From an uncultured Erysipelotrichaceae bacterium (GTDB lineage: Bacteria; Bacillota_I; Bacilli_A; Erysipelotrichales; Erysipelotrichaceae): a stretch of 42,037 nt of DNA. Both the position numbers and the translations under genes were made by a program. Shown in pieces: positions 1-42,037 of this stretch. The DNA lies in the NCBI GenBank assembly GCA_944326095.1, contig CALVCO010000008.1, positions 1 to 42,037 of the forward strand, read 5' to 3'. Below the pieces are notes generated by a model, which ran no database searches, was not told where the DNA came from, and saw only the letters and a list, made by a program, of their open reading frames with translations. Position 1 is the first letter of the stretch; every line of letters starts with the position of its first letter.

Positions 1-20
1 TTTAAAAGAAGAAAGGAGCA

Positions 21-62
21 GGCAATTCCTCCCTAACTTATAGAAGTTAGAGTGTCCTTGCC
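21..62. mobile_element. IS200/IS605-type terminal hairpin (element end at window edge)
   Basis: A nested hairpin is visible: outer arms ggcaa/ttgcc and an inner perfect 7-bp stem ctaactt/aagttag closed by the loop atag. The core acttatagaagt is shared exactly with the hairpin at 41975-41986 and nearly with 6596-6607, and C-rich sequence precedes it in each case. Such subterminal hairpins next to a pyrimidine run are typical of IS200/IS605 ends. The aldo/keto reductase homology starts immediately to the right, at about 72, so the element end probably truncates that gene. The element body lies outside the window or has been lost. Confidence 0.55.
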
Positions 63-71
63 TAATATTTA

Positions 72-281
72 GATGAAGAAAGTGAAAAGGTAATTAAACA
101 TGCATTAAATCTTGGAATTAACTTTTTTGATACGGCCAATAGTTATTCAGCAGGAACAAGTGAAGAATATCTTGGAAAAGTTTTAAGAAATAATAATATT
201 CCTCGCGATAAAGTAGTAATAGCTTCTAAGGTTTATTTTAAAAAGACTAAAAAAGGATGCATAATCCATTATTCCAAATAA
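72..281 (+). pseudogene. Aldo/keto reductase remnant, both ends missing
   Basis: An open frame without a start encodes about 69 residues containing the aldo/keto reductase core GINFFDTANSYSAG, then SEEYLGKVL and DKVVIASKVYF. These correspond to the catalytic Asp/Tyr strand and helix and the next strand of the NADPH-dependent TIM barrel, roughly residues 30-95 of a 320-residue family. The 5' part is cut at the IS-type hairpin. After KVYF the reading continues into unrelated sequence and stops at 279-281, so the C-terminal two thirds are gone. No function is expected. Confidence 0.8.
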
Positions 282-283
282 TT

Positions 284-318
284 AAGGCAATAGAATAATT
301 TCTATGACCTTTTTTATT
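284..318 (+). terminator. Rho-independent terminator after the aldo/keto reductase remnant
   Basis: An imperfect stem (aaggcaatagaa against ttctatgacctt) is followed by six T and a further T-rich run. The 3' arm tctatgacctttttt is the same as in the terminator at 11197-11243, so this is a recurring terminator form in this genome. It lies just downstream of the convergent phosphatase gene. Confidence 0.6.
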
Positions 319-320
319 TT

Positions 321-902
321 CTAAATATTTGGTTTGATAATTTCTTGTAGAGCAAATTTTCCATCTTCATAAGTTATATGCACAATTGCACAATTAGGTA
401 TACCACCTTGGGCCACTATAGTATTAACATCAACAAATGAGGATAAAAAAGCAAAACTAGATGCCCCATGAGATACAGCTAATACAGTATGATGATCTTC
501 TTTATTCATGATAGAAGTTAAGATATTTACCATTCTTTCTTGTACTTCATGATAATATTCTCCCCCAAACATGGTATATACATCATCAAAGAAATGCCCC
601 TTAGAATTATTTTTTACTAAGTCTTCATCACAAGCTTCAAGATAACCAAAATTTCTTTCTTTTAATTGTTTTAGACGAACATAAGGTACTTGATGATTTG
701 TAATGATTTCTAAGGTATCGCAACAACGCTCCGACGTAGAAGAATAATAGTGATCAAAATTGATATCTTTTATTAATAAGGCAGCTGCTTGGGCTTGTTC
801 AATACCTTTTTTAGTTAAAGGGGAATCGCACCATCCTTGAATTTTCTTTCTTTGATTAAATAGGGTTTCCCCATGTCTTATTAAATATAAATGTTTTTTC
901 AT
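321..902 (-). CDS. Histidine phosphatase family protein (phosphoglycerate mutase-like)
   Basis: The 193-residue protein belongs to the cytoplasmic histidine phosphatase superfamily, which transfers phosphate through a phospho-histidine. The RHG signature LIRHGETLFN is at residues 7-16, with His10 as the catalytic residue. A second histidine sits in the late motif AVSHGASSFAF. The length is normal for the single-domain, cobC/GpmB-like branch. The substrate cannot be read from the sequence; it could be a small phosphorylated metabolite. The ATG is 13 bp downstream of the addA stop on the same strand, so it is probably the last gene of the addB-addA operon, though a functional link to recombination is not implied. 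Confidence 0.85.
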   Translation of the reverse strand: MKKHLYLIRHGETLFNQRKKIQGWCDSPLTKKGIEQAQAAALLIKDINFDHYYSSTSERCCDTLEIITNHQVPYVRLKQLKERNFGYLEACDEDLVKNNSKGHFFDDVYTMFGGEYYHEVQERMVNILTSIMNKEDHHTVLAVSHGASSFAFLSSFVDVNTIVAQGGIPNCAIVHITYEDGKFALQEIIKPNI

Positions 903-915
903 ATCTTACCTCTTG

Positions 916-3900
916 TTATAACTGGATTGCTTCATCTAATTCAAATGCATAAATATATTTATAAATTTTATGATTTGGATATACTTTTTTCATTATACTA
1001 GCGTAAATATCTAATTGATTTTGATAAAGCTTAATTAATTCATCTTTATTCATATTTTTATTAGTTTTATAATCAACAATTATTACTTCTTCATCATTGA
1101 TTAATACTAAGTCCATAGTACCATTGATAATTTTATTATCTTTTTTAGTTATAAATGGATATTCTTTAAATACTTGATGATTATAAGCTTTTTCAAATAG
1201 TTTTGAATTGTTGAAAGTTAGTAAATGATTAATATCTTTTGAATTTAAATTATATTTTTGTAAATCATAAATAGTCCATTTTTTTATTGGTAAGTGTTCT
1301 AATATTTCATGGATGGTTGTTCCATGAGTAAATTGATCTTTATATGGTCTTATATTCATGATGTTATTGGCATGAGTATTGGATGGAGAAATAATTTCTA
1401 AAGGTGTAGTAGTTGTTTGAGGATAGTGTTCAATCTTTACTAGATTATTTAATTTATATGGTTTAATTTCAAAGTCAATATTAGTTGTATCATCATCTTT
1501 GACTTGAATATAGGGATTATTCTTTATTGATGAAAGAATAGTTCCACTGATACCTTTGCGTTCACTAAGTATTTCATAATTGATAGTTGGATAGTTTAAT
1601 TCTTTTATGACATCAACAAAATACATGCGTTGTTGCGCTCTGGTGGTAGCTACATATAATAATCTAGTATTTTCTTCTAGTTCTTCTTTATTTAACTTAT
1701 CATTGATTACTAGATATTCAATGGTTGTTTGTCTTATTCTTTGTGGTAATGATAATGGTTTTAGAGCTAATCCTAATTCTGTATCAATTAAATGTTCATT
1801 ATTTGTATCATGATTTTTAGTTTGAGATGTAGACCAAATAAATACCGTTTTATATTGTAATCCTTTAGATTGATGAATAGTTATAGCTCTTACAACATCT
1901 TCATCTAAAGATATAGAAGTTACTTCTTTAGTCATAGTTTGACTACCATGTTCAATTTCATAAATAAATTTTACTAATGAATTACTTTGTTTATTAAAAC
2001 GTAAGGCAATATCAAATAATTGATCAAAATTAGTTTTTTCTTTATTATTTAATTTTTCTTCATAGAAATTTTGAATATTACATAAAGCATTTAATAAGGA
2101 TATTAAGCCTTCTTGATTATAGATATTTTTTAAATTATTTAAATCATTAATAATAGGATGATTTATATTTTGTAAATTAGTTAAAATATCATTTTGCGAT
2201 ATATTTGCTAGTTCATCACTATTCATGTTATAGAAATTTTTTAGGGTAGCTATTAAATTTGGTTTATCAATTTGGATTAATAATTTTAGATAACTTAAGG
2301 CCATTAGACATAATAAAGAAGCATAGAAATTGTCTTTAGCATCCACATTATATGGTAGTTGATATTTTTCAAAAGCAGCCTTTAAATATTTTTTGTCATC
2401 ATGGGCTTTTAATAATACAACATAATCTTTGAATTTTGATTTAGGATCTTCCTTTTTTAAAGCTAGAATTTTTCTGGCAATAAATTCTGCTTTTAGTATT
2501 TTATTATCTATGCCTTCTTGAGGACTTAAAGCATAGAAGATTATCGCATCATCAACATTTTCTTTTTGGGCATCTACACCTACTTTTACATTATCTTTAT
2601 TAGTATAAGTATCTTCAAGTCCATCGATATTCATACAAACATTATATAAATCATTATTGAATTCCACGATATTTTCCTTAGAACGATAGTTATAAGATAG
2701 ACTTATTTGTTTAGTATTAAAATCGTAAGATAAATCACGCATTAAAGATGGTTTAGCTTTTCTAAAGCGATATATGGATTGTTTAACATCGCCTACTCTA
2801 AATACATTATGACCATTAGATATTAAATTTATGATATCATTTTGAATTTCATTAGTATCTTGAAATTCATCGACCATTATTTCGGCATAATTTTGAGCTA
2901 ATTGTTTACTTATTATATTTTCATTGGCTTTGAGTATATCTAGAGCGTAGTGTTCCATGTCTTCAAAGTCCATGCCTTTTGCCTGAAGTTTTAATTCTTT
3001 TATTTTAGTTAAAGTTAAATTAGTTAATTCTAATAGAGTATTTATTATTGGTACTAAATCATTATGATTTTTTATAAACTGTTCACTGGTGAATAATATT
3101 TCTAATAATTTTTTATCACGTTCGGTTATCTTTTTCTTGATATTTTTTTCTTCTAGGAATTCTTTAGTTGGTAATTTAATGGCTTTAGTTGTATAGTCTT
3201 TAAATTGCATATGAAAAGTATCATAATTTTTATTGTCTAAATAATTATATAGTTGTTTTAAGCATCCTAATTTTAGCTTAATACTATTTAGATATTTGTC
3301 ATCTTCTTTTTGTAAATCAATTGATGTGGCTAAAGTATTTAAGTTATTTTCTAAGATATTTAATTGATTATATAAATATTGATAAAAACCATCTAAGATA
3401 TTAGAATCTAACATATCTAGGGTATTAATAATTTGATTATTATTTTGTAATTCATTTAGATAATCTAAGGCATTTGTTGTACTATTGGCAGTATTGATGA
3501 TAGCCATAGTAGTAGTTTGTAAGGCTGAAATATCCTCTGATCTAGCACTAAAATGGTCAAGTAATTCAATAGTTTGTTTAGGATATTTTTCTAATATTAT
3601 ATTAAGACTATCATGAAAAGCTTGTTCCTTAATATTATTTAATAAAGAATCATCTAAGATATTATCAGTTAATTGGGGATCTAGACCAATAGCGTAATAA
3701 TATTTTTTAACTATCTTTAAACAATAAGCATCAATAGTAGTGATATCGGCATTAGTTAAATATACTAATTGTTGTTTTATATATGCTTTATCACTATCTT
3801 CTTGTTGATATAGTTCATTTAGACTACTTGATAGTCTTTTTTTCATTTCGGCAGCTGCCGCATCAGTGAAAGTCAAGGCAACAATTTTATTTAGACTTAC

Positions 3901-4032
3901 TTTATCTTTGATACATCTTTTTAATAGCCGTTGGACCAATACACTAGTTTTCCCTGCACCGGCAGAGGCACTTACTAAGATATTAGTATCGATGGTATTG
4001 ATGGCTTCTAATTGTTCATTATTAAATTTCAT
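916..4032 (-). CDS. addA: ATP-dependent helicase/nuclease subunit A (AddA/RexA)
   Basis: This is the UvrD-type helicase-nuclease subunit of the AddAB (RexAB) complex, which resects double-strand breaks for RecA-dependent repair. At 1038 residues it is somewhat shorter than the roughly 1200 of Bacillus AddA. Helicase motifs appear in order: Walker A ASAGAGKTS (22-30), Walker B VDEFQDTN, YRSKENIVEFN, the late SKGLQYKTVFIW, and LLYVATTRAQQRMY. The C-terminal RecB-type nuclease has GTTIHEILEHL, then MDLVLI and VIIVDYKTNK, giving the metal-binding His, Asp, Asp and Lys. The ATG overlaps the 3' end of addB by 11 bp, so translation is coupled. Confidence 0.95.
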   Translation of the reverse strand: MKFNNEQLEAINTIDTNILVSASAGAGKTSVLVQRLLKRCIKDKVSLNKIVALTFTDAAAAEMKKRLSSSLNELYQQEDSDKAYIKQQLVYLTNADITTIDAYCLKIVKKYYYAIGLDPQLTDNILDDSLLNNIKEQAFHDSLNIILEKYPKQTIELLDHFSARSEDISALQTTTMAIINTANSTTNALDYLNELQNNNQIINTLDMLDSNILDGFYQYLYNQLNILENNLNTLATSIDLQKEDDKYLNSIKLKLGCLKQLYNYLDNKNYDTFHMQFKDYTTKAIKLPTKEFLEEKNIKKKITERDKKLLEILFTSEQFIKNHNDLVPIINTLLELTNLTLTKIKELKLQAKGMDFEDMEHYALDILKANENIISKQLAQNYAEIMVDEFQDTNEIQNDIINLISNGHNVFRVGDVKQSIYRFRKAKPSLMRDLSYDFNTKQISLSYNYRSKENIVEFNNDLYNVCMNIDGLEDTYTNKDNVKVGVDAQKENVDDAIIFYALSPQEGIDNKILKAEFIARKILALKKEDPKSKFKDYVVLLKAHDDKKYLKAAFEKYQLPYNVDAKDNFYASLLCLMALSYLKLLIQIDKPNLIATLKNFYNMNSDELANISQNDILTNLQNINHPIINDLNNLKNIYNQEGLISLLNALCNIQNFYEEKLNNKEKTNFDQLFDIALRFNKQSNSLVKFIYEIEHGSQTMTKEVTSISLDEDVVRAITIHQSKGLQYKTVFIWSTSQTKNHDTNNEHLIDTELGLALKPLSLPQRIRQTTIEYLVINDKLNKEELEENTRLLYVATTRAQQRMYFVDVIKELNYPTINYEILSERKGISGTILSSIKNNPYIQVKDDDTTNIDFEIKPYKLNNLVKIEHYPQTTTTPLEIISPSNTHANNIMNIRPYKDQFTHGTTIHEILEHLPIKKWTIYDLQKYNLNSKDINHLLTFNNSKLFEKAYNHQVFKEYPFITKKDNKIINGTMDLVLINDEEVIIVDYKTNKNMNKDELIKLYQNQLDIYASIMKKVYPNHKIYKYIYAFELDEAIQL

Positions 4033-6529
4033 CTTCTTCTCCTTTGCCAGCTTTTAAAGGTTTATCAAAAATAATATGGTCTTCACCTTGGTTTTTATTT
4101 AAACAGATATTTTGGAATTGACAATATCTACAGCCATCTTTACTTGGGCTAATAGAAATATTACCGCTTTTTAATTGTTCTAAAAGATAATTATAAATAT
4201 AGTCTAAACATTCTTTGATTAGTTCAGGATCTAATTTAGCATTTTTGATATTATCACCATAATCTAGACCTGATTCTGCTTCATGAGAAATAGTTATACC
4301 TTCTAATTTTTTATTGTCGATAAATAATTTATTGATTTCTTCTTGGCCTATTTCTTGGATTTTATTTCTTGATATTTTTGTGGCTGGTACTTTGATATTT
4401 TCATTTTTTAAAGAAAAATAATAAGCACCTACTGGTGTTTTGTCTAAAATCTTTTCACCTAGAATTAAATAGGTCATTAGTTGTAATTGTAGACCAGCTT
4501 GAATCTTTTTTTCTTGTAATTTTTTAGCGCTTGATTTGTAATCGATAATTCTAAAATAATTATGGTTTATATCAATTCTATCAATTGTTCCTTTAATCAT
4601 TATTGGTAGATTGTTATATTGTTGTTGGAATTTATATTCGGTTTTATAAGGGCTAAATGAAGTTTCACTTTCCATTTTATTTAGAATAGTAAAAGTTAAT
4701 TCTAAATTTTTAATCATTCTTTCTTGAATAGCTTTGATAAATAGTTGTTCTTTAGGAAATAATTTATTTAATTGGACAAAATATGGTTGAGAAATTTCTT
4801 TTAGTTTATCATTATTTTTAGCATAATCTTTATTAAATATTTTTATCATTTTTTCCATTATGGCATGCATAATAGTTCCAATGATATTAGCTTCTATTTG
4901 AAAATTATAACTTTGATTTATTTTTAGACCATATTGTATAAAATAAGCATATGGACAATTAAAATAACGTTCAAAAGAAGATATGCTACCATATAACATA
5001 TCATCTTTAAAAAAGGTAGATGTATTATTTAAAGTTGGATTATCATTGATATATAAGTCATTGCTTATTAGAGGCCATCTAGTAAAATCTAAATTTAATT
5101 CTTCTATTTCTAAGGCTAATTCAAATACTTTATTAGCATAATCATTAGTATAATAAGAATAATAGATATTATTAGCTGATTTATGTATCCAATTTAATTG
5201 TTGCATATAAAGATCATAACGTTCATCTAAAGGAATGATATCAATTTTTTGCAGATAATCTTCGTCAAAGATACCATCATAATTACTAAAATTAGGATAA
5301 GTTTTAGAAGTACAACCAAGAATATAAGCATATTCTCTAGCAAATATTGGATGAGTTAAATCTGTTACAATGATACTATTTTCTTGATAATTAGTATTAT
5401 CGATGGTAATACTTTCAATTTGTTTATTGATGATAATAATATCCTGAATATCTTTTATCATATTCAAAGATTCATTGATGATTGAAGCTATCTTGTTTGT
5501 AGCATTTATATCATTGATATCTTTAGTTATTTCATAAGCTATAGGAAGAATATTATTTAATTCTACATTTATACATTGATCTAATTGTTCTTTAATGCTT
5601 AGAAAGTAATTTAAAGAACGATTGGCCATATCTTGAATATTATTTAAATCATTATTATTTAAGATTGTAATATCTTCTAAATTAGGTAATTTATATAAAT
5701 CATCTAAAGTACTTATATAAGTATCAAAATAAATATATAAATCGTTAGGATAATCATAGGCAAAACAATGATTGAATAGGCATTCTTTTAGATTATCAAT
5801 AGTTGGTTCTAACATGAAATTTACTAATTTAGTAAAATGTAAGATAACATTTGGTCTTATTGAATCAATTATAGGAGTAAAAGGTATTTGATAACGATCA
5901 AATATTTGTTTTAATATTGGCAATTGATTTTGATAATCACATAGAATGATATTAGTATTATAAGCATTATTTTTATTTACGATATCTTGGGCAACACTTT
6001 CAATTTCTTGACGTATATTTAAAGCATATCTACCTTGTCTATGAATGTCTTTTAGATTACTTAGGGTTATTATTTTAGTGAATGATTTTTTTAGATTATA
6101 ACTGAAGATATCATTACAAAAATAGTCTAGAGCTTCTACATTATTATTTTCTAATTTTATTTCACGCATTTGATATTGGGGATAATCTAAATGATAAATA
6201 GCTTTAATAATCTTTTTTAATTCTTGTTCCTGGGGATTATCTTCAGGTAATTTTTCAATGTCTTGATTATATAGAATTAAATCTTGTGTAAATGATAATA
6301 CTTCTTGGATGAATTTAGGATATTTAAGCATGGGCTTAAATATATTTAATTCTATATTTGTTAAAATTTGTTTTGCTTGTAATAATAAATTAGTTGAAGA
6401 TTGCATATTAAAATTATATGCATAGGCTTCTATAGGCATTAGTTTTATATCAAAGATAGTTTCTTGATTGGCTAATAGTTGATTTAAATAATAACCTTTT
6501 AAATAATTAGGACAGATGATAGTTTTCAT
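4022..6529 (-). CDS. addB: ATP-dependent nuclease subunit B (AddB/RexB)
   Basis: This is the partner of AddA, with an inactive helicase-like body and a C-terminal nuclease held by an iron-sulphur cluster. The nuclease is recognisable: GTIMHAIMEKM, KGTIDRIDI and RIIDYKSS. Four cysteines fit the 4Fe-4S staple: one in FNCPYAYFIQYGL and three in CRYCQFQNIC. At 835 residues it is much shorter than Bacillus AddB (about 1150). The N-terminus (MKTIICPNYLKGYYL) shows no GxxGxGKS, so it probably cannot bind ATP, as in RexB proteins. It is the first gene of the operon, with promoter elements at 6556-6584. Confidence 0.9.
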   Translation of the reverse strand: MKTIICPNYLKGYYLNQLLANQETIFDIKLMPIEAYAYNFNMQSSTNLLLQAKQILTNIELNIFKPMLKYPKFIQEVLSFTQDLILYNQDIEKLPEDNPQEQELKKIIKAIYHLDYPQYQMREIKLENNNVEALDYFCNDIFSYNLKKSFTKIITLSNLKDIHRQGRYALNIRQEIESVAQDIVNKNNAYNTNIILCDYQNQLPILKQIFDRYQIPFTPIIDSIRPNVILHFTKLVNFMLEPTIDNLKECLFNHCFAYDYPNDLYIYFDTYISTLDDLYKLPNLEDITILNNNDLNNIQDMANRSLNYFLSIKEQLDQCINVELNNILPIAYEITKDINDINATNKIASIINESLNMIKDIQDIIIINKQIESITIDNTNYQENSIIVTDLTHPIFAREYAYILGCTSKTYPNFSNYDGIFDEDYLQKIDIIPLDERYDLYMQQLNWIHKSANNIYYSYYTNDYANKVFELALEIEELNLDFTRWPLISNDLYINDNPTLNNTSTFFKDDMLYGSISSFERYFNCPYAYFIQYGLKINQSYNFQIEANIIGTIMHAIMEKMIKIFNKDYAKNNDKLKEISQPYFVQLNKLFPKEQLFIKAIQERMIKNLELTFTILNKMESETSFSPYKTEYKFQQQYNNLPIMIKGTIDRIDINHNYFRIIDYKSSAKKLQEKKIQAGLQLQLMTYLILGEKILDKTPVGAYYFSLKNENIKVPATKISRNKIQEIGQEEINKLFIDNKKLEGITISHEAESGLDYGDNIKNAKLDPELIKECLDYIYNYLLEQLKSGNISISPSKDGCRYCQFQNICLNKNQGEDHIIFDKPLKAGKGEEDEI

Positions 6530-6555
6530 GCGTTACTCCTTTGAATACTATTATT

Positions 6556-6584
6556 AGTATAACTTTTTTTACGAACTTTGTCAT
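6556..6584 (-). promoter_or_regulatory. Putative promoter of the addB-addA operon
   Basis: Read on the minus strand there is a -35 ATGACA (6584-6579), a 17-base spacer and a -10 TATACT (6561-6556), followed 26 bases later by the addB ATG. The -35 lies one base from the IS605-like remnant that starts at 6586, so the remnant abuts the promoter. Confidence 0.6.
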
Positions 6585-6585
6585 A

Positions 6586-6620
6586 GTGAACTACTTCACT
6601 TATAAAAGTGGTGTAACCTA
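6586..6620. mobile_element. Solo IS605-like end remnant
   Basis: The stretch gtgaactacttcacttat followed by aaaagtgg aligns with the element end at 41962-41988, including the hairpin cactt/aagtg with a 4-base loop and the preceding C/T-rich run. Reading the minus strand, both copies also begin from an aggttac word further out. No transposase gene accompanies this copy, so it is a relic or a very short non-autonomous element. Confidence 0.45.
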
Positions 6621-6633
6621 AGATTAGATATGA

Positions 6634-6810
6634 TACAATAATAGAAAATTAGCTATATTAGGTTTTTTATTAGGCTTAATCATCTATGTTGTGCTTAGGT
6701 TTATAATTGGAATATCATTTGTTTCAGCGGTATATCTTGGCTTGATTTTTTTAATATTATATATAGTGGTAATGTTGCTTTATTTTTGGCTAGTAAAATT
6801 AAAAAAATGA
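6634..6810 (+). pseudogene. Hydrophobic ORF without a start codon
   Basis: A 58-codon open frame runs from just after TGA at 6631-6633 to TGA at 6808-6810. It encodes two likely membrane segments (around AILGFLLGLIIYVVLRF and LIFLILYIVVMLLYFWLV) and ends in VKLKK. There is no ATG, GTG or TTG near its beginning and no ribosome binding site, so it is probably the tail of a decayed small membrane protein. It lies between the IS605-like remnant and the nrdG terminator. No family is recognised. Confidence 0.35.
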
Positions 6811-6845
6811 AAATAGCCGTGGATTTTTTATATGCTCCACGGCTA
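6801..6845 (-). terminator. Terminator of the nrdD-nrdG operon
   Basis: A perfect 10-bp stem tagccgtgga/tccacggcta (6814-6823 with 6836-6845) is followed on the minus strand by ttttcattttttt. It lies 18 bp past the nrdG stop. Confidence 0.85.
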
Positions 6846-6863
6846 ATTAAGTTTGTATATTTT

Positions 6864-7376
6864 TTATTCTTCCCAAAGGATTATTTGGTTGTTATTGGCT
6901 AGGGTTTTTTGAACATCGATTATTCTTTGATTAGAGCTTCCTCTAAATCTTAAAGATATATCTTTTAATTCTTCGACGAATTTTCCATCTACTAAGACAT
7001 CGAAGTAACTTAGTAATTTATTGGTGTCTTCATCATTTCTTCCTATTAATTGTTCAAAAGTATAACCTGAATAACACCATATAGTTTTATTAGGATATAT
7101 TTCTTTCATCTTGGTGATGAATGGTAGTAGTCCTTTAACATTTTGAGGTTCCATTGGTTCACCACCTAATAATGATAGACCTACAATATAATCAGGCTTT
7201 AATAATTCGATTATGTAGTCTTCTTGCTTGTTGGTGAATTTTTCTCCATAGTTAAAGTCCCAGGCTTCTTGGTTGAAGCAATTTTTACAATGGTGGGTAC
7301 ATCCACTGACAAACAGGGATATTCTTACGCCTATACCATTGGCTATATCGCAATTTTTAATTGAAGCAAAATTCAT
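6864..7376 (-). CDS. nrdG: Anaerobic ribonucleotide reductase activating protein (NrdG)
   Basis: This is the radical-SAM activase that installs the glycyl radical on NrdD under anaerobic conditions. The cluster motif CTHHCKNC gives Cys26, Cys30 and Cys33 when translation starts at ATG 7376; GGEPM follows as the SAM-binding GGEP-like element. I chose 7376 (170 residues) because AAAGGA stands six bases upstream and NrdG proteins begin at this point. A longer reading from 7412 would run through the intercistronic hairpin. It is downstream of nrdD in the same operon. Confidence 0.93.
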   Translation of the reverse strand: MNFASIKNCDIANGIGVRISLFVSGCTHHCKNCFNQEAWDFNYGEKFTNKQEDYIIELLKPDYIVGLSLLGGEPMEPQNVKGLLPFITKMKEIYPNKTIWCYSGYTFEQLIGRNDEDTNKLLSYFDVLVDGKFVEELKDISLRFRGSSNQRIIDVQKTLANNNQIILWEE

Positions 7377-7396
7377 ATTTTTTCCTTTCATTAAAT

Positions 7397-7430
7397 AAAA
7401 GCATTTCACCAAAAGTAGTGAAATGCTTTT
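7397..7430 (-). promoter_or_regulatory. Intercistronic hairpin between nrdD and nrdG
   Basis: A perfect 13-bp stem aaaagcatttcac/gtgaaatgctttt with an 8-base loop begins four bases after the nrdD stop. On the minus strand the stem is followed by attt, giving the U-rich run ttttattt. It could partly terminate transcription or protect the nrdD mRNA 3' end, lowering NrdG relative to NrdD. Confidence 0.65.
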
Positions 7431-7434
7431 GATC

Positions 7435-9561
7435 TTATAGGTGAGTTACTCTTGATTTAATTTCTTTAGTTTTTCCAACATTCCAGAAATTTTCACCAAG
7501 ATATCCACAGGTTCTTCTAGTTACGTTCATCTTTTTACGATCTTTGTTATGGCATTGTGGGCATTCCCATTCATTATTATCATTGATAATGATTTCGCCA
7601 TCCCATCCACATACATGGCAATAGTCTGATTTAGTATTGAATTCAGCATATTGAATATTGTCATAGATGAATTTAACAAGATCTTCTAGGGCTTTTAAGT
7701 TGTTGCGCATATTTGGAATTTCTACATAAGAGATTGCGCCACCTGAAGAAATTGGTTGGAATTGAGATTCGAATTTTAATTTAGAGAAAGCATCGATATG
7801 TTCACGTACATCAACATGATAAGAGTTAGTATAATAACCTTTATCAGTAACATTTGGAATATCACCGAATTTTTCTTTATCAATTCTTGCGAAACGATAA
7901 CATAAGCTTTCAGCTGGTGTTCCATATAAAGCAAATCCTAAACCTGACTCTTGTTTCCAAGTTTCACAAGCTGTTCTTAAACGATTCATAACTTTTAAGG
8001 CAAATGCTTGGCCTTTAGGAGTTGTTTGTGATTCACCAGTCATTAATAGTGTTACTTCATATAGACCGATATATCCTAAAGAAATACTTGAATAACCATT
8101 CTTTAATAATTTATCTATTTTTTCACCTGGTTTTAAACGGGCGATAGCGCCATATTGCCAATGAATAGGAGATACATCAGATGTTACACCTAATAAAGCA
8201 TGGTGACGGCACATTAGGGCTTCATGACATAATTCTAGTCTTTCTGATAATAATTTCCAGAATTTTTCTTCATCACCTTTTGCTAGGATACCAATTTGTG
8301 GTAAGTTGATAGATACGACACCTTGATTGAAACGACCTTCAAATTTATAATTGCCATTTTCATCTTTCCAAGGAGCTAGGAATGAACGACAACCCATTGG
8401 AGCGAATACATTGCCTTCATAATTTTCACGCATCTTCTTAGCTGAGATATAGTCAGGATACATTCTCTTAGCGCTGCATTTAACAGCTAGACGAGTGATA
8501 TCATCATATTTACCACCTTTTAGACAATTGTTTTCATCTAATACATATACTAATTTAGGGAAGGCAGGAGTGATATATACACCTTTTTCATTTTTAATAC
8601 CTTGCATTCTTTGAATGATGATTTCACGGACAATAGCAGCTACTTCATCAACATATGGATCGTTATCATTGATTTCCAAGAATAAAGTTACGAATGGTGA
8701 TTGACCATTAGTAGTCATTAAAGTATTAATTTGATATTGAATAGTTTGTACGCCGGAAGATAATTCAGTTTTTAGACGTTGAGCAACGATTTCTTCAATC
8801 ATTTCATCGCTTAATTTACCATCAAATTGATTATGTAATTCACGACGGAATTTTTCACGTGATACTGCTAAGTATTTTCCTAAGTGTTTAATATTGATTG
8901 ATTGACCACCATATTGGCTACTTGCTACACATGCAATGATTTGGGTCATAACGGTACATGCTACTTGGAATGATTTTGGTTCTTCAATTAATTTACCATT
9001 CATTACTGTGCCATTTTCAAACATATCTTTAATATTGATTAAGCAACAATTAAAAATAGGTTGTAAGAAATAGTCAGCATCATGGAAGTGTAAGATACCT
9101 TCTTCATGTGCTTTACTAATCTTTTCTGGCAATAACATACGTTTAGTTAAGTCTTTTGAAACTTCACCAGCTATTAAATCTCTTTGTGTTGAAGCGATAA
9201 TAGCATTCTTATTAGAATTTTCATCCATTAATTCCTTGTTAGAATGTTTAATTAGACCTAAAATAGATTCATCGGTAGTATTTTGTTGTCTTACTAATGT
9301 TCTAGTATAACGATAGATCATATACTTTTTAGCTAAAGTGAATTTCTTAAAATCCATTAGCTTCATTTCGATAATATCTTGGATATCTTCAACTAGGATA
9401 CGTTTTTTATCTAAAGACATTACATAGTCTACGATTTCGGATATTTGTTCTTTGCTGACTTTATCGGCAGCTTTTACTTCATTATTGGCTTTTTGAATAG
9501 CTAGTTCAATCTTTTCTTTATCAAATTCTACTATTCGGCCATCTCTTTTTATAACTTTCAT
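7435..9561 (-). CDS. nrdD: Anaerobic ribonucleoside-triphosphate reductase (NrdD)
   Basis: This class III reductase converts NTPs to dNTPs without oxygen. It has an N-terminal ATP-cone (KVIKRDGRIVEFDKEKI), the large catalytic barrel, a C-terminal zinc site of four cysteines (CHVCGWDG and CPQCHNK), and the glycyl-radical loop RRTCGYLG some 23 residues from the C-terminus. Two ATGs lie six bases apart. I prefer 9561 (708 residues) because AAGGAG is then eight bases upstream, whereas for 9567 the spacing is only two. It is divergent from a Crp/Fnr-family gene across a palindromic operator and is probably controlled by that regulator or by oxygen. Confidence 0.96.
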   Translation of the reverse strand: MKVIKRDGRIVEFDKEKIELAIQKANNEVKAADKVSKEQISEIVDYVMSLDKKRILVEDIQDIIEMKLMDFKKFTLAKKYMIYRYTRTLVRQQNTTDESILGLIKHSNKELMDENSNKNAIIASTQRDLIAGEVSKDLTKRMLLPEKISKAHEEGILHFHDADYFLQPIFNCCLINIKDMFENGTVMNGKLIEEPKSFQVACTVMTQIIACVASSQYGGQSINIKHLGKYLAVSREKFRRELHNQFDGKLSDEMIEEIVAQRLKTELSSGVQTIQYQINTLMTTNGQSPFVTLFLEINDNDPYVDEVAAIVREIIIQRMQGIKNEKGVYITPAFPKLVYVLDENNCLKGGKYDDITRLAVKCSAKRMYPDYISAKKMRENYEGNVFAPMGCRSFLAPWKDENGNYKFEGRFNQGVVSINLPQIGILAKGDEEKFWKLLSERLELCHEALMCRHHALLGVTSDVSPIHWQYGAIARLKPGEKIDKLLKNGYSSISLGYIGLYEVTLLMTGESQTTPKGQAFALKVMNRLRTACETWKQESGLGFALYGTPAESLCYRFARIDKEKFGDIPNVTDKGYYTNSYHVDVREHIDAFSKLKFESQFQPISSGGAISYVEIPNMRNNLKALEDLVKFIYDNIQYAEFNTKSDYCHVCGWDGEIIINDNNEWECPQCHNKDRKKMNVTRRTCGYLGENFWNVGKTKEIKSRVTHL

Positions 9562-9611
9562 AGCCATATCTCCTTTTGCTAAGATAATATTAACGCAATT
9601 TAAAATAAAAT

Positions 9612-9629
9612 ATGTTGCATTTGCAACAT
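9612..9629. promoter_or_regulatory. Crp/Fnr-type palindromic operator between nrdD and the regulator
   Basis: The sequence atgttgca-tt-tgcaacat is a perfect 8-2-8 inverted repeat of the size bound by Crp/Fnr dimers. It ends seven bases before a -10 TATAAT (9637-9642) on the plus strand and covers that promoter's -35 position (TTGCAT, 16-base spacer), suggesting autoregulation. It is 51 bp upstream of the nrdD start. A related site lies at 20619-20634. Confidence 0.65.
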
Positions 9630-9670
9630 TTTCACGTATAATTTTTATAAAAGATAAAAAAGGTAAAAAT

Positions 9671-10282
9671 ATGGAGAAGAATGAAGTTGTACATGAAATT
9701 TATAAATTGATGGCTAAATATAATGATATTAAGGTCAAAACTTATAATAAAGGGGAAATTATTACAAATTTTTTGACTAATAGAAATTATATTTATTTTG
9801 TACTTAGTGGTAATTGTAGTTTATATCGTTATGCAAGAAATGGGGATATGATCTTTTTACAACGTTATGAGCGTTATGATAGTTTTGGTGATTGTTTTCA
9901 TAATATTGAATTAAATAGTGAATTGAGTGTAGTAGCAGATAATAAAGTTAGTGTTTTCTTTTTTGATTATGATGAGGTAATTCATGATAGTCATTATAAT
10001 TCGATTCATGGTGTCTTGTGTGATGCTTGTATATTACAACTTAGAACACTTAATGAAAGAATTGAAGTTTTAGCTAAAAAAACCATTAGAGACCGTATCT
10101 TAGCTTACTTTGATGTTTTATCTAAAAGATCGATAATAAAAGAGTTTGAATTGCCGATGTCTTATACCCAATTATCAGCTTTTTTAGGGGTTGATCGAAG
10201 TGCGATGATGCGCGAAATTAAGCAACTAGAAAATGATAAAATAATCACAAGGTATAAGCATCATATCTCTATTAAAAAGTAA
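9671..10282 (+). CDS. Crp/Fnr family transcriptional regulator
   Basis: The 203-residue protein has an N-terminal cyclic-nucleotide-type beta-barrel (about 20-115), a long dimerisation helix, and a C-terminal winged helix with the recognition segment LPMSYTQLSAFLGVDRSAMM (161-180). No canonical cAMP-binding signature is evident, so the ligand is unknown. Four cysteines (49, 75, 117, 120) include the pair CDAC at the start of the dimerisation helix. They could sense redox state, but the N-terminal cysteine cluster of E. coli Fnr is absent. Its position divergent from nrdD, with a shared palindrome, suggests control of anaerobic nucleotide reduction and of itself. Confidence 0.85.
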   Translation: MEKNEVVHEIYKLMAKYNDIKVKTYNKGEIITNFLTNRNYIYFVLSGNCSLYRYARNGDMIFLQRYERYDSFGDCFHNIELNSELSVVADNKVSVFFFDYDEVIHDSHYNSIHGVLCDACILQLRTLNERIEVLAKKTIRDRILAYFDVLSKRSIIKEFELPMSYTQLSAFLGVDRSAMMREIKQLENDKIITRYKHHISIKK

Positions 10283-10375
10283 ACTGATTTTTAGGTGAAT
10301 TTTATTAAAAATGATATTTTATTTTAAGAAATTTGCTTTATAATTAAGATTGTTATTCAGGAGGTGGTTGTTTGT

Positions 10376-11179
10376 ATGGCCATTGCTAAGGTTTTAGAAC
10401 AATTTATAGATGTGAGGAAAAATGGTGACAGTTGTGATTTCAATGGTTATCTAGAAGACTATCTACAGACTATTGATGATAATAGTAAAGATTACCAAAT
10501 CTTATCAGCTATATTTGCAGAAAATAATGATGCTAAAGTTTTGGTTAACTATCATTTAAACATCAACGCTAGTGCGATTACTAATCAAATTATTCGTTAT
10601 AAGGATATTAATAAATTGGAAGGTAAAGCGCTTAGTGTTCCATATATCATTTATGAAGCTAAAGAGGATGTAGAAAGAGCTTTAATCTATTATCCAGCTT
10701 GTGAATGTGGCTATGTATTTGCGAAAGGTTTATATTATTGTTTAACTGAACCTGGAAGTGAATTGATTGATTATCGTAATGAATTTATTGCCATAAGTGG
10801 TGATGATGTACAATTAATCGTAAATACATATAATGATATGTTTAAGAAAAAAGCTGGTTTCATTCAACGTAGCTTGGATACTAAATTCTATCCATCATAT
10901 GATGATATGAAACAATGTATCATTACGGAATCTAATAGAATGCATGATACGGTCTTTGATGAGTTAAAGGGTGTTGAGGATAAATATCCTATTATTAAAG
11001 ATCATATTGTTAAATGGTTCTTATTTAAGAAAGTATTATATGTACAATATATGTTAAATAAGGATGCATTGGCTAAAGTGCATGAGGGAAATGTTAAGAA
11101 ACAACGTAATCAGGCTAAGATGAATGCTGATGAAATTGTCTTTGTTTCATTTAGTGCTATGTGGCGTGGAAATGAATAA
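10376..11179 (+). CDS. Conserved-looking hypothetical protein, unknown function
   Basis: I do not recognise this 267-residue soluble protein. Start: AGGAGG (10359-10364) stands 11 bases before ATG 10376; an in-frame GTG at 10364 overlaps that site and is unlikely. It has no signal peptide or membrane segment. Notable parts are a cysteine cluster in YYPACECGYVFAKGLYYC (three Cys within 16 residues) and a basic, probably helical C-terminus (VHEGNVKKQRNQAKMNADE). It is a single-gene unit between the regulator and a strong terminator at 11197-11243. Its base composition resembles the neighbours. Confidence 0.7.
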   Translation: MAIAKVLEQFIDVRKNGDSCDFNGYLEDYLQTIDDNSKDYQILSAIFAENNDAKVLVNYHLNINASAITNQIIRYKDINKLEGKALSVPYIIYEAKEDVERALIYYPACECGYVFAKGLYYCLTEPGSELIDYRNEFIAISGDDVQLIVNTYNDMFKKKAGFIQRSLDTKFYPSYDDMKQCIITESNRMHDTVFDELKGVEDKYPIIKDHIVKWFLFKKVLYVQYMLNKDALAKVHEGNVKKQRNQAKMNADEIVFVSFSAMWRGNE

Positions 11180-11196
11180 TTTTTACAATTATATTT

Positions 11197-11243
11197 TAAA
11201 AAAGGTTATAGAATACTAAAAATGTATTCTATGACCTTTTTTT
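11197..11243 (+). terminator. Strong rho-independent terminator
   Basis: A 19-bp stem (aaaaaaggttatagaatac against gtattctatgacctttttt, one G-T pair) with a 7-base loop ends in seven T. It begins 17 bp after the stop of the hypothetical gene. Confidence 0.9.
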
Positions 11244-11288
11244 CGTAATTAAATAATATTGAATTGTGTTAAATTTGTGAAAATTATA

Positions 11289-11317
11289 ACTATACACAGA
11301 GAGTTAACTTTGGTACA
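11289..11317 (+). promoter_or_regulatory. Putative promoter of the fumarate-reductase-like gene
   Basis: An extended -10 TGGTACAAT ends at 11317, with a weak -35 TATACA 17 bases upstream of TACAAT. The spaced half sites tgtga (around 11276) and acaca lie just before it and could bind a Crp-type regulator, but the match is loose. Confidence 0.4.
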
Positions 11318-11352
11318 ATAGAAAAGCCTAAAAAGGGTTGAAAGGGGAAAAT

Positions 11353-13227
11353 ATGAAAAGAATTGTAAAATTGTTGGTTGCGTTAACTTTAGTAATCAGC
11401 ATGAGTGCTTGTAGTAGTAATACAACAGAGACTGCAAGTAGTCAAACATTAGAAGGTAGTGCTCAAGGTTTCTCTAGTGAAATCAAAGTATCAGTTACTG
11501 TTGATGGTGGAAATACTATTAGCGCTATTGAAGTATTAGAATCAGCTGAGACTGATGGTATTGGTGAAAAAGCTTTACCTGTAATGGTAGAAAATGTAGT
11601 TGGCGCAAATAGTTTAGATGTTGATAGCGTATCAGGAGCTACAGTTACTTCTACTGCTTTCTTAGCTGCTGTTGAAAATGCTTTAAGCAATGGTGGAATT
11701 AGTAAAGATGATTTAGTTGTTAAAGAAATTGCTGCTGAAGCTGACGAAGAAACTAAAGATGTAGATGTTGTAGTAGTTGGTGCTGGAGGCGCTGGTATGA
11801 GTGCTGCTATTACTGCTGCTCAACAAGGTAAGAGTGTAGTAATCGTGGAAAAAGCTGATATCGTTGGTGGTAACTCTAGTAGAGCTACTGGTGGTATGAA
11901 TGCTGCTAAGACTGTTTTCCAAGATGAAAATACTTTTGAAGAATTAAGTGGTGTAGAAAAGACAATTGCTACAGCTCATGAAACTTATCCTGAACTTGAT
12001 GAATTGACTGCTACTGTTGAACAACAATTAGCTGATTATCAAGCTGATCCTCAAGGATATTTTGATTCTCCAGAATTATTTATGTTAGATACTTTAGTTG
12101 GTGGTAAGAATTTAAATAATCATGATTTAGTTAAGACTTTAGTTGATAATAGTGCTGAAGCTATTGACTGGTTAGCTGCATTAGAAAGCCCAATTAATTT
12201 AATTGATGTTTCTAGTTTTGGTGGTGCTAGTGTTAAAAGAATTCATCGTCCAGTAGATGCTGAAGGTAAAACATTATCTGTTGGTAGCTACATGGTACCT
12301 TTATTAGAAGAAAACTGTGAAAAACTTGGTGTTGAAATTTTAACTGGTACTACTGCTGAAAGTATTATCATGAGCGATGGAGCAGCTGCAGGTGTAGTAG
12401 CTAGCAGTGCTTCAACTAAATATACTATCAATGCTAAGTCTGTAGTATTAGCTACTGGTGGATTTGCTGGTAACTTAGATATGGTTGTAGAATATAAACC
12501 TGATTTAGCAGGATTTATTACTACTAATGCTGCTACAATTACTGGTGATGGTATTAAGATGGCTCAAGAAGTTGGTGCTGCTTTAGTAGATATGGAACAA
12601 ATTCAAATCCATCCTACAGTACATCAAGAAACAAGTGCTTTAATTACTGAAGGTCTAAGAGGCGATGGTGCTATTCTTGTTAACCAAGAAGGTGTTCGTT
12701 TCTGCGATGAAGTTGGTACTCGTGATGCTGTAAGTGCTGCTGAACTTGCGCAAACTGGTGGTTATGCTTATTTGATCGTTGATCAAAAGATGGTAGATGC
12801 ATCTAGTGTTATTGCTGGATATATCAACAAAGGTTTAACTATTGGTGGTGGCGAAGTTGCTGAATTAGCTGAAGCTATTGGTTGTGATGAAGCTACATTG
12901 ACACAAACATTAGAAACTTGGAATGCTGCAGTAGCTGCTCAAAGCGATGAAGAATTTGGTCGTACATCATTTGCTGAACCATTAGATACAGCTCCTTATT
13001 ATGCAATTAAGATTGCTCCAGGGGTACATCATACAATGGGTGGTGTTGTAATTAATACAAATGCTGAAGTATTAACTGAAGATGGTAGTGTAATCCCTAA
13101 TTTATATGCTGCTGGTGAAGTTACTGGTGGTGTTCATGGTGCTAACCGTCTTGGTGGTAATGCTGTAGCTGATATCGTTGTATTTGGACGTATTGCTGGT
13201 AATAGTGCTGCTGCAAACGCTGAATAA
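11353..13227 (+). CDS. Exported FMN/FAD flavoprotein, fumarate reductase-like lipoprotein
   Basis: The 624-residue protein has a lipoprotein signal (MKRIVKLLVALTLVISMSAC, lipidation at Cys20), so it acts outside the membrane. An FMN-binding domain follows with VSGATVTS (Thr97), the ApbE-type covalent FMN attachment site. Then comes an FAD domain beginning VVVVGAGGAGMSAA (GxGxxG at 143-148). Residues typical of the fumarate reductase/urocanate reductase group are present: HPTVHQ, EGLRGDGA, HHTMGG and ANRLGGN. It probably reduces fumarate or a similar unsaturated acid as an electron sink. ATG 11353 follows AAAGGGGA; a TTG at 11338 is less likely. Its codons are strongly biased, suggesting high expression. 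Confidence 0.88.
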   Translation: MKRIVKLLVALTLVISMSACSSNTTETASSQTLEGSAQGFSSEIKVSVTVDGGNTISAIEVLESAETDGIGEKALPVMVENVVGANSLDVDSVSGATVTSTAFLAAVENALSNGGISKDDLVVKEIAAEADEETKDVDVVVVGAGGAGMSAAITAAQQGKSVVIVEKADIVGGNSSRATGGMNAAKTVFQDENTFEELSGVEKTIATAHETYPELDELTATVEQQLADYQADPQGYFDSPELFMLDTLVGGKNLNNHDLVKTLVDNSAEAIDWLAALESPINLIDVSSFGGASVKRIHRPVDAEGKTLSVGSYMVPLLEENCEKLGVEILTGTTAESIIMSDGAAAGVVASSASTKYTINAKSVVLATGGFAGNLDMVVEYKPDLAGFITTNAATITGDGIKMAQEVGAALVDMEQIQIHPTVHQETSALITEGLRGDGAILVNQEGVRFCDEVGTRDAVSAAELAQTGGYAYLIVDQKMVDASSVIAGYINKGLTIGGGEVAELAEAIGCDEATLTQTLETWNAAVAAQSDEEFGRTSFAEPLDTAPYYAIKIAPGVHHTMGGVVINTNAEVLTEDGSVIPNLYAAGEVTGGVHGANRLGGNAVADIVVFGRIAGNSAAANAE

Positions 13228-13249
13228 ATTTAACTAAATAATAACAAAT

Positions 13250-13301
13250 AAACTGTGTAATTAATTTTGATGAATAATCAAAAATTTACACAGTTTTTTT
13301 T
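13250..13301 (+). terminator. Terminator of the fumarate-reductase-like gene
   Basis: An 11-bp stem aaactgtgtaa/ttacacagttt encloses a second small stem (ttttgat/atcaaaa) and is followed by a run of T. It isolates the gene as a single transcript. Confidence 0.85.
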
Positions 13302-13347
13302 GTAGGAAAAAGAGTATAAAAAGCTTATAATTATATAAGGTGAAGCG

Positions 13348-14178
13348 ATGAAAAAGATTATATTTATTGATGTTGATGGAACATTGGTAGACTATTCTGG
13401 TAATCTACCTGATAGTGCTGTTGAAGCGATTAGAAAAACACGTAGAAAAGGTAATATGGTATATCTATGCACGGGTAGAAGCAAGGCGGAGATATATCAA
13501 AAGATATGGGATATTGGTTTTGATGGCTTAATTGGTGGTAATGGAACTTATATTGAATATGAAGGTAAGATGATTTATCATCAAGTTATTTCTAAGGAAG
13601 AATGCACAAAAATTATTGATTGGTTGTTAGCTAAAGATTTACCATTTTATCTTGAAAGCAATAATGGTTTATTTGCTAGTAAAGATTTTGATATTAGAGC
13701 AGATAAGGCAATAAAGGCTTATAGTGCATATAAGGGCAAAGATTCTAGTAAAGTTACAGTTAGAAAAGCTTTTCCGCATATGATATATGATGGAGAAATA
13801 TATCGTGATGATGTTAATAAGATTAGTTTTGTTTTAAGTAGTTATGATGATTATTTAAATGCAAAAGAAAAATTTAAAGATTTAGAAGTAAATACTTGGG
13901 GTGGTAAAGAACAAAAAGCTTTATTTGGTGATATAGGTGTTTGCGGTATGACTAAAGAAAAAGCTTTATTAAAAGTATTAGAATATCATCATTTAACTAG
14001 GGAAGATGCTATAGCTATTGGTGATGCGACGATTGATATTGGTATGTTAAAAGAATGTGCTATTGGCATTGCGATGAATAGTGGTAGTGATGATGTTAAA
14101 AAGATTGCAGATTATGTTTGTAAAGATGTAGATGATGATGGTTTATATGATGCTTTAGAACATTATAATTTAATATAG
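13348..14178 (+). CDS. HAD-superfamily (Cof-type) phosphatase
   Basis: The 276-residue cytoplasmic phosphatase is of the Cof/YbiV class. Motif I is FIDVDGTLVD (6-15), with the nucleophile and acid Asp separated by one residue. CTGRS is motif II. The late acidic motif is AIGDATIDIGML, where the usual GDxxND carries T-I-D. A cap domain sits between motifs II and III. Likely substrates are sugar phosphates or flavin/pyridoxal phosphates; which one cannot be told. ATG 13348 follows AAGGTGA. The next gene starts 11 bp later, so the two are co-transcribed. Confidence 0.88.
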   Translation: MKKIIFIDVDGTLVDYSGNLPDSAVEAIRKTRRKGNMVYLCTGRSKAEIYQKIWDIGFDGLIGGNGTYIEYEGKMIYHQVISKEECTKIIDWLLAKDLPFYLESNNGLFASKDFDIRADKAIKAYSAYKGKDSSKVTVRKAFPHMIYDGEIYRDDVNKISFVLSSYDDYLNAKEKFKDLEVNTWGGKEQKALFGDIGVCGMTKEKALLKVLEYHHLTREDAIAIGDATIDIGMLKECAIGIAMNSGSDDVKKIADYVCKDVDDDGLYDALEHYNLI

Positions 14179-14188
14179 GGGTATAGAT

Positions 14189-15457
14189 ATGGAATTACAT
14201 GATAAGACTTATGAAGAATATGTAAATATTTTAAAAGATGAATTAGTGCCTGCAATGGGTTGTACAGAGCCTATTGCGATTGCTTATATTGCTAGTTATG
14301 CTAAAAAGGTTTTAGATAAGTTGCCTGATAGAGTAGAAATTGAAGTTAGTGGCAATGTTTTAAAGAATGTTAAAAGTGTTATAGTGCCTAATACTTCAAA
14401 GATGAAAGGTATTCAAGCAGCTTGTGCAGCAGGTATTGTTTGTGGGGATGCTGATAAAAAGTTAGAAGTTATTTCTGAAGTTGAAGATACTCATGAAATT
14501 AAAGAATTTTTAGAAAAGTGTCCAATTGTTGTTAAGGCAGCTAATAGTAATAAAATCTTTGATCTTATAATTACATTATTTGCAAGTGATGAACAAGTTA
14601 AAGTTAGAATTGTTGATTATCATACAAATATTGTATATGTTGAGAAAAATGGTGAAGTTTTACTTGATAAAAAGATTGTAAATGATACTAAGAAGGTTAG
14701 TTATGATTGTTTAAATGTTGAGGATATTTTTGCATTTGTTAATATGGTTGATATTGATGATGTTAAAGATAATCTTGATAGGCAAATTAACTATAATATG
14801 GGAATTGCTAAAGAAGGATTAACCAATGATTATGGGGCTAATATTGGTAAGGTTTTACTTAAGTCTTATGGTGATAATTTAAATGTAAAAATTAAAGCTT
14901 ATGCAGCAGCAGCTAGTGATGCGCGGATGAATGGTTGTGAGATGCCCGTTATTATTGTTTCAGGTAGTGGCAATCAAGGAATTACTACTAGTGTACCAGT
15001 TATAGTTTGGGCAAATGAAAAAGGTTATGATAGGGAAAAATTATATCGTGCTTTAACTTTAAGTAATTTAATTACTATTCATTTAAAAAGTGGTATAGGT
15101 AGATTAAGTGCCTTTTGTGGAGCAGTTAGTGCTGGAGCAGGAGCAGGAGCTGGTATTGCTTATTTAGAGACTCAAGATATTATGGCCATTTCTCATACTA
15201 TTGTTAATGCTTTAGGTATTATTTCGGGTACAATTTGTGATGGAGCTAAGGCTAGTTGTGCTGCTAAGATTCAAGCAGCTATTGATGCAGGAATTACAGG
15301 TTATTATATGTATATCAATGGTCAAGAATTTAAAGATGGTGAAGGCTTAATTGTAAAAGGTGTAGAAAATACCATTGAAAATATTGCTTTATTAGCACGT
15401 GAAGGTATGAAAGAAACAGATAAAGAAATCATCAAGATGATGGTTAAAAATTGTTAG
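14189..15457 (+). CDS. L-cysteine desulfidase family protein (CyuA/UPF0597)
   Basis: The 422-residue protein of the serine-dehydratase-alpha-like family probably splits L-cysteine into pyruvate, ammonia and sulphide using an iron-sulphur cluster. The family signature AMGCTEPIAIAYIA is at 22-35 (Cys25). Other conserved blocks are VSGSGNQGITTSVP, SAFCGAVSAGAGAGAG and GTICDGAKASCAAKI, where the remaining cysteines can serve as cluster ligands. The length is normal. It is followed by a peptidase gene whose start lies eight bases after this stop, so an amino-acid catabolic pair is plausible. Substrate assignment rests on family knowledge. Confidence 0.85.
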   Translation: MELHDKTYEEYVNILKDELVPAMGCTEPIAIAYIASYAKKVLDKLPDRVEIEVSGNVLKNVKSVIVPNTSKMKGIQAACAAGIVCGDADKKLEVISEVEDTHEIKEFLEKCPIVVKAANSNKIFDLIITLFASDEQVKVRIVDYHTNIVYVEKNGEVLLDKKIVNDTKKVSYDCLNVEDIFAFVNMVDIDDVKDNLDRQINYNMGIAKEGLTNDYGANIGKVLLKSYGDNLNVKIKAYAAAASDARMNGCEMPVIIVSGSGNQGITTSVPVIVWANEKGYDREKLYRALTLSNLITIHLKSGIGRLSAFCGAVSAGAGAGAGIAYLETQDIMAISHTIVNALGIISGTICDGAKASCAAKIQAAIDAGITGYYMYINGQEFKDGEGLIVKGVENTIENIALLAREGMKETDKEIIKMMVKNC

Positions 15458-15465
15458 GTAGATAT

Positions 15466-16407
15466 ATGAGTGGGTTAAAACATTTTGGCTTAGGTCATGT
15501 TAGTGATACTCAAGCAAAGACAGGTTGTAGTGTTATTTATTTTCCTAATGGAGCTAATGTTGGTGCATGTATTTTAGGAGGCGGACCTGCTTCTAAAGAG
15601 ACACCACTAGCTAGCCCTGTTACAGCTAATAATAAAATAAATGCTATTGTTTTAAGTGGCGGTAGTGCTTTTGGTTTAGAAGCTAGTTCAGGGACAATGA
15701 AATGTCTACAAGATCATAATATTGGTCTTGATACAGGCTTTGCGAAAGTTCCACTAGTTATGCAATCATCAATTTATGATTTAGGATATGGGGCAAATGA
15801 TAGATATCCAGATATTAAAATGGGTTATGATGCATGTCTAAAAGCTTTAAATAATCTAGATGAAGCAAGTGGAAATATTGGGGCAGGAATAGGTGCTAGT
15901 GTTGGTAAGATATTAGGAATGAAACAAGCCAATAAAAGTGGCTTAGGTTTTCATCATGAAGTTTTTAATGGTATAAATATTTGGGCAATCGTTATAGTAA
16001 ATGCCTTAGGCGATATCATTGATCCTAGCAATGGTAGCATTATTGCCGGAGCTATGGATGTTAATCGCAAGGAATTTGTGGATACTAAAAAGATGATGAA
16101 AGATAGTATTATTCCACAATGGGATCATACTAATACAACAATAGGAGCTGTAATTTGTGATGCTTATTTTGATAAAGCTTCACTTACTAAATTAGCGCAA
16201 ATGACTAGTTGTGCTTATGCTCGATGTATCAATCCCGTATTTACAATGATGGATGGGGATACTATCTATGCTTGTAGTATTGGTAATAAAGAAGTAGATA
16301 TAAATGTAATGGGCGTTTTAGTGGATGATTGTATGGAAAAAGCCATTCTTAAGGCCATTAAAACTTCTAAAATAAGTGATGATGAGTTTTTAGAAGCTTG
16401 TCATTAA
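15466..16407 (+). CDS. P1 family (DmpA/S58-type) self-processing peptidase
   Basis: The 313-residue protein of the Ntn-like DmpA fold comprises aminopeptidases that cleave themselves to expose the nucleophile. Conserved blocks are GLGHVSD, ANVGACILGGGPASKET, VLSGGSAFGLEASSG, ASGNIGAGIGASVGK and NTTIGAVICDA. By analogy with DmpA the internal cut would fall before a Thr in the last block; that is inference. ATG 15466 gives the family N-terminus (MSGLKHFGLG); a TTG at 15451 is within the previous gene and lacks support. Substrates are probably small N-terminally free peptides or beta-amino amides. It is co-transcribed with the CyuA-type gene. Confidence 0.85.
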   Translation: MSGLKHFGLGHVSDTQAKTGCSVIYFPNGANVGACILGGGPASKETPLASPVTANNKINAIVLSGGSAFGLEASSGTMKCLQDHNIGLDTGFAKVPLVMQSSIYDLGYGANDRYPDIKMGYDACLKALNNLDEASGNIGAGIGASVGKILGMKQANKSGLGFHHEVFNGINIWAIVIVNALGDIIDPSNGSIIAGAMDVNRKEFVDTKKMMKDSIIPQWDHTNTTIGAVICDAYFDKASLTKLAQMTSCAYARCINPVFTMMDGDTIYACSIGNKEVDINVMGVLVDDCMEKAILKAIKTSKISDDEFLEACH

Positions 16408-16448
16408 AAGTTTGTTATAATAATAGCGTTATAAAAGGATTGGTGAGT

Positions 16449-17072
16449 ATGCAAGGTAAGTTTATTACTTTTGAAGGACCTGATGGCAGTGGCAAGACCA
16501 CATGTGCTAAAGGGGTATATGATAAATTAAAAAAAGAAGGTTATGATGTAATATATACTAGGGAACCTGGAGGTATTGAGATAGCTGAAGAGATTCGCAA
16601 TATCATCCTAGATCCTAAAAATACTAAGATGGATGCTAGATGCGAAGCTTTATTATATGCGGCAAGTCGTCGTCAACATTTAGTAGAAAAAGTATTACCA
16701 GCTTTAGCCAAAGGGCAAATAGTTCTATGTGATCGCTTTGTCGATAGCTCTTTAGCATATCAAGGAGTAGGTAGACACTTAGGTATTGAAGAAGTATTTG
16801 CGATTAATAAATTTGCAATTGAAGATAATATGCCTGATTTTACTATCTATCTTAATGTTGATCCTGAAATTGGTTTACAACGAATCGCAACGCGCAATTA
16901 TAAAGATCGTTTGGATCAAGAGAGTTTACAATTTCATCAAGATACTTATAATGGCTATTTACAAGTAGTAAATAAATATAAAGATAGAATGATTGTAGTG
17001 GATGCTAATCAGGATGAAGCTAAAGTTATTGATGATTGTTTTAAGATCATAAAGGAACATTTAAATGTTTAA
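16449..17072 (+). CDS. tmk: Thymidylate kinase
   Basis: The enzyme phosphorylates dTMP to dTDP. The 207-residue protein shows P-loop GPDGSGKTT (10-18), the TREPGG motif and DRFVDSSLAYQG, all diagnostic of Tmk. I start at ATG 16449, with AAAGGA about nine bases upstream; a longer in-frame reading from 16398 would overlap the previous gene and add residues foreign to the family. A TATAAT lies in the short gap near 16420, so the tmk-holB-ricT-rsmI cluster may have its own promoter. It overlaps holB by 8 bp. Confidence 0.95.
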   Translation: MQGKFITFEGPDGSGKTTCAKGVYDKLKKEGYDVIYTREPGGIEIAEEIRNIILDPKNTKMDARCEALLYAASRRQHLVEKVLPALAKGQIVLCDRFVDSSLAYQGVGRHLGIEEVFAINKFAIEDNMPDFTIYLNVDPEIGLQRIATRNYKDRLDQESLQFHQDTYNGYLQVVNKYKDRMIVVDANQDEAKVIDDCFKIIKEHLNV

Positions 17073-18027
17073 AGATATATTAAAAGAAGAACAGCCGATA
17101 GTTTATCGTACTTTAATTAATGCTTTAAATTATCAACATGTTGGGCATGCTTATATCTTTTGTGGAAGAAATGATCAAACGATGCTTGATGCAGCTTTAT
17201 TTTTAGCCCAGAGTATTATTTGTGATGAAAATATTGCTTGTGAGACTTGTGATACTTGCCAAAGAATTAAGAATTTTAATTATGGGGATTTGCTTTATCT
17301 TGATGGAAGAGCTAATACTATTAAGAAGGAGGATATTACTTCTTTACAACAACAGTTTTCTAAGACAGCATTAGAGCCTAATGGTAATAAAATTTATATT
17401 ATTAATCATGTTGAAAATGCTAGTGATGGGGCTTTAAATAGCTTATTAAAATTTTTAGAAGAACCTAGTAGTAATAATATCTATGCGATATTTATTACTA
17501 ATAATATCTATCAAGTATTACCTACTATTGTATCTAGATGTGAAATAATTCAATTTAGACCAGATGATATTAATAAAGTATTTAATAATTTAACAAATCA
17601 AGGAATTGATGAAATTGATAGTTATTTTTTAAGTATACTTTGCAAAGATGCAAGCTATCAAGAAATGGAAGAATATCAATTGGCCTATGTTGCTTTAGAA
17701 CGCTTTATAAAAGATTTTCCAAATAAATTAGATGATTTTTTATTATATTATCAATTAGAAATATTTGGTAAAGATAAAGATTTAGATTTAAAAGTAACTA
17801 TTAACTTTTTTGATTTAGTCGCAACCTTTATCAAAGATTTAAGTATTGGTAAAAATGATATTGGTAGTTGGTATGGTAAAAAAATAGCTGAATTAGATAT
17901 TAATTTTAGTTTAGCTAAATGTCTATTAATAGCTTTACAACAAAAGGATAAATGTAATAAAACTAATAATTTACGTTTAATAATTGATGAATTTATATAT
18001 AAGTTACAGGAGGTAACAAATGAGTGA
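17065..18027 (+). CDS. holB: DNA polymerase III subunit delta' (HolB)
   Basis: This clamp-loader subunit of 320 residues fits between tmk and ricT as in Bacillus. It shows the zinc-knuckle cysteines CDENIACETCDTCQRI, the AAA+ segment NSLLKFLEEPSSNNIYA, and the sensor-like PTIVSRCEII. The N-terminal P-loop is degenerate (FCGRNDQTML), as is usual for delta'. The C-terminal third is divergent and low in complexity. It overlaps tmk by 8 bp and ricT by 8 bp, so translation is coupled. Confidence 0.92.
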   Translation: MFKDILKEEQPIVYRTLINALNYQHVGHAYIFCGRNDQTMLDAALFLAQSIICDENIACETCDTCQRIKNFNYGDLLYLDGRANTIKKEDITSLQQQFSKTALEPNGNKIYIINHVENASDGALNSLLKFLEEPSSNNIYAIFITNNIYQVLPTIVSRCEIIQFRPDDINKVFNNLTNQGIDEIDSYFLSILCKDASYQEMEEYQLAYVALERFIKDFPNKLDDFLLYYQLEIFGKDKDLDLKVTINFFDLVATFIKDLSIGKNDIGSWYGKKIAELDINFSLAKCLLIALQQKDKCNKTNNLRLIIDEFIYKLQEVTNE

Positions 18028-18880
18028 ATATCCATTTAATTATTTAATTTCGATAAAATATACGCCAACAGGTAAAGCATATACCTTTGGAACTGATGAA
18101 GAAGATATTGAAGAAGGACATTTTGTTGTCTTAGAAACTGCTCAAGGTTTAGAACTAGGAGAAGTAGTTAAGGGTTCATGGAGCATTGAAGAATATAGTG
18201 GTAATCTAGAAATTAAACCAATTGTTAGAAAGGCTACTTTAGAAGATCGTGTAGCTCATGAAGAAAATATTGAATTAGCTAAAGAAGCATTAAAATTTTG
18301 TCAAAAACAAGTTGATGAATTAGGACTTCAAATGAATCTTATAAGTGCGCAATATACTTTAGATCGTCGTAAGATTTTAATTATTTATTTGGCAGATGAA
18401 CGTGTAGATTTTAGAGAATTATTAAAGCGTTTAGCAGCTGAATTGCATTGTAGAATAGAATTAAAACAAATTGGTGATCGTGATAAGGCTAAATTAGTAG
18501 GTGGTATTGGTACTTGTGGTAGAGAAATTTGTTGTCATAACTTTTTAAATACTTTTGAAGTTGTAGGAATAAGTATGGCCAAAAATCAATTATTAAGTCT
18601 TAATGCAGCAAAGTTAAGTGGACAATGTGGTAAATTAATGTGTTGTTTACGCTTTGAAGATGAGATATATAAAGAGATGATTGCAGGACTTCCTAAGATG
18701 AATTCGCAAGTAGAATATAATGGTAATGTTTATCGTTTAACTGGTCTAAATTTGTTAAATGATTATGTTAAATTGGAAAATAAAGATGAAGTAGTTAATA
18801 TTTCATTAAAGCAATTAAGAGAAGAAGTAGTTCCTCATAAAGTTGAACAACCAAAAAAGAAAGAAAAAATAAATGAATAG
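18020..18880 (+). CDS. ricT: PSP1/RicT family protein (YaaT)
   Basis: The 286-residue PSP1-domain protein is one member of the RicA-RicF-RicT complex, which in Bacillus carries iron-sulphur clusters and promotes RNase Y processing. The cysteine blocks GTCGREICCHNF and GQCGKLMCCLRFE are intact and fit cluster binding. AGGAGG is seven bases before ATG 18020, inside the end of holB. It overlaps rsmI by 8 bp. No RicA or RicF gene is in this window. Confidence 0.92.
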   Translation: MSEYPFNYLISIKYTPTGKAYTFGTDEEDIEEGHFVVLETAQGLELGEVVKGSWSIEEYSGNLEIKPIVRKATLEDRVAHEENIELAKEALKFCQKQVDELGLQMNLISAQYTLDRRKILIIYLADERVDFRELLKRLAAELHCRIELKQIGDRDKAKLVGGIGTCGREICCHNFLNTFEVVGISMAKNQLLSLNAAKLSGQCGKLMCCLRFEDEIYKEMIAGLPKMNSQVEYNGNVYRLTGLNLLNDYVKLENKDEVVNISLKQLREEVVPHKVEQPKKKEKINE

Positions 18881-19712
18881 ACAAAAAAGTTTTGAAAATA
18901 ATCAACCAACCTTATATTTAGTACCAACACCAATTGGTAATTTACAAGAGATGACACCTAGAGCTATTGATATATTAAAGATGGTTGATTATATTGCTTG
19001 TGAAGATACTAGGACATCTTTTCCTTTATTAAAGCATTTTAATATCGATACAAAAACGATTGCTTATCATAATTTTAATGAAGAAAATTCTAGCAAAGGG
19101 ATCATCAAATTATTAGAAGAAGGTAATAATATTGCGCTTATTAGCGATGCTGGTTATCCTTTAATATCAGATCCTGGTCAAGTATTAGTTAATGAAATTA
19201 CTAAACATGGATTTAATGTTGTACCACTTTCTGGATGTAATGCCATGCTTAATGCATTAGTGGCATCTGGATTGATAGTACAACCTTTTGTCTTTATTGG
19301 TTTTCTTGACAGCAATACAACCCAAAGAGAAAAAATGTTAACAAACTATAAAGATTTACCAATGACAATGATTTTTTATGAAGCACCACATCGTATCAAT
19401 AAAACATTGAATAGTATGTTAAAAATCTTAGGAGATCGTAAGTGTTGTCTAGCAAGAGAATTGACTAAAAAACATGAAGAATTTATTCGTGGTACCCTTA
19501 GTGAATTATGTGAGTTAGAAAATTTAAAGGGAGAAATGGTTATTGTTGTTGAAGGAAAACAAAATGATTATGAAATAAATGATGAAGATATTATCTTAGC
19601 TCTAAAAAAAGAAATAACAGAGGGCTTAAGCAAAAAAGATGCGATTAAAAAAGTTAGTAAAGAATTGGCTATTAATAAAAATAGAGTATATGATTTAGCT
19701 AATAATTTATGA
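18873..19712 (+). CDS. rsmI: 16S rRNA (cytidine1402-2'-O)-methyltransferase (RsmI)
   Basis: The 279-residue tetrapyrrole-methylase-fold enzyme 2'-O-methylates C1402 in the ribosomal decoding site. Family motifs are YLVPTPIGNLQEMTPRA near the N-terminus, CEDTRTS, LISDAGYPLISDPG and FYEAPHRI. The C-terminal helical domain (KKEITEGLSKKDAIKKVS) is present. It closes the tmk-holB-ricT-rsmI cluster, matching Bacillus order apart from intervening genes missing here. Confidence 0.95.
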   Translation: MNRQKSFENNQPTLYLVPTPIGNLQEMTPRAIDILKMVDYIACEDTRTSFPLLKHFNIDTKTIAYHNFNEENSSKGIIKLLEEGNNIALISDAGYPLISDPGQVLVNEITKHGFNVVPLSGCNAMLNALVASGLIVQPFVFIGFLDSNTTQREKMLTNYKDLPMTMIFYEAPHRINKTLNSMLKILGDRKCCLARELTKKHEEFIRGTLSELCELENLKGEMVIVVEGKQNDYEINDEDIILALKKEITEGLSKKDAIKKVSKELAINKNRVYDLANNL

Positions 19713-19740
19713 TGGTGCTATAATAAGCTTGGTGATTAAG

Positions 19741-20319
19741 ATGGGAAAAAGTATAAAAAAATTAACGCTTATAGCGCTATTTGCGGTAGTATGCTTTGTA
19801 ACTTTTAGCTATGCTAAAATAAATATACCTTTACCAGCTGGATCAATGATTTCCATACATGTTGCTAATGCGGTAGTAGTATTATGTGCTTTTTTATTGG
19901 ATGGTAAATCAGGAGGATTAGCTGGCGCTATTGGTTTAAGTATCGCAGATATCTTGGATCCTGTATATTTTATTAGTGCTCCAAAAACCTTTTTCTTAAA
20001 GTTTTGTATAGGCTTTATCGCTGGTTATATAGCTCATCATATTTTTCATTTAAGAGAATTAAATGACTCAAAGAAAATAAGTAAAGCATGTATTATTTCA
20101 GGTACTGTTGCTTTAGCATTTAATGTAATTGCTAGCCCATTAATTGGTTATATCTTTGATAAATTTATCTTAGGTATTAATGATGTCAGTGCTAATTTAA
20201 TCTTAGCTTGGAGTAGTGGTGTTACTTTATTTAATGCTGTAGTATGTATTTTTGTTGCTTGGGGTTTATATATGTTATTGTATAAGAGCTTTAAGCGATT
20301 TACTAAGGAATTATTTTAA
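19741..20319 (+). CDS. ECF transporter S component
   Basis: The 192-residue membrane protein has about six hydrophobic segments and the opening typical of energy-coupling-factor substrate-binding subunits (LTLIALFAVVCFVTFSYAKI, then IPLPAGSMISIHVAN). It would bind a vitamin or related micronutrient and dock with a shared EcfA/A'/T module encoded elsewhere. The ligand cannot be named; the DUF3816/HmpT-like group is the best guess. I use ATG 19741 rather than the in-frame GTG at 19729 because GGTGATTAAG precedes it as a weak ribosome site. A TATAAT just upstream suggests its own promoter. Confidence 0.8.
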   Translation: MGKSIKKLTLIALFAVVCFVTFSYAKINIPLPAGSMISIHVANAVVVLCAFLLDGKSGGLAGAIGLSIADILDPVYFISAPKTFFLKFCIGFIAGYIAHHIFHLRELNDSKKISKACIISGTVALAFNVIASPLIGYIFDKFILGINDVSANLILAWSSGVTLFNAVVCIFVAWGLYMLLYKSFKRFTKELF

Positions 20320-20331
20320 AAATTGTGAAAA

Positions 20332-20361
20332 CTGTGGAAGTAAAAATTATAACTTTCACAG
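20332..20361 (+). terminator. Weak terminator after the ECF gene
   Basis: A 10-bp stem ctgtggaagt/actttcacag (one G-T pair) has a 10-base loop. The following sequence tgtttatatgg is only moderately T-rich, so termination may be partial. Confidence 0.45.
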
Positions 20362-20373
20362 TGTTTATATGGT

Positions 20374-20493
20374 GTGCTAGGCATAATATAAATTTAGTAG
20401 TAAATAAATATCAGGTATTTAGCACAAGTGTAGTGAGCTACAAGCTGTTGATAGTAATGTAACGGGTGAAGAAAGTGTATTACGCCCTTTTTT
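20374..20493 (+). ncRNA. Possible small structured RNA with terminator
   Basis: In a gene-free stretch there is a succession of pairings on the plus strand: gtgcta/tagcac (20374-20379 with 20420-20425) around smaller AT hairpins, then tgtag-tgag-ctaca (20429-20442, perfect), then gggtg/cgccc (20464-20468 with 20483-20487) followed by six T. A final hairpin with a T tail suggests a transcript end. No known RNA family (SRP, RNase P, 6S, tmRNA, common riboswitches) is recognised, and no gene follows closely. Confidence 0.35.
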
Positions 20494-20618
20494 GACGTAC
20501 GAACAAAAATGGATACAAGGTAAAATGGTGAATAAGATAATCTAACAAATCGAAGGATAAAAGGAAATGTAAAGATAAGATAAATACGTTTAAAAAAATA
20601 GAATTAAAATAAAAAATA

Positions 20619-20634
20619 TTGCAATTTGCAACAA
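20619..20634. promoter_or_regulatory. Second TTGCAA-type palindrome, Crp/Fnr-like operator candidate
   Basis: The sequence ttgcaatttgcaacaa contains two TTGCAA half sites around a single T and matches the core of the nrdD operator (ttgcatttgcaa). It stands upstream of decayed membrane ORFs rather than an intact gene. Confidence 0.35.
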
Positions 20635-20705
20635 TAATCATGCATTTTAGATCATGTATATAGATATTTAACATTAAAAATTGTATATTATTGTTAAAGA
20701 TGTAA

Positions 20706-20888
20706 AGGAAGCTAATTTATGATAATGCAAAAAAACTTTGTTTAAATACAAATCAAATAGTAAAATATTTTATAATTACACGTATAATTTTCATTCCTTT
20801 ATTTACTATTGTTTGCTTTATAGCTTTAGATACTTACTATGCAATATTATTAACTTTTATTTATATACTTAATAGTATTGCATTGTAA
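20706..20888 (+). pseudogene. Decayed small membrane protein ORF, first part
   Basis: An open frame between stops has no plausible start codon but encodes a hydrophobic sequence, including VKYFIITRIIFIPLFTIVCF and YYAILLTFIYILNSIAL. A shifted frame downstream (RKNTTSLDKESNYF) could be its continuation, so one or more indels are likely. No family is recognised. It is probably a relic of a two-segment membrane protein; some annotators would leave it out. Confidence 0.3.
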
Positions 20889-20925
20889 AAAGACTTAATT
20901 AAAAGAAAAAATACTACTAGTTTAG

Positions 20926-21132
20926 ATAAAGAATCAAATTATTTTTTTCAAAAAATTAAATTTAGATAAAAAAAAAAGATACTTCAAAATAGCTCATTTT
21001 ATTTTAGTGCCAATAGGCATTATAGTTTTATTTATATCATTAAAATTTCATGAAGCAATTATTATAATCGGTATATTAGCACTAGATAGTTTACTTGCTT
21101 ATATAGATTTAATCAGTCAAAAAACAAATTAA
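20926..21132 (+). pseudogene. Decayed small membrane protein ORF, second part
   Basis: A 68-codon frame after TAG has no start codon. It encodes a charged stretch (KKLNLDKKKRYFKIAH) and two hydrophobic segments (FILVPIGIIVLFISL and AIIIIGILALDSLLAYI). It runs through a homopolymer of ten A at 20968-20977, a likely indel site. It has the same size and layout as the intact two-segment protein that follows at 21172, so these may be related small membrane proteins in different states. Confidence 0.3.
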
Positions 21133-21171
21133 AAATTCTTAATATTTGTATTAATTTTATGGAGGGTAAAT

Positions 21172-21393
21172 ATGAAGCTTATTGTCGTAAATAAATGGAC
21201 TTATTTATTTTTATTATTACCAGTTATTGGAATTATTAAATTGTTTTTGTATGATATTCAATTTTTAGATAATATATTAAATTTTGGATATCAATTGTTT
21301 ATTAGTATTTTGATTGCGATTGTTGGAATTTACTTTTTTGTAAAATTTAATAGTCGTTCGCAATGGATGAATCCTGATCATCCGAAAGAATAA
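21172..21393 (+). CDS. Small two-segment membrane protein, unknown
   Basis: The 73-residue protein starts at ATG 21172 with ATGGAGGG six bases upstream, a good ribosome site. It has two hydrophobic segments (TYLFLLLPVIGIIKLFLY and LFISILIAIVGIYFFVKF) and a short polar tail ending in NPDHPKE. No domain is recognised. It follows two decayed ORFs of similar character and may be the surviving member of the group. Confidence 0.6.
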   Translation: MKLIVVNKWTYLFLLLPVIGIIKLFLYDIQFLDNILNFGYQLFISILIAIVGIYFFVKFNSRSQWMNPDHPKE

Positions 21394-21611
21394 TTACCTT
21401 GAGATAGTAATTATTGTTATTATAGGAACTGATAATGCAAGTTAATCATTTTCTTTATCATGCAAAAGTTATTGATATAAAAAATACCTTTAATAAAAAA
21501 TCAGTAAATTTAGAATTTTGAGCCACAATATCCAATATTTGTGCTATTATATCATTGGTTATAAAAACCACCTTCTTTCTATCAATATCCTAAACAAATA
21601 TAGAATAGAAG
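21394..21611. other. Gene-free stretch
   Basis: About 220 bases between the small membrane protein and a bidirectional terminator. A short minus-strand frame (about 21465-21580) has GTG as its only start and no recognisable product. I see no other supported feature here. Confidence 0.4.
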
Positions 21612-21660
21612 AAAAAAGAAATCGTCGACATTTATTTTAAAAGTCTTCGATTTCTTTTTT
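21612..21660. terminator. Bidirectional terminator
   Basis: A perfect 13-bp stem aaaaaagaaatcg/cgatttctttttt (21612-21624 with 21648-21660) provides a T run in both directions. Confidence 0.75.
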
Positions 21661-21683
21661 AGTTTATAAATGTCAAAATAAGA

Positions 21684-21836
21684 ATGTATAATTTTATAAA
21701 AACAATAATAAATATTAAGTTATTCATCAGAAATAAACAAGGGATAACAATTATATTAGTTACGCATAATGAAGAAATAGCTAAAATAGTTGGAAATATT
21801 TATCAAATGAAAGATGGATATTTGCTTAAAGAATAA
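21684..21836 (+). pseudogene. ABC transporter ATPase, C-terminal fragment
   Basis: A 50-residue frame contains GITIILVTHNEEIAKIVGNI and QMKDGYLLKE. This is the H-loop histidine and C-terminal end of a MacB/LolD-type ABC ATPase. The P-loop, signature and Walker B parts are absent, and the first 18 residues (from ATG 21684) do not resemble the family. It is a remnant of a deleted transporter gene directly upstream of perR. Confidence 0.75.
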
Positions 21837-21846
21837 GTTTTTACTT

Positions 21847-21876
21847 ATTGACAATCATTGTCAATAGGTGTATACT
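21847..21876 (+). promoter_or_regulatory. Promoter of perR-rbr overlapped by a Fur/PerR box
   Basis: A perfect 9-1-9 inverted repeat attgacaat-c-attgtcaat (21847-21865) contains the -35 TTGACA (21848-21853). The -10 TATACT (21871-21876) follows at a 17-base spacing. A Fur-family dimer bound there would block the promoter, so negative autoregulation of the regulator and the rubrerythrin gene is likely. Confidence 0.85.
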
Positions 21877-21901
21877 TAAATCATGAAAGGAAAGAGGACA
21901 T

Positions 21902-22285
21902 ATGGAATATCGTCAGACTAAGCAAAAACAAGCAATATATGATGTTATTCGGGGCAAAGATAAATATATGAGTGCCTATGATGTTTATGCTAAAGTTAAA
22001 GATGTTTATCCTAATATTGCTTTAAAAACGGTTTATCGTAATCTTAATTTGTTATGTGAGCAGAAATTGATTGCGAAGATTATCGATGAGGGACAAACGT
22101 ATTTTGATGGTAATCCGGAACCTCATTATCATTTGCATTGTACTAAGTGTAATCGTTATTATGATGTTGATTTGCCATATAATCATGAACTTGATGAAAT
22201 GGTTTCTAAAAGATATAATGCGAAAATTACTGGTCATCAATTGATATTTGAAGGTATATGTTCAAAATGTCTAGAAGGAGAATAA
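21902..22285 (+). CDS. perR: Fur family regulator, PerR-like
   Basis: The 127-residue protein has a winged helix ([11 protein letters not shown]) and the structural zinc site Cys80, Cys83, Cys120, Cys123. Comparing by eye with Bacillus PerR, the regulatory metal ligands Asp85, His91, His93 and Asp104 correspond to Asp69, His75, His77 and Asp88. Asp rather than Glu at the last position is the PerR hallmark. The fifth ligand, His37, appears to be Tyr22 here, which is unusual. The gene is followed two bases later by rubrerythrin, fitting peroxide or oxygen stress control, and a Fur-type box lies in its own promoter. Assignment to PerR rather than Fur is fairly but not fully certain. Confidence 0.82.
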
Positions 22286-22286
22286 G

Positions 22287-22823
22287 ATGGAATTAAAAGG
22301 ATCAAAGACTGAAAAGAATTTACAAACTGCATTTGCTGGTGAGAGCCAAGCTAGAAATAAGTATACTTATTTTGCAATGAAAGCTCGTGAAGAAGGTATG
22401 GAGCATATTGCTAATATCTTTGAAGAAACAGCTCGTAATGAACAAGAACATGCATATTTGTGGTTTAAACATTTACATGATGGTGTTCCTTCAACTGCTG
22501 ATTGCTTAAAGATGGCTGCTGAAGGTGAAAACTATGAATGGACTGATATGTATAAAAACTTTGCAGAAGTTGCTCGTGAAGAAGGCTTTACAAGAATTGC
22601 TGCACAAATGGATATGGTAGCTAAAATTGAAAAACAACATGAAGATCGTTATAATGCTTTATTAGCTAATGTTAATGATGGTAAAGTATTTGCTAAAGAT
22701 GAAGAAGTTGTTTGGAAATGTGAAATTTGTGGATATACTATGATTGGAAAAAATGCTCCAGGAGCTTGTCCTTTATGTGGATATCCTAAATCATTCTTTG
22801 AAGTAGAAAAGAAAAATTATTAA
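22287..22823 (+). CDS. rbr: Rubrerythrin
   Basis: The 178-residue non-haem iron peroxidase protects anaerobes from hydrogen peroxide. The N-terminal ferritin-like four-helix domain carries the di-iron ligands ([39 protein letters not shown]). The C-terminal rubredoxin domain has the Fe(Cys)4 motifs CEICGY and [14 protein letters not shown] 22287 follows GAAGGAGAATAAG and lies two bases after the perR stop, so it shares the PerR-box promoter. Confidence 0.96.
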
Positions 22824-22871
22824 TAATAAAATTGTTATCAATGTTAATTGGAGGAGTTAACTTTGGTATAA

Positions 22872-22902
22872 AAAAATGGTGGATTTTTGGTCCACCATTT
22901 TT
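22872..22902. terminator. Convergent bidirectional terminator
   Basis: A perfect 12-bp stem aaaaatggtgga/tccaccattttt has a 7-base loop. It serves rbr on the plus strand and lies at the 3' end of the C69 peptidase gene on the minus strand. Confidence 0.85.
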
Positions 22903-24361
22903 AGTTATCTCCACGATGATAACGTATTTTCATATGTTCAGAAGCATTTTTAAGAATTTTATCAAGTGCTTTATCAGATTCGGTTTTTACCATGTTGATT
23001 ATTTTATTATTTGCTTCTTTTAAGATATTTATATCAGCACCATTTAAAATTTTTGCATCATATTCATATAAGAATTGTTGTGCTTGATTCATAACTGCAT
23101 TGATATATCTTTCATCAAATAATAATGCATTACCCATATGAGCATCTGTTAAGGCAGCGATAATTCGACTATGCCAATACATATAATCAGTAGATACAAT
23201 ATCCGTTGTTCCGCTAATATATTTAGGAAATTCATCAACATTAGAATATACTGGGAAACAAGCGGTAAAACCACTACCACCCATGGATAGCCATTCTACA
23301 CCTTGAATGGCATTAGGTAAGTATCCGCGAATTTGCATAATTCCACATACATCACTATTAGGAACCGCAATAGTACGATATTTGCCTTTATGGGTTGCAT
23401 ATTTATCATATGGATCATAAGGAGTTCCCTGGTAATAAGATCCTAGTAAGTAACGCACATCAGAAATAGTAATCTTTTTTTCTGGTACAAAAGACCAAGG
23501 AATATCATTGCTTTCAGGAGTGAAATCAGCATTTTCACCATCCCATTTATATTTTCGTGGTTGTAGATATCTACCCATAAACCAAGCACGAGGAGTGTTA
23601 TAAATGTGGTCGGCATCAGAATTTGAACCAAATGCTAGACGGGGATTAAAATTGCTATCGGTATCTAGAGCTAAGTGATATTTAGCTACAAATTCTTTTA
23701 AGTCAGCTGAGCATAGATTTGCTTCTTGTTTACCGTAAGCGTCATTAAAATCAAAATTATCTAAACCAAATTGGTTTGGCATGATAACAACACGATCATC
23801 TGGTACTTTTTTAGCAATCCAATGATGACCACCAATTGTTTCCATCCACCAAATTTCATTTGCATCGGCAAATGCCATACCATTAGCTTCATAAGTTCCA
23901 TATTTTTCTAATAAAGAAGCAGTGCGCAAAACACCTTCACGAGCTGAGTGAATATATGGAAGTACCAAGGTTACTAAATCTTCTTCGCCAATACCTCCAG
24001 GTATTTCTTTGCTATTGCGTCCTTTCTTGGCTTGATAGCACACATAAGGGTCTGCTCCAATAACTCGAGGATTGCTGGTAATTGTCTCGGTTGCGCTCAT
24101 AGCTACATTGGCTTCATTAATTCCACAAGCTGGCCATACACCATTAGTTTGTGTTACATTTGGACAATCAGTATAACGTAAACTATTTTCTGGTAAGTCT
24201 ACTTTTAAATGAGAAATAACCGTTTTATAGGTTGATGCTTTAGTCTTAGCAGGGTGAGATAAAATTCTTTTAGCTTCAAAACCACCATCATCATTACGAG
24301 CAATAATGGTTGAACCATCATGAGTAGCATTTTTACCAACTAAAATTGTTGTACAAGGCAT
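22901..24361 (-). CDS. C69 family dipeptidase
   Basis: The 486-residue peptidase of the PepD/DipA type hydrolyses dipeptides with broad specificity. It begins MPCTTILVGKNATHDG: Cys3 is the likely N-terminal nucleophile, exposed by removing two residues, consistent with the Ntn-hydrolase mechanism. Other family blocks are IIARNDDGGFEAK, GGIGEEDLVTLVLPYIHSAR and AFADANEIWWMETIGGHHW. The length is typical. The ATG at 24361 follows AAGGAG on the minus strand. It is the only intact minus-strand gene between 9671 and 41904. Confidence 0.92.
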   Translation of the reverse strand: MPCTTILVGKNATHDGSTIIARNDDGGFEAKRILSHPAKTKASTYKTVISHLKVDLPENSLRYTDCPNVTQTNGVWPACGINEANVAMSATETITSNPRVIGADPYVCYQAKKGRNSKEIPGGIGEEDLVTLVLPYIHSAREGVLRTASLLEKYGTYEANGMAFADANEIWWMETIGGHHWIAKKVPDDRVVIMPNQFGLDNFDFNDAYGKQEANLCSADLKEFVAKYHLALDTDSNFNPRLAFGSNSDADHIYNTPRAWFMGRYLQPRKYKWDGENADFTPESNDIPWSFVPEKKITISDVRYLLGSYYQGTPYDPYDKYATHKGKYRTIAVPNSDVCGIMQIRGYLPNAIQGVEWLSMGGSGFTACFPVYSNVDEFPKYISGTTDIVSTDYMYWHSRIIAALTDAHMGNALLFDERYINAVMNQAQQFLYEYDAKILNGADINILKEANNKIINMVKTESDKALDKILKNASEHMKIRYHRGDN

Positions 24362-24601
24362 AGTAATCTCCTTTCGTAATTTCTATTTATGATTATCATG
24401 TTAACACAGTTAATAGAAAAAATATATTAAAATTATATCTAAAAAAATGATTTTAGGAGTCTATTTTCGGCCGACTGGAGCTATTAACAAATCATTTTAT
24501 ATATGCTAATGATTGAGTATCAATATAAGTACTAACATTGATATAGTCTATATTTTATTAAGCTTAGCTAACTTGACAAAATATGGTAGAAACGAGGAAA
24601 T
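24362..24601. other. Divergent intergenic region with a long imperfect stem
   Basis: Between the divergent C69 and membrane-protein genes, aaatgattt (near 24443) can pair with aaatcattt (near 24489), and agtc/gact pair inside. A GC-rich palindrome cggccg at about 24468 stands out in an AT-rich stretch. TTGACA-like and TATGGT-like words near 24572-24590 could be the promoter for 24602. No known RNA family is recognised. Confidence 0.35.
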
Positions 24602-25321
24602 ATGACGAAAATTAAATTTAAAGAATTGTTATATGGTCCAAAGCAAATAAGCATGATGTTAATAATGGTAATGATTGTTGCATTTATTATGCAGATGATT
24701 AATATATTCCTTACCTTAGCATATCCTAGTTTAGGTTTATTAGATTACTATGTTTATAATACAACGGATTTAATAGTAGAAAATCTGATTTGTTGGATGT
24801 TGCCACTAGTTGTAGGTATAGGAGCTGGTGCTTGTTTCAATTATTATTATTCAATTAGGATTCCTTTGTTTTTAAGATACAATCAACAAAAATTTATAAT
24901 GAATAGAGCAATTAAAACTTTTTTTGTAGGTTTTATGTGTGTTCTTGCATTTTATATTTTTTCTTTTATTTTTATGGCGATTACTATGTTAGTAATAGAT
25001 CCTAATATTTATCTGGGTGTTGCGATAAATATCGATGCTACAGTTGTTGAACCTAGATATTATTTTAGTATTCCTTATTTATATTTATTATTTTATATTT
25101 TATGTGCGTCAGGTTTTGGTGGAGTTTATGCATTGTTATCATATGCTGCTTCGATAGTAATTCGTAATAAAATAATTGTAGCAATTATTCCTTTTGTATT
25201 TTTTGTTTTGATGTTGGTTATTACGGAAGCTATACCTTTTGGCTTATATTTTAGTCCAAATAATGCTGGAAATATTGAGCCTTCTAAACTGGGATTTGTA
25301 TTTACAGTAATTTTTAAGTAG
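24602..25321 (+). CDS. Multi-pass membrane protein, ABC-2 permease-like, possibly truncated
   Basis: The 239-residue protein has about six hydrophobic segments (for example MLIMVMIVAFIMQMINIFL, IVAIIPFVFFVLMLVI) and cytoplasmic basic patches. The topology resembles the permease half of ABC-2 or lantibiotic-immunity exporters. The last segment (LGFVFTVIFK) is cut short after nine residues, which hints at a C-terminal truncation. No ATPase gene accompanies it. ATG 24602 follows AACGAGGAAAT. It is co-oriented with the small protein 10 bp downstream. Family assignment is tentative. Confidence 0.6.
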   Translation: MTKIKFKELLYGPKQISMMLIMVMIVAFIMQMINIFLTLAYPSLGLLDYYVYNTTDLIVENLICWMLPLVVGIGAGACFNYYYSIRIPLFLRYNQQKFIMNRAIKTFFVGFMCVLAFYIFSFIFMAITMLVIDPNIYLGVAINIDATVVEPRYYFSIPYLYLLFYILCASGFGGVYALLSYAASIVIRNKIIVAIIPFVFFVLMLVITEAIPFGLYFSPNNAGNIEPSKLGFVFTVIFK

Positions 25322-25331
25322 GAGGTATTGT

Positions 25332-25526
25332 ATGTTAATTACAGGAATTTTAATTACAATAGTTGCAGTTTTTATGCTTTTAGTTCCTCAATTTTTTATG
25401 AGGCTTAAAAACCCTAGAATCCCAGATAAATTATTAAAGAATCCTAAAATGAAAAATGTTCTTAGAGTATGGGGTGGCATTTTTGTAATAGTTGGAATTT
25501 TATTAATTGTTTTCTCAATTATTTAA
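25332..25526 (+). CDS. Small two-segment membrane protein, unknown
   Basis: The 64-residue protein starts at ATG 25332 with AGGAGG seven bases upstream. Two hydrophobic segments (ILITIVAVFMLLVPQFFM and GIFVIVGILLIVFSII) flank a basic loop NPRIPDKLLKNPKMKNVLR. The layout resembles DUF6199-type small membrane proteins, but I cannot name a family with confidence. It probably shares a transcript with the permease-like gene. Confidence 0.65.
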   Translation: MLITGILITIVAVFMLLVPQFFMRLKNPRIPDKLLKNPKMKNVLRVWGGIFVIVGILLIVFSII

Positions 25527-25563
25527 TAATAAAATATAATATCTGATTAGAGGAGTTTAAGTG

Positions 25564-25869
25564 ATGAAAATAATGACATTATGTGGGAGTTTAAAGTTTA
25601 AAAAAGAAATGATGGAGACAGCAGAAAAAATGGCTTTAAAAGGTAATTGTATTCTTACGCCAGTTTATCCTGTGTTAGAAAATTATGAAAGAACAGATGA
25701 GCAACTAAAAAAGTTAAAAGAAGAGCACTTTAAAAGAATAGAATTAGCTGATGCAATATTAGTAGTAAATGTAAATAATTATATTGGCGATAGTACAAAT
25801 TTAGAAATAGAATATGCAAAGAAATTAGGTAAAGAAATCTTATATTATACAGATTTTAAAGAACAATAG
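25564..25869 (+). CDS. Short nucleoside 2-deoxyribosyltransferase-like protein
   Basis: The 101-residue protein has a Rossmann-like core opening TLCGSLKFKKEMMETAEKMA and the segment LADAILVVNVNNYIGDSTNL followed by EIEYAKKLGKEIL. The latter resembles the active-site region of nucleoside 2-deoxyribosyltransferases, with Glu in NLEIEYA as a candidate catalytic residue. The protein is shorter than classical family members (about 150), so it may act on a different N-glycosidic substrate or only bind nucleotides. ATG 25564 is eight bases from GAGGAG; the preceding GTG is less well placed. Confidence 0.72.
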   Translation: MKIMTLCGSLKFKKEMMETAEKMALKGNCILTPVYPVLENYERTDEQLKKLKEEHFKRIELADAILVVNVNNYIGDSTNLEIEYAKKLGKEILYYTDFKEQ

Positions 25870-25914
25870 TAGAAATACAAATTAGTATTTATTGCTTTTA
25901 TTATTTTTTGCATT

Positions 25915-26574
25915 TTGGCTGTTGGAATAGGATTTTTCTTTAAAAGTCGATATAAAACATATGATGAAGAATATTTAAATAATAATTTAGCTACTGATGT
26001 TGCCTTAATTAATGCTATAGATGATTTTTATCAAAATAGTACAAATTATAATGCTGAATATATATTGGACAATGATGTATATAAAGTAACAATAATTGAT
26101 AAAAAAATATATGGATCAACTGTAGTATCATCAGCTAGAATAAATCAAGTTTATGCTGGAGATAAAAAGGTTGATGATATTATTGAAATCAAAGAGAATG
26201 TTCGTTTGGATATGCAGGGTGAAACAGTTTTGAAATCTTGTGATTATCTTGATGCTGGATTTGTTGAAGATGATGATCGTATTGTAGTATTAAAGCCATC
26301 TGAATATGCATTAGATATGTATGATTTAGCTTATAAAGAGTTTTCTTATTTACGTTTAAGTGATGGATATGTAGATACTTATGTTGATATGTATCAAACA
26401 ATTATGCCATATGATGAAAATGGAAATACTTATCTTTATTATATGAATCCGGATATAGATATTGCGCTTATTGAAGCTTTTTATGGTCAAAATACCATGG
26501 ATAATCTTGCAGAAGAATTTAATAATGCTGGTAAAGCAATGTATGATAAATTGATTGAGTTATCAATGAATTAA
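25915..26574 (+). CDS. Membrane-anchored hypothetical protein with lost or non-standard start
   Basis: The frame is open from directly after tandem TAG codons at 25867-25872 and encodes an N-terminal anchor (KYKLVFIAFIIFCILAVGIG) before an extracytoplasmic, acidic and Tyr-rich domain (for example DDRIVVLKPSEYALDMYD). No ATG precedes the anchor. The first usable codon is TTG 25915, which has no ribosome site and would cut most of the anchor off. The true 5' end has probably been lost in a rearrangement that joined it to the preceding gene. No domain is recognised. Confidence 0.5.
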   Translation: MAVGIGFFFKSRYKTYDEEYLNNNLATDVALINAIDDFYQNSTNYNAEYILDNDVYKVTIIDKKIYGSTVVSSARINQVYAGDKKVDDIIEIKENVRLDMQGETVLKSCDYLDAGFVEDDDRIVVLKPSEYALDMYDLAYKEFSYLRLSDGYVDTYVDMYQTIMPYDENGNTYLYYMNPDIDIALIEAFYGQNTMDNLAEEFNNAGKAMYDKLIELSMN

Positions 26575-26658
26575 TAATAATCAAGCAAGTACAAAAATAT
26601 ATTTATTATGAGCCAATGATTAGCCTTCTTTGGTTGAATGTTATGATAAAATTATTTT

Positions 26659-26704
26659 AATAGCACGTTTTATCGCTAATATTTAGTCTTAAAAACGTGC
26701 TATT
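26659..26704. repeat. Perfect 13-bp inverted repeat beside the transposase remnant
   Basis: aatagcacgtttt (26659-26671) pairs with aaaacgtgctatt (26692-26704) across a 20-base loop, two bases before the transposase remnant stop. The following plus-strand sequence has few T, so it is a weak terminator at best. It may belong to the decayed insertion element. Confidence 0.5.
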
Positions 26705-26706
26705 TA

Positions 26707-26853
26707 TTAATTTGTTGAATTAAATATAACAGTAGAAATTTTAGCATTTATACTTTCAGCTATACCGCTTGATATTCTTTTTCCTTTATAGTAAGTGAAG
26801 GAATTAGCTATCTCTTTATCCCAATTTCCTAGTGCACTGACGATAAAAAGCAT
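26707..26853 (-). pseudogene. ISL3-type transposase C-terminal remnant
   Basis: A 48-residue minus-strand frame contains LGNWDKEIANSFTYYKGKRI followed by SSGIAESINAKI. This resembles the conserved W-x-x-EI-NSF ... R-(L/I)-S-N-G-x-(I/A)-E-x-x-N block near the C-terminus of ISL3-family transposases. The remaining 350 or more residues are missing, and the frame is bounded by an in-frame TAA at 26854-26856, exactly where the 26854-26898 inverted repeat begins. Confidence 0.65.
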
Positions 26854-26898
26854 TTAACGTTACCGAAATTGGAAAAAAATCAAAATCGGTAACGTTAA
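26854..26898. repeat. Perfect 13-bp inverted repeat upstream of the AAA ATPase gene
   Basis: ttaacgttaccga (26854-26866) pairs with tcggtaacgttaa (26886-26898) across a 19-base spacer. It lies just upstream of a TATAAT (near 26922) that precedes the ATPase gene, so it could be an operator. The word taacgttaaa recurs downstream of the gene near 28211, so it could equally be an element boundary. Confidence 0.6.
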
Positions 26899-26949
26899 AC
26901 GGGTTATTTTGTTATTTTATATGTTATAATATTGCCAGAGGATATTAGC

Positions 26950-28182
26950 ATGAAACTTTATATACGTGAAAATTATTTGAAAAGAATTCGTGGATTTTAC
27001 GATACTACAGATTTGATAAAAGTTTTAACCGGAGTACGCCGTTGTGGTAAATCTTCATTGATGTTAACGATTGCAGATGAATTGCTTGCGAAGGGAGTTT
27101 CTGCTGAAAATATTATCTATCTTGATTTAGATAGAAGAGAATATAGAAAAGTTGTTGATGATGACCAACTTGAACAGTTAATTGAAGAAAAATCTAAAGG
27201 AATCAAAGGTATAAAATATTTATTTATTGATGAAGTACAAAATGTTAGAAATTTTGAATTGGTATTAAATGGATTTAGAATGGAAGATGAGTATTCAATT
27301 TTTATTACAGGATCAAATTCTTATTTGCTTAGTGGAGAATTATCTACTAAATTAACAGGGAGATATGTTGAATTTGAGATTTTTACTTTAAATTTTGAAG
27401 AATATCAAAATATGAAGAAATTCTTTGGAAAACCAATAAATACTAATCCTCTACAGGAGTTAAATTCTTTTATTTTGGAAGGTGGATTTCCTAGAGCTAT
27501 ACAGTTTGATAGTTTAGAAGATAAAAGAAGCTATACTTTAGGAGTTATAAAAGAAATCTTTGAAAAAGATATTAGAAGACGATTAAAGATAAGAGATAGA
27601 GATGCATTTGAAATAGTTAAAAATTTCGTTATTAATAATTATGGATCACTAATAAGTATTAATGGAATAGTAGATGGCTTAAAAAAACATGGAAACTCAA
27701 TAAGTAAAGCTACAGTATCTAGATATATTCAAGCATTGATGGATGCAAAAATAATTTATGAATGTGAAAAATTTGATATGAAATCAAAGAAGATGATAAA
27801 GGGAGAAAAGAAATATTATTTATCAGATTTGAGTTTTTATTATGCATTAAACACAGACAATCAATTTAATTATGGACCAAGTTTAGAAAATATTGTTTAT
27901 CTATATGCAAAGAGTCATAATTATTCCGTAAGTGTTGGAAGAATTGGTAAACTAGAATGTGATTTTATTTTAAGAGACTTAAAGTTGAACTACAGTTATG
28001 TCCAAGTGTCGTATACTATAGCTCTAAGTAAAGCTACAGAGGATAGAGAGTATATACCATTAGAGAAAATTAAAGACAACTATCCAAAATATGTTGTGAC
28101 AACAGATTATATTTTGAAAAAGAGAAATGGAATTGAACATATCAACATAATTGAATTTATGAAAGAGAATAAATTATTTTGA
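26950..28182 (+). CDS. AAA ATPase with DUF4143 domain
   Basis: The 410-residue protein is of the AAA_14/DUF4143 family, widespread in gut anaerobes and of poorly known role. Walker A is GVRRCGKSS (28-36), Walker B YLFIDEVQN, and the sensor region FITGSNSYLLSGEL. The C-terminal DUF4143 part (GKLECDFILRD followed by YVQVSYTI) resembles a PD-(D/E)xK-like core in which the usual ECDF...V-V motif is visible. ATG 26950 follows AGAGG; an in-frame TTG at 26932 overlaps the promoter region and is unlikely. The gene stands alone, bounded by inverted-repeat or taacgttaa sequences on both sides, which suggests transfer as a unit. Confidence 0.88.
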   Translation: MKLYIRENYLKRIRGFYDTTDLIKVLTGVRRCGKSSLMLTIADELLAKGVSAENIIYLDLDRREYRKVVDDDQLEQLIEEKSKGIKGIKYLFIDEVQNVRNFELVLNGFRMEDEYSIFITGSNSYLLSGELSTKLTGRYVEFEIFTLNFEEYQNMKKFFGKPINTNPLQELNSFILEGGFPRAIQFDSLEDKRSYTLGVIKEIFEKDIRRRLKIRDRDAFEIVKNFVINNYGSLISINGIVDGLKKHGNSISKATVSRYIQALMDAKIIYECEKFDMKSKKMIKGEKKYYLSDLSFYYALNTDNQFNYGPSLENIVYLYAKSHNYSVSVGRIGKLECDFILRDLKLNYSYVQVSYTIALSKATEDREYIPLEKIKDNYPKYVVTTDYILKKRNGIEHINIIEFMKENKLF

Positions 28183-28288
28183 TATTTAACAAAAGCAACA
28201 GAATAATAATTAACGTTAAAAGTTACATTTTTTTCATACTAATCTCAATGTAAGTTAATAATTTCGCTTTAGAATTTTGCAAAATGTA

Positions 28289-28317
28289 TTGACAGCGCTT
28301 TCAAGCTATGGTATTTT
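28289..28317 (+). promoter_or_regulatory. licT-bgl promoter with overlapping cre-like site
   Basis: The -35 TTGACA (28289-28294), a 17-base spacer and a -10 TATTTT (28312-28317) form a promoter. TGACAGCGCTTTCA (28290-28303) matches the CcpA cre consensus at all but one fixed position and covers the -35, so carbon catabolite repression is expected. Confidence 0.75.
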
Positions 28318-28330
28318 AATAGTGGATTTA

Positions 28331-28397
28331 GGGTTGTAACTTTAATTAGGCAAGGCCTAGACCATCTGTTTTTTTAGTGGATGGTTTGGCCTTTTTT
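28331..28397 (+). promoter_or_regulatory. LicT antiterminator (RAT) and terminator upstream of licT
   Basis: The ribonucleic antiterminator gggttgtaac...ggcaaggcc (28331-28357) overlaps the 5' arm of a terminator aaggcctagaccatc/gatggtttggcctt (28352-28366 with 28380-28393) that ends in six T. Bound LicT would stabilise the RAT and allow read-through into licT itself. Confidence 0.88.
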
Positions 28398-28416
28398 ATA
28401 TGTTAGGAGGGGAATT

Positions 28417-29259
28417 ATGGCTAACATAAGAGTAGTTAAAACTTTCAACAACAACGTTATGTTGGCTAAAACATCTAAACATGAAGAGATTATCTTAATT
28501 GGTAAGGGAATTGCTTATGGGTTGAAACCTAATGATATTGTAGATGAGACGAGGATTGAAAAAAGATTTAAGTTAGATTCTAAAGAAGCAGTAAATCATT
28601 ATGTTGAATTGCTTAATAGTATTCCTGAATCACGTTTGGATCTTACTAAGAAGATTATTGAATATGCCGAAAAAGAATTGGGTGTTACTTTTCATGAATC
28701 GATTTTTATTGGTTTAGTTGATCATATTTCTTATGCAATTGATCGTTATAAAGAAGGACAACAAATGAGTAATGCGTTGTTATGGGAGATTCAACGATTT
28801 TATCAAAAGGAATATAAGGTTGCTAAAGGGGCATTAAAAATCATTGAAGAAGAGGAACATGTGATTTTAAATGATGATGAAGCTGGTTTTATTGCGATGC
28901 ATTTTGTAAATGAACAGACTAGTGATAATAGTCAGGATGCGATAATGACGGCGAAGACTATCAATGATATTTTAACTATTGTTAGGATGCATTTTAAAAT
29001 GGATCTAGATGAAAATAGTATGGCATATACACGTTTTATTACGCATATTCGTTATTTCTTGCATCGAACGCAAACGATTAGTAATGAAGATGATTTCTTG
29101 TTTAATCAGGTTAAAACCAAATATCCTGAAACTTATGAATGTGTAAAAAGAATAAGGGTTTATTTACTTGAGTCATTGGATATATCTTTGACCAATGAAG
29201 AAATGTTATATTTTATGTTACATGTACATCGATTAACGCAAAGAGAGAGATCTAAGTAG
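28417..29259 (+). CDS. licT: BglG/LicT family transcriptional antiterminator
   Basis: The 280-residue protein has an N-terminal RNA-binding CAT domain (about 1-55, RVVKTFNNNVMLAKTSKHEE) and two PTS regulation domains. Conserved phosphorylatable histidines lie in LVDHISYAIDR and AMHFVNEQ (PRD1) and in FITHIRYFLHRT and MLHVHRL (PRD2). Without substrate the permease phosphorylates and inhibits it; with substrate and low glucose, HPr activates it. ATG 28417 follows AGGAGGGG; a longer frame from 28381 would start inside the terminator. RAT sequences precede it and the permease gene, so it controls itself and the operon. Confidence 0.95.
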   Translation: MANIRVVKTFNNNVMLAKTSKHEEIILIGKGIAYGLKPNDIVDETRIEKRFKLDSKEAVNHYVELLNSIPESRLDLTKKIIEYAEKELGVTFHESIFIGLVDHISYAIDRYKEGQQMSNALLWEIQRFYQKEYKVAKGALKIIEEEEHVILNDDEAGFIAMHFVNEQTSDNSQDAIMTAKTINDILTIVRMHFKMDLDENSMAYTRFITHIRYFLHRTQTISNEDDFLFNQVKTKYPETYECVKRIRVYLLESLDISLTNEEMLYFMLHVHRLTQRERSK

Positions 29260-29332
29260 GGTTGTAACCATATGGGCAAGGCCGAAATTGATCATAAGCA
29301 TATTTTTTGCTTATGGTCATTTCGGCTTTTTC
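29259..29332 (+). promoter_or_regulatory. Second LicT antiterminator (RAT) and terminator, before the PTS gene
   Basis: The RAT gggttgtaac...ggcaaggcc begins at the last base of the licT stop codon. It overlaps a long terminator stem (gccgaaattgatcataagca from 29281, with gcttatggtcatttcggc ending at 29326) followed by a T run. It gives a second induction checkpoint inside the operon. Confidence 0.9.
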
Positions 29333-29412
29333 TATATAAGCTTAAGGGAGGGATAAATTGATAGTTTATTCAATATTTTCATAATCATCATGAAGAAAAG
29401 GAGGAAAAGAAA

Positions 29413-31266
29413 ATGCAATATTCAGCGATGATCAAAGAAATTATTAAAAATGTTGGAGGGGTAGACAATGTTGAATCAGTTACTCATTGTATTACTAGGC
29501 TTCGCTTTACTTTAAAGGATGATGGTAAAGCTAGCATTGATGGCTGCAAAGCAATTGAAGGAGTAGTTGGCTGTGTTAATAAGAATGGTCAATTCCAGGT
29601 TGTTATTGGTACTCATGTTGGAGATGTCTATGATGAATTAGTTAAGACATATCATGTTAGTGAAGATGGTCAAAGTACTAAAGCAAATAAGAACAAAGAA
29701 AAAATGAGCTTGTTTGGTAAATTGTGCGATACCATGAGTGGTTGTGTAATGCCTATTGTTGGGCCATTAGCTGCTTCAGGTATGATTAAGGCATTGTTGG
29801 TAATTTTGACTCAATTTAATATCATTACTACTGATACAACTACATATCAATTGTTATATATGGTAGCTGATGGTGTATTCTATTATTTACCAGTATTCTT
29901 AGCTTTCTCTTCTGCTCGTAAATTTGGGGCTAATCCATTCTTAGCACTTATTTATGGAGTTATGTTGGTAAATCCAACTTACATAGAATTACGTGCAGCA
30001 GGTAATCCAGTAACCTTATTTGGTTTACCAGTTACTATGGCTTCATATACTTCTTCGGTAATTCCTAATATTTTAATTGTTTATTTCCAAAGTAAGGTTG
30101 AAGGTATTGTTAAGAAATATATTCCTAAAGCAATTTCTATTTTTGCGGTACCATTAGTTGTTTCTTTAATTACTGTGCCTGTTGGTTTTGTAGTTCTAGG
30201 TCCTTTAGGTTCAATTATTGGTAATTATGTTGCACAAGTATTTACTTGGATGGAAGGTACTGTAGGATGGTTAGTTCCAGTATTAGTTGGTGGTTTATGT
30301 CCATTGCTTGTTATGACTGGTATGCATTATGCTTTAGGTGCTGCTCAATCTGTTCAACGTGCTTCTTTAGGTTATGCTACAATCATGGCTCCAGGCATGA
30401 TTTGTTCAAATATGGCTCAAGCTGCTTCTAGTTTTGGTGTTGCTTTAAAAACTAAAAATGGAAATCTTAAATCATTGGCTTCTTCAGTTGGCGTTTCAGC
30501 ATTATGTGGAATTACGGAACCTACTTTATATGGTGTTGGTATGGTATATAAAACACCTTTATATGCTGCTATGGCAGGTGGTGCTATCGGAGGTTTATGG
30601 GCAGGTATAACTGGAGTTAAACAATGGGCAAGTGGTACTAGTAATATCTTCTCTTTACCTATTTATATTGGACCAGATAATTCATTCATGAATGTTATTA
30701 TTGCAGTAGTGATTGCGATGCTATCAGCATTTGTAATTAGCTTTATTATCTTTAAAGATCCAAAAGAAGAAGTAGAAGCAAAGGTTGAAACTAAAAATGA
30801 AGTATTAAATAAGAAAAGTATTGTTTATGCTCCAATTAATGGTAAAGTAATACCTTTAGAAGAAGTTAAAGATGAAGCATTTAATACAGGTTCATTGGGA
30901 AAAGGTGTTGGCATTGTTCCAAGTGATGGTAATGTTTATGCCCCAGTAGATGGTAAAGTATCAGTATTATTTAATACTTTACATGCCATTGGCTTAACTA
31001 CTGATGATGGTATGGAAGTGCTTGTACATATCGGTTTAGATACAGTTAAATTAAATGGCAAATATTTTAATGCTCATATTAAGCAAGGTGATACTGTTAA
31101 AAAAGGAGATTTATTAGTTTCTTTTGATAAAGAAGCTTTAGAAAAAGAAGGATATGATATTACTACTCCTGTAATTATTACCAATAGTAATGATATGTTA
31201 GATGTTGTTGAAACAAATGAAACAGATATTCATGCCGGTGATACATTATTGACAGGTATCCGCTAA
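29413..31266 (+). CDS. bglP: PTS beta-glucoside transporter subunit EIIBCA
   Basis: The 617-residue permease imports and phosphorylates beta-glucosides. Domain order is IIB (about 1-90, phosphorylated Cys26 in THCITRLRF), IIC (about 105-455, around ten membrane segments, with GITEPTLYG), then IIA (about 475-617, active-site His in VLVHIGLDTV). ATG 29413 follows AAAGGAGGAAAA. Its stop overlaps the start of the next gene by one base. Expression depends on LicT at the two RAT sites. The sugar could be salicin, arbutin, cellobiose or similar; the exact one is not visible. Confidence 0.94.
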   Translation: MQYSAMIKEIIKNVGGVDNVESVTHCITRLRFTLKDDGKASIDGCKAIEGVVGCVNKNGQFQVVIGTHVGDVYDELVKTYHVSEDGQSTKANKNKEKMSLFGKLCDTMSGCVMPIVGPLAASGMIKALLVILTQFNIITTDTTTYQLLYMVADGVFYYLPVFLAFSSARKFGANPFLALIYGVMLVNPTYIELRAAGNPVTLFGLPVTMASYTSSVIPNILIVYFQSKVEGIVKKYIPKAISIFAVPLVVSLITVPVGFVVLGPLGSIIGNYVAQVFTWMEGTVGWLVPVLVGGLCPLLVMTGMHYALGAAQSVQRASLGYATIMAPGMICSNMAQAASSFGVALKTKNGNLKSLASSVGVSALCGITEPTLYGVGMVYKTPLYAAMAGGAIGGLWAGITGVKQWASGTSNIFSLPIYIGPDNSFMNVIIAVVIAMLSAFVISFIIFKDPKEEVEAKVETKNEVLNKKSIVYAPINGKVIPLEEVKDEAFNTGSLGKGVGIVPSDGNVYAPVDGKVSVLFNTLHAIGLTTDDGMEVLVHIGLDTVKLNGKYFNAHIKQGDTVKKGDLLVSFDKEALEKEGYDITTPVIITNSNDMLDVVETNETDIHAGDTLLTGIR

Positions 31267-32669
31267 TGAGTTTTCCTAATAAATTTTTATGGGGTGGCGC
31301 TTTAGCTGCTAATCAATGTGAAGGAGCATATAATCTTGATGGTAAGGGTTTAAGTATTCAAGATTTAATGCCTTATGGAGTTAGAAAAGGGCTAAGCGAT
31401 GGACCAATTAAAGAAAATTTAAAGCTTATTGGTACAGATTATTATCATCGCTACAAAGAGGATATAGCTTTATTAGCTGGTATGGGATTTAAGGTTTATC
31501 GCTTTTCAATTGCTTGGAGTAGAATTTATCCTAATGGTGATGAAGATGTTCCAAATGAATTAGGTTTAAAATTTTATGATAACGTTATTAATGAATGTTT
31601 AAAATATAATATTCAACCTTTAATCACCTTATCACACTATGAGATGCCTTTAGGTATTTGTAAAAAATATGATGGATTTAGATCACGCAAGATGATTGAA
31701 CTATTTTATAAATATGCAACTACGGTTGTTGATAGATATCATGATAGAGTAAAATATTGGTTAACATTTAATGAAATAAATATTACGTTGATATCACCAT
31801 TAATGTCAGCTGGTGTAATTACTAACAAAAAAGAGTTAACTGCTAGTGAATTGTATCAAACAGCGCATCATCAATTAGTAGCTTCTGGTAAAATTACAAA
31901 GTATATTCATGAAAATTATCCTAATCTTAAAGTAGGTTGCATGGTGGCTTCTGCGCCAAGATATGCAATGACTTGTGATCCATTAGATATGCGTACTATG
32001 ATGGAAAGTCAACATGAATTAGATTATTTTATTCATGTACATGTATATGGCAAATATCCTTATTATGCTTCAAAAATTTGGAAAGAAAAAAATGTCGAGC
32101 TTATTTGGGAAAAAGATGACGAAGAATATTTAAGTCATACTGTTGATTTTATTTCTTTTAGTTATTATAACTCGAAGGTAGTTGCGTTTGATGAAAGTAA
32201 ATATACGATGAGTAATGGTAATTTGATGCGAGGATTAACTAATCCATATGTAAAGACTTCAGATTTTGGTTATCCTATTGATCCACAAGGATTACGCTTT
32301 TGTTTAAACTATTTATATGATCATTTCCATTTGCCACTATTTGTTGCGGAAAATGGTATTGGTAGTTATGATAAATTAGTTCAGAATAAAGATGGAAATT
32401 ATACTGTTGATGATGATTATCGTATAGAATTTCATAGAGAACATATCAAAGCAATTTCTGAGGCAATTGATGATGGGGTAGATGTTTTTGGCTATACCAC
32501 ATGGGGACCTATCGATTGTGTATCTGCAGCTAGCGCCCAAATTGATAAACGTTATGGCTTTGTATATGTTGATCGTCAACCTGATGGTAGTGGTAGTTTA
32601 AATCGTTATAAGAAAAAGAGTTATGATTGGTATAAAAATGTTATCTTGAGTAATGGTGTGAATTTATAA
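31266..32669 (+). CDS. bglA: 6-phospho-beta-glucosidase (GH1)
   Basis: The 467-residue GH1 enzyme hydrolyses the 6-phospho-beta-glucoside delivered by the upstream permease to glucose-6-phosphate and an aglycone or glucose. Motifs are the N-terminal FLWGGALAANQCEGAYNLDG, TFNEIN with the acid/base Glu, and FVAENGIG with the nucleophile Glu. The C-terminal phosphate-recognition loop, including KRYGFVYVD, is in place. ATG 31266 overlaps the EIIBCA stop (TAATG), so the two are translationally coupled. Confidence 0.95.
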   Translation: MSFPNKFLWGGALAANQCEGAYNLDGKGLSIQDLMPYGVRKGLSDGPIKENLKLIGTDYYHRYKEDIALLAGMGFKVYRFSIAWSRIYPNGDEDVPNELGLKFYDNVINECLKYNIQPLITLSHYEMPLGICKKYDGFRSRKMIELFYKYATTVVDRYHDRVKYWLTFNEINITLISPLMSAGVITNKKELTASELYQTAHHQLVASGKITKYIHENYPNLKVGCMVASAPRYAMTCDPLDMRTMMESQHELDYFIHVHVYGKYPYYASKIWKEKNVELIWEKDDEEYLSHTVDFISFSYYNSKVVAFDESKYTMSNGNLMRGLTNPYVKTSDFGYPIDPQGLRFCLNYLYDHFHLPLFVAENGIGSYDKLVQNKDGNYTVDDDYRIEFHREHIKAISEAIDDGVDVFGYTTWGPIDCVSAASAQIDKRYGFVYVDRQPDGSGSLNRYKKKSYDWYKNVILSNGVNL

Positions 32670-32806
32670 TAAAAAGAAAAATAAGATTAATTCTCTTTCC
32701 ATTTTTGGGACTGCGATACTCAAGCTGAATTGAAAGCAGAAAATACTAATATAGATTATAATTGAAAATAATATTGTATAATTGAAAAATAATATTGAAT
32801 TTAATT

Positions 32807-32850
32807 TTCCCTTCTTGTTAGAATGATGATAAGAAGGGAATTTTTATTTT
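32807..32850 (+). terminator. Terminator of the licT-bgl operon
   Basis: A perfect 10-bp stem ttcccttctt/aagaagggaa (32807-32816 with 32831-32840) is followed by tttttatttt. The preceding 135 bases hold only AT-rich repeats (aataatattg twice) and no gene. Confidence 0.85.
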
Positions 32851-32985
32851 ATGAATATGGATAGTGGACAAAAATTAGCATTAGGTATATCTATTGGTTT
32901 AATGATTGGCGTTATTATGGATAATTTAGCTATTGGTATAGCTATAGGTATTTGTTTTGGGGCTATTTGGGGAGCTAAGAAATAA
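32851..32985 (+). CDS. Tiny glycine-zipper-like membrane protein
   Basis: A 44-residue frame starts at ATG 32851 directly after the T run of a terminator and ends at TAA 32983-32985. The product is almost entirely a hydrophobic Gly-spaced helix pair (LGISIGLMIGVIMDN, then AIGIAIGICFGAIWGAKK), typical of small glycine-zipper membrane proteins in Firmicutes. The only ribosome-site-like sequence (AGAAGGGAA) is the 3' arm of the terminator stem, so expression may depend on whether that stem forms. No function is known. Confidence 0.5.
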   Translation: MNMDSGQKLALGISIGLMIGVIMDNLAIGIAIGICFGAIWGAKK

Positions 32986-33043
32986 AAATTATCTTATATA
33001 AAATTATGGTATTAAATGCTATAATATATGCCGAGGCTAGAAC

Positions 33044-33742
33044 ATGGAACTAAAAGAATTACAGACGATTGCGAAAGAACATGGATTGGATATTACCGAT
33101 AGGATGTTAGATCAATTTGATCAGTATGCTAAGCTATTGATCGAATGGAATGGAAAGATGAATCTTACAGCTATTTGTGAATATGATAAGATCATTGAGA
33201 AGCATTTTTATGATTCTATCATGTGTTTATTTCAAGAAGATATCCAAGGTAGTGTTTGTGATGTTGGTAGTGGGGCTGGGTTTCCTAGTTTGCCTATGAA
33301 AATTGTTCGTCCGGATTTACAAATTATCATCGTTGAGCCTTTGCAAAAGCGTTGTTTATTTTTAAATGCTGTGGTTGAAGCATTGAAATTAGATGGTGTT
33401 AAAATCATTAATGCTCGAGCTGAAGATTATGCCAAGATTGCTAGAGAAGCTTATGATGTAGTTTGTGCTAGGGCGGTTGCGAATATGTCTTTACTTAGTG
33501 AATTGTGCATACCATTAGTTAAAAAAGATGGCTTGTTTGTTGCGCTTAAGGGTAGTGATGGTTATAATGAGCTTGATAGGGCTGCTAATGCTTTGAGTAA
33601 ACTTGGAGTTGAGCTTTTAAGTTCATATGAAGATAAATTGTTGGATGGTTCTATGCGTATTAATTTTTACTTTAAGAAAGTTAAGCATACACCTATGATG
33701 TATCCTAGGGCTTTTGCGAAAATTAAGAAGCAACCATTGTGA
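33044..33742 (+). CDS. rsmG: 16S rRNA (guanine527-N7)-methyltransferase (RsmG)
   Basis: The 232-residue SAM-dependent methyltransferase modifies G527 of 16S rRNA; its loss gives low-level streptomycin resistance in other bacteria. The SAM motif is DVGSGAGFPSLPMKI, followed by IVEPLQKRCLFL and the CARAVANMSLLSEL block characteristic of GidB. An extended -10 TGCTATAAT lies at 33018-33025, about 18 bases before the start. The stop TGA sits ten bases before the noc start. It heads the rsmG-noc-parA-parB order known in Bacillus. Confidence 0.95.
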   Translation: MELKELQTIAKEHGLDITDRMLDQFDQYAKLLIEWNGKMNLTAICEYDKIIEKHFYDSIMCLFQEDIQGSVCDVGSGAGFPSLPMKIVRPDLQIIIVEPLQKRCLFLNAVVEALKLDGVKIINARAEDYAKIAREAYDVVCARAVANMSLLSELCIPLVKKDGLFVALKGSDGYNELDRAANALSKLGVELLSSYEDKLLDGSMRINFYFKKVKHTPMMYPRAFAKIKKQPL

Positions 33743-33752
33743 GGAATTGAAA

Positions 33753-34517
33753 ATGAAAAATGCGACTTTAATAGCTATAGATAAAATAAAAGCTAATCGT
33801 TTTCAACCACGTATTCAATTTGATGAAAAAGCTTTAATTGAATTGTCGGAATCAATTAAAGAAAATGGTTTATTACAACCAATTGTAGTACGTAAAGATG
33901 AAGATGATTATGAAATAATAGCAGGGGAAAGAAGATTTAGAGCTTGTATTATGGCAGGTTTTAAAGAGGTTCCTTGTTTAATAATGGATCCTAGTGATTT
34001 ACAAAGTGCACAAATGGCATTAGTGGAAAATATTCAAAGGGAGAATCTTACGGCTATTGAAGAAGCTAAGGCTTATGTTAAAATAATGTCTTTGGCTAAT
34101 ATTACTCAGGAAAATTTGGCTAAAAAGATTGGTAAGTCACAATCAACGATTGCCAATAAAATAAGATTATTAAATTTGCCAAAAGAAGTTCAATTAGCAA
34201 TTAGTGAAAGAAGAATTAGTGAGCGTCATGCTAGGGCTTTGCTTGCTTTGGATGAAGATGAGCAAGTCAATATGATGCGTAAGATTATTGATAAAAATCT
34301 TAATGTTAGACAAACTGAAGAATATATAGCAGAATTAAAAAATAAAGAAAAGAAACCACGTAAAGTTATTACTAAGGGTTTTACGCGTAATATTCAAATT
34401 GGTATTAATTCTATTAATCAGTGTTTGGATATGATACGTAAGACAGGTATAGTAGTTACTAGTGAAATGGATGAAAATGATGAGGATGTAATCATTAAAG
34501 TTAAGTTTAAGAAGTAG
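33753..34517 (+). CDS. noc: Nucleoid occlusion protein Noc (ParB-family)
   Basis: The 254-residue ParB-like CTPase fold shows the N-terminal ParB box (RFQPRIQFDEKALIELSESI, GLLQPIVVR), the CTP-binding ENIQRENLTAIEEA, a helix-turn-helix with ITQENLAKKIGKSQSTIANK, and a C-terminal dimerisation part. The position between rsmG and parA marks it as Noc rather than ParB; in Bacillus Noc blocks division over the nucleoid and binds membrane through its N-terminus. ATG 33753 follows GAGGA; a longer reading from 33714 would overlap rsmG. Confidence 0.85.
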   Translation: MKNATLIAIDKIKANRFQPRIQFDEKALIELSESIKENGLLQPIVVRKDEDDYEIIAGERRFRACIMAGFKEVPCLIMDPSDLQSAQMALVENIQRENLTAIEEAKAYVKIMSLANITQENLAKKIGKSQSTIANKIRLLNLPKEVQLAISERRISERHARALLALDEDEQVNMMRKIIDKNLNVRQTEEYIAELKNKEKKPRKVITKGFTRNIQIGINSINQCLDMIRKTGIVVTSEMDENDEDVIIKVKFKK

Positions 34518-34525
34518 GAGGAATC

Positions 34526-35311
34526 ATGGCTAAAATTATTGCGATAGCTAACCAAAAAGGTGGCGTAGGTAAGACCACGACTAGCATTAATCTTGCAGCT
34601 GGGCTGGCCTATTGTAACAAGAGAATATTATTGGTAGACTTTGATCCTCAAGGTAATGCGACTCAAGGTATAGGGGCTAAAAAGTATGGCTTTACTAAGA
34701 CAGTTAATGATGTATTGTTGGGAAAAGATAGAGTTGCAGATTGTGTAGTGAATTTGCCAATTTATGAACCTCGTTTAGATGTGCTTTGTGCAAATATTAA
34801 TTTAGCTGGAGCGGATTTAGAGATGGCTAAATATCGTGAGGGTAGAGAAAAATTATTGAAAGTTAAATTGGATGAAGTTAGAGATGATTATGATTTTATT
34901 ATCATTGATTGTCCTCCTTCATTAGGTTTATTAAATACTAATGCTTTGACGGCTGCAGATTCAGTAATTATTCCGGTACAAAGTGAATATTATGCTTTGG
35001 AAGGTTTGACTCAATTGTTGAGTACTATTCGTTTAGTACAGCGTTTATTTAATCCGCATTTAGCAATCGAAGGAGTATTGTTGACGATGTTTGATGCGCG
35101 TACTAATCTTAGTGTTGAAGTGCAGCAAGAAGTTCGTAAGTATTTTAAAGAGAAAGTTTATCGTAGTTATATACCACGTAATGTTAAATTGTCAGAAGCA
35201 CCTAGTAGTGGACAGTCTATCTATACTTATGATATGGAATCTTCTGGGGCTAAGGCTTATATGTCTTTGGTTAAAGAGGTGCTTACTGCCAATAGCAAAG
35301 GGGTGAGATAA
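34526..35311 (+). CDS. parA: Chromosome partitioning ATPase ParA (Soj)
   Basis: The 261-residue deviant Walker-A ATPase has KGGVGKTT (11-18), switch region VDFDPQGNATQG and Walker B DFIIIDCPPSLGLL. It acts with ParB on chromosome segregation and origin firing. AGGAGG-type ribosome site (GTAGGAGGAATC) precedes ATG 34526, eight bases after noc. Its stop overlaps the parB start by one base. The length is that of chromosomal ParA without an N-terminal DNA-binding extension. Confidence 0.95.
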   Translation: MAKIIAIANQKGGVGKTTTSINLAAGLAYCNKRILLVDFDPQGNATQGIGAKKYGFTKTVNDVLLGKDRVADCVVNLPIYEPRLDVLCANINLAGADLEMAKYREGREKLLKVKLDEVRDDYDFIIIDCPPSLGLLNTNALTAADSVIIPVQSEYYALEGLTQLLSTIRLVQRLFNPHLAIEGVLLTMFDARTNLSVEVQQEVRKYFKEKVYRSYIPRNVKLSEAPSSGQSIYTYDMESSGAKAYMSLVKEVLTANSKGVR

Positions 35312-36183
35312 TGAGTAAAAAAGCTAAACGTCCGGCTTTAGGTCAAGGCTTAGAGAATATTTTTGGGGATGGAATTGAAGATTTAATTTCGAATATTGAA
35401 CAGAGTAGTTCTTTACAGTCTTCTACGCAAATTCCTCTTTCTAGTATTAGACCTAATCCTTATCAACCGCGTAAAGTTTTTGATGATAAGGCTTTACATG
35501 AATTAGCAGCTTCAATTGAAGAACATGGAATCTTTACGCCTTTATTACTTAGAGAAAGTGTACAAGGTTATGAAATAATCGCGGGTGAAAGACGTTTTAG
35601 AGCAGCTAAGATAGCTGGTTTAGATAGTGTTCCTGCCATCATTGTTAATTTTAATGATGAACAAATGATGGAAATAGCGATATTAGAAAATGTTCAACGT
35701 GAAGATTTAAATGCAATTGAAGAGGCTAATGCTTATAAGAATTTAATGGATCGTTTAGGTTATACCCAAGAAGTATTGGCTAAGCGTGTTGGTAAATCTC
35801 GTGAATATTGTGCTAATATTTTACGTTTATTGAAATTGCCTTTAGAAGTACAAAATATGGTTTCAAATGGTAAGCTTACTTTGGGTCATGTTCGTCCTTT
35901 AATTACTTTAGAAGATGAGGAAGAAATTATTGCGATTGCTTCAAAGATAGTTACAGATAAGATGAGTGTTAGAGAAGTTGAACGCTATGTTAAAGATCTT
36001 CATGCAAATAAACCGCCTAAGAAGGTTAAACATAAAGATCCTAATCTTATTAATGTTGAAAATATTATGGAGAGTAAATTGCAGACTAAGGTCGTAGTAG
36101 AAAATAAGAAAATTATTATTAAATATGAGGATACTAATGATCTTAATCGTATATTAGAATTATTAAATTGTATAGAAGAATAG
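35311..36183 (+). CDS. parB: Chromosome partitioning protein ParB (Spo0J)
   Basis: The 290-residue protein begins with the linker that stimulates ParA (KKAKRPALGQGLENIFG). The CTPase domain follows with IRPNPYQPRKVFD, AGERRFRAAK and LENVQREDLNAIEEA. Next come the HTH (YTQEVLAKRVGKSREYCANI) and a C-terminal dimerisation region. With parA it forms the segregation module. A canonical parS was not found in the window. A small hairpin (36181-36203) at its stop may weakly terminate before mnmE. Confidence 0.94.
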   Translation: MSKKAKRPALGQGLENIFGDGIEDLISNIEQSSSLQSSTQIPLSSIRPNPYQPRKVFDDKALHELAASIEEHGIFTPLLLRESVQGYEIIAGERRFRAAKIAGLDSVPAIIVNFNDEQMMEIAILENVQREDLNAIEEANAYKNLMDRLGYTQEVLAKRVGKSREYCANILRLLKLPLEVQNMVSNGKLTLGHVRPLITLEDEEEIIAIASKIVTDKMSVREVERYVKDLHANKPPKKVKHKDPNLINVENIMESKLQTKVVVENKKIIIKYEDTNDLNRILELLNCIEE

Positions 36184-36203
36184 GTGGTGCATGTCATCAC
36201 CTA
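36181..36203 (+). terminator. Weak hairpin between parB and mnmE
   Basis: An 8-bp stem taggtggt/atcaccta (one G-T pair) starts at the parB stop codon and is followed by agttttgtt. The T tract is short, so read-through into mnmE is likely. Confidence 0.4.
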
Positions 36204-36225
36204 GTTTTGTTAGGAGGTGTATATA

Positions 36226-37548
36226 GTGTTTCAAGATACGATAGTGGCGATTGCGACATCTTTGCAAGAACAAGCTATTTCGATAATTCGTTTGAGTGGA
36301 GATAGGGCAATTGAAATTGTTTCTAAACTTTTTAGTAAAGATTTAAATAAAGTAAAGGCTAATACTATTAATTATGGCTTTATTCGTGATGGACAAGAAG
36401 ATGTTGATGAAGTATTAGTTAGTGTTTTTAGGGCGCCTCATTCTTATACGATGGAAGATATTGTGGAAATTAATTGTCATGGTGGGGTATATGTTACTAA
36501 AAGGATATTATCACTTTGTATAGCTAATGGGGCTAGATTGGCTATGCCTGGAGAATTTACGCAAAGGGCTTTTTTGAATGGTAGAATTGATCTTAGTCAG
36601 GCAGAAGGAGTTAATGATTTGATTAATGCGAATTCTATGCAACAGGCTCATAGCGCTATTAATAGTTTAAAGGGTAGTGTTACTAGATTGATTGAACCTT
36701 TGTGTGATGATATTTTGGATATGATTGCCAATATTGAAGTTAATATTGATTATCCAGAATATGATGATGTTGAAGTTTTAACTAATGAAAAAATTCTTCC
36801 TAGAGCCAAGCATTTTTTAGGGCGTATTAATAAAATAATTGAAGAAGCACAAAATGCTAGTATCATAAAAAATGGTATTGATACGGTAATTTTAGGTAAG
36901 CCTAATGTAGGTAAGAGTTCTTTATTGAATGCATTATTACAAGAGGATAAGGCTATTGTTACGGATGTAGCTGGTACAACTAGAGACTTAGTTGAAGGAT
37001 GTGTTAATTTAGGTCAGGTTACTTTAAATCTTATTGATACAGCAGGTATTCGTGATACTCAAGATGTTGTGGAAAAGATTGGTATAGAAAAAAGTAAAGA
37101 GGCTTTAAATAAGGCTAAGCTTGTTATTATGGTGATGGATGCTAGTAATATTAGTGAAGAAGATGAAATGTTATTGGAACTTTGTAAAGATAAGCCTTGT
37201 ATTTTAGTTTATAACAAAGCTGATAAACAAAGAGTAAATGATGGCATTAATATTAGCGCTATTAATAATGATATTGATGAGCTTATAGTTAAAATCAATG
37301 AGATGTTTGAACAAGCTATTATTGATAATCGTAAAGATACATTAAATAATGAAAGGCAAATAGGACTTGCAATGCAAGCTAGAAGTCATATGGAAGATGT
37401 TTTAGTAGGTATTGAAAATAATGTTGAACTAGATTTAGTTAGTATAGATTTAAATTTAGCTTATGAAAGCTTAAAAGAAATCTTAGGTAAGGCTAATCGT
37501 GAAGATTTATTAGATGCATTATTTAGCAAGTTTTGTTTAGGTAAATAA
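36226..37548 (+). CDS. mnmE: tRNA modification GTPase MnmE (TrmE)
   Basis: The 440-residue GTPase works with MnmG to make 5-substituted uridine at the tRNA wobble position. The N-terminal folate-binding domain includes GRIDLSQAEGVNDLI. The inserted G domain has LGKPNVGKSSLLNALL, DVAGTTRD, DTAGIRDT and NKAD. The C-terminus ends in the catalytic FCLGK (Cys437). I choose GTG 36226, with AGGAGG eight bases upstream; an in-frame GTG at 36217 overlaps that site. MnmG is not in this window, unlike the Bacillus order mnmE-mnmG-rsmG. Confidence 0.95.
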   Translation: MFQDTIVAIATSLQEQAISIIRLSGDRAIEIVSKLFSKDLNKVKANTINYGFIRDGQEDVDEVLVSVFRAPHSYTMEDIVEINCHGGVYVTKRILSLCIANGARLAMPGEFTQRAFLNGRIDLSQAEGVNDLINANSMQQAHSAINSLKGSVTRLIEPLCDDILDMIANIEVNIDYPEYDDVEVLTNEKILPRAKHFLGRINKIIEEAQNASIIKNGIDTVILGKPNVGKSSLLNALLQEDKAIVTDVAGTTRDLVEGCVNLGQVTLNLIDTAGIRDTQDVVEKIGIEKSKEALNKAKLVIMVMDASNISEEDEMLLELCKDKPCILVYNKADKQRVNDGINISAINNDIDELIVKINEMFEQAIIDNRKDTLNNERQIGLAMQARSHMEDVLVGIENNVELDLVSIDLNLAYESLKEILGKANREDLLDALFSKFCLGK

Positions 37549-37549
37549 T

Positions 37550-38305
37550 ATGAGTTGGATAGATAGTCATTCACATATATTAGATGAAGCTTTTAATGAT
37601 TTAGATGAAGTCATTGAACGAATTAAAAAAGAAGATATTGTTCGTTGTATGATTGTATGTTGTTATAGCCATGAATATGATAGAGCGATAGCTTTGAGTA
37701 AAAAGGATAGTCGCTTTAAGGTGGCTGTGGGTATTCATCCTAGTGATGTTAAAAATTTAGATGATGATACTTGGAATAAATTTATTGAATATGCTAGTAA
37801 AGATGAAGTTTGTGCTATTGGGGAAATTGGTTTAGATTATTATTGGGATAAGGATAATAAGCTTGAACAACAAGATATTTTTATTAAACAGATTGAAATA
37901 GCGCAAAAATTAAATAAACCGATTATTGTACATTCGCGAGATGCCTTACAAGATACTTATGATATCTTGAAAAAACATAAGGTTGCAGGAGTAATGCATT
38001 GTTACAGTGGTAGCAAGGAAATGGCTTTGGAATTTATTAAATTGGGTTTTTATATTTCTCTTGGAGGTCCGGTTACTTTTAAGAATGCTAAGGAACCTAA
38101 AGAGGTGGCTAAGATTGTACCATTAGAGCGTTTATTGATTGAGACGGATTGTCCATATTTGACACCTGAACCTTTTAGGGGTAAAAGAAATGAACCTTAT
38201 TATGTAATATATACAGGTAAAAAAATATGTGAACTTAGAGAAATTGATGAAGAGATTTTTCAAAAACAAATGGTAATTAATTTTGATGAATTATTTAAGG
38301 GGTAA
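37550..38305 (+). CDS. tatD: TatD family metal-dependent hydrolase
   Basis: The 251-residue TIM-barrel DNase has the metal ligands DSHSHI (His7, His9), AIGEIGLDYYW (Glu), IIVHSRDA (His), GVMHCYSG (His) and LIETDCPYLTP (Asp). It is a 3'-5' exonuclease in studied members. It begins one base after the mnmE stop. In Bacillus tatD lies upstream of rnmV and rsmA; here a MATE gene is inserted between them. Confidence 0.93.
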   Translation: MSWIDSHSHILDEAFNDLDEVIERIKKEDIVRCMIVCCYSHEYDRAIALSKKDSRFKVAVGIHPSDVKNLDDDTWNKFIEYASKDEVCAIGEIGLDYYWDKDNKLEQQDIFIKQIEIAQKLNKPIIVHSRDALQDTYDILKKHKVAGVMHCYSGSKEMALEFIKLGFYISLGGPVTFKNAKEPKEVAKIVPLERLLIETDCPYLTPEPFRGKRNEPYYVIYTGKKICELREIDEEIFQKQMVINFDELFKG

Positions 38306-38308
38306 TAG

Positions 38309-39682
38309 ATGCAAAACGATTTAGGGAAAGATAAGATTGAAAGGTTGGTATTTGCGATTGCTTTACCATGTATGATTGCACAATTTGTTAATGTCTTATA
38401 TAGTGTAATTGATCGTATTTATATTGGACATATTGCTGAAGTTGGTAGTCTTGCTTTAGCAGGTATTGGGGTATGTGGTCCAGTAGTTACGATGATTGGG
38501 GCCTTTGCTTCGTTAATAGGAGTAGGGGGTGCACCTCTTTGTGCAATTGCTTTGGGTGAAAAAAATCATGATAAGGCAAAAGCTATCATGAGTAATTCAT
38601 TCATCTTATTGACGATAGTTTCTATTTTGGTTGTATTAGTAATATATCCATTTCAAGAAGATATGCTTTATTTATTTGGGGCTACGGATGCAACAATTAC
38701 CTATGCTAAAGCTTATTTTGGCATTTATTTATTAGGTACGCCATTTGCTTTATTGAGTGTGGGTATGAATAATTTTATTAATTGTCAAGGATATGCCAAA
38801 ATAGGTATGTTATCAGTGGTAATTGGGGCTATTGGTAATATTATCTTGGATCCTATATTTATATTTGTTTTAAATATGGATGTTGCGGGGGCTGCTATTG
38901 CGACGGTTTTATCACAGCTTTTAAGTTGTATATTTGTTTTAACAATATTATTTAAAAAGAAGATGTCGGTAAATTTAAGTATTATGCCTTTAAATTTAGC
39001 AAATTGTTTACATATTGTTAAGATTGGTTTTACGCAATTTATAATAATTGCTTTTGATAATATTATGATTATTGCGATGAATATGACTTTAAAACATTAT
39101 GGGGGTAGCCAAGCGGATCTTTTAATTATGGCTAATACGATTGCTCAATCCTTTATGTTATTAGTTACCATGCCTCTTGGTGGTATTAGTGGGGGTACCC
39201 AGGGTATTCTAAGTTTTAACTATGGGGCTTATAATGTAGATAGAGTTAAGGAAGCTTATAAGTTTATTTGTAAAGTTTGTGTAGGCTTTACTTCTATTAT
39301 GTTTATCTTAGTTTGGGTAGCTGGTAAATATTTTGCTTATTTATTTACTAGTGATCCAATAGTAATTGAACAAAGTTTAACAGCTATAAAAATTATGACT
39401 TTGTTTATAATTCCTTTGGGCTTACAATATGAATTAGTAGATGGGCTTACAGCTTTAGGAGCTGTGCGTTTATCATTGCCATTATCTTTTTTTAGAAAAG
39501 GGATTTATTTTATAGCTTTAATAATATTGCCTATGTATTTTGGGGGTCAAAGTGCTTTTTTTGCAGAGAGTATTTCGGATATAATTGCCCCAATTGTTAG
39601 TTTGATAGTGGCTACTAGAAGTATTGATAATATCTTGCAATGGCGCTTGCAGATGAAGCCCATTGATTTTGAAAATGAATAG
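38309..39682 (+). CDS. MATE family efflux transporter
   Basis: The 457-residue inner-membrane protein has about twelve hydrophobic segments in two homologous halves. It opens with KIERLVFAIALPCMIAQFVN and VLYSVIDRIYIGHI, then ALAGIGVCGPVVTM, all typical of the DinF/NorM-like Na+/H+ drug antiporters. Substrates may be cationic dyes, drugs or a metabolite. It starts three bases after tatD and ten bases before rnmV, so it is co-transcribed with RNA-processing genes, probably by position only. Confidence 0.92.
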   Translation: MQNDLGKDKIERLVFAIALPCMIAQFVNVLYSVIDRIYIGHIAEVGSLALAGIGVCGPVVTMIGAFASLIGVGGAPLCAIALGEKNHDKAKAIMSNSFILLTIVSILVVLVIYPFQEDMLYLFGATDATITYAKAYFGIYLLGTPFALLSVGMNNFINCQGYAKIGMLSVVIGAIGNIILDPIFIFVLNMDVAGAAIATVLSQLLSCIFVLTILFKKKMSVNLSIMPLNLANCLHIVKIGFTQFIIIAFDNIMIIAMNMTLKHYGGSQADLLIMANTIAQSFMLLVTMPLGGISGGTQGILSFNYGAYNVDRVKEAYKFICKVCVGFTSIMFILVWVAGKYFAYLFTSDPIVIEQSLTAIKIMTLFIIPLGLQYELVDGLTALGAVRLSLPLSFFRKGIYFIALIILPMYFGGQSAFFAESISDIIAPIVSLIVATRSIDNILQWRLQMKPIDFENE

Positions 39683-39691
39683 GTGATTTAA

Positions 39692-40228
39692 GTGATTAAA
39701 GAGATTATAGTTGTAGAAGGTAAAAATGATACTTTAAATTTAAAACGTTATTTTGATTGTGATACGATTGAAACGCATGGGACATGTTTAAGTGATTTTA
39801 CTTTAAATATGATTGCGAAGGCTCAACAAAGAAGAGGAGTAATTATCTTTTGTGATCCTGATAGTCCAGGGGAAAAGATTCGCAATACCATCAATGAAAA
39901 AGTAAAGGGTTGTAAAAATGCTTTTTTACAGGCGGATGATTGTCGCTTTAAGCATAAAGTTGGGGTTGAACATGCTAGCTATGAAGTATTAAAAGAGGCC
40001 TTAGATAATCTTCTTACTTATGGGGAATATGTACCTACAGTCAATATGAATGACTTTTTGGAACTTGGTTTAAGTGGACAAAAAGATAGTGCTAAGCTTA
40101 GAAATTATGTTGGGGCTAAATTGCATATTGGTAAGTGTAATACAAAACAATTATTAAAGCGTTGTAATATGTTACAATTAGATAAAGAAGATATTAGAAA
40201 GGTTTTAGTTGATGAAAATAATAGCTAG
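39692..40228 (+). CDS. rnmV: Ribonuclease M5
   Basis: The 178-residue Toprim-domain nuclease completes 5S rRNA maturation. Motifs are IIVVEGKNDT near the N-terminus and IIFCDPDSPGEKIR with the acidic metal ligands. The C-terminal part matches family length. The start is GTG 39692, preceded by AGGTGATTTAA. It overlaps rsmA by 17 bp, the conserved rnmV-rsmA arrangement. Confidence 0.94.
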   Translation: MIKEIIVVEGKNDTLNLKRYFDCDTIETHGTCLSDFTLNMIAKAQQRRGVIIFCDPDSPGEKIRNTINEKVKGCKNAFLQADDCRFKHKVGVEHASYEVLKEALDNLLTYGEYVPTVNMNDFLELGLSGQKDSAKLRNYVGAKLHIGKCNTKQLLKRCNMLQLDKEDIRKVLVDENNS

Positions 40229-41081
40229 TATTAGCCGTACTAATGAAATATTAGAAAAATTTAATTTAAGAGCTAAAAAGGGTTATGGTCAAAACTTTTT
40301 AACTGATCCACGTATTGTAGAAAATATTGCGGATAAGGCTGATTGTAATGATGCTTGTGTAATTGAAATTGGTCCAGGTATTGGGGCTTTGACTCAAATG
40401 TTAGCTCTTAGAGCTAAACATGTTTTAGCTTATGAAATTGATACTAAATTATTAGATGTATTGGCTTATAGTTTAGAAGGCTTAGATAATATAGAAATTA
40501 TTAATGAAGATTTTTTGAATTGTGATTTAGCTAAAGTTGTAAAAGAATTAAAAGCTAAATATGGAAGAGTAGTTGTTTGTGCTAATTTGCCTTATTATAT
40601 TACTACGCCTATCTTATTTAAATTGTTTGAGTCTGAACAACAAGTTGATAAAATTACGGTAATGATGCAAAAGGAAGTTGCTGATCGTTTTAGTGCTAAA
40701 GTTAATACTAAGGATTATAATGCTTTAAGCGTTATGAGTCAGTATTTGTATGATGTTAAGACGATTATTAAAGTTAGTCGTAATGTTTTTAATCCTAAGC
40801 CTAATGTTGATAGTGCGGTTGTTCAATTTTCTAATCATGATAAAATAGAAGTGAATGATCAAAATGCTTTTTTTGCTTTAATTAAAGCTTGTTTTAAACA
40901 AAGAAGAAAAACATTATATAATAATTTAAGAGAATATTTAAAAGATGGTATAGTAGCGGAAAATATCTTAAATAAGTGTGGTCTTACTAATAATACTAGG
41001 GCCCAAGAACTTACCCTTGAACAATTTATAAAATTATATGAGGTGTATGATTATGAGAGAAAGAGCTTATGCGAAGATTAA
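40212..41081 (+). CDS. rsmA: 16S rRNA (adenine1518/1519-N6)-dimethyltransferase (RsmA/KsgA)
   Basis: The 289-residue enzyme dimethylates two adjacent adenines in helix 45 of 16S rRNA. It has the family opening ISRTNEILEKFNLRAKKGYG followed by QNFL, the SAM motif VIEIGPGIGALTQML, and CANLPYYITTPILFKL with the catalytic NLPY. ATG 40212 lies inside rnmV; TTG 40209 is a poorer choice. Loss of this gene gives kasugamycin resistance in other species. It overlaps ispE by 29 bp. Confidence 0.95.
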   Translation: MKIIASISRTNEILEKFNLRAKKGYGQNFLTDPRIVENIADKADCNDACVIEIGPGIGALTQMLALRAKHVLAYEIDTKLLDVLAYSLEGLDNIEIINEDFLNCDLAKVVKELKAKYGRVVVCANLPYYITTPILFKLFESEQQVDKITVMMQKEVADRFSAKVNTKDYNALSVMSQYLYDVKTIIKVSRNVFNPKPNVDSAVVQFSNHDKIEVNDQNAFFALIKACFKQRRKTLYNNLREYLKDGIVAENILNKCGLTNNTRAQELTLEQFIKLYEVYDYERKSLCED

Positions 41082-41904
41082 TCTTAGTTTAGATGTTGTT
41101 GGTATTAGGGATGATGGTTATCATGAGTTGAAGATGATCATGGTGCCAGTTGATTTTTATGATACTTTGGATATGGAAATTGCAGAAGAAATGTCCATGG
41201 AACAAAATGCTAGCTATTTGCCAATGGATGAAAAAAATACGGTAATTAAAGCTATTAAAGTTGTTAGAGAAGCCTATGGTTTTAAAGAGAATTTTAGAAT
41301 TAAATTAGTTAAACACATTCCTACACAAGCTGGTTTGGCTGGGGGTAGTAGTGATGGAGCTGCAGCTATTCGTTTAATGCGTAAATTATTAAAATTAGAT
41401 ATGCCTAATAGTAAGATGATTGAACTTGCTAGTAAGGTTGGTGCAGATGTAGCTTTTTGTTGTATGAATAGACCAGCTTTAGTTGGTGGCATTGGGGATA
41501 TTATTGAACCTTTTAATCTTAATTGTCCTTTTGAAATATTATTAGTTAAACCTAGAAGAGGGGTTATGACTAAGAAAGCTTTTGAAATGGTAGATAAGCT
41601 GGATTGTATACATCCTGATGTATTAGGCTTAAAAAACGCTTTAGAAACTAATGATTATTCTAAAGTAATAGAATTATTAGGTAATAGTTTAGAAGCTCCT
41701 AGTTTTAAACTTAATGGAGATATTGCTAAGATAAAGAAAAAGATGTTAGAACTTGGATTAGATGCTAGTTTAATGACAGGTTCTGGCTCGTGTGTATTTG
41801 GTATTAGTCGTGATAAAGAAATAATCCATAAAGCTGAAAAATATTTTAAGAATAATGGATATTTTGTACGTGCTACCAATATATTAAATAATAGATATCG
41901 TTAA
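41053..41904 (+). CDS. ispE: 4-diphosphocytidyl-2-C-methyl-D-erythritol kinase (IspE)
   Basis: The 283-residue GHMP kinase is in the MEP isoprenoid pathway. Motifs are YAKINLSLDVVGIRDDGYHE, the ATP-binding PTQAGLAGGSSDGAAA, and the late MTGSGSCVFGI. ATG 41053 is seven bases from AGGTG and gives the family N-terminus; ATGs at 41038 and 41047 are possible but precede that site. The gene shows the organism uses the MEP rather than the mevalonate route, at least in part. The overlap with rsmA keeps the Bacillus order. Confidence 0.94.
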   Translation: MRERAYAKINLSLDVVGIRDDGYHELKMIMVPVDFYDTLDMEIAEEMSMEQNASYLPMDEKNTVIKAIKVVREAYGFKENFRIKLVKHIPTQAGLAGGSSDGAAAIRLMRKLLKLDMPNSKMIELASKVGADVAFCCMNRPALVGGIGDIIEPFNLNCPFEILLVKPRRGVMTKKAFEMVDKLDCIHPDVLGLKNALETNDYSKVIELLGNSLEAPSFKLNGDIAKIKKKMLELGLDASLMTGSGSCVFGISRDKEIIHKAEKYFKNNGYFVRATNILNNRYR

Positions 41905-41907
41905 AAA

Positions 41908-41939
41908 ATTCCCTATTTGGTAAATATCAAATAGGGAAT
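41908..41939. terminator. Hairpin after ispE
   Basis: A perfect 12-bp stem attccctatttg/caaatagggaat has an 8-base loop. On the plus strand the tail is weak (gttataattt); on the minus strand it is followed by ttttta, so it may better terminate transcripts from the insertion element at the window edge. Confidence 0.65.
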
Positions 41940-41961
41940 GTTATAATTTGTTTTGAAAAAA

Positions 41962-42037
41962 GTGAACCACCCACACTTATAGAAGTGAAGGCTTCGTATA
42001 AGTTACAAAGTAACCTATTTTTAAGAAGTTTGGTTTT
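41962..42037 (-). mobile_element. IS200/IS605-type right end, element continues beyond the window
   Basis: A hairpin cactt/aagtg with the loop atag (41975-41988) is preceded by gtgaaccaccca. On the minus strand the element would end in ggtggttcac. The minus frame entering from the edge reads NLYEAFTSISVGG, similar to the EA-x-SI-x-VGG tails seen where tnpB frames run into the right-end hairpin. In active elements this end also forms the 3' scaffold of the guide RNA used by TnpB. The transposase body is not in view. Confidence 0.55.

What the first reader, a model, noticed from the sequence alone, without database searches (positions are those of the whole stretch)
26707..28220. DUF4143 ATPase as a bounded insertion module
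Transposase homology stops exactly at the inverted repeat 26854-26898. The word taacgttaaa occurs at the end of that repeat and again near 28211, after the ATPase. The single-gene ATPase may thus move as a unit with palindromic boundaries, or regulate itself through these sites.
Basis: partly seen in the sequence, partly recalled or inferred. Interest (0 to 1): 0.55.

Follow-up and report, generated by a model that had tools for sequence, protein, structure and literature searches.

The report
ATPase cassette with its own address
A very common but unexplained bacterial gene, thought to be an anti-virus defence, turns out to travel as a sharply bounded package together with a 47-letter mirror-image DNA "address" that the protein it encodes appears to read itself.

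Summary
The inverted repeat is real: a 47-bp dyad (26853-26899) abutting the promoter of a DUF4143/AAA_14 ATPase (26950-28182), which matches PADLOC candidate defence family PDC-S01. Relatives carry a dyad of the same rigid 47-bp geometry but with different arm words. The arm words covary with residues 252-254, at the N-terminus of the ATPase's own wHTH recognition helix (residue 252 vs arm position 8: z 12.7 under a tree-simulated null, top of 354 columns). The -10 box lies at a fixed 23-24 bp beyond the dyad in most relatives that have one. So the ATPase very probably binds its own site and controls itself.

Near-identical ATPases in unrelated contexts share DNA that starts at the first base of the dyad and stops at the stop codon. 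For the window against its nearest relative this is 26851-28185. The bounded-module idea is therefore largely right, but the right edge is the stop codon, not the word at 28211, which is at most a half-site. Gene-less copies of the dyad exist; one genome has two copies of a 75-bp unit. How the cassette moves, the sign of the autoregulation and the defence role are not shown.

The parts
26853..26899 (.). 47-bp cognate dyad: two inverted half-sites with A-rich spacer; left edge of the cassette and putative operator
   Evidence: (model R1, 50.6 bits); left homology edge 26851 vs L246
26853..26866 (+). left arm TTTAACGTTACCGA
26886..26899 (+). right arm TCGGTAACGTTAAA, ending next to the promoter
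26925..26930 (+). -10 box TATAAT (preceded by TGn), 25 bp after the dyad; 23-24 bp in most relatives that have a -10
   Evidence: sequence; spacing
26937..26941 (+). probable ribosome-binding site AGAGG
   Evidence: sequence
26950..28182 (+). AAA_14 + DUF4143 ATPase, 410 aa, PDC-S01; the stop codon is the right edge of the shared unit
27703..27711 (+). codons 252-254 (Ser-Lys-Ala) at the start of the wHTH recognition helix (helix 253-265, 27706-27744); the residues that covary with the arms
28210..28219 (.). TTAACGTTAA: single half-site-like word, probably chance or a degenerate half-site, not a boundary
26707..26841 (-). C-terminal remnant of an ISL3-type transposase left of the cassette; not part of it

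Best explanation
The unit 26853-28182 is a self-contained, horizontally spreading single-gene cassette: cognate 47-bp dyad, promoter, and a PDC-S01-type AAA ATPase. The ATPase (Orc/STAND-like AAA domain, wHTH, degenerate PD-(D/E)XK-like DUF4143 domain) binds the two inverted half-sites through its own wHTH, residues 252-254 reading arm positions 8-12. Because the dyad abuts the -35 region, binding sets the cassette's own transcription; the exact phasing slightly favours contact with RNA polymerase (auto-activation) over occlusion. Each ATPase reads only its own address, so several can coexist in one genome. Shown: the site, its rigid geometry, the covariation, the promoter spacing and the unit's edges. 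Inferred: physical binding, autoregulation and its sign, ATP control, coexistence. Not shown: how the unit moves and whether it acts against phages.
For: Site: 47 of 83 upstream regions score >=13 against 1 of 415 shuffles and 0 of 79 stretches 720-900 nt upstream; 60 of the 72 regions scoring >=9 have span exactly 47 when 44-50 was allowed. In 40 genomes, 42 of 48 model hits lie just upstream of a subfamily ATPase and 42 of 45 such ATPases have one. Reading by the ATPase: residues 252, 254 and 253 are the top 3 of 407 columns after removing whole-protein distance; best 15-residue window r 0.63 against a permutation maximum of 0.247. Tree-simulated null: MI 1.45 bits against a maximum of 0.67 in 1000. 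At 60-65% overall identity, arm identity is 0.76 with the same triplet (96 pairs) and 0.16 when all three residues differ (236 pairs). Promoter: the -10 starts 23-24 bp after the site in 35 of the 44 loci that have one, of 55. Edges. Structure: pLDDT 91, recognition helix 253-265; SSO1545 and PABY2304 Z 16.5-16.8, Orc1/Cdc6 Z 13.6.
Against: No binding or expression data. Leave-one-out prediction of arms by the helix is no better than by the rest of the protein when close relatives are in the pool (0.69 vs 0.67, p 0.26); it wins only with members above 65-70% identity left out (below 65%: 0.58 vs 0.43, p 5e-5). On 11 held-out copies it is 0.54 vs 0.51, random 0.34. In a second, more divergent set only 22 of 43 subfamily ATPases have a model-detectable site. 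Solo dyads without a cognate ATPase exist, which a pure operator would not predict. In 6 of 19 pairs homology starts inside the unit and in 1 it starts 44 bp left of the dyad. No target-site duplication was seen. Many genomes are MAGs.
Confidence: 0.72

Rival explanations
1. Pure operator. The dyad is only an autoregulatory site of a frequently transferred gene. The sharp edges merely mark the smallest piece kept by selection after random transfers and rearrangements; solo and downstream dyads are scars of deleted ATPase copies.
For: G004 keeps the dyad plus about 20 ATPase codons and then a deletion. G058 keeps a dyad and an ATPase fragment. G486:C197 keeps dyad, promoter and the ATPase C-terminus. 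The G045 solo dyad has no cognate ATPase in that genome. Some downstream copies have flanks resembling the upstream ones.
Against: Edges coincide to within a few bases even at 92-98% DNA identity with kilobases of unrelated flank. Two 73/75-identical gene-less 75-bp units occur in one genome.
Confidence: 0.35
2. Recombinase-less mobile element: the dyad is the recombination end. The ATPase, alone or with host enzymes, directs insertion or excision between dyads; solo dyads are its non-autonomous (MITE/REPIN-like) form.
For: Sharp edges; second dyads in direct orientation right after the stop in 9 of 80 loci; occupied and solo states at the same place in G040 and G045; the 75-bp repeat in G471.
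Against: No target duplication. The PD-(D/E)XK lysine position is A, S or C in 44 of 44 relatives, so nuclease activity is doubtful. Most cassettes lack a right-hand dyad. The site's promoter phasing argues for a regulatory role.
Confidence: 0.3
3. RNA element: the repeat is an mRNA stem-loop or terminator.
For: Covarying pairs.
Against: It lies upstream of the promoter. G-U pairs are rare: 14 GU against 563 Watson-Crick of 648 cells. No Rfam match at gathering scores.
Confidence: 0.02
4. The inverted repeat is the end of the ISL3 insertion sequence next to it.
For: Adjacent ISL3 remnant.
Against: Dyads of this geometry accompany the ATPase in many genomes. The transposase remnant points its 3' end away from the dyad, and what recurs elsewhere is 26658-26705.
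Confidence: 0.01

Closest known systems
PDC-S01 (PADLOC candidate single-gene anti-phage defence; DUF4143/AAA_14 ATPases)
   Same: Same protein family: PDLC04787, 441 bits, E 7e-133. A paper describes PDC-S01 as an ATPase domain fused to a PD-(D/E)XK member and as the fourth most common defence across prokaryotes, with experimental validation pending for most PDCs (PMC12988326, passages seen).
   Different: The cognate dyad, its read-out by the wHTH and the dyad-to-stop cassette are not mentioned in the passages seen.
Archaeal ATPases SSO1545 (2fna) and PABY2304 (2qen)
   Same: Closest solved folds over residues 1-302, Z 16.5 and 16.8.
   Different: Sequence relation is marginal (2fna E 0.25); no cognate DNA site is known to me for them (recalled).
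Orc1/Cdc6 initiators and their origin recognition boxes
   Same: AAA domain plus winged helix; inverted boxes beside the protein's own gene (box layout recalled); 2qby Z 13.6.
   Different: No sign of a replication origin; the site is a promoter-phased 47-bp dyad.
STAND transcription regulators such as MalT and IniR
   Same: ATPase that binds DNA near a promoter (MalT recalled; IniR passages in PMC5760070).
   Different: Different DNA-binding domain and no sensor repeats here; sign and signal unknown.
REPIN/RAYT and MITE systems
   Same: Single gene flanked by palindromes, with gene-less dispersed copies.
   Different: RAYTs are transposases (recalled); here the gene is an ATPase and gene-less copies are few per genome.

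Membership tests
PDC-S01 / DUF4143 ATPase family | full-length match to a family profile | tested here: met
   PDLC04787 441 bits; AAA_14 and DUF4143 above gathering scores
PDC-S01 / DUF4143 ATPase family | protects against phage | not testable with these tools
   validation pending for most PDCs per PMC12988326
Active AAA ATPase | Walker A and Walker B residues | tested here: met
   G28, G33, K34, S35 and D94, E95 present in 44 of 44
Active PD-(D/E)XK nuclease | catalytic lysine of the (E/Q)xK motif (motif recalled) | tested here: not met
   position 354 is A 34, S 9, C 1 in 44 of 44; Q352 and D338 kept
Autoregulatory wHTH DNA-binding protein | recognition helix specific for a site next to its own promoter | tested here: met
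   by covariation and fixed -10 spacing; binding itself not tested
Insertion sequence | encodes a transposase | tested here: not met
   the only ORF of the unit is the ATPase; Pfam AAA_14 and DUF4143
Insertion sequence | target-site duplication | tested here: not met
   no exact match longer than 5 nt between flanks in 12 of 12 loci
REPIN/RAYT-like | dispersed gene-less copies of the palindrome | tested here: inconclusive
   two copies of a 75-bp unit in one genome; solo dyads in others, mostly single
Homing endonuclease | insertion destroys its recognition site | tested here: not met
   occupied loci keep an intact dyad

The most novel reading that the evidence does not exclude
PDC-S01 is a world of recombinase-less selfish cassettes, each an ATPase that reads a private, fast-diversifying 47-bp address. 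The address is at once operator, left end and landing site; solo addresses are targets and scars, and incompatible addresses keep co-resident copies apart, as in plasmid incompatibility groups. Any defence effect would be competition between cassettes.
Probability: 0.25. Interest if true: 0.93.

Novelty: new variant of a known kind. Interest (0 to 1): 0.78.

Why it matters
PDC-S01 ATPases are reported as the fourth most common defence candidate across prokaryotes and the most frequent single locus in a rumen survey, with no validated mechanism (PMC12988326, PMC13356809; passages). A cognate site for each, read by three neighbouring residues, makes the family directly testable: a ready EMSA target, a reporter, a specificity code and a defined transferable unit. 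It would also show that a gene can spread with base-precise edges without carrying an obvious recombinase.

Tried and rejected
RNA structure: rejected on promoter position and G-U scarcity. ISL3 end: rejected. Right boundary at 28211: rejected. Clean empty site: G004, G001, G045 and G058 examined; none is a naive target with exact junctions. The G014:C41 model hit lies in a coding sequence and is taken as false; the G066:C2 hit belongs to the L052 gene at a contig end. Phage and IMG/VR carriers of the close subfamily: best hit only 37% identical. First gapped pattern had a miscounted gap and found nothing; repeated correctly. Alignment A2 was spoilt by L124 and replaced by A3. Full-pool leave-one-out gave no advantage to the helix. 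Literature: DUF4143 occurs in one held paper, a T. thermophilus expression table; no description of such a site in searches (held open-access library only). Taxonomic scatter: 14 label changes over 11 phylum labels on the tree against a least possible 10 and shuffled mean 19.7, so scattered but clustered; MAG labels are unreliable.

Rows dropped before counts: L056 and L117 (same contigs as L004 and L007) from the site statistics; L105 and L086 and sites not 47 bp long from the covariation set (57 loci kept); L065 and some other rows from the structure alignment (L065 because of an in-frame stop; 44 rows kept); L124 from model R1 (54 of 55 sites kept); L257 from the held-out set because it is the same contig as L109; L254 and L255 (score under 9) from the held-out prediction (11 of 13 kept).

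Full report
What is there. It lies just upstream of the promoter of an ATPase ORF, ATG 26950 to stop 28182. A -10 box TATAAT at 26925-26930 and AGAGG before the ATG put the likely transcript start downstream of the dyad, so the dyad acts as DNA, not RNA. The protein matches AAA_14 and DUF4143 and PADLOC PDC-S01 at 441 bits. To the left is a weak ISL3 transposase remnant. To the right is a BglG/LicT-like antiterminator ORF (name from recall; ORF).

Is the dyad more than chance? In the window and the whole genome the arm pair occurs once at up to 3 mismatches. I collected 80 named relatives, 51-74% identical, plus seven from relatives' genomes. With an unbiased span of 44-50 bp, 47 of 83 upstream regions score at least 13, against 1 of 415 shuffles and 0 of 79 stretches further upstream; 60 of the 72 regions scoring at least 9 have a span of exactly 47. 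The arms differ between relatives but stay complementary (15 of 19 pairs with changes on both sides; 171 double-changed cells against 72.6 in shuffles). Sites were chosen partly for symmetry, so searches are the fairer controls.

Specificity. A covariance model (R1) was run over 40 genomes that hold these loci. It gave 48 distinct sites: 42 just upstream of a subfamily ATPase, 3 just downstream of one, 3 solo (my tally from those tables). 42 of 45 subfamily ATPases there have a site; none of the more distant DUF4143 genes does. In a second set of 37 genomes with more divergent ATPases, 22 of 43 have one. Of the 44 sites found there, 22 precede an ATPase, 1 precedes an ATPase cut by a contig end, 4 follow an ATPase, 2 touch ATPase remnants and 15 have no subfamily ATPase next to them (12 of these read, one of them 1.1 kb from an ATPase; 3 weak ones not fetched). 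Four extra copies in the first set that were not used for the model (G064:C41, G072:C40, G076:C123, G097:C26) all have the site.

Who reads it? After removing whole-protein distance, arm distance in 57 loci tracks one stretch of the protein, residues 248-262 (r 0.63; permutation maximum 0.247 of 200). The top three of 407 columns are 252, 254 and 253. The AlphaFold model (pLDDT 91.2) puts these at the N-terminus of helix 253-265, followed by a beta wing: the recognition helix of a winged HTH. The table reads almost like a code: KRE mostly with GGGGGTA, SKA and GKA with CGTTACC, SRQ mostly with CGTTGCA, SEA and SEI mostly with CGTTAGCG, CGTGTGCG or CGTGGGCG, TKP often with ATACC, DRR with CGACCA, RKE with ACCGAACT. 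With a tree built without the wHTH and arm letters simulated on it, residue 252 against arm position 8 has MI 1.45 bits, null maximum 0.67 in 1000 (z 12.7, first of 354 columns), and 253 tracks positions 11-12. At matched overall identity of 60-65%, arm identity is 0.76 for the same triplet (96 pairs) and 0.16 if all three differ (236 pairs). Results against: leave-one-out prediction from the helix beats the rest of the protein only when close pool members are left out (below 65% identity 0.58 vs 0.43, p 5e-5; below 70% 0.62 vs 0.54, p 0.03); with the full pool it does not (0.69 vs 0.67, p 0.26), and on 11 of 13 held-out copies it is 0.54 vs 0.51, random 0.34.

What it does there. Of 55 exact 47-bp sites, 44 are followed by a -10-like box, in 35 of them starting 23 or 24 bp after the site; shuffled spacers have such a box at all in 36% of trials. 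TTG stands at offset 0 or 1 in 42 of 55, so the -35 abuts the right arm and the right half-site is centred near -41.5. That geometry is the basis for autoregulation. The phasing suits contact with RNA polymerase slightly better than simple blocking, but the sign is inferred. The window's own -10 is at 25 bp with a poor -35 and a TGn motif.

Edges of the unit. Among the loci I looked for near-identical ATPases in unrelated contexts. Left ends of DNA homology relative to the dyad start are -2 (L095/L107, 97.7%), -9 (L047/L049), -2 (L060/L063), +1 (L108/L112), +1 (L057/L067), 0 (L090/L095) and 0 (L094/L100). Right ends relative to the stop codon's end, where the contig allows, are +3 (L047/L049), +4 (L060/L063), +9 (L108/L112), +7 (L057/L067), +15 (L090/L095) and +3 (L094/L100). 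Over all pairs at 72% identity or more with at least 600 nt of room, 12 of 19 left ends lie within 12 bp of the dyad start, 6 lie inside the unit, and 1 lies 44 bp to the left; 17 of 18 right ends lie between -30 and +20 of the stop, and one at +77. The pairs fall into about five independent clusters. L078/L085 are co-linear on the left for 2.9 kb, so the method does see vertical flanks. For the window, homology with L246 runs 26851-28185. Against the sister genome G004 the left edge is 26846, and the two genomes share the right flank from 28261 at 98%.

Second and solo dyads. A second dyad in the same orientation follows the stop in 9 of 80 loci: L063 (partial), L076, L077, L083, L096, L097, L099, L114 and L117. 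Eight of these are 29-46 letters of 46-47 identical to the upstream one; L099 (14 of 46) was compared in a register where the upstream match is doubtful. In the rest, downstream half-sites are no commoner than in controls. Solo dyads occur in G045, G027, G077, G079 and G090 and others. At one locus G040 has dyad and ATPase, G045 only the dyad, and G058 a dyad with an ATPase fragment; in G045 the flank matching the sequence after the G040 stop begins directly after the dyad. The G045 dyad is of the GGGGGTA class while that genome's own ATPase has another address, so it looks like a relic. G004 keeps the dyad and about 20 codons. In G471 two gene-less units of 75 bp, 73 of 75 identical, sit in unrelated intergenic places with sharp edges; this is the best hint that the dyad itself can move.

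Generality. In more distant DUF4143 genes (27-41% identical, from relatives' genomes and viral contigs) the best direct repeat upstream has a spacing of 39-41 bp in 19 of 46, against 33 of 460 shuffles and 3 of 92 in-gene stretches. Another DUF4143 gene of the window's own genome has TCCGAAATCGGAAATTT twice, 39 bp apart, next to a TTGACT -35; two others there show no such pair. So a private two-box site may be a habit of much of the family.

Mechanism of movement and defence. Walker residues are invariant, but the PD-(D/E)XK lysine position is A, S or C in 44 of 44 (motif recalled), so a nuclease role is doubtful. I found no target duplication. [quoted passage not shown] PMC13356809 (passages) finds it the most frequent single locus in rumen genomes. 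I did not find the site described in my searches of the held open-access library, which lacks most subscription papers and preprints.

Verdict. The finding is real and better than stated: a bounded cassette with its own address.

Noticed in passing
L268:2437-2511 and L269:2244-2318 (genome G471): Two 75-bp gene-less units, 73 of 75 identical, each holding a 47-bp dyad, in unrelated intergenic places with sharp edges.
   Followed up: partly
L031 upstream of 2013 (G000:C6 upstream of 27512): Another DUF4143 ATPase of the same genome has a palindromic box TCCGAAATCGGAAATTT twice, 39 bp apart, abutting a TTGACT -35.
   Followed up: partly
46 distant DUF4143 loci (among L010-L030 and L193-L236): Upstream direct repeats of private words spaced 39-41 bp in 19 of 46.
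   Followed up: partly
genomes G064, G072, G076, G090, G097, G479: All six genomes seen with two subfamily ATPases whose sites were read carry two different addresses; no null computed.
   Followed up: no
window 28326-28360 and 29260-29290: Similar GGTTGTAA...GGCAAGGC stretches before and after the LicT/BglG-like ORF look like antiterminator targets (recalled motif); 28329-28357 recurs exactly in the sister contig at the second position.
   Followed up: no
plasmid and viral collections: 231 plasmid records (173 Acinetobacter) and 51 IMG/VR loci carry distant DUF4143 relatives.
   Followed up: no
window 26658-26705: Hairpin-like stretch next to the ISL3 remnant recurs at G000:C59 (90%) and G004:C232 (83%), probably the 3' end of that IS.
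   Followed up: no
window 25915-26571: 219-aa ORF (TTG start) with no Pfam match at E 0.001 and no NCBIfam match at E 0.01.
   Followed up: no
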